Assembly: GCF_000004075.3 (NCBI RefSeq)
Contig: NC_026657.2
Location: 1,550,001 to 1,614,000, forward strand
Direction: 5' to 3'
DNA: 64,000 bases
From: Cucumis sativus
Lineage: Eukaryota > Streptophyta > Magnoliopsida > Cucurbitales > Cucurbitaceae
Part shown: positions 1 to 64,000 of the stretch, one piece after another
Numbering within the stretch: the stretch's first letter is position 1
How the letters are laid out: the number at the start of each line of letters is the position of its first letter
Program-made: the position numbers and the translations under genes
Notes under the pieces: model-generated
What the model was told of the DNA's origin: nothing
The model's input: the letters and a program-made list of their open reading frames with translations, nothing else
Databases searched by the model: none

Positions 1-282
1 AAGAGCTTTGGAAGTGCTTTATGTATGACCTCAATCTCTTTAGGCAACTATGTGAGTAGCTTATTGGTGACAATGGTGATGAAGATTTCAACTGTTGATC
101 GTATGCCGGGTTGGATCCCAGGCAATCTTAACAAAGGTCATTTGGACAGGTTCTACTTTCTTCTTGCTGCATTGACTGTGGTTGATTTTGTGATTTACAT
201 TGTTTGTGCTAAGTGGTACAAATCAATCAAATTGGAAGAGAAGTATGAACAAACTGAAGAACAAGAAAATTTCAAAGTCTGA
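1..282 (+). CDS. NPF (NRT1/PTR) family transporter, C-terminal exon, partial
   Basis: The frame is open from base 1 and ends at TGA 280-282, giving the last 93 residues of a longer protein whose earlier exons lie outside the window. It contains the block SLGNYVSSLLV, then MPGWIPGNLNKGHLDRFYF, then a hydrophobic segment (about residues 58-77) and a charged Glu-rich tail. This is the C-terminal end of proton-coupled NPF transporters, which have 12 membrane segments and move nitrate, peptides or hormones across membranes. The GWIPGNLNKGHLDRFYFLL block resembles the NPF7 group (NRT1.5/NRT1.8-like) as I remember it. The substrate cannot be decided from this fragment. No splice acceptor for this exon is visible because the window starts inside it. 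Confidence 0.85.
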   Translation, partial: KSFGSALCMTSISLGNYVSSLLVTMVMKISTVDRMPGWIPGNLNKGHLDRFYFLLAALTVVDFVIYIVCAKWYKSIKLEEKYEQTEEQENFKV

Positions 283-1631
283 AAATGAAAATTTTGAGTT
301 ATCCCTTTGAAATAAGAGGAAGAAGTAAAAGTGATCTAAAAGAAAAGAGGGAGTTCTTTCCATTTTGGTTTGTTCTTCTACTTTACAATCTATTGAAACA
401 CCTTAATGGAGACTTGATTGAAAAATGCTGGCAATGTGATATTACACAATGGTAGTTTACTAATTCTTGTATAGGAATTATCATCATTTGCTACCTCTAC
501 ATCTCTATATCATGTTTATCACTTTTAAACAAAGGGATCTTGTAATTACATGATAATTGAAAGTTATTTCTTTGTGGTAATCTCATATCCTGTGGGATCA
601 AAAGTGTATGAATCTCTTTTTTTGATAGGGAAATGTAAGATCATTTTGATATTTATTTTATGAAATTAGTGATATTTGAGAGTTTGAAGATAAATGTTTT
701 AATTTTTTTAGGCATATTTTATTATTTATCATATCATCTTAAAAGTCGATAATTCAATCATTCACCCTTATAATTATTAAACTCAAAAAGCTTTTTTTTT
801 TTCTTCATCATATTCTACTAATAGAATAACAGATTAATATGAATAGTCGAATGCAATAAAAAAAAACTAAAATTACTTTAATGTAGTTGTTCGTTCACGT
901 CAAAATTTACAATTTATCTTTTTATTAGCAAATTATGTAAACAATGTTCACACGTTCCAGTTCACGTATGGATTCAATTTAATTTAACAATCAATTTAAA
1001 CACATTTTGAAGCTTGATATTTGATTCATTTATGTTATTTCAAATATTTCAATAAAACGAGCTTCAAACTTCATATAATCAAATCATTTAGCATGGATGA
1101 AGTTTACTTTCCTACGAACTTAAGCTTTGTTGCTCTATGATAATAAGAATTCAAGACTCATGTTAGACGAGATTGAAAGACAAAGAAATTGATTTTTTTT
1201 TTTTTTTTTATCTTTTCAACTCGACAAAGATCAATTAGATAAGTCACTCTTGAAATGGTAATTGTTGTTTTATCGATTAAACTAACAAAAAAAAAACATA
1301 GGTTTTTGTAGCCAATAAATGTGAAACATTTACTTGGTTGAATGTAAATTTGTTGAAATTCATAAGATGGTAGTAGTAGAAATTGATGGTTGTGATATTT
1401 TGGGATAGGAAAAAAGAAATAATACATTGGGATTCAACGGTCGAACTACAACGGATAAAAGAAGGGGAAAATGATGAATTTTTGCTTCATTCCTTCACCG
1501 TTCCCTTCCTATGGCTTCTATTTTTCTCAATTCATGAGCTCACGAATCCATCTTCTTCCAATTCACTGATTCTTCTTCCTTCTTCTTCTTCTTCCTTCTT
1601 CTTCTTCTTTTTCTTCTTCAGCTCCTTAATC
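283..1631. other. Intergenic: NPF 3' flank and upstream region of the next gene
   Basis: AT-rich sequence with no supported gene. Bases 283-620 are likely 3' UTR and flank of the transporter. There are homopolymer runs of T and A near 790, 1193-1210 and 1289. From about 1560 to 1620 the strand is strongly pyrimidine-rich (TTC/CTT repeats), typical of a plant 5' leader in front of the coding region at 1632. The reading frame stays open upstream to about 1383, with an in-frame ATG at 1386, so a longer N-terminus is formally possible. The extra residues are low-complexity Ser/Phe and look like translated leader. Confidence 0.5.
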
Positions 1632-2867
1632 ATGAAGTTCTCTCTGAAACTCCCTGATAATCAAGACCAGAAAGCCCCAATTATAAGGGGGAAACTTCCA
1701 ATCACCATGTTCAATCAACCCTTTACTTCTTCTTTCACTTCCGCCGTTAATTCCTCTTCCGACCTCTCCTTTTCACTTTCCTCTAACTTCCCATCTGGCC
1801 CTTGTTTCAAGCTCACTTACTCTCCCATGTTGGCTTCTCCTTCCGCCGCCTCCACTACTTCTCCTTTTACATTTTCTCTCAAATCTGGGTTAGGGCTTTT
1901 TGGCTCTCCGGAAGATTCTCCTCTTGTATTTTCATCTCAATTTTCACTTTCCCTTTCCAAACCCTTTGTTCCCACTTTCTCTCTTCTCTTCAAACCCCAA
2001 TTTGGCCATTTCTGTTTAAAGAAGAGTACTGTTTCGGGTGTTCATGATCAGTTTTCTGTGATTCACCCTAACGATGGGGTTCAATTGGATTCTGGGTCTG
2101 GTTTGAATTCGAAATTTGGAAGTGGGTTTGGTGTGGATGAGTCGATGGGATGGCAGGAACTGAAGCTGGAGAGTAGTAGTGGCGGGCATGGTTCTAAGGA
2201 GGAGTTTGGAGATCATTCTGATGGAGGAATTCAGAGGCATTTCGCTGATACGAAAAGCATTAGAGATAGTGTTTTCTCAGGTGTTGCTGTAATGGCAAGG
2301 ACAACCGTTCCTGTTACTAAACGGATGGCTGTGAATTTCAGGTGGGGAATGAACTTTCCGACGAATCCGGTGACGAAAATGCCATTTCTGACTGTGAATA
2401 AGATATCAGTGGAGAGAGTGGAGGAGGAAAAGGAAGAGAAGAAGAAAATAGGAGAGAACCAAGGGGGAGATGTGGAATTGTTGAAGGGTATGTTGTGTTG
2501 GATGAAAAAGGATGTGGAAAGTTTGGAGAAAGAGAACAGAGAGATGAAACAACTTTTAGAGGAGATAAAGCTGGGAAGTATGGCAAATAGAGCTGCATCA
2601 TCTTCTAGTTTGAGTTATGGTGAGTTGGAGTCGTGGAGGAACAACAAGAGTGGCTGGGAAGAAAGCAAGTCCAAGAACAGTAGGAATGGTGGACAAGAAA
2701 ATGATTGGAGGAAAAAGAAGAGTTCTGAAGAAGTAAATGATGGTAAGAACAGTAGGAGAGGTGGAGAAAAGAATGGAGGGAAGGGGCATAGTTCCACGAA
2801 TCGATCAAACGATGTTGAATCCGAATTGGAGAGAGCTATCAAGGCTGCTTCCCAAGTCAAAGCATGA
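1632..2867 (+). CDS. Plant protein of unknown function, intronless, with C-terminal coiled coil
   Basis: A single exon codes for 411 residues from ATG 1632 (MKFSLKLPDNQDQKAPIIRG) to TGA at 2867. I chose this start because the upstream in-frame extension is low-complexity and pyrimidine-rich like a leader. Residues 1-135 are rich in Ser, Phe and Pro and hold repeated short patterns such as FSLKSGLGLF and FSLLFKPQFGHF, which could be beta strands. A middle part (about 215-260) contains a WGMNFP segment. Residues 265-315 are highly charged and look like a coiled coil (DVESLEKENREMKQLLEEI). The tail to about 395 is rich in Lys, Asn, Gly and Ser and probably disordered. I do not recognise a named domain. 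The protein reads like one of the conserved plant families without assigned function. No signal peptide or membrane helix is clear. Confidence 0.7.
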   Translation: MKFSLKLPDNQDQKAPIIRGKLPITMFNQPFTSSFTSAVNSSSDLSFSLSSNFPSGPCFKLTYSPMLASPSAASTTSPFTFSLKSGLGLFGSPEDSPLVFSSQFSLSLSKPFVPTFSLLFKPQFGHFCLKKSTVSGVHDQFSVIHPNDGVQLDSGSGLNSKFGSGFGVDESMGWQELKLESSSGGHGSKEEFGDHSDGGIQRHFADTKSIRDSVFSGVAVMARTTVPVTKRMAVNFRWGMNFPTNPVTKMPFLTVNKISVERVEEEKEEKKKIGENQGGDVELLKGMLCWMKKDVESLEKENREMKQLLEEIKLGSMANRAASSSSLSYGELESWRNNKSGWEESKSKNSRNGGQENDWRKKKSSEEVNDGKNSRRGGEKNGGKGHSSTNRSNDVESELERAIKAASQVKA

Positions 2868-5696
2868 AGTAGGAGTAGTATTTGCAATATATGAATTTTC
2901 TTGGAATGTATATAGTGTTCCATTCCATTTCATTTAACCATCGACTTCCAATGTCCGAGGAGGATAACATGAAAGGTCAGCACAAATGTTGCAGTTTCTT
3001 TATTTTATGCGTTATTCCTTGACAGTAAACTGTTTAAAAATGTGGATAAGTATTGCGTTTCTAAATGATTCGTTTACCTTTGTAATTTTACTTTGAAGTG
3101 TGAGTGTGCAGTTGATTAGATCCAGATAAGTATTGCATATCTGGCTATACTTTGTTTAGTGACATTCACTAGAGTGATGAATTCGTGGATATATTTACTA
3201 GAGTTTAACTAATTGTATTATATGTACTTGGGAAAACTTTGTGTGTATGGGACTTTACTGGATAGAAAACTGTTTCATTGAAAAGAGAAGGGGAAGACGG
3301 ACATGACTTTGGCAAAGGAACCCTCTCCCAAAAATGTACTATTCTTTATCGCTAGCTGAAGGGTAAAAGGAAAGCTAAGATATCTTTGAAGGGGTGACCT
3401 GCAGAGCAAACCTTGAGGAGACGATTCTTATTGCCAGGAAGAACAGCTATCGAGAACCCTGCGTCCTCTAGGCCTACGTAATTTTTTCCTAAAGAAGCTA
3501 GGAACCTAACCCAAGACTTACTAGTAAAGAGGAAGGAGACCCAGTACTTTTATTGGATTTGGTATACACTATTGTATCCCAATAAAACAAAGGAACCTCA
3601 TCATACCCCAGTGTCCTTTAATTTTAGTTTATGAATGCATGGAAGAAAGTTTCTATGCAAATTGAAGGTGCAGTGCATTATATTAATTAGCCATTTTCTA
3701 TTCTCGAGTATAATAGACCAACCCTCTAACGTTATGCTGGTGTCTGATAGTATTAATTTATGTCATTCTTTTGTACGAGTCTGGTTCATCTATTTGGTTA
3801 TTTTGTTGTAGCCTATGTTTTGATCACCTTCTCTAGAAGTAATGAACAGTGAAGGCTCCTAGTCAATAAAGTCATACATTAGAGTATTGTTCTTCTGAAA
3901 TCGGAATGAGCTAGAAAAATGAAGGTGGACCAGGTTTGGTACTTTTAAGGCGATGTGTTTTATAAGTTATTTCTTGATCGGTAACAATAAGGTCTAGATC
4001 TGGCGAAATTCTTGGCAATCTCTTCCTGCTTCCTCCATCTTAAATTTTTCTGCTTTTCTAAAACTCTCTATCTGGGGAAAGCTAGATGAAATCCACAATA
4101 CCCTTTTGGTTTTTGTGTCCCGCGCCACTCACCATGACTCAGCCAAACCAACGTTTAGCTTCACAGTTGAGTCTTGACTTGTGTTTAGTTGAAATCGGAG
4201 GATTCCAACACCTAGCATAGCATGTTTGTTCTTGTCGGAGCTTCTGACTGCATCAGGACTCTGTTGTTTCTGCTTTCATTGTTTCTCTTCTTGCTTTATG
4301 ATGTCCATGATTGGTTTCTGTAACCTTGTATTGTTGGTGACTGATATTTAGTTGAAATTATTATGCCTGCAATTTGATATTGCGAAAGGAAAACATTTTG
4401 GATGAATGGTTTTCATGGAAAAACGATGAAGGATGAAACAAAGCAAATTCAAACCAAAGCTATAATGAACATTTGATTTATAGATCTATAGATGTTTTAA
4501 CTACTGAACTATGATTTTGTCAACTGTTATCTTTTGGCAAATGCATGGTTTTATCCCTAATAATAAAGTATATTTTGACATTAAATATTAATTCTTTTGT
4601 CAAATAATTTTAATATTTTTCTGGGTACCATGAACAAAATCTATTTAGATTTTGCAGTGCAGGGTGCTCAAATAAGCATATATTTCTAGTAAACCTTTTT
4701 AAGGTTCAATCTTTCGTCTTTGTTAATAGGGAATGAGTTTTGAACCCAAGATTTTAGAATTTTAAAAGGAAGCATAGCCACTATACTATAAAGATATATT
4801 GTAATTTGACACTTCAAAACTAATATTAAAATACAAAAATCGGTAATGTGAGGGGCATGTGCCCCCTGACCCCTTAATTGATTCGTCCATGTCCTTGTCG
4901 TTGCTGTACTTATAAAAAAAAATTATCACTATAGAAAAACAAATGTACATTAATATTATTTGCGGACGTTGTTTTCAAAAGTTAATCAACACTCATTTAA
5001 ACTTAGATTACGATGTTGCAATCTTGCATTAAACACTTAAAAAAAATTTAGGAGGCGTTTGCAAAAATAGTAAAAGAAAATGATAATAGATCTATGTCAC
5101 TATATTTTATAAATTGTAAAACTAACAAATTTAAAAGCAAATAACACGTTGCTAGCCGTATAATATATCTATATATGCGATGTGTTATGGATTACTATTT
5201 TATAAATTGTTTTGTCAACATAAATTTCATATTATATACATGTATATTAAGAATTTTATCCTTTATTTAATTAAAATCTTTACCATTTCAAATGTTGGAA
5301 TAACTTAGATAGAAATGTTGGAACTTTCATAAATATTTTAAAATGTCGTTATACTTTATGGACTCACAACTAACACACGTACATAATTCTCTCAAACGGA
5401 ACAACCTCGCTTCTTTGTATGGAACCTCAAATATTATATCTAATTATATTTACAATATTGTAACACTAATAAGAAATTAAAAGTAATATTGGAATTTGGA
5501 CAACTTTTTTTAGAGTAAAGTTTAGGAATGTGAGTGACCCATAAGAACTATACTTTATCCATTGCGTAGTGACAACGACCATATTTCCCTTTTTTTTTTT
5601 GTAGATCAAAAGCTCAATTTCAAAGCTTTGTTAATGGCGGACGACCATTGCCATACATAACTAACTCACTCGCCCTAGCTCCCTTTGCCCGTCAAC
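2868..5696. other. Intergenic, 2.8 kb, with a higher-GC island and possible TE remnants
   Basis: No gene is supported. The first 100-300 bases are probably the 3' UTR of the upstream gene. Bases about 3270-3545 are clearly less AT-rich than their surroundings and contain no long open frame. Their composition is unlike the flanks and may mark an organellar insertion or an old transposon. About 4590-4880 contains phrases (GGGGCATGTGCCCCCTGACC at about 4851) that recall plant transposon ends. The last 200 bases are the likely promoter and leader of the PRS gene. Confidence 0.4.
5634..5660 (+). other. Short upstream ORF in front of the PRS start codon
   Basis: ATG at 5634 opens an eight-codon frame (MADDHCHT) that stops at TAA 5658-5660, 36 bases before the PRS ATG at 5697. 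If the transcript begins upstream of 5634 this would be a genuine short uORF. The transcription start is unknown, so it is listed only as a candidate. Confidence 0.35.
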
Positions 5697-8600
5697 ATGG
5701 CTGCCTCCCTCCTTCTTCCTTCCTCTCCTTCCTCCTCTTACTCCTCCTCCTTCCTCACCCGTACAAATTTCCTCCCCCACAACTCTCGCTCCAGAACTTG
5801 CATTCGTTACAACTTCGTACGTCTCTCTTACCTCTAATTGCGTTCTGGGTTTTGTTTTGAATTTTAAAAAATTATAGATTTTTGGCGTTTCTGTGTGCTG
5901 GATGAATTGAATTTTTGTTTTGAATTACAATTTTTGTTGTGTTCTGATTTTCTTACTTGTTTTGTAGAAGTGTAGTCTGCCTGAATCGGGTAGATATGGA
6001 AATGGGAAACCTATTGTTCCTATTCTTAATGAGCGTAGTTTGCCGGAGTTCTTGGAATCGGCTAGATTGGGGAAACCGCTTGATAGAAGCAATAACCGTT
6101 TGAAATTGTTTTCTGGTACTGCGAACCTTGCACTATCTCAGGTAAGGGGTTGCTTCTTTATATTGTATTGGAACGATTTATGATTTTAGGTTCTAAATTC
6201 GGAATCTTTTGCGCTTCAATTGTTATAAATTTTATTGTTCTGGTGTCATCATCGTCATTTTTTTTTTTATTGAACGTTAGAATTACTTTATTAAATTTTA
6301 CAAATAGGAAGATGGAGTACTGAATACATAATTCATGACATCTTCTGAATTTTATTCAAAATGCAGTAAATATTGTACAAACTAGTTCCTGTCCTGTCTT
6401 TGTTCTTGCAATTGTATGAAAGTTTACAACCAACTAATAATTCTTGTCATGTCATGTCTTTGTTTTTGCTTCGATTTTGAAGAACTTTTGTAACTATTCC
6501 ATAGACAATATTTTACTTAGTTGGTCCCTTTTTGTAAGTGGGGTGGCTTGGTGGGCTGATTTTTTTTTTATACTCTTGTATTCTTTCATTTTTTCTCAAT
6601 GAAAGTTGTTGATTTCATTAAAAAGAAAGAAAGAAAGAAAGAAAGAAAAAAAAGCTCAATATTCACACCCACCTATCTGGGACTTAATATCCTATGGGTT
6701 TTCTTAACACCCAAACGTTATAGGGTCTGATAAGTTGCCCCTAAAAAGGAATTGAAAAAATGGTTAGATATTCACATTCCCAAATTTTTTATAGCAGAAA
6801 CTTCCTTTTGGAGAAGATCTTGATTATTGATGCCAAATTCTTGCACATAAAGGACGACCTCTAATTAAAATATTACATATGACATGTGCATGCCATGATC
6901 TTTATAAGCTCCTAGATTTCTTATGCATCAGCTTGTTTAGAATCTATGTACTCTACCGTCTACCTTTTTCATTGAACTTCTAAGGCTAGTATGTCCAAAT
7001 TTTGATTGCTCATCTCATCTGTTGGAACAATAATCTATGGTGTAAAAGTTTTTCTTTCTATTGCATGTAAAAGAAATGCAAAAGAAATTTGCTTCAGAAA
7101 TACAGTACATGATATATGATATTTTTTGTGGATAAATTTCCTAGTCTTATATTTGGTCAACCGGTTTAGATTGTTGGTCTTATTTTGTTGCTCTTAGGTA
7201 TTTGAAACTTGATTAACCCTGTTGAAGTTTCAATTTCCTCAATTATTTTGTTTCTGATCTGCCATTTTGTATACGTCTCTCATAATTTATAACTTTTTAT
7301 GAATGTGCTTTCTAATTTCCTGGTTTTTATTTTTAGGAAGTTTCTAGGTATATGGGCTTGGAACTTTCGAAGGTTAACATCAAGCGATTTGCTGATGGAG
7401 AAATTTATGTCCAGTTGAAAGAGAGTGTGAGAGGATGTGATGTTTACATAATACAGCCCACTTGCCCTCCTGCCAATGAGAATCTCATGGAGCTTTTTGT
7501 TATGATAGATGCATGTCGGAGAGCTTCCGCCAAAAACATCACTGCAGTTATCCCATATTTTGGGTATGCCAGAGCTGACAGGAAGGCAAGTTTAATCTTC
7601 AGAATAGTTAATGGAACTTATTAATGAATTTACATGGCTACAATATGGCTAGACGTTTTTTATGGTATAAATACATGTGCTGAAATTTTGATGTTGTCTA
7701 GTAATGTACTTGATTGAGTTTCAACGTAAATGGGAACCATGAAAAGTAGAACACAACGTATGACTATGTAAAAGTTTAAAACTGATTCTTTTCCATCTTT
7801 TCTTTTTTATTATAGTCTGGGAGCATATGATTCAAGCTGTGGTTAATATGGTTGTAAAATTATCTCTCTTGGAACTGTATTCTTCCAGACTCAAGGCCGT
7901 GAATCAATTGCAGCCAAACTTGTCGCTAATCTTATAACAGAAGCAGGTGCCAATCGTGTTCTTGCTTGTGACCTCCATTCTGGACAGTCGATGGGCTACT
8001 TTGACATACCAGTTGATCATGTATACTGTGAGGTATTTAATACTTAACCCGTTTCTTCCATTTATTACGTTGGGTTTTTAACAACATTAATTACGTTGGG
8101 TTTTTAACAACATTAATTTTGTATCTGGAACCAGCCTGTGATTCTAGATTATCTTGCTAGCAAGACAATTTGTTACAATGATCTGGTTGTGGTCTCTCCT
8201 GATGTTGGTGGTGTTGCAAGAGCTCGTGCTTTTGCCAAAAAGTTATCCGATGCTCCTTTAGCGATTGTGGACAAAAGGCGCCAAGCACACAATGTTGCCG
8301 AGGTAAACATCCACCAGAGCCCTTCTCTTGTCCTCATAGTCTTTGTTGTCTTTAAATTTGGATGAGAATGTGGTTGTTTACATTTGAATCACTGATAACG
8401 ATCTTAAGAAGCTTTAGAAGGCTGTCACCATCATCTTTTAGATGATTATAATGTAGAACAGCAAATAATCGACATACAGCTCTTAGATTCATAAATAGGC
8501 ACAACTGGTTCTTTTTCCTAAACTAGATATGGCAGTGTTGGGGTCCATGATGATTGATACCCAGACCAAGTATTAAATATCTTTTAGAAGTTCTCTACAG

Positions 8601-9816
8601 GCACTCTCAGATTTAAGGACCGTGCATATTACTTCTTTGATTTTTCAGTTTCAAGTATCAATGATTGTCATTTACCTTCCAGGTGATGAACCTTATTGGT
8701 GACGTTAAAGGAAAAGTTGCCGTCATGGTGGATGACATGATTGACACTGCCGGTGAGAAATCCCGGATACCTTTGAATATTATGTTGTTTAAAAGTTTCT
8801 TTTAATAGTCTCTTTTAAGATCAAATAATAAAAGAAAAAGTGTTTCTCGATTTCCTTGACCTGGAACAACTTCCATGAAAAATATTTGTTCCTCATGCAT
8901 TTGACCAGTGGACCTTTCTACTTGTCTGAAGTTTGAACTGCTTTCACACTGATTCACGACAAAGTTATCTACACCTGATATGTATCTTTTGTATTTTCGT
9001 TTTTCTGGGCGCAGGGACTATTTCAAAAGGTGCGGCTCTTCTACATCAAGAAGGTGCTAGGGAAGTCTATGCTTGCTGCACTCATGCTGTATTTAGGTAA
9101 TAACGTGGTTAAACTATATGATTAATCCCTGTTCTTTGACTTTATATTAAGTTTTGCTCTTCATATTTTTATGTAATAACCATTTAGTCCTTCTCTTCGA
9201 AAAGAAAACAGTTTAGCCCTACTCTTACGAGTGTAATGATTAAAGCTTGAAGAAAAAAAATTTAAAACAAACAATCTAGGCATGAAATACGAGCAAGTGA
9301 TCAATGAAACTAATAACAAGAAATTTCTTAATGTGGGAACTTTATCAGTACATTTTTTGGAAGAATAGAGACTAAATCATTATGTTCAAACATGTTACAA
9401 AAGTACAAAGATTAAAATTGCATTCTAAACTAATAACTTTAAAACATATCATATGTATGTAACTTCGTTTGCCATTTTTTTAAAGATTCATGAGTGTAAA
9501 TTTCTCCTGTCCTGTATTTGGTTAAACCCTGTACCTGGAAACTTTGGTCGATACTCAATTATCGCATTACCTTTAGAAATACAATATAGTTTTTTCTTGT
9601 TTGTTTCTTCCACTTTTATATTCATCACCCTGCAGCCCCCCGGCGATTGAGAGGCTATCAAGCGGCCTGTTTCAAGAGGTGATAGTTACAAACACAATCC
9701 CAGCAATCACAGAAAACTACTTCCCTCAGTTAACCGTTCTTTCGGTAGCAAATCTTTTGGGTGAAACCATATGGCGAGTTCATGACGATTGCTCTGTGAG
9801 TAGCATTTTTAAATAA
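5697..9816 (+). CDS. PRS: Ribose-phosphate pyrophosphokinase (PRPP synthase), class I, probably plastid-targeted
   Basis: Makes PRPP from ribose 5-phosphate and ATP for nucleotide, histidine and tryptophan synthesis. Eight exons in phase: 5697-5816, 5968-6141, 7337-7585, 7889-8032, 8135-8302, 8683-8752, 9015-9096, 9636-9816 (395 aa). Residues 1-40 are rich in Ser, Arg and Leu ([20 protein letters not shown]) and lack acids, as in a chloroplast transit peptide. The substrate-binding part includes [12 protein letters not shown] (114-125) and [13 protein letters not shown] (172-185). The PRPP synthase signature [16 protein letters not shown] starts at 209, and the PRPP loop [12 protein letters not shown] is at 299-310. 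These match plant class I enzymes (PRS1/2/5 type) rather than the divergent class II. Intron 3 (7586-7888) starts with GC. Intron 2 seems to hold a LINE tail, and half of intron 4 is a tandem duplication. Length is normal and nothing is broken. Which paralogue it is cannot be told here. Confidence 0.95.
6510..6655 (+). mobile_element. Probable 3'-truncated LINE/retroposon tail in PRS intron 2
   Basis: Inside intron 2 a stretch reads CTTGTATTCTTTCATTTTTT, then CTCAATGAAAGTTGTTGATT, and ends in an A-rich (GAAA)n tract at 6621-6653. A T-rich terminus followed by an A-rich tail is typical of short plant non-LTR insertions. Similar phrases recur near 37340-37375 and 38765-38880 in PheRS introns. 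No target-site duplication was established, so the call rests on sequence style. Confidence 0.4.
8064..8115 (+). repeat. Perfect 26-bp tandem duplication in PRS intron 4
   Basis: The unit starting ATTACGTTGGGTTTTTAACA occurs at 8064-8089 and again, identically, at 8090-8115. The intron (8033-8134) is only 102 bases long, so the duplication makes up half of it. Identity of the copies means the event is recent. Confidence 0.9.
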
Positions 9817-11290
9817 GATCAAATTGAAGTGATCCATATAAACACAGCCTTCTAAAACAACACTTCCAAGGATTCCTGCCTTATTTCACTACAGCTTTTG
9901 TTTTGTTTTGTTTCCTTAGTTTGATTTTTTTCTCTCTCTCTCTCTCTCTCTTTCTTTTTAAATCATCCATTCTTAATTACTCCTCCTAGTTCTCCATTAG
10001 AATAACTTGTTGTAGTAATTCATATGGGGAGTTTTACTCTTAAGACATTATTGAATTTTGTAATTCTACATATATTAACAGTTTCATATCTTCATAGAAG
10101 TTAGTATATTGTTTGATTTATTTATTTTTTTAACATCATATGTGGAAATAGTGTAGCCTCTTTCCTAATTCCCATCTTGTTATTTTTATTAACAGGTTAT
10201 AACTCACCTGCATTGAATTATATATTTTGTTGTAGCCTCCTATAAAATGTTTGTGTAAAGGATGAAGATTAGAAATTTGTGATTTACTGTGTAATGAGCC
10301 ATACAAAAAATTGTAATATATTTCAGTTTTTCTCCCTATCTATGTTTTAACAATTTCTTCATTTCTCTCACAAATTTGTAGCACATAGGGTAAACGCTAT
10401 AGTATTATGTAGTACAAACATATACCATCAATAAAGAGATGTTAGTTTTGTTGATTGTTTAGCAATAAATTAAATAGTTTTGATAAACTAAACAATCAAG
10501 TAGTTGAAGTAATTTTGAAGGTAGAATGTAGATTTTCTATCTAATCCAACAATGGAGTTGTAATCTAGTTATTGACTTTTGGAATAGTAAGTTCAAATAT
10601 TTGTGTAGTATTTTTTTTTTTAAGTTCTTGTATTATAAAATTAATGACAAAAGCATTTTTTTAAAAAAAAAGTTAATCATAAAATTTTGGATGAAGATTA
10701 TGAATGATAGACTTCTAACCAAGTTCTAAGACAATAAATAGTTTTACAATGTCAAGAAAATGCACTAAAATATTTATAAAATACAACTAAAGGTTCATAA
10801 TCTATCAATAATAGGTATTAATACATAACATTTCTATCATTTCTTAGTACAAACTAAAAGCAGAAAATTTGAACCAATAACGTCTTCAAGTACAAACATG
10901 TTTAAGTTAAACTGTATTTACTATTAATATTTTTTTTATATTTTATAAATATTTAGAACAATTTTAGGATTTGAAATAACTTTTCTAAATACTATAATAT
11001 AACTTCCATCCATAAAATTAAAAATGTTAAATTTTAATCTAATTTAGTATTAGAGGTAGTAATGAATACAAAAACATTAAAACTATTTTCACATATAGCA
11101 AAACATATTTGTTATATTTTAAAATAGTTATATTTTATTTAATTAATTAATTTGCTAAATTTGAAAATGCACTGTATATAAATAGTTGGAATAAATAATT
11201 TCTTACCATCTTTACAACTCAACTTACTTAATTTTCTAAAAAAAAAAAAACGAAAACACCAAGATAGCAATAAATAAATATATTATATAT
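9817..11290. other. Intergenic, AT-rich, between PRS and the snoRNA cluster
   Basis: Contains the probable PRS 3' UTR (to about 10.3 kb), a (TC)n microsatellite at 9930-9952, and very AT-rich sequence with many A and T runs beyond 10.4 kb. I see no gene or ordered repeat in it. Confidence 0.5.
9930..9952. repeat. (TC)n microsatellite
   Basis: Uninterrupted TC dinucleotides directly after a T run in the PRS 3' flank. Confidence 0.9.
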
Positions 11291-11500
11291 AGAGAGAAGT
11301 TTAGGGTTTTAGGGACTAAAAATAATATTATTGAAATATTCAAAATTGAGAAGGAATTAGGGTTTCATATTGGGAAGTTGCGTACATATACCTATAAATA
11401 CCCCCTCTTCCCATTTCCCTTTCATCGCTTCAATTTTCCTTCTTCCCTAATTCTCGACCTCTAGGGTTTCATTTCCTTCTCCTTCTCCTTCTCCTTCTCT
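11290..11500 (+). promoter_or_regulatory. Promoter and leader of the snoRNA cluster: telo boxes, TATA box, CT-rich leader
   Basis: Copies of the telo-box core (TAGGGTTT, reverse complement AAACCCTA) lie at 11302-11309, 11358-11365 and 11462-11469. A good TATA box, CTATAAATA, lies at 11392-11400, about 185 bases before the first snoRNA. A pyrimidine-rich leader with CCTTCT repeats follows at 11474-11500. Telo boxes near a TATA box are known from plant genes for ribosomal proteins, other translation factors and snoRNA clusters. This fits RNA polymerase II transcription of one polycistronic precursor on the + strand. Confidence 0.65.
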
Positions 11501-11580
11501 CTTCTTACGCCGCTTTTTCATTCTCAATTTTTTCTTCTCTAAGAACTTTGTTTTTCAATCGTATGTTTTGCTTTCCAACC

Positions 11581-11676
11581 AAAGCAATGATGAAAATCTT
11601 TTTTTGTGCCATAGCCGGCCTCTTTCCAGTGGTCGTCGGTGATGGCTACACATCCCTCTAAGAAGTTCTGAGCTTT
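11581..11676 (+). ncRNA. Box C/D snoRNA 1 (guide to an 18S rRNA site)
   Basis: About 96 nt. C box ATGATGA at 11587-11593, C' box TGATGG at 11640-11645, D box CTGA at 11668-11671. The ends AAAGC (11581-11585) and GCTTT (11672-11676) are fully complementary and form the expected terminal stem. The bases before the D box, CCCTCTAAGAAG (11654-11665), complement the conserved 18S rRNA segment CTTCTTAGAGGG as I remember it. By the rule of the fifth base from box D, this would place 2'-O-methylation on a U of that segment. No clear D' box was found. It is the first of three snoRNAs on the same strand, with no overlap of ends. The rRNA match is from memory and was not aligned. Confidence 0.8.
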
Positions 11677-11751
11677 TTTTAATTTTATTTTATTCAATTT
11701 CTTTACTTCGTTTTTGTTTGATTTTCTTTTTGTTTTAAGCAACTGAAAATT

Positions 11752-11839
11752 GCGAGGTGACGATAGAAATTCATGTCTGTCAATCCACTGACTGTATAAC
11801 AGTTTGATGTTATCATGAATCCCGACAGGTTCCGATCGC
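11752..11839 (+). ncRNA. Box C/D snoRNA 2, U33/snR55-like 18S guide with variant C and D boxes
   Basis: About 88 nt. Terminal stem GCGA (11752-11755) with TCGC (11836-11839). C-like box GTGACGA (11757-11763), canonical D' box CTGA (11788-11791), C' core TGATG (11805-11809), D-like box CCGA (11832-11835). Before D' the guide TCTGTCAATCC (11776-11786) complements 18S GGATTGACAGA. The fifth-base rule points at the first U of that GGAUUG, the site served in human by U33 and in yeast by snR55, as I recall. Both terminal boxes differ from consensus by one base each, and at facing positions of the kink-turn (see findings). It may be a functional variant or a decaying copy. The intact stem, guide and D'/C' pair favour function. 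Confidence 0.65.
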
Positions 11840-11919
11840 TCTTCCAATTTATTCTTTTGTTTTTCAATGTAATTGTTCTGATTCTGTTTTGGATTGGTTT
11901 GAATTTGTTTTGCTTTTTT

Positions 11920-12006
11920 GGGCACATGATGAATCTCATATCATCAAATGGGTAATTTGCGTCTGAATCATCATTGATGCTATTTTCACCTTGGAGAACT
12001 GATGCC
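11920..12006 (+). ncRNA. Box C/D snoRNA 3, U16-like double guide
   Basis: About 87 nt with all four boxes canonical or nearly so: C ATGATGA (11926-11932), D' CTGA (11963-11966), C' TGATGC (11975-11980), D CTGA (11999-12002). Terminal stem GGCA (11921-11924) with TGCC (12003-12006). The D' guide TGGGTAATTTGCG (11949-11961) complements the conserved 18S segment GCAAATTACCCA. The fifth base falls on the first A of GCAAA, the site known for human U16. The D guide TTCACCTTGGAGA (11985-11997) complements TCTCCAAGGTGAA, which resembles a stretch of plant 25S rRNA that I remember less firmly. This is the clearest member of the cluster. Confidence 0.85.
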
Positions 12007-12933
12007 TATTTAACAATTTCCATCTTCTTTGTTCTTGGGAATCTGTTTGTACGAAAAACCGTCCTCTTTGTTCTTCTTTTGATCAAATTTGTAGGTTTTT
12101 CATTCCCTTAGATTTTGGCTTCTGAGATCTCAACTCCTTGAACATGAAAGATACAAGCAGCCACATGGGCATTGATAATAGTCAGTTTGTGAGACCATTG
12201 CTTATGGAACTTCATTGTAAACCCTAATTAGAAATTTTATACTCTTGTAGATCCGAAATTATTTATTTTAATATAAAACAATGTTGAACATCAAATAGAA
12301 ATTTAGTAAAGGCTAATGAGCAGATGCCATAATTCCAAGCTTAAATTCATACCAAGAAATATCAAAATTCCAAAAAAGAAAATAGCCAAAATATGGCAAA
12401 ATGTATCAATTTGTTTTAGAATTTTAGCTTCTAAAGTAAAATTTGTTGAGATATTAATTGAAAATAAAAAAGGAGCTTTTTTCACCCAAATTAAAACGTT
12501 TAAGCTTAGAACAATTCTCAAGATAGAAGTATGTAAACAAGATTATTAACTAATGTAATTATGTTTTCAACCTAAATTTGAACCATATAAAAAAGCCCGG
12601 TGGCAAATCTTCCAAATAAATGGATATTAAGAAGAATGAATGGAAAAATCTTACCATAATAAAGAATGTGATGAGAAGTGTTGGGATACCAAACCATTCT
12701 AAACCTGTGACATATATCGATTGTTGAAAGCTTACTTTTTTTCCAAGTCAGAACAATGAATTGTGAGAAAATTTTCCTTTTGGTACAGAAATAAGAAACT
12801 GTGGATCTTAATAAGTGATCAAAGTTTCTTACAATTTTTTTTTTCAACTTTTGAGTACATTTTCCATGTGAATATGTAAGAAAGAGAACAAAACATTTTC
12901 ATTATTGGTGTAAACTTAGTGACTATATTAGAT
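12007..12933. other. Intergenic: snoRNA precursor tail and 5-phosphatase 3' flank
   Basis: Bases 12007-12240 continue the moderately AT-rich snoRNA transcript. I looked for a fourth snoRNA and saw only isolated box-like words without a terminal stem. From about 12240 to 12933 the sequence is AT-rich and probably includes the 3' UTR of the 5-phosphatase, which is read towards this region. The two transcription units converge here. Confidence 0.45.
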
Positions 12934-15900
12934 CTAGAACTCTAAATCATCATACTCCCCATTTTCGTCAGCAAAAAATTCAGGATGAATAGCAGCAGTA
13001 TTTGTGAAGTTCAAAGCTCTTTGCAATTTCCTGTGATCCAACACTTCAACTTCAACTTGGAACACCGAACTCACTGGCCTATGATCTGAAAGCCTTATAT
13101 CTGCATTCTTATAACACACTTGTTTAATCCCTTTTCCCATCCATAATATCCGATCACACCTGTCCAATTTTTACATGTTAAACAAAAAAGCTCAGCCGAT
13201 GTTGGTCTGAGTAGTAGCTAGCTGTTCATTCTATGTGGCTAATGTGATTTGTGTTCAAAATGTTGTAAATGTGAGTTACAGCCTATTGGATTCTAATAAT
13301 AACTTACCATGCTGGAGACCTTCTCTTCTCTCCTTCTCTTGGGATTTCGCCAATGTATCTATCTGAGTTGAATTCGTATTTATAGGTTGGAGGGAAATCT
13401 AATGTCCCTTCTTTCCATCCATCGAACACGTGCCCCATGCGTAGTTCTCTGATAAGCTGCAATAATACAAAACCATTCAGAGAACTACAACCATTCAGAG
13501 AACTACGAACTTAAGTTATTCATATTTTTGATTGAGAAACGGAAAAAAAGTAAAAAAACCGGGAACAGGTGTTATCAGCCATGAAGATATCATATTTTAG
13601 ATTACTTTGACATGTTAATTCAGAGACATCTTCTTCTACAACCTTTTGAAATTTGGGTGAAGTTATATAGGATTTTGTAGTCAATCAGCAATTAATCACC
13701 TGATCATAGTTGCTGAGTTCCTCCCACTTTTTTTGAGCAACAAGCCTCCTTACATCTGAGTCCGATGCATTCATACGATAATTCAAATCACCAAACCAGA
13801 ATATTTGACTGCTTGTAAAAACATTTGGTCACAATCTTACTCCAAAAGGATAATAGACGTATAGAATTAAGAGAGAATTCTATAGCAGTCATTTTCCAAC
13901 CTTAAGGGCAACCAGGCAGAATCAAAATATAATATTTTTGAAATACTTGGCAGTGTGAACAAAAATCATTTAGACAGACTAATCAAGTAATTCTCCATTC
14001 CTCAAATATACTATTCAGCTCGAATCTTAAACATACTTTCAGTATTCTAAACCAATGATAAAATGCGCAAAATTATGAATGGTGAAAGACTACTTACTCA
14101 TGGGATGGTATTGTCTGTGGCTGTCCTGAATCAAACATTGATGAAAAACACGTTCGTCTTATGATTTCATTTACGTCTGCATTACGCTTGAGTTCTGCTC
14201 CATCCTTCTGACCAGATGTCAGATGAGAACAAACGAAGCATAACCGTGACTGATAAAGAGACATGCTGACAGAAACAGACCCCTGCATCGGAATTCATTG
14301 CAACGATGTAAGCGAATAATCAAAACCAGGTAATGACGTGAAGTCTAAAGTCTTCCAAATCAGTAAAACTTATGCTCCTTACCATTACTTCGATGGGATG
14401 GATATAAATTCTTCCAATTCAAGGATTTACTTAGACGTAGGATATAGAAAATATATCATGATGTTCAAAAAGATCCTTTAAGCAACAAAGAAAAATTTAT
14501 CACTTGAAAAATGGCACCTTAGCAATGTAGAAAAGTAGTACCTTGTTTCCCATGTAGCCCATAAGACCAACTCCAACTGGAGAAACTTTCAAATTGTTAA
14601 CATGTCTCCTTAATCTCTTACGCACCCAAACTGACACGTATATTCCTACCATCTGCTTGCTGACGATTCTCACATATTTCGGGTAGGATTTCATACTCTC
14701 TGTTGGATCTTCGTCAACTTGTTCCATAAGTTCTGGAAAAGTATCTACTTCTTCAACAGAAATGTCAGATACATCAGAAAGAGAGTCCAGGACTTCTAAA
14801 GTGTCTTGCGGCGACTTCCAGGCTGAGATCAAATTTCCAGAACTACAGAATGTCCTTTTCAACCCATTTTCATTTATAGAAAAACTCTGTGGAGGGAATA
14901 TTAGAGGATTCTCCAAGCACTGGAAGCCAATTCTAGCAGAACTGCTGACTACTCTCCGCAATTTCGAATTAGATGAGACAGCTTGAGGGGTTGCATCTAA
15001 TGAATGTTCAGGCCAGTCTAATCTTTGGTCACAGTCAATGCCATAGATTCTACTTAACCGCAAATTCGAGTTCACGAGGTTTAATTTGTTAAGGGGATGC
15101 TGATCCAATTCAAAACCAACATTCACAGAAAATCCATCGTCTATTAGTTTTAACTGTTCGCCATTAACCTCATCTGCAAGTACATCAGCTACAGATGAAG
15201 TCCTCAATACTGGTGAGGGCGGGGCGCTATAGCTTTTGTGTTTGTCCTCAGATTTAGAAGACTTGTTCAGAGTTCTTCGAATGAGTGCCTCCCATTTTGG
15301 AATTGGTTTGTTATCCTCTGCTCCCAGCACATTCCCCGCATTTAAAGGGACTACTTCTTGGAAACTGCAAACATCCAATTTGACAAGATTGCATCAACAT
15401 CAGAAATTCGGAATATTCATAATTGATAAGGAATAGTGCATAACAGGAAAGAAACATGGGGCCTTAACACCGATGAAGTTCAGCCTAGGGTCTGGCAGCT
15501 GGCAAACTCTAACGCCAATACAAATTATATGGCAAGAGGCTGGATTTATTGCAAAAACACTGTTTGGAACCTTGAAACTTTGAGCTTGGCTACCAAATCT
15601 TTCATTACTTGCAATTCTTAAAAACTAACCTATCCGTCATTAAGTCATTGTTCTACATCCACAAGTAGGTCCATCAACTAACTCCTCAGTGAACCTTATA
15701 GATTTTCCTCAAATTGATCTGGGAAATCTCTATCTAATTGATGTAAGAAGTTGGGTGGAGTGAAAAAAGAAACTTAGTCTCTCAAAAGGTTCGAAGGTAA
15801 GGTAGCATGCGCCTAAAAGTAAAACTAGTAGTTGGCATAATCAGACCTTTTGTTAAAAGAAAATAATTACAGAAGAAGAAAAGATATGACATCTTCTCAT

Positions 15901-17930
15901 CAAAGAGCTTATACCTTGACGTTCCAATCAACAGTGATAATATGGGGAGAGTGATTATAAAAGATATTTGAATAAAAAATTCTAAAACGAAGCTATAAAA
16001 CACTTGACACACCGAATCCCAAAAGTAAGCGTTTTCTCTTGCCTCTTGGTCACTTGAAATTTCTATGATTTCTTTACAACCAAAGATCCTAAAGAATAGG
16101 CATGTCTTCGTTCCTCTTTTTTTTTCTCTCTCAAGAGCTAGACCGTGCAAAACTTGGTACAAGAAGTTCTTGGATCTTTAAAGAAAGTAACCATACATTC
16201 AAAGTTTCTTAAAAGACAAAATCAAATTCCTAAGAATCCATAAATGTAATTATTTGAGACACTTTTGAAATTCCTTTGCTTGGTTGTCTCTTCCCATCTT
16301 CTAAATAGATATCTAACTCATGTAACATAAAGAAATGGTTAAATGGAAAATTTGGTCCGTCGCCAGGAGAAAGTTAGAATTAAGTCTATAATTTGATAAA
16401 ACCATCATAAATAGTCTCTCCCTGTAGGAACTATTTACAAATTAGGTCCCATGGTTGGGACTATTTATTAGGGTTTTGTTAAACTATAAGGACAAAATTC
16501 TAACTTTTAAAATCACATAGGGACTAAATCCTAATTTTCTTCAAAACCATAGGTACCAAATTTGTAATTCATCCTGAAGAAATAGACATGATGTAACTTG
16601 GATTATTTAAGAAAAACCAAGATACTATATGCATGAGCATGCAGAAGATTTTCCATAGCAGCAAAGCATATTCAGTAAAATATCCACTTTAGTAACTCAC
16701 GAGATATAAACTATTGGAATTTGGAAATATGAGGATGGGGATGGAGATGTTCTCTCACCCTATAATATAAATATCTCCGGGGTCATCTGTACAGAGCCAG
16801 TCATTTATCTCAAGGTCTTCGTTTGGAATTCTTCCTGCGACATTCCATGTAGCTACTGTTACCCTACAGAAAATCATACTTCCAAAAATCAGTGGGAAGA
16901 AAAGTAACATCCCTGAGATCATGAATCAAATAGTGGTAGTTCCCAGTCGAACCTCAGATCTTTGGTGTTTATGTACTGAACTCGAAGAGTTTCGGATTTC
17001 CCTCGTCTGTGTCTTGGCTGGAAACTACTAGGAACGTCTGGACCATTAAAATAAATAATCATTAACTCTCAAACAGCTGTAACATAAGAAAAAGAAAATA
17101 GTTCAGCAGCACATTGAAACAATTCCTCAAAAGATCCTTGATTAAATAAAGTCATTTCATCTTTTATGCCATCATCTGTTCCAAGAATTTCATGAAAGCT
17201 TAAAAAACAAGACCATACTCAGCATTGATCTAGAAGGTAGAAAAGAACAGAATAAGCATTGTCTATATTTGATCCACAGTTAAGAATTCAGAAATTTTAG
17301 GCCAATTTCAGCTTAACTAGAACATGAACTTCACGGCTAAGGGAGAAAAGGATTAGGTGAATCCAACGCCAGGACTTTAATAGTGAGGATGAGACAGGAT
17401 TATTTTCAAATACTGAACTAATGGAAGAAGTGGGTTATTCCTAAGAGCATCAGAATACTGACATGGAGGTAGGTAGTACCAGAAATTCGAGTTGAACATG
17501 TAGATAAGTTCCTTTGTGTCCTACAAGCACGATCCTCTTGATTATGCGCTCTTTCATTCTTGAGAGAGCAAACTGAAAGGAAATTGTGAAAAAAAATGGT
17601 GAAATCCAAGAAAACAAAATGAAAAAATGGACAGTTTTAATATCAACTGTTGCCTTGGCCCTTAGAGAAAAGATACTGTGGCACATACCGTCATCTTCAC
17701 TCTCAGTTTCAGTATCAACTTCATCCTCACTAAAATCATACACCTTGGGCTTGATATTCAACCATTTCTTCATCACGATGGAAGGCCAAAAAGCCTGCAA
17801 AGCATTGCAAGAAGGAAATTAAGTGATGAAAATAAACTAGAATCCTTGATCAATACAAACTGTTCAGGAAGTGAAAGTACATGAGTTTGTCAAAGCATAC
17901 CTCGGAGCGTTTTCCTTTCCTGGTCCGCAT
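12934..17930 (-). CDS. Inositol polyphosphate 5-phosphatase, plant IP5P1/2-like
   Basis: Removes the 5-phosphate of inositol phosphates or phosphoinositides, ending InsP3/calcium signals. Nine coding exons in phase: 17930-17901, 17794-17689, 17037-16953, 16863-16759, 15364-14542, 14282-14098, 13811-13700, 13456-13308, 13159-12934 (606 aa). The N-terminus [20 protein letters not shown], followed by the acidic [16 protein letters not shown], is typical of the plant At5PTase1/2 group. Catalytic parts: WNVAGR (80-85), [11 protein letters not shown] with metal-binding Glu112, and FWFGDLNYR (449-457). PAWCDRIL is at 530-537 and SDHRPV at 556-561. All key residues are present. The large exon 5 carries the plant-type Ser-rich insertion (about residues 120-370) in the catalytic domain. 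The start is fixed by a short 10-codon first exon. A leader intron seems to lie upstream. The exact paralogue and preferred substrate are not decidable here. Confidence 0.93.
13441..13506. repeat. 18-bp tandem duplication plus inverted copy beside a 5-phosphatase splice acceptor
   Basis: AACCATTCAGAGAACTAC is present twice in tandem at 13471-13488 and 13489-13506, in the intron. The 12-mer GTAGTTCTCTGA at 13441-13452, in exon 8, is the exact reverse complement of the TCAGAGAACTAC part of both copies. The 3' splice site at 13457 lies between the arms. Confidence 0.85.
16348..16563. repeat. Dispersed repeat-like block in 5-phosphatase intron 4
   Basis: The block contains repeated phrases of the type GGGACTAAAT and GACTATTTA. 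It is bounded by AAATTTGGT (16348-16356) and ACCAAATTT (16555-16563), which are reverse complements. Similar wording recurs at about 9140-9240 and 56500-56780. This suggests a non-autonomous element family, but no target-site duplication was found. Confidence 0.35.
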
Positions 17931-19620
17931 AGCCTTTGCTTGAAACTATTCAGCAGAAGATTGATCCTAAGATTCGCAGTGATGAAATGCTTACAACGCT
18001 GCAGCAACAGAAATTTAATGTCAATTTCTGGGAGGCCAATAGTTTATTATGTGGCTTGTCAGAAATCAAGACAACTACAAAACCAGGTTTATGGTAGACT
18101 TCTATGACACCATTTATATGGAAGAAGAGCCATATTGGGACCAAACAGGAAAGGACAGAATGCGTAGAAGCCATCCACAAACCCAACTTGTACAAAGACG
18201 AATTATGATCGATGGTCCTTCCCCACACGTCCATATTGTTAAATATTATTTTATATTTGTAAAAAAACATAGTTATATTGGAAAAGTAAACAAACTGAAA
18301 GCGAGATCCATTAAAATAAAATATAATCTTTTTCATCATAAGAAATATGCCACATTTAAAGTAATTCATACTACAGTTAAGATAAGCCACCGTCTAAACA
18401 AAGAAGACAGAGGTTTTTTTTTTTTCTCCTTTTCAAAAGTAGAAAATTCTCTTAAGAAATTGACCACATCAAAATCAAAACAAAAAAGACAAATCAACCC
18501 AGTTAATGATGAAGAAGGTTGAATAGAGTAATCTTTTCACTAACCTGAATACTTCAAAATTTCATCCAGAAAACTCATTATCCAAACAGAGACAAAAAAA
18601 AAAAAACAGAAAGTTACCCACCTTCAAATCAAACTACTCCATCAATAACAAAAAGAAGAATCAAGAAAACTGAACTGGGAATGCTCTGTAAACCAAATTC
18701 CCTCTTCCCCCTTTTATCTTTTCCTTTTCTTTTTTCTTCTTTTCTCAAATCTAAAGCTCCATATGATGGACACCCAACAATATCAGACTAACCCCACCAC
18801 AAACCAAACACCCAAATAGATCAAACCACATTACCCCAAAATGCCAGACGCAAAGACAGATTAAGACATTACCATTACCATATAAAGAATAAATTAAATT
18901 TTGCATATCAATTAATGTCAAGATTTGCAGCGAGCCCACCTGAGACAAAGTTGGCAATGACACAAAAACAAATATAACACCAAGGGAAGCTTCAACCATG
19001 AATTGACATCAAAATATAAAATCAAGTCAAACAAAAAAGAACTAATCAGTTCTAATCTAATAAAAAATTAATAAAATCCCCAACGTTACTCTCACAATTA
19101 CAGCTGTAGACCCAATTAGCAACATGATGACCGAAGTTAATTATCTTGTTACAACAAAATCTGAGACACCCAAATCAACTTCTAAGCAAATGGGGTTATT
19201 TTAATCAGATAGTTAGGCGGATTTGTAGGCCAACCAAGAACATCAATGGCGAAATAGAGAACTGAAGGACCCACCAGAAATGAGACTCAGAACGCACTAT
19301 GTGTGATTGAGAGAACCCCAAAAGTTTCTTTGATTTTGGGTATTGAATTCAAGAGTGTTGGGAAGAAGATGATGTCAAGAAGAGAGAATCTTGGCCATGC
19401 AATCAGAATAAGAAAGAAGGGGAAAAAAAAAAAGGAAATGGGATTGAGTGAGAGCTTGAATTTAGATACAGTAATGGTCATGATCGCTGTTGGCAGTATG
19501 TGGGCCAAATTTGGGGGGCCTTGTTCAGCAGTGAAGGAACCAATTTTTCTTTTTAATTTGGTGGAAGGTTTTTGGTACGGAAGGGACAATTTTCAGGGTA
19601 GATGACCTCTGTTTTACGTA
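17931..19620 (-). promoter_or_regulatory. 5-phosphatase leader, probable leader intron and promoter
   Basis: Reading the minus strand, a pyrimidine-rich stretch at about 19440-19277 looks like a first, non-coding exon. It ends in ATTTCTG|GTGGGT at 19277/19276, a plausible splice donor. A plausible acceptor (AATAG) lies just before the ATG exon near 17949. The intron between would be about 1.3 kb. Upstream, a TGGGCC motif at 19501-19506 and CT-rich sequence fit a core promoter. Open frames in this stretch (up to 157 codons) overlap each other on both strands and resemble no protein I know. The transcription start is inferred, not seen. Confidence 0.4.
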
Positions 19621-22278
19621 TTAGAATACAACTTTATCCCTGAAATTTGGTTTTACTTTATACTCTCTTCAAATGTTGATGCAATATGATGAATACACAC
19701 ATCTGAGTTAAAAACTTTCAAACTGGAAAAGTTATCTCAACGTATCTTAGTGGATGAGACAAGTATAGACGGTTTAGTTTCTCCGTTGATTGTTGAACTT
19801 AAAAATATCTATTTGATAGGTTGATAATAAACTTGAACATGAAGAGTAAGACAGAAAATACTACTTTAGACAGATTTTCTTTTTGGTAGAAAGTTAGAAA
19901 CTCATTTTAAACCGCATAAAAAACGTATACGGTTTCATAACTTAATCATTGATTGAAAGTTACTTCTTTTTCTCAACTAGTTTCATCTTAGTCTTTTGTC
20001 TTTACATGTGTTTGTTCTTTTTATAGATCAACAATAAATAAAATTAAAGATTCAAACTTTTGATATTTTTAAAGATAATGTATTTAGTTGTATAGCTAAC
20101 TCAGATTCACTTTTTACACATATTAGCTTAATCATCTTATTTTCAAATTAAAATCCATATTATATGTTAATATTCATTGAGTATTTAGATTCAATATTTG
20201 GGATGGGAATGAGAATTGAAAGTCCTCCCAGTCATATTTAACCTTATTCGAGATTTAGTAATATATTTCATACAAATACATTGATCCAAAAGTACACAAC
20301 CTTACAAAATTGATCTTTTTTTTTTATCATATTCAACAACAAGCAAGTTTAGATAAATAAGATTTAAACCTTTAACATTTGTTACAATTAAAAAAACTAA
20401 TTTACTCAACTAAATAAGAATTAGCAGTAAATCTATTGAGTAAAATCATTGGGTTTTTTTTTCTAACTGGAACCCTTGAATGAGTATTGAAAGTATGGTA
20501 GGTGAATTGACCCCATACATCAATAGCAAGTCAAAGAGGTGAATGATTCAAATACAAAAAGAGAGAGGGGATTAGGGTTTGGCTTGTATTTCAAGAATGA
20601 TGAAATAATTAATAGCCCATGGTTTTATTTTTTTTTATTATTATTATTATTCATGATGAGTTTTTTTTTTTTTAGGCTGTGACTCAATTATACATTATTT
20701 ATTTAATATTTTATTGGAAAATAATGTTACAAAATTCCTTTGTTTAATGATGAGTGTTAACATTTATTATTCTTTGAAGCAATAATTGTGCATGTCATAT
20801 TAATTGAACCATTATATTTAAATAAAACTTTTTTTTTTCATGTATCATACACCCTATTTTATATAATTAAAATTTGAAAAGGAATCTTGATTTTCTCAAT
20901 AGTGTGGGAATAGTTATTGAATTTGAGTCAACTTGATCACTATTTTCTTTTATTATTTTCCTTTAGAAACTTCAAGATATTTGTCAAGTAGTTGTCACCA
21001 TTTCAAATACTTAAATTTAGAAGAAAAAAAGAAATATTTAATTATCTACAAAATTAACCCATTGAGTATAGTCTTTTTTAAGATTAATTATATATCTTTT
21101 AAATTGTTACTAATACAATTCACTATTTTCTCTAAAAATATATTTAACTATTTAATTTATCTCAATAATGTGGAAATAATAATGATTTCTTTAATGAAAA
21201 TGTGGTAGTGTGTAGTTTTTTCAATTAATAAAATAGAGAAAATTGATGGATTTTATTATAGATTTTTTATGATACCCAAAACAAAGTTGGCAATTTATTT
21301 AATGTGTTTGCTGTACTTTCCATTGGGATGAGATATGTAAAAAAAAAGTTAATTAATTGTATAATAAAGTGTGCAAAATATATAATTAAGTATAATATTT
21401 TATAATAACTTTTTAACCCTATGGATACTTTTTCATTTCTTGTTTCCTTAAATATTTTTTTCCTAAAATTGGAATTCATATTATTACTCACTTATTATAC
21501 TTTAATTTTAAGGAAGTGATGATCTTGTTCTTGTTAAATTTATATAGATTTGTTGACGTGTTTAGATTACTTGACAAAATAAACTAAAAACGATTGGAAA
21601 AGTGTTATTGGTTTCAGTCTTAATGATCTAACATACCATAGTTTTTAAGACTACATTTGTAACTATTTTACTTTTTAATTTATAAAAAATTTATCTCTTT
21701 TTAAAGAAAAACTATGTTTAATTTTTAAAACCTCGTTGAGATTTTAAATACACACTTCTAAAATATAGACAACAAATAAACTGATAAATTAAATAATTAT
21801 CAAACAAAATCTAAACATATTGTAGGCAAAACCTAAATATATTAACATTTATATCTATCATTGATAAAATCTGAAATGTTATATTTTGTAAACTTGTTCA
21901 ATAGTTTTATCGTTTAGAATAATTTTCTATGTATATTTTCAATCTACCATTCATATTGAATATTTTTTACAAATAAATAATTTTAATGGGCGATTGATAT
22001 GATTAAAATGAATTAAAATATAAATTAACAATCAAGTTAAATTTGTAATCCGAGTATAAGTAATTAACATCATATATAACATATGTTTTCTTTTTATAAT
22101 ATATATGTATGTATTGGTTTTTAATCGAAAGAAAATATATTCACATATATAAATTTTTTCAACTGAAAGATCTAAACCTCTTAAATTTATTCGACATTTA
22201 TAAAATTCAAAGAATTATTAGACACTATTTTAAAATGATTGAGATCAAAATTTATAATTCAACGTTCTTTATAATTTA

Positions 22279-22660
22279 ACATCAAGAGTTATTCAACCAT
22301 ATATTACACTAAAACTAACATTGACCACTTTTTTTATTATTATCTTTTTTGCATAGCTATTATTTTTTAACTTTTAATTGATGTGAGGTTTCTAAAGTTG
22401 AACCAATAAAACTAACATCCATGCAATCGTTTTAAAAATTATTCGAAAATTAAACTTGTGTTTTAACTTTCTTTAAAACTCACCATCAAGAGTTTGCTAA
22501 ACTTTGGGTAGAGAATTCTTATCTTCAAAAAGCACGTCACATATTTGATAAATTTCGACCATATATCACACTAAAAGTAATATCGACCATTCTTTTTTCA
22601 TTATCCTTTTCATATAGCTATGATCTTTCATACTCTTAATTGATGTGAGGTTTCTGATTG
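22279..22660 (+). repeat. Two diverged copies of a 120-180 bp direct repeat
   Basis: Copy A (about 22279-22398) and copy B (about 22482-22655) share, in the same order, ATCAAGAGTT, a CCATATAT-CACTAAAA stretch, T-A-T-GACCA followed by a T run, a CATAGCTAT-like word, and the identical block TTAATTGATGTGAGGTTTCT. Copy B carries about 55 extra bases after the first block. Divergence implies an old duplication. Confidence 0.7.
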
Positions 22661-23964
22661 TAACTCTGATAAATCATTTGAAAAAAGCTTGAATAACTAT
22701 GACAAAAAAGTTTTGTGCCAATTGACAGTAATGTCCAAAATAGTAGTAGGCTATTGAGAATAAGGTCAACTAGTCTATACCCAAGTTTAGATATGATAGA
22801 ACGGAGGTGTGAAAACTCTTATATGAAATAGAGAAATCAATACACTATTGTTAAGCTACGTCCTACCTTAGATGTATTGATGCTATATTACAAAATTGAC
22901 TTTTGTAAACTATTTTCAAGAGGAAAAATAACACTTTACTTCTAATGACAAGAACACTATTTACATATATAATTAATTGCTTTATGACATAAATTTGAAT
23001 ACAATCTTCCTAACGACAAGTTGTAGTACTTGCTAATCCAAAGTGAAAGAGAATCCAATATTGACTTGGGACTCCTCATGGCATCATTATCAATCTTTTG
23101 AATGACTAATTATTATTGGTTTCTATTATTTCAAAATAATAATAATAATAACAAACAAACAAATTAATAAATAAATAAAAAGGTAAAGTGTGAAACAAGA
23201 AGGCTAATTAATTAAAATGTAGTAATCAAATCAATTCTTTCATTTTCTACCTTTTTCTTTTCTTTTTATATGATAACTTTTTTTTCTCCCATCAGAATCT
23301 ACTAAATAAAAGTGGAAAAAAAGACTATGGTCAAGAGGTACTCAACAAAATTGTGAAATGACGTTTAAGTTTAAAATGATCCACTACATAAATTAATCGA
23401 AGATGATTCCGCTTTTTCATACCTAATTTGAATGAGTTATTTTTATCTAGAGAAAAAAAAAAACAATGGTTCATTTTATCTATGTATTCGAAAAATGAGT
23501 GTTTATTTATTTTTTTACTTTGTCAATACATTCATAAATTAACGAGAATACAATTGTAAATTAAATAAAATAGTTTTATGTGGTTCTCAATAGATGAAAG
23601 TGTTAATTATTTATCACCAATATCAGTTGTTTTATCCTCATTTTTAAAATTGTCGAACTAACAAAAAATTACATCTACCTCGTTTTGCATGTAACAAAAT
23701 AAACCAAAATTTGTATAACACGAATGACTATCAACCTCAAGAATAGAGGTTTAATTTTTCCGCTCTATGCAGTAATTAAACACCTTTAACTTACAAAATA
23801 ACAATAATTAATAAAGTTTGCAATATCGTAAACGTTAAAATGGAGCCGTCAATGAAAAATGTCGTTGTTGCTTCAATAGTCATCATATATCAAGTTGGTT
23901 TTCACTCTTTTGTTAAGTGTTGTGCAGTTTTATTGCTCACAAACTAGCGCATGTAGTGACTAAT

Positions 23965-24188
23965 TTTGTTGTTCCACCGTCTTCCTTTAGTTTGAAAGAT
24001 GTCGAAAGTTTGTTAGCGCTTTTCATCTAATACCTTAATTCCGATGGCATTTTGTTGTTACACCTTCTTCCTTTAGTTTGAAAGATGTCGAAGTTTGTTA
24101 GCTTTCATCTAATACCTTAAGTAAATGTAATGGGTTCCTTTAATTTGAAAGATGTCAGAAGTTCCTTAGCTTTCATCTTATATCTTAA
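23965..24188 (+). repeat. Three tandem copies of a 60-85 bp repeat
   Basis: Copies at about 23965-24040, 24050-24119 and 24132-24188 share TTCCTTTAGTTTGAAAGATG (the third has TTTAATTTG) and then a TTAGC-TTTCATCT-ATA-CTTAA block. Copies 1 and 2 also share a TTTTGTTGTT-CACC start. The unit length shrinks from copy to copy by small deletions. Confidence 0.8.
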
Positions 24189-24286
24189 TTAGATGCCCTG
24201 ACTCGTAATAAGAACTATGGTTGAATGTTTGTTTAGTCGCTACCAAGTTTCCCTTTTTAGAACAGCAATAGTAGAAGAGTGGAGCC

Positions 24287-24320
24287 TCTTCTTTTCTTTT
24301 CTTTTCTTTTCTTTTCTTTA
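24287..24320 (+). repeat. (TTTTC)n microsatellite
   Basis: About six tandem TTTTC/CTTTT pentamers. Confidence 0.85.
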
Positions 24321-27300
24321 TTGTTAATAATATTATTTTTGAAGAACAAAAGGATAATGGTGCTTTCAATCCATTCATGCATTGGGGAAAGCTACATCTC
24401 ATTGGTGTGCACAATCTTTGATATTCTCAACCCTATGTTTAAAATAAACTTTTTCTATAATATAATATCATAAGCATTTTTGTGTAAAAATATAATTAAA
24501 TATTTTTACTTTCTAAAAGTATTTTGATTAATATAATATATAAACATGTGTTTTTTAAAACAATTAATATACATACATATATACTCCATGGAAAATATGG
24601 TCCACTAAATAAGGATAGAATTAGAAATTAATCCACCACTTGTAATTTTGTCACCAAAGAAATATTTTATCAATTTTATATATTTTTTTTTACGATTTTC
24701 TTAAAATTATTGTTTCTTTTGTTAGAAACTTTAACTCGATCGAATGATTTTAATTTTTATTATAACAAAATAGAAAAATAAATAATTTTACTTGTCTAGG
24801 GTTTTCAATTTTCAAAAGAAAAAAAAAAGAGAAAATAAATAGTTTTACTTGGGAATGGTATTTTAAAATAAAATGGTGTAATTAATTTGAAGATCCACTT
24901 CAATATGATCATTTTGACCTAACTATTTATTTTAACGAGTCAAATTTAAATTTAATAAATATAATATCTTTCATTTATCAAGTTGTTTTAAACTAGCGTT
25001 AATTTATTAATTAATTTATCAAGATACGATTTTGTAATGATTTGTGACGGATAGTTAAGTCATTCTTTTTACTAAACGAATCTACGAATTTTTTTAAAAA
25101 CAAAATAATGTGTATGCTTTATCCAATAATGTTTTAGTAATTTATCGGTTGACTGAAATGGCAACTTCATTTTCTTAAAAGATTTAATATAATTATTCAT
25201 TTTAACTTTATAATACAATTGGATAAACTTACTATTTTAAGATTATTAAAATTGCACAATAACATGATTGGAAAAAAAACTTTGAAAAAGTTTAAGCACT
25301 TTCTATGCATAGTATATTATATAGTGGTAAATATTATTTTGTTTAAACAAAAATAGTGGAAAAAGATTCAATATCTACAAAATTAGGATATAGATGTGAC
25401 CCTTATTATTCTAATTTGGTGGAGAGAAAGAATGTGTGTATTTTTGTATATATAACAAAAAAAATAGAAAAAATATTTTTTAATATAACAAAATTAACCA
25501 AAGAGGTTTTCTAATTTAAAAATATTTTTTCATAAATAAACTTTTTAAAAAACAATAGAGGCAACCATTAAAAATAGGAGGTGGGAAGAGAAGGTAATGA
25601 GAATGGGAAATTGGTTTGTCATTTTCCACACCAACAAATAATCCTAATATAAAATTTCCAAAGATTATTATTTTCTATAATTAATATCATATGGGATAAT
25701 AAATTAAGGTAAAATATTTCTCCAAATTTGGATCAACCAACCAAAAGAATATTCAAGGGAATTTAGTTCATTTCTTTTTAATTAGAAAAATTCATTTCAA
25801 CCTAATTAATTGGCTAAAACAATATATTTCCATTTGATAACATAAAGAAAATTAAGGATTTGGATTTTTTCTTCTTTGAAGATTTAAATTAGAAACTTTG
25901 AATTCTCTCGAAATCAATAACCACATATATACTATGGAAATAGTTTTAAAAATTAAATAACCAAAACATTTATGGACCATTTAAAAAAATGGTTATAAAT
26001 AGAAAAAAGGTTGAAAAATTGAAAATAGCATATTTGATAGTTTTTTTTTTTAATTTTGAAAATGAGGTATATATTTTTAATGTCTTACGGTTGAATTTTT
26101 AATTAAATTATATATTTAAAAAACACAATTTTAAATATTATATATAAATATATTTGCTAAATACAATAATTTGAATTATTAATCATTAAAAAAATCAGAA
26201 ACATAATATAAGATACTCGCTTTTTTAGATTGAGTACGAAAAAAACTTAGTTCATGTTTGGTAACTATTTCATTTTTTTTTTTTTTAGAATTAAAAAGTT
26301 TTACATATTACACTTATTTGCATTTTTCTTAGATACAATGATTGAATTTTTAGTCTAGTTTCTAATAACAAAAGTAACTTTTTCGAAAGCTATTCTTTTT
26401 TTAGTTTTCAAATTTTGCCTTAATCTTTTAAATTAGTAGTAATAAATGGTAAATTTAAAAAAATTGAAAATAAAATTAATGTCTATAAGTTTAGTTTTCA
26501 AAACAAATCTTATAACCAAATAAGAATTTTTAAAGCAAAAATCATACAACCCAAACCAAGCAGGCGAGTACTCCCTAAAAACATCATCAAAACGCCTAAT
26601 GTAGTAATTAAAAAAAAAAACATATTTCCATATGAAATAACACTTCAAAACCCAAATGTAAATTAAAACAAATTAGAATTTAAACTTTAGTTTCTTACAT
26701 ATAATTTTCAAAATAGCTTGAGTAAAATTAAGATTTGAAATATCTACTTAAAAAAGAAAGAAAACAATATATCTTGTTTAGAAAATTACGTAACTTTCAT
26801 CTATGTGATTCAATACTTCACTGGTTAAAAGTGCTTATATTACACAATTAAAATGTTAACTTTTTGGTTATGGTATTAGATTAAGTTAAAAAATATCCCA
26901 AGTCTTTTTCACTCCAAAATGGAATCACTATTTGTTCCAAATGCTACTAAACACATAATGAAATAAATGGATATTGAGATTAGAAACATAGTATAAAAAT
27001 GTTATGAAAAATTCTAGAATTCTCTTATAGTATACAAAGAGGAAAAAGCAAAAGGGAAAATGGCAGTGTGACAATAGCTGTGAGTCACCAGTAGGAGAAG
27101 TTGACTTTGTTTTTGTGAGGATAGAAAATGAAATTCTCACTGCTTATTGGACTGTTCTTTCTTTACATCACCGTCATAGACTGTATGCCATTTCATTGGC
27201 CATCAGCCAATCATTTTCTTCCTCCACAAATAAATATAATTTAAACAAAATTGTGTCTATGTCGACCACTTTAGTTTATGTTTTTATTTTATTTCATTTT

Positions 27301-30294
27301 AATCTTTAGCCTTTGGTTCTTTTTTTTTTCTCAAAAAATAATAATTTCTATCTTCAAATTTTTTATTTCATTAAATAAGGTTTTTTTTTTAAAAAAAAAT
27401 ACAAACTACTTGCACTTAAAAAAATCACAAAATAACAAAAACTCGCTACACCTGATTTTATCAATAAATAGCTGGTCTATTTTACTATTTTTTCTCATTT
27501 TTCTTGTAAATCATGCTAAATTTAGTCACAAAACCACTCAAAATCAAGTTATATAAATGATATAATCTAGGTATAGAATATAAGAAATTATTTTAAATAG
27601 CAAAACTTATTAAAATTATTTATAAATATAACAAAATACTACGATTCATCTATGATACATTATGATAAATCACTCTCTACCTATCTTGATCTATTATAAT
27701 ACATATAAACACAAAGTTTATCTTTGTGTATCGGTTAGATAGTCTGTAGTATTTTTCTATAATTTGATTTATTATACTATTTTTTAAAACAACCTACAGA
27801 TAAATATCTAAATTTATTATATAGGTAAAATAGTAAAAGGAAAAATTTCAAAATGAAGTTCGAAAGTATTGGATAATTGCCTGCAATTATACCATCAAAC
27901 TTATGTCATTGTTTGAATTGGACCTACCTTAAACTTACCAAAGTTCAATTTTTTCTTTTTCTCTTTTTAATTTTAGAGTCAAATTTCTACCGTTGCTATA
28001 AATTTAATAATCAAATTTTATATTTAAAATTCCATAATATAATTACAACAACGCATAGAGATGGTAATTTACCATTTGCCATTTGTCCTAATAATAATAT
28101 TTCAACTACAAATACATTCATAACTAACCATATCTTTGTTAACAATTATTAAAGTTAAAAGAAAAAAAAACGTCTTATCTTATGATCATTAACACAAAGC
28201 ATTCACACTATAAACTAAAACGTTTATAAAATTTAAAATTTCGAAACCTATAACACTAAATGTGAAAAAGAAGAAAAAAAGTGGAATCTATTTCTAATAC
28301 AAACACCAATCCATTTAATCAAATAATTTAAGGTGTCTCAAATTATTCCACACATAGAACAAAATCACTATTGGAGTTTCACAAACTTTTAAACAACAAG
28401 TTGACTATATAAAGTTAATATTCACTAAATTTCAATAAGAATATATAGTCCATGGAAAATCATTATTATATAATATAAAAAAAATATAAGAACATAGCTT
28501 ATGTTTTTTTATAAAAAGAATTAATAAACATTGGATTGATTAACTAAGTTTGTAATACAAAAGTTTATCACCTTTTAAGATCAAAATCAAATAAAAAATT
28601 AGTTGGTGGGTGGAAGTGGAATTGAAGTGACGTCGCTTTTGTCATGGCGGTTTGGCCTTTTTCCCAAAATCTCATACATAATTATATCCATCATATAAAA
28701 AAGGAAAACCCATAATCTTACATTATTAAATTAATGGGAATTAGTGGGATGTTATAATTTTTTAATTGCAATTTTCCATTCATACATTTAGATTGTGGAT
28801 TATTTAAATATTACACAATTCATTTAGAGTATACAATTGGACTAAAAACCAAATCATATCATAATACTTATGTTTGCGTGACATCTTATCTTGCAAGCTT
28901 GTATTAAGTAAATTTAATCCATTAGAAGTAAAACTTATTAAGAAAAAAACCCAATTGTCTACATTTTTTCTTTTTCGTAATTGAAATTTGTAGACAACTA
29001 TCATAATAAAGTGTTTAATATGTTTATGTTATAATATTTGTATTACTAGAAATGGCAAATGGATGAAACTATTTATAAAATTTAACCATCTATGATCTAA
29101 AATTTTATTATATTTCGTAAAAATATTTTAATTATTAATTTATAACTAAATTGATATATTAATTTCTCTTAATTCTTAATTATGTTGAACATCTCATAAT
29201 ATCAAAAAAACAAATGTGATAGATTAAAACGTCCTTTCATACAAATCCACCGTACCTTACTTAAGAAACAAGAAAACATTTTTTATTAAAAAAATATACA
29301 ATTTATAAGACATCAAGAACTTAACTCGACTTATACTTATATACCATAACATTAAAATCTATCGATTCCAATATAAAATTTAATATTTTATTTAATGTCA
29401 AAACATAATCTTTAGCATAAGATACAAATTTAAAAACATAGGAAGAGCCAACTCAATAATACAATTACCAACACCATAGATAATGTTTAATTTGTCTTTA
29501 CACTGCAAATAATTTCCAAATAGTTTAACCACTTCATTCATATGTCCAAATTATTATAATAAAAACTTCTTTAATAAGACCCACAAAGTGGGAAAATAAA
29601 ATAATGAAAAGTCACAAAAATGAATACAAATTTTAGTTTATAATATTTTGGTTAATGTAGTTCATGAAATTTATTCAATTTTAATGTTTGAATTTAGTCC
29701 ACCCACAATAATTTTTTTGAAATCAAATAAATAGTCATAACAAATTATACATGCATGGATATATTTTTAAAATTTCTATGAAAATAGTATATGAAAAATA
29801 AAAAGTAACAAAAAATAACATAATAAACTAGTAGTGATGTAATAAATTTAAAAATTATTAAAAGTTGATAGAAAAATAATTTTGGATGGGTTTATTATAT
29901 TGGACCGCCATGGGTGTGGAGGCCAGCTTAGAACATTGAAAATGAGATGCACTCTTTCTTTTTTTCCTTTTTGGTCTATTGTTATTATTATTAGTATCTT
30001 CTTTTATCAAAGGACTTATCTTCACAAAATTCCATTTGCTTGGGGAGATTTTGGGGTGACAGATCACCATGTACTGTCATCATCTCTCGTCCAATTGTTG
30101 TTTTACACGTGTCTTAGGTCGTGCACAATGGAATGCTATGTGGTTGGAATGAACTATCAGAAATGAAAGAGATATTTTTTTTTGTGAGAATCTGCTTCTA
30201 ACCTGTGGGAATCTTTGGAAAAAATAGTGGAATATTATGAATAGGTAATATAATGGCGATTTCATGTCATGTGTCTTATTATTGTACACACTTA

Positions 30295-31224
30295 GGACCC
30301 GTTTGGTAGTGTTTTTGTTTCCTGTTTCTTGTTTGTTGTTTCATGTTTACAGTTTTATGTCTCTTCTTTTTTAGAAATAGGAATCGAAAATGTGTTTGAT
30401 AACTGATTTTTGTTTCTTGATTTTCTTTGAGGTTTTTATTTTATTTTATTCACATTTAATTCAATTAAACATCAAACAAAAATATATGTCATCCATTATT
30501 AAACATAAAAAAAAATTATCAAACCTAGATAGGAAGGTCTTCTTGCAATCTTTATACAGAACCATATGAAGATTGAGATTTGAAAGATAGGGTCTGCGAG
30601 AGGAAGACGAAAATTCACGACGAAGATGGGCATCGAAACCCATGACAAAGAGGAAGACAAAAACTCACGGCTAAAACAAATATACGGCACAAATCCACAA
30701 ATTCAATGAAAACTCATAGCGAAAACACAATTCACGCAAAGAGGAAGAGAAAAAGTCAGATCCAACAAAGAGGAATGCGTCATGTAGAGGAAGGCGATGA
30801 GAGACGAAAAGGAAGATAGTGAACACAATGAGAGGAAGAGGAAGAGGATGATTATTTGGGAAAGACAGTAGAGATAAAGAGGAAGAGAAGGGAAACCACG
30901 TGGAGAGTGGTTATTTGGGGAAGAAGATGGAAATAAGAGGAAGAAAAAAAATCACGAGAGAAAATGGAAAAAGAAAAAGAAATAGAAAAAAAATGAAAAT
31001 AAAACCAATAAAAAGAATTGAAAAAAAGAAAAATGAAATCAATAGAAATAATTGAGAAACGGGAATGAGAGAAACTATTTTTTTTTCAATAATTCTTTAT
31101 AAAATGATAAACGTTTCTATTTTTTTTATAATGAGAAACAGATAACGTTACCAAACACATCTGTTTCTTAAAAAATGAAAACATAAATAGAAAATAGAAA
31201 ATGAAAATATTACCAAACGTGATC
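30295..31224. mobile_element. PIF/Harbinger-like MITE, 930 bp, with TTA target-site duplication
   Basis: The left end GGACCCGTTTGGTA (30295-30308) and the right end TACCAAACGTGATC (31211-31224) are inverted repeats matching at 11 of 14 positions, including the inner eight (GTTTGGTA). They are flanked directly by TTA at 30292-30294 and TTA at 31225-31227. A 3-bp TTA duplication and GTTTGG-type termini are the hallmarks of PIF/Harbinger (Tourist-like) elements. The interior is purine-rich (GAGGAAGA words) with no long open frame, so the element is non-autonomous. Subterminal tracts on both sides (GTTTCTTG-like left, its complement right) suggest more fold-back pairing. The fresh duplication and readable ends suggest moderate age. 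Confidence 0.75.
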
Positions 31225-31555
31225 TTAGTGTCCAAATAAATCACCTTCTTCGTTCATTTGCCAAGTAATGTCACATCTTACTTGTCAAATTGCCTATAAA
31301 AAGTGGCTTTTGGTAGATTTGTAAGATACATGTACATTGGGTGAATTTTCAAATAAATGGGAGTAAGATTTAAAGAGATTTTTCTAATTTTCTTTATTGT
31401 TTATTTGTGTATTATACTATATTTTCTCAATTTTTGTGTTCGAATTGTGCCTCGGGAGAATTATTTTATGCAAGTTCAACAAAGGCGTGAGAATGATTAT
31501 CACATTTTAAAACGTACTTTTCAGATTATCACATTTTATTTTGAATAGTTAAAAA

Positions 31556-31632
31556 TATGCTTGGGAATGCTTTTAAAATCAACCAAAATGATTTTAACAA
31601 TTTCAAAATAACTCCCAACACGTTGTATAACT
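31556..31632. repeat. Short fold-back element remnant
   Basis: TGCTTGGGAATGCTTTTAAA on the left and the approximately complementary TTTCAAAATAACTCCCAACA on the right resemble the ends of the MITE at 58134-58316, with an interior of only some 35 bases. It is probably an internally deleted relative. Confidence 0.4.
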
Positions 31633-32330
31633 AAAATAATAATTACAATGGATACCATATTTATATATAATAATATGTATACCAACATCTTTAAATAATT
31701 GAAAATATAACGAGATATGTCGAGACTCTATTAGTAATAGACTTATTTTAGTAACATGGTCTATTACAAATAGACACTAAGATTTGAATCTAAATTTTGT
31801 TATATATTTTTTTTATATAATACTATATTTGTTAACAGCAACGGTCCTCGAATAGAATAAATGACAATTTACATTTAAATTACATCTAAACAAAAATAAA
31901 ATAAAATTGCATATATAATACAATGATAAAATAATTACATATATAGTAAAGAATTAGTAAAACATTAAAATAAAACTCGCGCCTAATTACTATTTCAAAA
32001 GTTTAATGTTTCTCAATTATCAGTAATGGTAGATATTTGAATATGTACTCTCAATTACTATAACTAATATAAACTATAAGTAATAGTTTCTATCAATGAC
32101 ATAATCGTCGCTATTATTGATTGTCACATAGGATAAACTTGATATTTTAAACTAATGGGTTAACATTTTGTATTTTGCAAATATTTGATGTTTATGCTAC
32201 ATTTTTAATTTATTTTCTAAATTGTGCTATTAGTTATAATTTTTTAGGAATTTTTTTCATTGTAACAATTCTAGAAGTAAGAATGTATGGGTTCAATATT
32301 TGCAATTGTAACTCTTAACAATTTTGTTAG

Positions 32331-32605
32331 AATATACAGATGTGAGCCCATGTCAACTTAAATGGGCCGGTTACCGGCCCATTTAGACTTCGTAAAAGGC
32401 TGAACAATATCAAGCCGAAGCCCAAGAAGGGAGTCGCGTCATTTCTCAAAATTCTCAATGAAGATGTCCCACTGATTATGCCGTCAAACCAAATTCAGGG
32501 CTTCTGTAAGCAAAATTTGCGTTAGAGAAGCCATAGACGAACTGCAGCTGCTCGGCTTCTTAGCTTTTGAAGAAAGCCGCCGCAAAACCATCCACATACA
32601 CACAC
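32331..32605 (+). promoter_or_regulatory. PheRS alpha promoter and leader with a TGGGCC palindrome
   Basis: At 32360-32384 two 12-base arms, AAATGGGCCGGT and ACCGGCCCATTT, are perfect reverse complements around one central T. Each arm holds the site II core TGGGCC/GGCCCA, bound by TCP factors in plant genes for translation, DNA replication and mitochondria. Related words occur nearby (GAGCCCATG at about 32344, AGCCCAAG at about 32419). The palindrome lies about 220 bases before the ATG. No clear TATA box is seen, as usual for site II promoters. Confidence 0.7.
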
Positions 32606-35600
32606 ATGGCGGAGGAAGCAATTCTCGGTTACCTTGAGAAGAACACCGAAATCTCCGATTCAGGCCGATTCGCCGACGAGTTTGGACTCGATCACAATGA
32701 GGTCGTCAACGTTATCAAGAGTCTCAACGGCTTCCGATACGTCGATGCTGAAGTATGTTTGCTTCTTTTTTTCTAACTTATTGTTTTCGTTTTTAATTAT
32801 ATATCTTCCTTTCTTCTTCTTTGAATTCCTAGTTTAGCAACGTGTTAACTAGCTTTAGGTTGTTTGTTTGAGTTTGGTTTTAGCTGGAAAGGACGATTTG
32901 GCTGGTGTATTACTTATAATTGCGTGCAAATCATTTGCATTTGCTTGGTCCTCAATTTCTATGTATAATTTGAGCGTGCTGAAGATTGTTTTTCTTACCT
33001 TAAGCTTTGTCGTCTGTTCTGTATCTTTTTGGTGTCTAGTTGATTATAATTACAATTGTTTATGACTCGTCAAGCAGTCAATTTACCAATTCAAACATTT
33101 TGTTTGGTTGATTGTTGCTGAATGTTTGAGTGGTTAACCATTTGCAGACGGTTGTTAGTTTTTAGTCGGCTTTCCGGTGTTTAATTTATGGTCTTTGGCT
33201 ACTTTGTATACGAATAGCTTTATGTTTGCATGAATACTTGGACTGCAAGTTCATTAATTGATCACATCTGTCTTTTGGAGTGATTTTCAGGATATTAAGA
33301 TGGAGAAATGGGTTCTAACTAAAGAAGGCGAGACATATACTGCCACAGGATCACCTGAGATGCAGCTATTTCTGGCAATTCCACCTGAGGGAATTCCAAG
33401 GGAAGAACTACAGGTGATATTGGAATAATGGATATTTATTTTGGTTTGACGTAGAGCCTGAGGATTATCTCCATTTAGTCTTTTCATTTGTGGTTGATCG
33501 TTGATGTTCTTAGAGCTATTGGGGAAGGAAATTAGGCATTTTCTTTTTAGTTTTTTGCTTGCAATTTTGCACTTGTGGATTTGAGTGTATGTTAGTGATG
33601 AAACTGTTTGTTGCTCACGTGCAATTGATCTCTTTGTGCAGAAAAAGCTGGGTCCATCTATTTTCAAAATCGGCTGTGCTCAGGCAGCAAAAAACAAATG
33701 GGTTGAAATGGGGAAGCAAATGATATCTCGTAAGGTTAGGCACTTTCATTTTGTGGGAGTTCGGTATCAAAATATTGATAAAAATGATCTCAAGTGTTTG
33801 CAATTGTATGAATTATTATACTATTGTAACTGGCGCATGACACGAATTAAGTTGACAACAGTTTTATTTTCTAGCTTAATATTGTTATTAAAGCAGTTTT
33901 ATTTTCTTTGTGGTTATTTATTAGCTTGTTTTGCTGTAGGTTCATCATGTTGAAGATAAGGTGAAAAACTCACTTCTACAGATAAAAGATGGAAAGGTGA
34001 TTATTGGTTTACTTGATTCATTTGTTTCATTTATCCCATATTATTGGATGTTCGATGTTGAAACTTCAATAATGTGTTTCATTCATTTCTGGTTTTTGTT
34101 CCTACTGTATCTCTGGGAAGGGGTTGGAAAGAGAGCTTAATATCGGTTCATTTTGTACTAATTGGTTGGAAAGTGATACCATTCGATGATGGGAGTTTGA
34201 GATATAATGACTTTTTTTTTTTTTTTTTTGGCTGAGAAACTTATCATGCCTATTGACTGATATGTTGTTAAGAACTAGATTGTCATTTCGCATAATGTTA
34301 TTGTTCACCATGCAAATAGTTCAATTTTTTTCTTAAGCTTTTGGCTGTGCCTCTTTATCTGCATGCTTTTAAAATTTAGGAGACTGAATTGATAACGTAC
34401 TATCTATAACTCCATTTACATTTTAGACTTTCTCATGTTGTAGGAAAGTTTTGAGAGCATCATCAAAGTGTTTCAATATGTTATACTGTCTCTAGAAATT
34501 TTTTAATTTACTTCTTCATTATACACATTAGAGAGAGAAAAAGAAACCTGCTATGGAGGTTATTTCATCCTCCTACTTTGTAAACTTGTTTTGAACTAAT
34601 ATAAGGTATATAACTATTTCTTTTCAAAGGGAAAGAATAACCCTTAAATTGATCCCACTGTACTACCAAAGATATTTGGATCGTGGATCCTGATTGCTTT
34701 TCCATAGATAGTATTGTCAATGTAAAGAAAAACAAATCTATTTCAAATCTTTGGAGGTTTGGATATCTACATCAGCACCACTTTTCTCTAGACTGTTGTG
34801 TTTTTTCTTTAATAATTTTCAAATATTTTGGTGTAGAGAGTAGCATTAACTAACGATTTCATATTTTGTATCAGGAAATTTACGATGAAGACGTGAAGGC
34901 TCTCAAAGCAAGGAAGCTGATTGTATCACAGTAATGATCATACTTTCTCCCCCGTTCACTCTTTTTTTTCTCAAACAGATATTTAAACACATTAAAAAAG
35001 TTATGCTCTGGTGTGTTAGACATGTGGACTTCTGTATTTGGTTTCTTATCAGAGATGGGACGACATTCCCAATGTGGATAAGTTTTCTTTGGGTTGGTCA
35101 ATATGTATACTCTTTTTTTAACTTTGGATCATTTTCGTACTCATTTGGACTGGACTTTACTTCTGTTCTATGTTTTTTGGTAAGAAACCGAGCTTTCATG
35201 GGGGTAAACAAAAGGATATATAGGGGTATACAAAAAGATACCACGAAGAGCCCACAACAAACTACAAAAGCGGACTTCAATCTGAAAATTAGAAATTAGA
35301 AAAATCTGAAAATTGTTATTCTATATTTTAAGAAGCTTTAACCTCTCACTATGCTTATAACACAAGATATAGGGTTCATCTGTTTGTTATCCTAAAAATG
35401 TCTATTTTAACTTTCTCTAGAACATGGAAAGGCTATTCAGTGAGGAGAGGTCCTAATTATGCTCCAAGAAGAAAAAAGGTTGCTACAGATTTGACACGAG
35501 AAAATCTTCAAAGGTTTGCTGCTTGCCTATTCTTGCTTTTTGCATGGATTTTATTTTATGACAGTATGCTTTAGGAACACAATTGCTCTCCATTCATCTC

Positions 35601-38600
35601 TAAAAAGTTTTACTTCATATTTTGCACTATCTAGGGGAGACTGGAGAGAACTAGAATTCAAAGAGTATAACTTTAATGCCAAAGGTCAGCCCCTTTTCTG
35701 TGGTCATCTGCATCCATTGCTCAAGGTAAGAATACTCTTTGTATTTTGAAAAAAAATTAAAATCCTTCTTTTATGTAGAAATTTATTAGTTATGTTAAAC
35801 CACTTTAAGGAAGGACATGCTCGAATACTTACGATTATGCCAGTATCAATCAAATTAGCCTAAAAGCAAAATCTTACAATATTTATAGATAAGGATAATG
35901 AATTCCTTAGTAAGAACTTTAATTTACACATTTGGTAGTTATATTGTTAGGTTCTTTTGGTTCTTGTTTCATTTTCTTTCCCTTTAGGATATTGCATAGT
36001 TGAACATTTTTCTTCTTTTTTGTAACCAAGGAAATGTTTTTTTTTTCTTAAAAAAAAACTTTGCCACCATTGCACTTTGAACTTAGGCACAGGGACAGGC
36101 AGATTGATAGTTGACACAACACGATTCTTCTTTGATAATGCTTCACACCTTCCCATATTCCTTAAAATAATTTGACTAGGTTGTAAATTTTCATTTCAGC
36201 ATTCACCGTGTCTAATTCTTTGATGTGTTCCGCGTTCTTCCATACACACCTTTAAGTCGATGAATATGGTTCACTTCACGATAATGGAGCCCAACTAAAA
36301 AAAGTGACTTCAACTGTACAAAATAGAGCCTATAAAGTAGTTACCAAAGATCTTAATTGAAGTCTGGAGGGAAACATGAAATCTAGATGTAGTTAATGTT
36401 TTAAAAAGCCCTCTTTGGTGTGCACCTAGGTTCAAGGCGCAGGTCTAGCGCGCTCACAAAATAAGGCGTGCCTCAGGTGCGAGCTTTTCGTGAAGTCCCA
36501 AGGCTCAAAGCCTTGGGCTTTGGCACATTTTCATTTTTTTAAGAAAGTAGTAATAATTAAGAGTTTTCCTTCTTTATTAACTAAAATAATCAAGTTTACC
36601 AAGCCTAAATGCAAAATTTCTAGTGTTCGAGGCCTTTTTTTTTTCTTACCATATTTCTACTTCAACTTGCTTTCTCTATATAATGTAATATTTTCATATG
36701 TAGTGCACCTCACAAAAAAAATGCCCACACCTTTTTGTGCGCCTAAGCTCTGAGGGCCATTGCGCCATGGGCATTTAAATACACTGGATACAATAAACTT
36801 TTGCTCCTCTTGACTGAATATTTTTTGAACTTTTAGGTCCGACAGCAAATAAAAAATATTTTCCGTCAGATGGGGTAAGTGATTTTTATTATGCTTATAT
36901 TTTTCTTTTACATTTTTTGTTTTAAATAGAACTTTACAGATGTAGACCTATATTTTGGTTTATGATTTCAGGTTTGAAGAGATGCCTACCAATAACTATG
37001 TTGAGAGCAGGTAGGAGTGCTCCACTGCTTCCCTTCTCAACCGATACGTTTTACATCCATAGTTTTCTTGAAAAATACTGTATATCTGTCAGGGCTGTAC
37101 AAAAGTTTATTATATTTTTTGTTCTGCCCTCGGAATAGATTTTAATTGTATTATTGTGATGTAAATTAAAAGGCTAGATTCCTCAAACATTTTTTTAAAA
37201 GCACACTTGGCTACTCATACCATAATATATGTTTATATGAACTCTATACATGATTGCAATTTTACTCATATGAACCTATGGCCATTGGGGATTTTTTTTT
37301 AACCCTCTGATGCTTGGGGATGGGGGATTTATAATTTTTCCTCTCTTTTGTCAATCTCTTTTGTTAATGAAAGTTTTTTTTTTCTTATAGTTTTTGAACT
37401 GTATTTGTTCGTGCAACACTTGAGCTTGCACTTTGAATCTAAGGAGGTGGTTCAATTGGAAAAGGAAATGGCTTGCCCAAACATTTTATCAAAATCTTAT
37501 TAGCATTTCTTTCTCTTCTGTGTGCACAGCTTCTGGAACTTTGATACATTATTTCAACCACAACAACATCCTGCCCGAGATGCACATGATACGTTCTTCT
37601 TGAAAGGTTTCTTCTGTGATTTCCGAGCTTTAAAAGTTTATATGTTTGGATTTTTTTTCCCTTAGTAGTTATTTTGTGTTACATCTGTAGCTCCTTCCAC
37701 CACAAGGGAACTTCCGGAAGATTATGTGGAGCGGGTAAAGCAGGTCCATGAGACTGGTGGTTATGGTTCCAGAGGGTGTGATATTCTGTTCTTCAAAACG
37801 TCACCTTTCTTTGTTTGATTGTTCCAGAGTTTTCCCCCCGTTTTGAAGTGCTTATTTTTATTATTGTCTCTTTCAGATATGGATATAATTGGAAAAGAGA
37901 GGAAGCAAATAAGAACCTATTGCGAACTCATACAACTGCGGTGACCTCCAGGATGTTATATATGCTTGCACAGGTAAATCGTCAGTTGATGTTTTGTATT
38001 TTAACTTCTAAGTAGCTTTTGATTAATAATTTAATCTGTGCTGGTCAGCATTCATTATTAAACACTGAAACATTGGGACTAGGAAGTTGGAGAGTCGTGT
38101 ACTTTTCTGATGTAACAAGTAGCTAACATTGTTCTTAGGAATTAGTAGTTGTTTGCCTTCTTCTGGAAATGAATGGTTCAACGAATCATTTATTTCTTAA
38201 GTCACTGAGTTCAACGTCTATTGTAGATGATTGCTGTGTGCTGGTTTACTTGTTTTTTGTTTCTGATCAGTTTACAATTTCATCTTAATGTTATTTTCTC
38301 ATTTGCCCCCAAATTATCTGGTCAATGTGTGTCCTTGAAATTCTTCTTTCATCTCAATACTTGTTCACAGAAACCATTTGCTCCCAAAAAGTACTTCTCG
38401 ATAGACCGTGTTTTCCGAAATGAAGCGGTAGATCGAACCCATCTTGCTGAATTTCACCAGATAGAAGGTATTTATGAATTATTTTGTCTCTTTTTTTGCT
38501 CTTAGTATAATTATCTTGTACTTTGAGTATTAGTCTCATTTATTATTATTAACAAAGAGGCTTGTTTCCGTTTGAAAAAAAAAAGGTATTTATGAATTGG

Positions 38601-40791
38601 CAAATACATTATTGGGTTATGATATAATACGTTTGAACTTTTTTCAATTCTCAATTTTAACTTCATCTATATAATAATATTTTTTTTTGAAAAGGTTATA
38701 ACAATGGAAATATAAATATAATAGAATATAAACTGCGATGCACGGTGAAACTTCCTCTTTCTTGCTTCTCTTTCATTCTTTTTAATTATATTCTCAAAAC
38801 ATTGTATATCTTTAGTTAGTGTTTGTATGCATTGTTACATCGTTTTCAATGAAAGCTTGGTTTCTCATTGAACAAAATCTTTTAGCTTTTCAACCATATA
38901 ATTTAGAAATGTTCACCTGTAGGTGCTTTGGGATCTCCTCATTATTTCATTTATTCAATAAAACATTTCATCTCTAAAAAAACTACAAATGTTATTCTGG
39001 ACATTATTTACGAATGTGATAAAAAACAGAGTTGAAACAATGGAGAGACGATTCCATTATTAGTATCTACTATGTAAATCTATTCAACATGTTGAGCTAT
39101 TAATTTAAAGTTCAATTATATACTTGTTTTAATAGGCAATTAAAACCTTATTCTTTCATATAAGCTAAATAAAAGTTTACGGACCGGTATGTGTGTGTGT
39201 ATTGACGATGACCAATATACTAAAATTCTCAGTTTTCAACATTCAATCGGAAATATAAATATTTGCCTCTGGTTTGTAGGGTTGATATGTGGTCGAGGAC
39301 TTACTCTTGGAGACTTGATTGGAGTGTTGTATGACTTCTTCTCTCGTCTAGGTAACAATATAATAGTAGTAAAATGTTGATCTATATATGCCTAATAATT
39401 TTTATAAGGAAACAATTAGATACTTCAACGGCATATTCTACTTTCAGGCATGTCCAAACTACGCTTCAAGCCCGCGTATAACCCGTACACGGAACCCAGC
39501 ATGGAAATTTTCAGGTGACAATATGATTGAATTTCTTTATAATTGCTGCTATGTTAGCTTTCACACCCTCCTAATGTTTGATGCGTTATATTTTTCAGTT
39601 ATCATGAAGGCTTTAAGAAATGGGTGGAAGTTGGAAATTCAGGAATGTTCAGACCCGAAATGCTGCTTCCTATGGGATTTCCAGAGGATGCCCGTATTAT
39701 TGCATGGGGTCTTTCACTTGAGAGGTAAGATTCTCGTGTCCTATTAAATTCCAAATACATTTATTTTTTGCTTGCCTCCAGCTCTGTGTGGTTGCCACAC
39801 GTAAAATTTTCACGAGGTTTGCGCTCTGATATTTAATGTTTAATCAACTTTTGGTCATTAGTTTTCAACAATTGGGTTCTTAAAGTTTCATTTTGATTCT
39901 TGAAGCCTTAAAATTGCAAATATAGCAATCAGCACAATACTTTAACAAATATAGCACAATACTCAAATATAGCACAATACTCTAACAAATATAGCACAAT
40001 ACTCTAACAAATATAGCACAATGCAAAAGAATCTGTAGATATAGCTAAATTTTGATCCAACTCACAAAATTCATCATTGATTGATAAGAGTTTATCAATC
40101 ATAAAGTCCACACTAATAGATTTTGCTATATTTTCAAAATTTTAAAATATATTTTTACACTTATTAATAACACCTAAAAATGTTGTCCGTTGCTATTACC
40201 CTAAAACTAATTTAAGACCTCGTTTGGTGCCTATTTGGTTTTTGATATTTATGTTTATTTTCTTCATCTTTTCATTTCTAAGGAAACATTACAATTTCCC
40301 AAAAAAGAATTTTTGAAAACTAAAAAAAATACTTAACTCAGTTGGGACTTTGAAAACATCAAAAACTAAATAAATATAATAAAAGAAAAAAGAAACTACA
40401 ATATTTTGAACTGGATACAATTATTGATTTGGGAAGGTCAATACCATAAGGATTAGTCTGGAAGTTTCAAAAGTTCATGGAGCAGAATTTAAAATGAACA
40501 GAATATTTATAATTCAATTAATGAATAATAAAATGATGCTTATTTTCCGTTGCATCTTGTCCTTGAACCAGACCAACCATGATTATGTACGGTATCGACA
40601 ACATTCGGGATCTTTTCGGCCACAAGGTATCCCTTATACTTTGTCCTAACTCCAACCTTGGATAATCAATTACAATGTAAACTGAACTAATCTGTGTTTT
40701 TTCTCCTCTTCTTATATTTCTCCAGGTGGATCTTAGTCTAGTGAAGAAAAATCCAATTTGCCGCCTTGGAATCGAAGCCCGAAGTGAATAG
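32606..40791 (+). CDS. FARSA: Phenylalanine-tRNA ligase alpha subunit, cytosolic
   Basis: Catalytic subunit of the alpha2-beta2 enzyme that charges tRNA-Phe. Eighteen exons in phase give 492 aa: 32606-32752, 33291-33413, 33642-33734, 33940-33996, 34875-34930, 35421-35513, 35635-35725, 36837-36874, 36972-37010, 37530-37606, 37691-37775, 37877-37973, 38371-38467, 39280-39351, 39448-39514, 39599-39724, 40572-40626, 40726-40791. Residues 1-140 are the eukaryote-type winged-helix region that binds tRNA (start [20 protein letters not shown]). Class II motifs follow: motif 1 around [20 protein letters not shown] (216-235), motif 2 around [20 protein letters not shown] (341-360), and motif 3 with [11 protein letters not shown] (444-454). 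No targeting peptide is seen, which fits the cytosol. The frame stays open upstream of the chosen ATG, but MAEEAI is the family's usual start. Several introns carry repeats. Length is normal. Confidence 0.95.
36405..36775. repeat. GC-richer dispersed repeat in PheRS intron 7
   Basis: The left part has words such as CACCTAGGTTCAAGGCGCAG and AAGGCGTGCCTCAGGTGCGA. The right part ends GTGCGCCTAAGCTCTGAGGG, then CCATTGCGCC. In between, CCCAAGGCT (36497-36505) and AGCCTTGGG (36509-36517) form a perfect 9-bp hairpin with a CAA loop. Repeats rich in GCGCC/AGGCGC words are common transposon remnants in dicot introns. The family was not identified. Confidence 0.5.
39917..40023 (+). repeat. 22-bp tandem repeat in PheRS intron 16
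   Basis: About five units of the type CAAATATAGCACAATACTCT plus AA, two of them (39983-40004 and 40005-40026, the last incomplete) nearly identical and others shortened to 18 bases. It lies in the last long intron, between exons 16 and 17. Confidence 0.85.
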
Positions 40792-41963
40792 AACTAAAGA
40801 AACGCCAATTTGATCTTTCATATTGGTTTTGTTTTGATCAGCTTAAGGCAAACTTGATCGATCAAATTCTCCTGCCCTAAAGTTGCTCTGAATGGGTAAG
40901 TACTCAATTCATTTACTTCTTAGGTACACGAATTGCATCCATCCACACTCTCTGTAACACACACTATCATTTAATGAATTGTTGAACAAATAGTAATTTA
41001 ATTGAAAAAAACAAATGCAACCTGAATTTCTTGTTTATACAGTTGAGGTTTCATATTCTTTTTATTTGTAAGTTTTGAAGGGAATTTGGAGGACAGTTGA
41101 AATGACATGTAGATTGGTTATTTGCTTCACCAAATGTTTATCGCTTAGATACCGTAATTGAAAAATGCTACTTGGATTTGTTTTTTCTAATGATGACTAA
41201 CTGGACATGGTTTCTTGTTTTACCAATATGTGGGTTGAAGTTGAAGGAATCGAACATTTGACCTCGGGCTTAATAGTACAAGTACTATACCTAGACCTAA
41301 GACCTAAGACCTAAGACCCAAGGAAATCATGAGCTTGGAGTTGTGAACCGCACTCATGGCTAGACCTAAGAAGCTTTGTAGGTTCTATAGGTGAGCATCA
41401 CTTTTATGTTTTGTTGAACTTTTTTCATCGGAAGCTAACAACACATTGAATCTACAATTTGACTCCTTGTCTTAAAAGAGTATTTAGTACATGGAGTTGA
41501 GTCGATAATTATTATAAAAGAAGAGTAGTTGAGCATGAAAAATGTGTTAATGGAAATAACGAAATAATAAATTTATTTAATTATTAGTGAACCAAATGGT
41601 TATTGAGTTCTTTTACCCATCAAACCTAAATTAAGTTGGGGAGGGGAGGGGAGGCAAGGCAAAGGACCCTACTAGGAGGGACTAACATTTATTTAGGGAT
41701 ATCCTATAAACTACCTAATATTTATTGATACTTATGAAAATGACCCCTTGAGGGTTGGCTCATCTCATACAAATCCCAACAAACAAAAAAGGGTACAAGA
41801 TCAGATCTACAGTAAAAGAAAATTTGGTAGATGAATGACTTTTTCCCTATTTTCAAGTGACAGAAAAGAAAAGAGATAAATTTGATTCTCTTCACTGATA
41901 GCTAAAAGACACATTTGTCATCCTTGTGATATGAAAATATTCAAAAGAAAAAAAAGTATCATA

Positions 41964-42008
41964 TATTATTATTATTATTATTTTATTATTATTATTATTA
42001 TTATTATT
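41964..42008. repeat. (ATT)n microsatellite
   Basis: ATT trinucleotides with one interruption (TTTT) after the fifth or sixth unit. Confidence 0.9.
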
Positions 42009-45000
42009 GGCTCTCTGTGAGTGGAAAAGATAAGTCCTCTAAGTGACTTTGTGAGCTTCAATAATTTATTTCCATCCTTTTAATTTGTATTGTTTTTGTT
42101 GAGAAACTTCTTGTTTGGATTTGGTCTCTAAATTGCTATCGGTTGTGAGTTAGATAGATAACTATGAATTTGATTCTTTTGGTTTGTAAAATCCACAAAT
42201 CATACTTGTTTCTGTATAAAAATAATAACAATAGAAAATGTCTAGTTTTCTTTGTTTTAACTCTATTCTACATCACTTTCTTTCGTCTATCGTCTATGCA
42301 TTTATTCTAATCATCCATTCATTTTTTGAACCATGATTTTAAAAGTAATTGTAATCGACTTAAATTATGAGTTTCACATGATATTCATGAATGAAATCTA
42401 CTATACAATTGCAAAAGTTTTTTTGCTGCCATTATTAGTTGGAATAAGACCACTAACAATACAAATTAATATTTGTCCTAAAATTAGTTGAAAATTACTG
42501 GGTAATTCATTTTTTTAGAGCATTAATTGTTTAAACTAGTAAAAAGTTGAATTAAAAATAAGAACAAATGTACTTTTTCCTTTTAAGAAAAGAAGAAAGA
42601 CGTACCCTTGTTTGATTGTTAAAATATATTTATGTTACAAAGTTGATAAGTTTTAGAGCAAGACAACACTTAATAGAATTTTAGTTCATATTTGTGAATT
42701 TTGGTAAAGTTTTCCAATAATTTGACATATGTGACTGATCAAATCTTTTTTATTCATTGGAATACAAATTTTAAAAGTTTTTGTCTACCGAAGAATTTAA
42801 ATTATTTACAAAATATAACAAAATTTTAAATTTTCTCAATGTCAAATGAACATAAGCTTTTATCGATATCTATGAACATCGTTAATAGATATTGATAAAT
42901 TTAAAATTTTGTTATATTTTGGTTCATTTATTTTTTTTGTATTGAAAAATAATAGTTCTAGGCTTAAAACTTTGAGGCTAAAAATAAGGTGATATGTATA
43001 GACCTTATCTAGTAGAAAATATGTCTATCATTTGGACCAAACCATTTGAAATATACGTAAAATATTTTTCTTCTAATTATATATAGAAAAATCAACCACT
43101 AAATTGTGGTCACTTTTTGCCACAATAATTAAATGCATACTATATAATATAAATATCACACACACAATATCTTTGAATTTATTGTATCTAGATAAATATA
43201 AAGTTAAAATTTTGATATTAAAGGATAAAATTCTTCTCAATCTTTCCAATTTTCAAAAAAAGAAAAGAAAAAAAAGATAATGAGACATATGAAGAATAAA
43301 TAGACAATTTCCTAAACCAAAGTGTTTGACAAAATTCTAAACCTCACATTTGAAAATGATGGAAGCTTTTGAAAAATTGCAATATTTCATTTATAATGAG
43401 GAGACAAATATATCAATATGATGATCTATGTGGGTCTTCACTAAAGTAATTTTAGGGGACATATTTGATCCTATTCCTATACCCATTTTCAAATTATTCA
43501 TTTTTGTTTTTTTTTCTAACTTTTCACTTTAATTTGGATTGTAAAATCATTGATATATGCTATCAATTTTCTTTTTTCTTCTTTCTTTTTCCAAATCAAA
43601 ACAATTTGTTTTTCGTATTCAATCTTCTAATCATTTCCCTTTTATACTTATTATAGATTTATAACTATATCTTACCTTCCTCGCTTAATCATTTTTGTTA
43701 TTCATTTTTAGAAAATATTCCCCCACACATATAAAAAGCAAGTTAGAATATTAGATTTTGTTCAATTAATTTGATCTTTGTACTTTCATGAGTTTAATTC
43801 ACATCTTTTTAATAGATCTTAAAATTAGGGGTATATGTAGTTAAAATCTTTATCATTATGAAAATATATTTACACTTTTTTTTTTCTATGTAACGATTGT
43901 ATATAGATCCAAATGAAACAAATTCTAAAGTACATCAACCGAAACGGTATTTTAACTAACTTAATGTTATATTTTAAAAATAATTTAATAATTATATCGG
44001 TAAATAATTATTATTTTAGATCAATTCACGATAGATTTGAACTTTTGACATTTTTATCAATAGTCTTGTATTCTATTAACTAGATTATAATATGTCTGGT
44101 TAGATGCAAGATTAATAAAATTGAAAAAGATATTTGAAAGAAATAATTAGTTTTGTAATATACATTCTACTATGCTTCTTGGAAATTATTTTACCAAGAA
44201 CACAAGTAGAGATCATATTCCTATATATATATTCTTCACTGTTGTTTGAAAATGTTGGCCTTTGAAGAGTCTTGAATGCATTATTGGCCACATGTTAGAT
44301 GCGTAGTCTAATCATATTTGACTTCTCCCTTATACTCTATGTTCATTATTTTATATATATATACACACATGTTTTCGGTCATGATTTAAAATACGATGCC
44401 AACCAAGACTTTAATGTCATTTATCTTATGAAAAATTCGATAGAAATTTTGATAAAATGTCTACGTTAATGAATAGTTTAGTATCTTATCATATTTATAT
44501 TGGCCACATATTGTTGTTCGTTTTTTTCTTTTTATAATTTTTTAATAGTGTAATAGAAACACAAATTATTCACTTACCGTAACGTTATTATTAAAATTTC
44601 ATAAAAATGTAAAAAATATCAATAAAGATATGGACAAACTTGAATATCAGGCTTATAATAACAATTTAGGCTGGAGAGAATTAAGATTGATCAAGAAAAT
44701 TATTAATTATAACGCATGAACAAATAGCCAATGAATTATTGTGAATGCATTTTCCACTTTTGTTCATTTATATATAAATATTTGTATTTAATGTCCCTTT
44801 GTCTCAAAGTTCTGAATTTTTTTAATTTACTACCGTACAAATACTTCATTTTATTAGATCCTTTAAATTACTTTTTGAATGAAATACTTTTGGTGCAATA
44901 GCTAGCAAATAATAATAATAACAACAATAATAAATTGTGTTAATTCATTAAAAAAAAAAACTTGCTTTTCACAATCATGAGGTAAGTTTCTTTTTATTTT

Positions 45001-45379
45001 TATGGCTAACTTTCAACTCTGTTATCATTATTATTCATCACGCAATGTAACTTTTATATATATATAATATAACATTATTCTAACAATGCACTTTTTAGTA
45101 ATCTTATGCCTTTTAAATATGTGTTTACACATTTTTATATTTAAGTGAAAGAAATTCATTTTTGTGTCCATGTTGTTATTTTTGTAATTGGGTGTAAAAG
45201 AAATTCTCTTTTACTTATTTGATTGTTTGAACTCTTTTCTTCTTGTTTTGGTCATATATAGGATTTTGACATTATGGTGGGTTGATTGATCGTATTTTCT
45301 TAATAGTTGTTAGGTCTTTTTCCAATTAAATTGTCTCGCTTTTGCTTTAGTGGGATGTGGAAAGAGATTAAAAACTTCT

Positions 45380-45870
45380 GTGTTAACGTTGAACGATCGC
45401 TTATGTTCTACTTCGTGTTCTAAGGTTTTGAACTTGTAAAGTTATCATTTTGCTGATCTAGTCTTTGATCAAAGACAAAAACATTGTGTCATTGACAAGT
45501 TGTTCAACATCATTTAAGAGAAAGAGTAGTAGTATTTAGTAGGGGCCTATATACATTATAGTGTTGAAGGTGAACGATATGAGGGAGCCTGCTATTATTA
45601 AGAAGAGTCCAATCAAGTATCAAAACTACTTAGGCAGAAGTCTAAATGATCATCCGTGTAGCCTAATCTTGTCATTTATTAAGATTACCTATTAAATTTA
45701 AGTTGCATACTTGTAATCCATATGATAAATTCTAGTGAACATTCTTCTCAACTGGGCAACCCCCAGAAATAGGTGTATTTTATCGAACTGGGTTAACAAA
45801 CAACCTCTTGTGTTATTTTCTTTTGTTGCATTTTTTAATTGTCTTGTAATAACATTAGATCCAACATTAT
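45380..45870 (+). mobile_element. Probable LTR-retrotransposon LTR remnant (Copia-like style)
   Basis: A block that is less AT-rich than its flanks contains TTCTAGTGAACATTCTTCTC, then GGGCAACCCCCAGAAATAGG, then ATCGAACTGGGTTAACAAAC, CTCTTGTGTTATTTTC and a terminal CCAACA. This order (a GTGAA word, a CCCC...GTAGG-like motif, an AACTGGGTTAA motif, then CTCTTGTGTT before the end) is typical of the 3' part of plant Copia LTRs as I know them. No internal region, primer-binding site or second LTR follows, so it may be a solo or truncated LTR. The left border is uncertain. Confidence 0.45.
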
Positions 45871-46239
45871 ATTGTTAGTAAATTTCAGTTGTTTCTTTTT
45901 CACATGTAGTTCAAAACTTGTTTAATTTTAGTCATAGTACTTTCAAATATTCAATATTAATTCTCCTGTTTTTCATAAATCTTCAATTTTGTTTTGAATG
46001 TTCATTTATTATTAATTAAAAAAATAAAAAAGGAAAAACTAGTTTTCAAAAGTATAGAATTATAAATTATGAATTAAGTGTTTTCCTTTTTAAAAAATCG
46101 GATAAAATTACAACAAAAATATTTTAAGAAAGCAAAAATAGTTTTTAATAATAAAGTTGTTTGAACAAATAAATTTACAACAATTTGAGAGAGAGAGAGA
46201 GAAAAAAAAGAAAAAAAATGTAGAAAAAATCACAAAAAG

Positions 46240-46291
46240 CACGTGAATATCACGTGAGAGAAAGGCTAGCTCCCTTTCCACTCTTTATAAT
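46240..46291 (+). promoter_or_regulatory. Paired G-boxes followed by a TATA-like box, no gene assigned
   Basis: CACGTG occurs at 46240-46245 and 46251-46256, centres 11 bases apart. TATAATA follows at 46285-46291, and a CT-rich stretch comes after. This looks like a core promoter pointing right, yet no protein frame follows. Confidence 0.35.
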
Positions 46292-48880
46292 ATCGATTCA
46301 CCTCATGACCTCATCCCTCCTTCTCCACCAAATTACTTTTCCTTTCTAACCAATTACCCTTTTCCAATTTCTTACATTTTATTTCGATTCCATATTTTTA
46401 TTTTATCGTAGAAAAAATCATAAAACATGAAAAAGAAGTAAATAACAAAATATCTCTATTGCAAATGTAATATAAATAGTAGGCATCTCAACTTATTTAA
46501 AAATCATTTAAAACATTTATTTACTAATTTTAATTTTTTTTCTAGACTATCTATCTATATTTTGTTGACATTTTCATCAAAAATAGGGTTAAAATAGATA
46601 AAATATAATATATAAAATAAATAATAATAATAATTTTAATTTATTGAAACAAAAATATGAATAGTATTATGGGTAGAGGGGTAAAAGATGTGTAGATAAA
46701 TTTAATGAAATGTTTATAAACTAATCATTTGCTTCCTCTACTCAAACTGTTCTCTCCTTTCTCATATACAAAATTTAACTCAATTAACTTATTAATATTT
46801 GTACTCTTTAAAAAAAAAAGTCTTAACAAACTTTATTATTAGTTTCTTTCTACATCTATAGTCTCCTTTACGTTTTTTAAACTAAAATATGATACATTCA
46901 AAGCATATTAATATGTTTCCAATTAATATTATAACTTAAAGATGTACTTTTTCTTAACAACACATATAATTGACATCACATTTGATTTGAATCTTACAAA
47001 CTATCAACAACTCTCACATCTTAGGTTAGTATTGTGTGATGCCAATTGAGATTATAAATGTGTACATTTCTATGTGAAATACTATTTGTTGCTTTGATGT
47101 TTCAATAACTTTCTACCTCGTCTGTCAGCTTGCACACCCATGACCATTTTTGTTGTCGTATCAACTTTTGAGTGGGATAGTCAGAGCTGCTATAAGCTTC
47201 ATGTCTAGTCATAAGTGACCTCAACGTCGACTTTTTCTTCACCATTAGATACTAAACTTTGCAGTACTTAGCTCACATAAAAATTAGCGAAGGAAGACGT
47301 AACATACTAAACTTTAGGTTTAACAAGTCAAACATTCATTGTAGTGCGAATTTATCTTGTTTACCATTTCTTTATTTAGACGTAAAGTAGTTGATTACTT
47401 AGGGTCCATGATTTTTCCTTGAAACAAAAAATTTCCTTTATTGTAAAATTTAACTTTCTTCTCTTTTATACTTTAATCAAAGGTAAAAGCAAATGATTAA
47501 ACTAAAAGGAACTTAACCTATATTATATTTTATGAGTTTATTTGAAAAACATACCAATAATTATTAAAGCAAATAGCTTTCTATGTTTTCATAAAATACA
47601 AATTTTCTTATATTTTGTTTTCATAAAACCCAATAATCAATTATCACTATACATAATTATATTATTGCTTTTTTCCCCCAAGCATTGAAAAAGGTTTGAA
47701 GTACTTTTCTACTTATCAACAAATACAATCCAACCCAAATAAAAATTATTATTTTTCTCTCTACAAAAGCCAATAATTGATCAATCCAATCCATATATTA
47801 AATAATTACACACATATATTTATATCCAAAATAAATTATAATTTTTTTAAAAATACATTTCCTTTAAGAGAGTTCTATGGGTAGTTGGCCCACATTAACA
47901 GTGAGAGTATACCACTAGGAGATGAAGCTTCACACACCTTATAATTAAGCTTAAAATACTTAAAATACAATTAACTAACTAACTACCATTATGAAGCTTG
48001 ATTAACTTCTCAACAACAAATTGACAAAAATACCCTCCATATATTAAATTACAATTAAAGAAAAGATTGATAGTTCTTAAAAGGGTAAAAAGTTCATTTT
48101 TTAATTTCTTTTAAATTTTGTCTCTTTTTAGTAAGAAAAAAGAATATTGTTTTTTGGGGGAATAATTATAACAATCATTGGATATTCATTAGCATATGGT
48201 ATTTTGTTGTATGTATATACAACACATCATGATTTAAAAGAAAGAAGAAGAAGAAAAAAAACTCAACCAACTAAATAGAGCCATACTTTCCTTTTCTTTT
48301 GAGATTTCCAAAATAAGTTCAAATTTCACAATCATAAGCAAAATATAGAAATCATGGAAGTCTCATTTATTATTTTTGTTGGTTCCTATGAGAATGGGCA
48401 TGAAAAGGGAGTAGATGAATGAAGTAAAACATATGAAGTTGAAAACTACTTTAAATTTTCATACATAATCCTCAATCAAAAACTTGAAAAAGCAAATATT
48501 TTTAAGTGTAAAACCTGGTATTAATTTTTGGTTGATTTTCTTCTCTAAGTTAGTGGAGTTTCCACAACAGAAATGAAGAGATTCATTGCCAAAAAGGGAT
48601 TTTAGCAAAAGAAGATTGAAAAAGTTGGATCTTTTAAATGGAAGAAAGAAACAACTTTTTTTTTTTTTTTTGAAATAATGATAAAAACTTTTTTTTTGGT
48701 TTTGGGTGTATGAGATATTCAATCAAAAGGGAAAGCAACTAAGCCAGTGCCTTAAAAAAGCAATTTTGACCTTTTAATAGTTGAAGCCTTTTGCATATTC
48801 TGTGGTCCGTGACATTATATTGAAGCTGGGGAGGCTGTGCTCATTGACACAACCTTCAGAACCCGCTGTTGAAATAAAAT

Positions 48881-49750
48881 CCCTCGCTTTCTTTCTCTCT
48901 TTTGCTCTCTTATTGGAATTTTGAAGAAGGGCTCTGTTTCAAAAGACAAGAGCCACTGTTTCTCTCTCTGAAGGTAGTTAAAGTTATACCTTATCAGTTG
49001 TAATGTTGTTTCATAGCCTCATTTTTTTTGGGAGAAATGGAGTTTTTATGGGTCTAAGTTCTTGTAATTTGCATGGAAGAGTTGGGATTTGAGTTTTTAG
49101 CTCTGTTCTTTTCTTCTTGCTTTGTCTTTGCTTCACTCAGATGAGAGGAACAACCTTTTGTTCTCTTTCCATTTCCTTTTCTGTTTAATGGATGATTTTA
49201 TTGTTTGTTCTCCTTATTTTTCTGGAGATCTTACTCCATTCTTATGGAGAAATGGCTTACTCTAGTGTAAGAATGAATGGTTTTAATTTGAGATCTCTTT
49301 CTCTACTTTCAGCTCTTGTTTTGTTTCTCTTAGTTGTTGCTGAGTCAAAGTTTAGATCAGTTAGTCAACCAGTTGTGTCTCTTTGCTTAATTTGAAGCTC
49401 AGTTCAATGGCAGATGATATGATCCTTATTGTTCCAACAAGTTGTTTTGGATCACTTTTCAAAGACTGCACCACACTTTTGATATCTTGTGTATTTGATA
49501 TGTTTTCCCTGCCAGATCTCCATATTTTTTATACATCTATTGTGAGTTTTTTTGTGAATAAATATATGGATTCAAATGATATTTGGTTACTTGTATGGAT
49601 TGGAATTGTTGAGATTATGGGAGAGATAATGGTGAAATGTCATTTGAACTATTTGTGGGTTTTGCAGAGGTTGCTGAGAGTTGATTTGGTGCTGAAAAGC
49701 AGTGATCTACAACACTTTTCAGTGATTCGAGAAACGATGCGCAACGAGCT
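48881..49750 (+). promoter_or_regulatory. APRR2 leader with probable leader intron and overlapping upstream ORF
   Basis: CT-rich sequence at 48885-48972 ends in CTGAAG|GTAGTT, a good donor. TTTTGCAG|AGGTTGCTG at 49659-49675 is a good acceptor, so a 5' UTR intron of about 690 bases is likely. In the second leader exon, ATG 49737 opens a 37-codon frame that ends at TGA or equivalent by 49850, overlapping the APRR2 start at 49751 in another frame. Its context (A at -3, C at +4) is weaker at +4 than that of the main ATG (G at -3, G at +4). Confidence 0.5.
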
Positions 49751-52700
49751 ATGGTTTGCACTGCTAATGATTTACATGGGTGGAAAGATTTTCCAAAGGG
49801 GCTTAGAGTTCTCCTCCTTGATGGAGACACCAGTTCTGCCGCTGAGATAAAAACAAAGCTTGAGGAAATGGAGTATGTTGGTAAGAAAACGCTTCCCCTC
49901 ATCTTTGTTCTTCTTATAAAAATCTTTCCCATTTGGAAGTGTTATTGCCAAACCACCTTACCACTTGAGTTGCTTGATTTGGTGTTTTTCTGTCTTCAGT
50001 CTTGACCCACATTTCCACTAAAGCTCTTTTCTTTCTTTTTTTCTGTCTCTCTTCTCTCCCTTTTATGTTTGGTAAATTTGGTTGTTTTGGTACTTGATGG
50101 AAGAGAACATTTTAAAGATCAATCATACTTTAAGAAGAGCAACAGTGCTAATCAAGTAATTCATGCCAAAACCATTGCTCTAAATAGTAAGTTGGATTTT
50201 GTCAGACATGAAACTGTTACCTTGGGAAATATAATGAAAAAAATTAGCTACTCGAATTGCAGTGCCATTTTTCATTCTGCAAGCGAGATCTTTTCATCTA
50301 TATATGTTTGTGCATGTATCTGAAACCTTTGACATATTCATTACAGTTGTGACGTACTGCAATGAGAATGATGCATTGTCAGCCATTTCAAGCAAACCTG
50401 AAACTTTTCATGTCGCCATTGTGGAGGTAATGGTTGACAACTGATCAAAATATCTAAAGTTTAATGGAATATGTTTCAGAAGTGCTCCGATTGGGTGGAT
50501 CACCACGGCACTGATTTATAGAATTTCTTTAGTTAATAAGGTATTAGTACTTTTCTAATGGCATGACGAACTTGATCACAGGTAACGACAAGCAACCATG
50601 AAGGAAATTTTAAGTTTCTTGAAGCTGCCAAGGACTTGCCTACCATTAGTATGTTTATTTCTACTAAACTATGTTCATTGCCTACTATTTTGCGACTCCT
50701 AATGTAAGAGTTTCAATTTTGAGCAGTGATTTCAAATATTCATTGCCTAAGCACGATGATGAAGTGCATAGCGGTAAATCTACTTGAACTTTAAGTGATT
50801 CTGGCTTGTTACTAAAATTTAACCTTGATATTAAGAGTTTGTGATGGCCTATTTTTAGCTTGGTGCGATGGAGTTCCTTCAGAAACCGCTCTCTGATGAC
50901 AAATTGAGGAATATTTGGCAACATGTTGTTCATAAGGTCTGTTTTGATTGTGGCAACGATTTTCAAAGCTATTAACATCAGTGAAGAGTGCTTTAAATTT
51001 TTCTGATCTGTTAATCCTAAGCAGGCATTCAATGCAGGCGGTAGCGCCTTCCCCAATTCTCTAAAGCCTATTAAAGAATCCGTTGTCTCCATGCTGCATC
51101 TAGAATTAGAAAACAGTGAAAACGAGAATCAAGTCCAAAAGAATTTAGAAATATTGAATAGCGATGATGACAACAATCATGAACTACTGGAAGGAAGTGA
51201 TAAGTATCCAGCTCCTTCAACTCCTCAGCAGAAGCATGGAATGCGACTGGTCGACGATGGTGACTGCCAGGATCAATTGAACAGTTCGCTTGAGAAAGAG
51301 TGTGGGGAGCAAGATGGGGAGTCTAAATCCGTCGAAACTACTTGTATAAATTCACTTGTTGAAGGTACTTCTCAAGTGGAGAACTCTCAGTTACCTGACC
51401 AAGAAGCAATAAAAGAGGAAGAGAACTCTGCTGATGGTTCTGGGGCTGCGAGTAACATTGATCTTGATACACATGATCAAGACAATATTAGCAGTTCCGA
51501 GAAAAACAAGAGCATACCATGTGGTCTCAGTAATCCTTGTGGGACAAAAATTAGTAGGAAGAAGCTGAAGGTATTTATCCTTAACTTAAACTCAGAAGTA
51601 TATATATACTTGATTTCAATTGAATCTAAATCATTTTCTTGGAATGTTCTTTGAACGTCTGCATTCTTGTTGTTTGTCGGGATCAGGTAGACTGGACGCC
51701 TGAACTGCACCGAAAATTTGTACAGGCAGTGGAACAACTAGGAGTGAATCAAGCAATTCCTTCTCGAATTCTGGAGCTGATGAAAGTTGAAGGCTTGACA
51801 AGGCATAATGTAGCAAGTCACCTTCAGGTAGTTTCCATTTATGCTCTTGTTTATGCTTAATTATAACATTTGTGCATAGACCTCTCTGCTAGAAGTTTCA
51901 GTTTTTCCAAAGTAAACATTTTTGAAATAATGTACTTCATTAGATTCAGCATTGTTATCTTAAAGAAAAGAGCATGGATTTGTAGTTGAAACTATTAAAA
52001 TAGAACTCGACTCCCGATACTTATTGTTTGTTCTCTAGCAGAAGTATCGTATGCATAAGAGACACATCTTGCCAAAAGAAGAAGATGGGAGTTGGTCTCA
52101 TTCAAAGGATCCAATGAGGAAGAACTACTATCCACAAAGACCTGTGATGGCCTTCCCCCCTCCCTATCATTCAAATCATATAATGCCAGTTGCTCCTATC
52201 TACCCGCCGTGGGGTCATATGGCTTGCCCCTCGCCTGGTGTCCAAATGTGGGTACCACCCGGCTATCCACCATGGCGACCACCAGAAATTTGGCCGTGGA
52301 AGTCATATCCCGGGGTAACATTCCTACTATATAGAAAAAAGAAAAAAGAAAAAAAAAAGCTTGAACACATGATCAGAAAAATTTTATAGGAATTTTGAGC
52401 AGTTTTTAACTTCCTGAACATGTAATCATGCTTTTAGATGCATGCCGATACATGGGGTTGCCCTGTGACACCACCTCCTCATAGCCCTCTCTCTTCTCAT
52501 CCTCAAGTGGGTACAGCTTTATTTGCATATTCAACATTTACTTGTTGATTATTAGTTTTATTTGATAAGCTCATTTGTTTTTCTTGAATCAGCAGCATAT
52601 TTCAGGATTTGAAAACGTCGATCCGTATGATAAAAGCTACAGCATTGCATTCAGTCCTGTCGAACTTCAACTGGTAATACAACATTGATCTTATTCGACC

Positions 52701-53572
52701 TCTTTGTCGTACTCTCTTTTTTAAGTTTTGTTGGTCAACATGATCTCACTTTTTGCTAAAAAATTTGTTGTTCATATAGTGTTGGAACTGAAAATTCAAG
52801 CCTATGCTTTATACGTTTATTAGTTGTCTTAAACCAGATACCTCTGAGAGCTCAACACTGTTTATAGATTTGTTCATCTTAAGTCACACCAACTTTTACA
52901 AATGCTTTTGAAACATATTTCGGTAGGCAATCTAAATGCAAAGCATAAATACCAGAGTTTCCAAACTTGGAAATAAAACACCACTATTATCTTACAAGCA
53001 CAAAGTAACTTTAATGCTTATAAACTCAATCATGTCAAAAAAAGGAAGCTTATTTTTGGCATAATACAAATGTACAAAAGGGTGGCTACATCATTTGAGA
53101 TTTTTTTTTTCCCTCTAATTGAAATAGAAAGAGAAACAAATTGACGGGATGAGAATCAAATCTGTTGATTGAGACTTTTCTTAACTCACATTACCTTCTA
53201 TCCACTTGTTTGAATATTTTAAAGACTCTAAATTGTCTCTAATGTTATCTCCTAAACTATTCTTTCCATGATTATATATATTCACGTGAATACGACTCAA
53301 GAGAGGTCAATTCTCGAGAACTCTGTTAAACGACATCGATACAAGGGCGTGAAAGGAAATATCAGTATGAGAAATGCTGAAAGTTTTTGTTTTTGTTGAT
53401 ACAGGCTGATGAAGAAATTGACAAAGTGGTGAAAGAGGCAATCAGCAAGCCATGGTTACCATTGCCATTGGGGTTAAAGCCACCTTCAACAGAAAGTGTA
53501 CTATCAGAGCTCTCAAAACAAGGCATCTCAACCGTTCCTTCTCACATCAACGGCTCTCAACTGATCCAATGA
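49751..53572 (+). CDS. APRR2: Two-component response regulator-like APRR2 (pseudo-receiver + GARP domain)
   Basis: Nuclear transcription factor related to GLK proteins and linked to chlorophyll content and fruit or rind colour in several crops. Eleven exons in phase: 49751-49880, 50347-50426, 50582-50648, 50727-50773, 50859-50936, 51025-51570, 51687-51827, 52042-52314 (or from 52039), 52438-52506, 52593-52673 (or from 52596), 53405-53572; 558-560 aa. The start [20 protein letters not shown] matches the family. Residues 16-135 form a receiver-like fold, but the phospho-acceptor Asp is Glu (HVAIVEV), so it should not be phosphorylated. An acidic, Ser-rich linker follows, then the GARP domain (317 onwards, [19 protein letters not shown] ... 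SHLQKYR). A Pro/Trp/Tyr-rich part ([15 protein letters not shown]) and the conserved C-terminus [12 protein letters not shown] follow. No stop or frameshift is seen. Confidence 0.95.
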
Positions 53573-56500
53573 AAGTCCTTCAAAGAACTCAGTGAGGGTC
53601 CCATCATGTTCATAAAGAATATCAGAAGAAAAATCCAATTGGCTTGTGGGCTCTTCCACTGTCTGTAGCAGCTGATTTGGACCATCTGATTTTTCATCAT
53701 CTGATATGTAAAAAAGAAAGAGAGAAGAGACAAGTGGAGCCTAAAACCAATGGTGGCACGTGCAGGCTCACGTGGGAGCTGTGATGTACTGTCCTTTTGA
53801 CAATAGTCAGATGGAGAACAGAATGGACGGTGGAGGAAGAGCCACGTAGGTGACTTTGATACCACAATTTTGAGGTGTGGTCGTGAAGATAGCAGAAAAA
53901 GGAGGTAGTGGTGGGTTGGTGAGTGTTGGCGTTAGTGGAAGATGTAATAATTGAATTCATTAGATTTTTTTTCTTTTTTCTTTTTTTTGAGGAGAGGGAG
54001 AAGATCAGATGATAATGGTGATATGTTGTTTTGTGATGGGACCATGATTTTGAGTCTTTGTTCAATAATGTAAAAATGACTGAATTTTTGGTACCTATGC
54101 TGTTGTTTCCTTAGGATAATAAATTTTCCAAAGGAACTGTCTTTTTCTGTTTGTCCAGATTTTTTTTTAGCTTAGAAAACCATAAAAACTTGAACAGTAC
54201 AGATTATAATTGCCATGGACTGAATGATTTAGGAAGAAGATGAACAACGTTATGTACATAAATCAAATGTTTGAACTTAAAAACATTTACTTAGCATTAC
54301 TGAATTAACATAAAGCATTTGTTATTCACTAAATGGTTAAAAGTTTGGATTTTTCTTCCACTTAAAACTAGTACCTGAACTGTGCTTCGAAAATTACTTT
54401 TTAATGTTAGCAGTGAAATATTTTAGTGTTCAACTTTTCGACTTCATCCATGTTAACATAATTTAACCACATCAACTTCAGCTGTGTTCACCATCAAAAT
54501 TCGTACATTTATGGTGAAATTTTAATCTTTAACTCTTCCTCTTTCAATTCTTAAAGAAATAACTCTCCACCTTAAACATAAACTTTGCATTTAGAACAAA
54601 AACATCTTCACTCCGACGTATTAACTCTAACTTTTAAGTTCTTTTAAGTTCACACCATTTTTTTTTTTTTTTTTTTTGAAGTTGTAGAGAGTAGTAAACT
54701 AATAATATATTTAATTACATTTTGGGGGAGGCACATACTTTTATTTATGTATTTAAAGTTTGGCAAGTGTTCATACAATTATTCATTTTTTGGTTGGATT
54801 TAACCTGTTTTTGTTTTAACCTTCTATTTTAATTTGATGTTTAAACATTCTCTTTGGTTTTAAGTTTATGAACATTTCTACTTGATTTCCAACATATTCA
54901 ATAAGGGAGACTGTTTTGGGCCGACTGCAAAAAAAAGCAAGTTTGAGGGTTCAGTTTCTATCATGTAGAGGTTTAAATTTTACCGCTATGGTAAATTTTA
55001 GAGTCCAATTTTAACACTTAGATGAATTTAAAGGTTTAATTTTTACCGTTGAAAGTTTTAGAATATATATAATTACAACTATCACCTCACATCCACTTTC
55101 ATTGATTTTTGCAACTCACGCTATTATTATTATTATTGTCACACTTATTCATGTAAGTAATGAATTGGAACTTAGTCATTGGCCATTATTATAAGGTATA
55201 TAAATGATAAAAATGACTTGACCAAGTATGTGTTTGAATTAATTGTAATAAGGCTACACAAGTTGTCCTAGATGAAAATTGTTGATAATAGAGCATTTAT
55301 GAAACATAGAAGGGTTGTCCCACTTAGTTTTAAGAGCAAAGTCCAACTCTAAATTTGTCAGGGTCCTAGCTCAACTAATTATATGTAGAAGTACAAGATA
55401 AAAACATACATACAAGAATAGATTTACTTTTCATGGATACATTAGACTAAACCACACTTTCAATGAGTACAAGTTTTCCTTTGAACATGTACTATATTAA
55501 TTGTTAAGTTTGGGCTTTGATCTTGTTTGTGTTGGGTATTAGTTGTGGATCTCCGGTGGACTTGACCTCTCATCCGCCTCTTTTTTATTTGGTTTTGAGT
55601 TGTTCCAAGCTGACTTGCGTTAGAGATTTTGTTTCGGTGTGGTTGGTGTTTATATTAGTATAGGGAATGTATAGTTCAACTAAGCTCACAAAAATTTAAG
55701 ACTAATACTTTCTTTTGGAACGTTACTTACTCTTCCTTTTAGGATAATGCAATGGTCTATATATGAGTCTTTCCTCTAACACTTATCTCTAGTTATATGT
55801 AATCCGAGCAATATTAGAGACGTTTCTGACAATCGAGGTTGCACAGTGTTAGTCTAGAGGCAACTTTTTTTTACATTTTTCATTTGCAACACACACTCTT
55901 TTATGCCTCCTTCCTATACTTTATGGGTTTTGGCCCACCCATGAGCTTTGGGTCTGGTATTGGACAATCCACAATAAATTTGGTTCGATCGTAAATTTGG
56001 CTATCATAATTTGAGAATTTAGTCACTAGGATTTATTGAATTATAAGCACTATTTATGAAGTCTTACCAAACCATACAAACTACCTTGTAACATTCTAAG
56101 TTTGTAAGACCTAAAATTATGCTCACAAGAAATTATTTAAGGTAAGTGAACTAAGCATGCAGTGCTTTTTGGTTGCTCAAAGATTGCACCTTATTTATTG
56201 TTTAAGCATGATAATCCCAATACTTGTCAATTTGCTCGAAAATTATAACAAGTTACCACCTCAAATATATATCATCAACACTACTCTTTGTAACAGAGGA
56301 TTTAAAGTTTGTATAACTGTAGGTTGAAATATTTTAAATGTGTTTGAAGTTTGAACATCAGATCAGGGCAATGACAAAGCTAATGTATATATTTCTGTTG
56401 CTCAATTAAGATGATTTGCATTTATCTTTCAATTGAACTGTTAAACATCTCGGCCATAAAGATGATAGCAACATGTAAGATTCTTTTTAGGCTAAATTAT

Positions 56501-57394
56501 AAGTTTAGTAGTTGAACTTTAAGGTATGTGTCTATTTGGTCGCTAAACTTCTAAAAATGTTGATTTGATTTATGTTAAATGATCTATTGATAAAAAAACT
56601 TAAGCGATAATTATATGATATCATGTCAAATCATGAATTGACTTTAAAACTTAAATTGTTAGGTAAAGATAAATTTAATATTATCATATAAAAAAATAGC
56701 AAAACTCACCGAGACTGAATTTATAGTTTCAAAAGTTTTGATCTCAAAGTTCACTGACTAAATTTGATTTAACCATAGTCTTTCTCTTTTTTTGCTTAGC
56801 TCGGCATATGAAATAGAGAGATTCAAACTTGTGTCTTTTGGATTGAGTGAATATAAGCGTCAAACCGTGTAGATTCTAGCATGTTTGTACATGGGTGTGA
56901 ATAATCTAAAGAGATCAAAAACAACTTACCTCTAGAACACATAGGTTAGGGAAAGAAAAATGTCTTTCAATAGCACAATATAAACATAGCTCAATCTTGA
57001 CATTAGAAGTTCGATTTCTTCACTGAATGCATGAATTTGACAAATTTGCGAAAAGAAAATTTGAGAGCCTATTTTCGTGGTGAATAAATAAGAACCATTT
57101 TGATAATAAATTATGAATCATCAATATTGCATCTCAGTTTCTTACATGTACCAGTAATGATCACTTCAGTATCCTTGACCAAAATACACAGGCAGATGAG
57201 ATTACATAACCTGCCTACTATTCTCCTTGTCATCAATCTCAGTTTTTCTTTGCTTCAGTAGAATTTTACAAGCTTTTCTCTCTATTTTACCAATAACACT
57301 AGCTTACAGTACATGAATCAAAGTCTAAAAAGACAAAAAGTTCCTTTTGAGAAGCTGCTAAGAATCTAGCATTTGTTGCTCTCTCTAATCACAT
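53573..57394. other. Intergenic between APRR2 and the PMT gene
   Basis: Bases 53573 to about 54125 are the likely APRR2 3' UTR (AATAAA near 54118) and contain two G-boxes at 53757-53774. Beyond lies AT-rich sequence with a poly-T run near 54658-54677 and transposon-style phrases at 54900-55080 and 56500-56780. The last few hundred bases probably include the PMT 3' UTR. Both genes are read towards this gap. No gene is supported in it. Confidence 0.5.
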
Positions 57395-60300
57395 CTATTC
57401 ATCACTTGAAGAAGTGCGGTTATGTGGTGGGTTGCTTACAACCCAGTACTGTTTAACAGCAACCATTATCTTTTCTGGTACAAGAGGACCATCCTCATGA
57501 TCCATTAATTTCACATCCCATCTCATACCTGCAGCTAACTTCTTCACCTTATTCATGACGTCCACTCCGTCTCGGAGGATGACGATTCCCTCTGGCCTCA
57601 AAATACGGTCCATCTCTAGAAGTATGTCCTCAAGATTGCAACTATTTATCGTTTCAGAGGTGGAAAGCAATTAGAGATTGTGATATCACCCTTAGATCTA
57701 AAAGCTTAAGATTGATTATGATATATTTAGTGACTTTAGTATGATCTCAATATTTTCTATAGGACTTAATTCAAAAATTTCATAAGCTCAGGGGTGATTG
57801 ATCAACTTTATAGATTGAAGGTGTGATTTTAACAACTCAACAATTCAGGGTGGCTTATGCAATTTTCCTTATTAATATACTTCGATTATTCATGGAACTT
57901 GAATAAGCCTATTCTGTTTCCCGGAAAAGTTGAAGTATACGTATAGATGAAGAAGAAGATTAAGATACTTACTTGTTCTCGTACAGGTCAAATACACCAT
58001 TCCCATGAATGAAGTCGTATGTCCTCGGGTAAGTAGAGAAGCCCTCACACCTTGACAAAAGAAAGATCAAGTTAAGACTAAAGGCAATCAACTTATTTGA
58101 CAACAAATTTTTAATTCTGTTCACTCTTCAATCATGTTTGGGAGTGATTTTGACATTCACTTTTTTTAAAGTTTTAGATCACTCTCAGGTTATGTTTGGT
58201 TTCACTCTTTTAAATACAGTTTTCATACAATTAAAACTGATTTTGAATGTTAAGAAGATGATTTTAAGTGATCTTGAAGAAGTGATGTTAGCAATTTTAA
58301 AATTACTCCCATACATTTTTGGTGAATTTATGTACTCCTTCCTTAAAGTAGTCCAAAAAAAATCTTAGAGATCTCATGTAATACATGCGGATTAAGAACT
58401 AGCTAACTTCATATATCAAAGTGAATGTCAGTGAAACAAGATTATTTTTCTGAGACAGAAGGCCTAAAAATCAGGCAACCAAATTACTCAACATGTCAAT
58501 ATAGTTCCACTTACAGCTATGTTGTGTTTCCTTTTAAATTTCTACTGATACGATTTAGTTTCATAAACTTGCTTTAGAAATACAAAAATCTAAAATCAAT
58601 CACATGGCTTTAACTGGAAGAGGAAAGAGATAGAGGAAGAAAACATACCAATCATGATACATGCCAACAAGACCTCTCTCGTAAATGGCTCCTAGAGTGT
58701 TCTTGGAAATCGTAGGCACAACATTCATCACCCAAGAATTTTTTGAGTGAACTGCAGCTGCAAATCCCCCGAGGTTTGCATTCATATCCATCACATTCCT
58801 ATATCGTGGGCTGCCAATCAAGTTATTTATCCTCCTGTAAGCAGTAACATGCTTTTTCCAAATTTTGTTGTCCTCTTCAAAAGATTCAACTGTAACATCT
58901 GGAATTAGACCACTGGATATTCTGGGAGGTACGGCAAAAAGCCGTGCTGGGAACTTCTTCAATTTCCCTCCTGCTACTTCGTCATCACTTGTTACATCAG
59001 GAAAAGGGGTGACGCATGTCTCCATTTTCTGGTACCTGTACAATATAATTCAAGAAGAGAAGGAGAGCAAGAGAATGAAAAAACGAGGGTCATAATTAGA
59101 AAAGTACTCACTCAAGTATTGACTTTAAAATCTTGTATTTCTCAGCTGTTTTGATTAGATTTTTTTTGATAAGATACTATTTTGATTAGATTGAGTTGGA
59201 TTCAATACCAAACGGTATTTCTCAAAAATTATCAATCTCCAATCAAATCAAGCATTTCTAAACATAAAAGGATTCTGTTCGCTAAATAGATATAGTCATA
59301 ATTTTTCAAATTGAACAAGGAAAATAAGATGACTTCTTTGACCATCCGCTATGCCATCTAGTCTAGAGATCAGATATAATTTGATCTTGGGTCACTTCAA
59401 AGTTTTCAGACTAAATCAATAGGCCGAAAGTTGAAGCTTAGAAGCAAGATAATGAAAACGCCACGATACTTATTTCCTTCCTTTGGAAAGAAAAATTATA
59501 GGGCAGAATAATGACAGATGATTACTATAACAATGCACTAAGTAATTTATTTAGCTTGTAGCAATAACAAAGATTAAACAATATGCATAAGATCAGAAGA
59601 GTGTTTTCTACACAAACTCACCAGACATCTTCATCATTTGCTTCACATAAATTTGCAGCTTTCTTCCTTTTGCAGGATTTGTCATTTTCCTTTTTCTTCC
59701 AGATAGCAATATCTCCCTTCTCATATTTTTTCTCCCAGCAAAGCTGCTCAGCTAGCTGTTCGATTTTCTTCTGCTCTGCATTTAGATCCTCCTTTGAACG
59801 TTTCCATGTCTGGTAATAGGTCTTCCAGTTGATTGGAGGGCCAGATAGGATCCAATAGCCACCAGGTCTGAGGACTCTGTCAACTTCCATCAGATACATA
59901 CCCTCTGTATCCACAAGTCCATAGCTTAGAGATGGATTAATGTTTAGATCAATGTAAACTTAATAATTATATTAGGATATGGAAATCATAATATAATTAT
60001 GGCCATCTAAAGTTCTCTAAATTTCATGTTAGGTACAATTTTGGTGTCATCTAAATGAGGCTTAAAACTCTTTCTACCGTGGGTTTAGGTAAACTTTTTA
60101 AAGAAAGGACAATTTTATGTATCGAACCTATAATCGCTGCCTCCTAGGTTCTTTGGCTAGAGAGGATCTATAGAATTTATGTAAAACTAGTAACGATACC
60201 CTTTCTTTCACTATTGTTGATCTTTTTTTTCTTTTGATGCATCTAAATGATGGTTCTTGTCCGACGGTTTTGAAGTTCTCTCCCCCCTTCCTTCTAAGTT

Positions 60301-61498
60301 CCATTGGCTCTTCGGAATGGAAGGATGCCTTGTCTTAACATTTTTTTGCACTTTTTTATATTTTTTCCTACAAAAAATATAATTTAAAACAAGATATCAA
60401 GGAGTTTTACCGCTCCAGATACTAACCATTTGAAGTCCATGGTATGAGGCATCTTGAACACTGAGCCATATCAAAAGATCTAGATGGAAATGGTAGGCGT
60501 ATACTACCCAACACACCAATAAAAGCAGGCACACCACGCTCTAGTGCAAACTGTATCTGTGCTTCGTGATTGTCCCTCGGTGCAAACGATATGGCTAATA
60601 CATTTCTCTTGAATAAATATGCACCCCAGCTAGCAACCTGAGCCAGATTTGGTGTCATTAGAGTGACAACAATATTATTTAAGATCTACTGTCTAAAAAC
60701 AAGTTCAGCGGCAGGTCAAGAAATAAAAATGGAGTGCTCCAAAACAGTGTAAAAAGTTGTTGAACATTAATAGAATAATACACAATTATTACGTTCTCAA
60801 CCATTCTATTGACACTTTCATACAGGAAGATAGTTCATTAGTTTTTGTCAGAAACATACCCCACAACCAGTATCCAGAGCTGTTCTAATGGAACCATCCG
60901 CAATTGGAATAACTGATGCTAGTTCATCAATATATGCATCAGCTCCTTGAGGAAACATTGTTCCACCACCAGGAAACTTAAATACATTGCCCTGAAACTC
61001 GACCCAATGCTGATTTGCCTTCTCAACTGTCAAGCTCTTATATGGAACATTGGCATAATGAACATAGTCACGGCCTTTCGGCCAGGGAAACGGAGTCATA
61101 TAACCTTTGGGAGCTGGAATGAGGCAGTGCAACTTTTCATCTACTGCAGGACAATGCCTTTCCCTGTATATCATACTCTCCCTTGGGAATCTCATAGCTC
61201 GGTCTTGTTCCTGACAAGGTGTATAATCTGTGAACTTTTTGTCGCATGGTTTGAACACCTTTGCTTTTGGTTCAGTAGATTCAACAATCTCGATACTGTG
61301 ATGAGTCTCAAAGTTCAAGTCTTTAACAGTGTTGCAATTTGATAGCCTGGTAATTTCCATTGCTATGCTATCTCCTTTCCCAAATCCACTTCTCTGCCAT
61401 GCTCCCAAAATGTAAAAGAAAAGGCATAAACCAATCACAGCAAATAGAGATATCGGACCTCGGTTTCTGTTGGCCGGCAAATTATGCTTCGAGCCCAT
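57395..61498 (-). CDS. Probable methyltransferase PMT2/PMT14-like, Golgi type II membrane protein
   Basis: Member of the plant putative SAM-dependent methyltransferases (PF03141, DUF248), thought to methylate pectin or other wall polymers in the Golgi. Six exons in phase: 61498-60860, 60637-60427, 59904-59622, 59035-58649, 58050-57973, 57641-57395 (614 aa). Residues 1-15 are basic and followed by one membrane anchor (about 16-34, [17 protein letters not shown]). [11 protein letters not shown] comes next, as in PMT2/14. [18 protein letters not shown] and YRERHCP are family hallmarks. The first SAM-binding motif is [16 protein letters not shown] (206-221), and [20 protein letters not shown] follows. 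The second Rossmann-like motif is [13 protein letters not shown] (457-469). The end [19 protein letters not shown] is well conserved. No break is seen. Activity of this family is mostly inferred, and the exact paralogue is uncertain. Confidence 0.94.
58134..58316. mobile_element. Small MITE (183 bp) in PMT intron 4
   Basis: The ends ATGTTTGGGAGTGATTTT (58134-58151) and, reversed and complemented, ATGTATGGGAGTAATTTT (58299-58316) agree at 16 of 18 positions. The interior also folds: AGTGATTTTGA on the left, TTTTAAGTGATCTTGAAG on the right. No target-site duplication is evident, so the true borders may differ by a few bases. It sits in the intron between PMT exons 4 and 5. Confidence 0.65.
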
Positions 61499-62459
61499 TA
61501 TTAAATTTGACAGATCTTTTAAATCTGCAACAATTTTATCTAACTGTTAGAAGCATGGACTTGGAGTACATGCTATTATAATTTGTATTATGTTCACATA
61601 TAGCCAAAATAGAAAATTCATGGGAATCACGAATCAACATGAGATATATAATTTTCACTTTGCTAGGTATTTCAAGATCAGAATAGGCAATAGTTGTCAG
61701 ATCAGAATTATCAAAAATCCAGAAATTAGAGGTGGAAGAAATAATGAAACTATAACACACAGACAGAATGCCATCATTTACAAGTTGGATACTAGAATAA
61801 GTAGAAATGAAAACTATAAATGAAAGTTACCAACGTAACATTACGGTCATTGATTCATTGTCATTTCTAGCAAATCAATACATATCTATTCATAAAAGGA
61901 TGTCTAAAACTCGACATTCTCCAAGAAAAGTTACGACAGATTCACTTTTCCCTTCAATTTCTTTTTACCTCTGTCATAATCAGATTCAGGAAAACTCAAA
62001 CAAACTTTAAAAAATAATCAGATCGAACAACATTTTTGTACACAACAGTACAAAGCTAACAACTCCGGTCGAAATTTATACTTGAAATGGGTCCACTAAA
62101 TCAGACATGCTTTCTCCTAACAAATTTCACTACAAATTCCAAGTTTCGTCCATTTCATCACATACAATGTCTATACAGAATCAAACCCATTTAACCAAAG
62201 ATCATCATAATGAAGAAAAATACAAAACCCAGTAAGAAAATTGTGAAATGAAGCTAAAAAAATGCTCAAATGATTGCATCGAGAAGAATTAAGGAAAGAG
62301 AAAACAGTAACTAAGATCTAATGAATCAATAAACTTGAACCTGCCCAAGTATGAAGGATCTTGAAACTACACAACCAAAATGATAATTACTTCAAAAGGG
62401 TATCTCCGTCGATCTCCGACGAAGCTCCGGCGAGCTTTCCAAATTGCCCCCACTGAGCT

Positions 62460-62498
<39 letters not shown>

Positions 62499-64000
62499 GC
62501 TTGACAGTGGGATTGAAGAATCAGTGAGAACGATGCATTAAAATAGAAAAGAAAAGTAACTTTATATTGTGAAGAAATGGAGGATTTAAATCTGAATCGG
62601 AAAAATAATTCAAATCTCAATCCGCCGACAGAAATTGCTTGTAGAGATCTATGATTAACGAGAACTCAAGAATTAAGACTCGTGTTATTTCCTCTTTTTT
62701 TTCTTTCCCATTAAATTCCCATATTATCTGTTCAATAAATAATAATAATAATAATTTTGATTTAGTCAAATTATTTCCACTTTTCTTATTTTTTTTAGTT
62801 GGTTTTTCTCAAACCAACCATTGTTTTTTTTATTGTCCAATGGAATGTTTTCTATTGGGGTCTCTATATATTGTTAATATTTCCTTCAAATAAATTCTTT
62901 TCTTATATAATATATACTTCTTTAAATATAAATATTGCTTTTCTCACTTTTTTTTTTAAATTTACAGTGAACGACTTAAAAAATCGAATTTATTTTAAAT
63001 ATAACAATATAAATCAAAATATTTACAAAACTTAACAAAATATTTTAATCTATTTACTATGAAGCACTTAAATCAAGGTAGACTACTAACTACATGAGTT
63101 TATAGTAGCATTCTAAGTTGGTCTATCACAGGTTGTGATATTTTTTGTTATATTTATAAATATTTTTAAAAGTTTTGTCGCTTATCATAATTTATCTATA
63201 AAAAGTTATTGAAATGTAAATTTAAGTGATAATTAATACTTAAAAATTAATAATAATGTAAAGTTTCATTTTTTAGATAATGTTTGTTTGGAATGTAATT
63301 AAATTGAAGGTAAGAATTTTTTTCCTACATTCTTTTGAACTTTCTTTTTAGCAATGATATGATTATATCCTACTATACTTGTCAACATGAGTTGAATTCT
63401 ATGCTAGGATATATGCTATCTCCCATGGTATAATGTTGAAATCTATCTACATTGTTTTTGAACTAACCATAAATAAATGCTTTTGGGATATATTTAAAAG
63501 TTTAATGTACTTATTAAATTAATGGTTAACGTGCAATGTACCATATATTAATTTATTTTATTGTTTACTAACATTTAAGTTAAAAAAAAAACAACTTTAT
63601 AAATAAAGGGTAAGTGAATAATAGATGATACTCAACAAGGAAATCAAGAGTCTCACGTGTACTATTATGAATAGGAGTAAAAGACAGACCAGAAAACATT
63701 CGTACATAGCTTGAGTAGGTGAATAAACAACAAAATTAAACTAGTAATTATACTTATTGCAAATTAAGTAGGTGACTTATACAATTGGATGGATTATTCA
63801 CAAATGAGTCCGAACAACGAACAATACAACCATGATCATCCCTAAGTTATTTTGAAAAATTGATGATAAAAATTTTGAAGGATAAAATTGAATTATTAAA
63901 TAAAATTAGAGTAGCAATTGAGACTTAATTTTTATTTGATAATTATTGAAAAAGAAAAAATATTAAAATGAATAAATGAAAAAAGAAAAACAGTTAACCG
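61499..64000. other. PMT upstream region and AT-rich flank
   Basis: On the minus strand, GC-richer sequence with a CT microsatellite at about 62400-62500 looks like the first, non-coding exon of the PMT gene, with a leader intron down to about 61510. From 62650 to 64000 the sequence is AT-rich with short A/T runs and an (AAT)n stretch at 62737-62754. No gene is supported there. Confidence 0.5.
62465..62493. repeat. (GA)n microsatellite in the probable PMT leader
   Basis: About 14 uninterrupted GA units, read as (CT)n in the PMT transcript. CT tracts in 5' leaders are common in plants and prone to length variation. Confidence 0.9.

What the first reader, a model, noticed from the sequence alone, without database searches (positions are those of the whole stretch)
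11290..12010. Unannotated polycistronic box C/D snoRNA cluster
Three + strand units, each with a terminal stem (AAAGC/GCTTT, GCGA/TCGC, GGCA/TGCC), C, C' and D boxes and a guide complementary to conserved rRNA, follow one telo-box/TATA promoter. Protein-based annotation would leave this locus empty or fill it with a false minus-strand ORF. Boxes and stems are seen directly. The rRNA matches rest on recalled rRNA sequence.
Basis: partly seen in the sequence, partly recalled or inferred. Interest (0 to 1): 0.8.

Follow-up and report, generated by a model that had tools for sequence, protein, structure and literature searches.

The report
Ordinary plant snoRNA gene cluster
This stretch of a plant chromosome holds three known kinds of small RNA gene in a row (U61, snoR14 and snoZ101) that should guide chemical marking of ribosomal RNA; apart from one unusual letter in one motif, it is ordinary.

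Summary
At gathering score, Rfam covariance models give three matches in the 64 kb window, all in this locus, on the + strand and full length: snoU61 (11582-11675), snoR14 (11752-11839) and snoZ101 (11917-12010), each with E below 1e-15. One correction: box D of snoR14 reads CCGA, not CUGA. I found no intact rDNA in the genome, so guides were tested against partial rDNA pieces of the same genome. Four of five pair beside their box over 12-15 nt; the fifth does so over 11 nt only with 25S sequence recalled from memory. For all five, the D+5 base agrees in letter with a mapped Arabidopsis site (PMC8053127). A U61-snoR14 cluster is published for rice and Arabidopsis (PMC5122169). So this is a standard polycistronic plant box C/D cluster: a new instance of a known kind, of low interest. 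'Unannotated' could not be tested; an Rfam scan finds it. Mildly open: the CCGA box D, and whether the third gene (probably Arabidopsis SnoR15) is an old member.

The parts
11299..11309 (-). telo-box (GTTTAGGGTTT on +)
   Evidence: exact match to telo-box permutations listed in PMC4660826 (motif list)
11357..11365 (-). second telo-box
   Evidence: exact match
11393..11398 (+). TATA box (TATAAA)
   Evidence: sequence; role inferred
11462..11469 (-). third telo-box, downstream of the TATA box, probably in the leader
   Evidence: exact match
11582..11675 (+). U61 box C/D snoRNA (terminal stem extends to 11581-11676); C 11587-11593, D 11668-11671
   Evidence: Rfam RF01170, 74.5 bits against gathering 55, E 9.9e-16, model 1-84/84
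11653..11667 (+). U61 D guide to 18S
   Evidence: 15-nt duplex (14 Watson-Crick, 1 G-U) flush with box D (coordinates); near-box score reached by 2 of 500 shuffled guides
11752..11839 (+). snoR14 box C/D snoRNA; C GTGACGA 11757-11763, D' CTGA 11788-11791, D CCGA 11832-11835
   Evidence: Rfam RF01280, 90.4 bits against gathering 40, E 7.4e-18, model 1-84/84
11775..11786 (+). snoR14 D' guide to 18S
   Evidence: 12-nt duplex (11 Watson-Crick, 1 G-U), 1 nt from D'; score reached by 10 of 500 shuffles
11820..11830 (+). snoR14 D guide to 25S
   Evidence: 11 Watson-Crick pairs with recalled plant 25S, 1 nt from box D; only 8 nt with the genomic piece L003, a score reached by 200 of 500 shuffles
11917..12010 (+). 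snoZ101 box C/D snoRNA (probable counterpart of Arabidopsis SnoR15); C 11926-11932, D' 11963-11966, D 11999-12002
   Evidence: Rfam RF00358, 92 bits against gathering 44, E 2.5e-17, model 1-96/96
11949..11962 (+). snoZ101 D' guide to 18S
   Evidence: 14-nt duplex flush with D' on three 18S pieces (14 Watson-Crick on L012; 13 plus 1 G-U on L007 and L008); best score reached by 0 of 500 shuffles
11985..11997 (+). snoZ101 D guide to 25S
   Evidence: 13 Watson-Crick pairs on L036, 1 nt from box D (coordinates); 0 of 500 shuffles

Best explanation
A polycistronic box C/D snoRNA gene, U61-snoR14-snoZ101, apparently between protein-coding genes of a plant. RNA polymerase II would start shortly downstream of the TATA box at 11393, helped by telo-boxes. 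The precursor would be cut in the spacers and trimmed to three snoRNAs of about 88-96 nt. These would guide fibrillarin to methylate 2'-O positions equivalent to Arabidopsis 18S U1384 (U61), 18S U1235 and 25S U803 (snoR14), and 18S A440 and 25S C1860 (snoZ101). Shown here: sequence, family membership and guide complementarity (snoR14 D only on recalled 25S). Inferred: promoter use, co-transcription, processing, methylation and site numbering.
Against: No Site II element in 10900-12300. snoR14 has a non-consensus box D, CCGA. No expression data. The snoR14 D guide does not beat shuffles on the genomic 25S piece (200 of 500). The text of PMC8053127 names SnoR30, not SnoR14, for U803, unlike its table.
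Confidence: 0.95

Rival explanations
1. The cluster is real, but snoR14 is decaying: the T-to-C difference in box D (CCGA) weakens assembly, so that its two sites depend on another guide or lose methylation.
For: Box D reads CCGA where the Rfam consensus has CUGA, next to a GUGACGA box C.
Against: The rest of the snoRNA fits its model closely (90.4 bits; alignment), both guides included; a decaying gene should show more changes. In the C/D k-turn the second letter of box D faces a non-Watson-Crick partner (recalled), so C may be tolerated. A DNA search with the locus returned no second full copy that could take over (only the best candidates are scored, and diverged paralogues could be missed).
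Confidence: 0.12
2. The snoRNAs are produced from introns or exons of a longer host transcript and not from their own promoter.
For: A few plant snoRNAs are intronic (PMC5122169 background, passage). A pyrimidine-rich leader separates the TATA box from U61.
Against: No + strand ATG frame over 77 aa in 11000-12700 and no + strand frame of 110 aa or more near the locus. A TATA box and telo-boxes lie just upstream.
Confidence: 0.05
3. A silent pseudo-cluster.
For: No reads available to show expression.
Against: Guides, boxes (with the one exception) and stems are kept in all three units.
Confidence: 0.02

Closest known systems
Plant U61-snoR14 cluster (rice cluster 49; Arabidopsis cluster given in PMC5122169 as 'U61-U14.1-U56')
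   Same: U61 and snoR14 in one cluster (PMC5122169 section 6)
   Different: Here a snoZ101 gene follows. Whether the third Arabidopsis member ('U56' in that paper) is the same RNA could not be checked: Brown et al. 2001 (PMC1370220) is not held.
Rfam RF01170 snoU61, RF01280 snoR14, RF00358 snoZ101
   Same: Full-length matches above gathering score
   Different: Box D of snoR14 is CCGA where the consensus has CUGA
Arabidopsis SnoR15
   Same: The two sites listed for SnoR15 in PMC8053127 Table 1 (18S A440, 25S C1860) agree in letter with the D+5 bases of snoZ101
   Different: Identity is inferred from target letters and recalled rRNA order; the Arabidopsis SnoR15 sequence was not compared, and the table also lists U16 for A440 and U55 for C1860

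Membership tests
Box C/D snoRNA | Box C (RUGAUGA) and box D (CUGA) next to a terminal stem | tested here: met
   Strictly in U61 and snoZ101; in snoR14 only with the variants GUGACGA and CCGA
Box C/D snoRNA | Guide of at least 10 bp to rRNA next to box D or D' | tested here: met
   4 of 5 guides on rDNA pieces of this genome (12-15 nt), at least one in each snoRNA; the fifth, snoR14 D, 11 bp only on recalled 25S
Rfam RF01170 / RF01280 / RF00358 | Covariance model score above gathering cut-off | tested here: met
   74.5 against 55; 90.4 against 40; 92 against 44 bits
Polycistronic plant snoRNA gene | Several snoRNAs on one strand, closely spaced | tested here: met
   Three units in 429 bp, spacers of 76 and 77 nt between Rfam borders
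Polycistronic plant snoRNA gene | One common Pol II promoter and precursor | not testable with these tools
   A TATA box and telo-boxes lie upstream; no transcript data
Polycistronic plant snoRNA gene | Telo-box plus Site II elements in the promoter | tested here: inconclusive
   Telo-boxes present, no TGGGCY in 10900-12300; PMC4660826 reports a rice snoRNA cluster with Site II but no detectable telo-box (passage), so both need not be present
Box C/D snoRNA | Stable small RNA with the predicted ends; methylation at D+5 | not testable with these tools
   no reads or RiboMeth-seq data for this species at hand

The most novel reading that the evidence does not exclude
snoR14 in this lineage works, or is regulated, with a non-canonical CCGA box D (with a GUGACGA box C), a natural variant of the C/D k-turn that would show how far box D can drift in a working guide.
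Probability: 0.3. Interest if true: 0.25.

Novelty: new member of a known kind. Interest (0 to 1): 0.1.

Why it matters
It confirms one more conserved guide-RNA cluster that a protein-only annotation would miss, but an Rfam scan finds all three genes at once. The single point worth a specialist's glance is the CCGA box D of snoR14.

Tried and rejected
Intact rDNA of the genome: the genome search with Rfam SSU/LSU families gave no answer (RF01960; RF02543). A 23-base 25S pattern found 0 matches. DNA and pattern searches returned partial or diverged rDNA pieces; I did not examine every match, and searches scored only 40 of 57 and 40 of 856 candidates, so an intact copy is not excluded. Every guide test therefore uses pieces or recalled 25S.

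A fourth snoRNA: the permissive Rfam scan of 11000-12700 listed five matches: the three families, a fungal family overlapping snoZ101 (Afu_294, below its gathering score) and a weak mir-22 match far below its gathering score. The generic C/D scan gave nothing else in the window.

A second copy of the cluster: the DNA search returned the locus itself and one 53-bp fragment.

Two scripts had faults. One search used L037 on the wrong strand and all 3 kb of L012, so I use only its coordinates, not its shuffle counts (there shuffles reached at most 14, 14 and 12 against best scores of 13, 13 and 14). One search cut L036 before its target, so its snoZ101 D row shows no duplex. One search corrects both.

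Full report
What is there. Rfam release 15 on the whole window gives three matches at gathering score, all + strand and full length: snoU61 11582-11675 (74.5 bits), snoR14 11752-11839 (90.4 bits) and snoZ101 11917-12010 (92 bits). ARAGORN found no tRNA in the window. A generic C/D scan over both strands of the 64 kb finds 3 hits on + (these three) and 0 on -, against a mean of 0.25 per strand in 20 mononucleotide shuffles; the box patterns were widened after I had seen snoR14.

Boxes. U61 and snoZ101 have canonical C (AUGAUGA) and D (CUGA). snoR14 has C = GUGACGA, as in the Rfam consensus, and D = CCGA, where the consensus has CUGA. A 53-bp paralogous fragment on contig C6 begins inside this box D, at its CGA, and runs into the spacer, so it does not settle whether CCGA is old.

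Guides. I found no intact rDNA in the assembly, so I took eight partial rDNA pieces from the same genome (5612 bases in all). The best near-box duplexes, with the number of 500 shuffled guides that reach the same near-box score, are: U61 D with 18S, 15 nt, 2 of 500; snoR14 D' with 18S, 12 nt, 10 of 500; snoZ101 D' with 18S, 14 nt, 0 of 500; snoZ101 D with 25S, 13 nt, 0 of 500; snoR14 D with the 25S piece L003, 8 nt, 200 of 500. With 25S sequence recalled from memory, the snoR14 D guide makes 11 Watson-Crick pairs. L003 differs from the recalled sequence at two bases of that stretch. Selection matters here: six of the eight pieces (L003, L007, L008, L031, L036, L037) were located with recalled queries that contain the expected target; L012 was found through its likeness to L008, and L010 by a query whose target part lies outside the match. 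The duplexes thus show that this genome carries rRNA letters that the guides fit, flush with or one base from the box, but the shuffle counts are not those of a blind scan. I leave the confidence unchanged, because it rests mainly on the Rfam scores.

Targets. The D+5 bases are U (U61 D), U (snoR14 D'), U (snoR14 D), A (snoZ101 D') and C (snoZ101 D). Table 1 of PMC8053127 (section 12 read) lists Arabidopsis sites U1384 for U61.1, U1235 and U803 for SnoR14, and A440 and C1860 for SnoR15: five of five letters agree. The same paper's text names SnoR30 for U803, where its table names SnoR14, and calls U803 a low-score site. The numbering was not computed, because no Arabidopsis rRNA was at hand. 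snoZ101 = SnoR15 is an inference; the table also lists U16 for A440 and U55 for C1860.

Promoter and surroundings. Telo-box permutations lie at 11299-11309, 11357-11365 and 11462-11469, and a TATAAA at 11393; no Site II element lies in 10900-12300. Telo-box and Site II are described as highly enriched in promoters of polycistronic plant snoRNA genes in PMC4660826 (abstract and passages). The locus appears intergenic: outside the cluster, the nearest stop-to-stop frames of at least 110 aa in 1-26000 are at 2867 and below and at 14500 and above; spliced genes with short exons were not sought. The minus-strand ORF across the cluster (78 aa) overlaps snoRNA sequence and needs no protein explanation.

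Known or new. PMC5122169 (section 6 read) reports the U61-snoR14 cluster as rice cluster 49, corresponding to an Arabidopsis cluster, and says both families appear in the mesangiosperms. The barley paper PMC4368757 (passages) uses U61 and snoR14 as candidate reference RNAs for qPCR, so both are expressed there. The locus is therefore an instance of a known kind. Whether this copy is already annotated could not be tested. The genome size (226.6 Mb) would fit cucumber, but that is recall and was not tested.

Verdict. Observation confirmed, interpretation supported, interest low. The CCGA box D of snoR14 is the one unusual detail.

Noticed in passing
L002:1501-1553 (G000:C6:20186049-20186101) against window 11833-11885: A 53-bp, 89% identical copy of the last bases of snoR14 plus spacer lies on another large contig, starting inside box D; Rfam gave no match in L002 at gathering score.
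   Followed up: partly
window 11832-11835: Box D of snoR14 reads CCGA where the Rfam consensus has CUGA.
   Followed up: partly
L008 (query positions about 765-962 of the 18S piece) and L010 (first 90-103 bases of the 25S piece), own genome: Parts of these partial rDNA pieces recur widely: 36 of 40 listed matches cover only the 3' end of the query (87-94% identity), and 38 of 40 only its first 90-103 bases (93-99%). Those ends may belong to repeats and not to rDNA.
   Followed up: no
window 14500-15393 (-): Open frame that resembles a plant inositol polyphosphate 5-phosphatase exon (my recognition from memory; no family search run).
   Followed up: no
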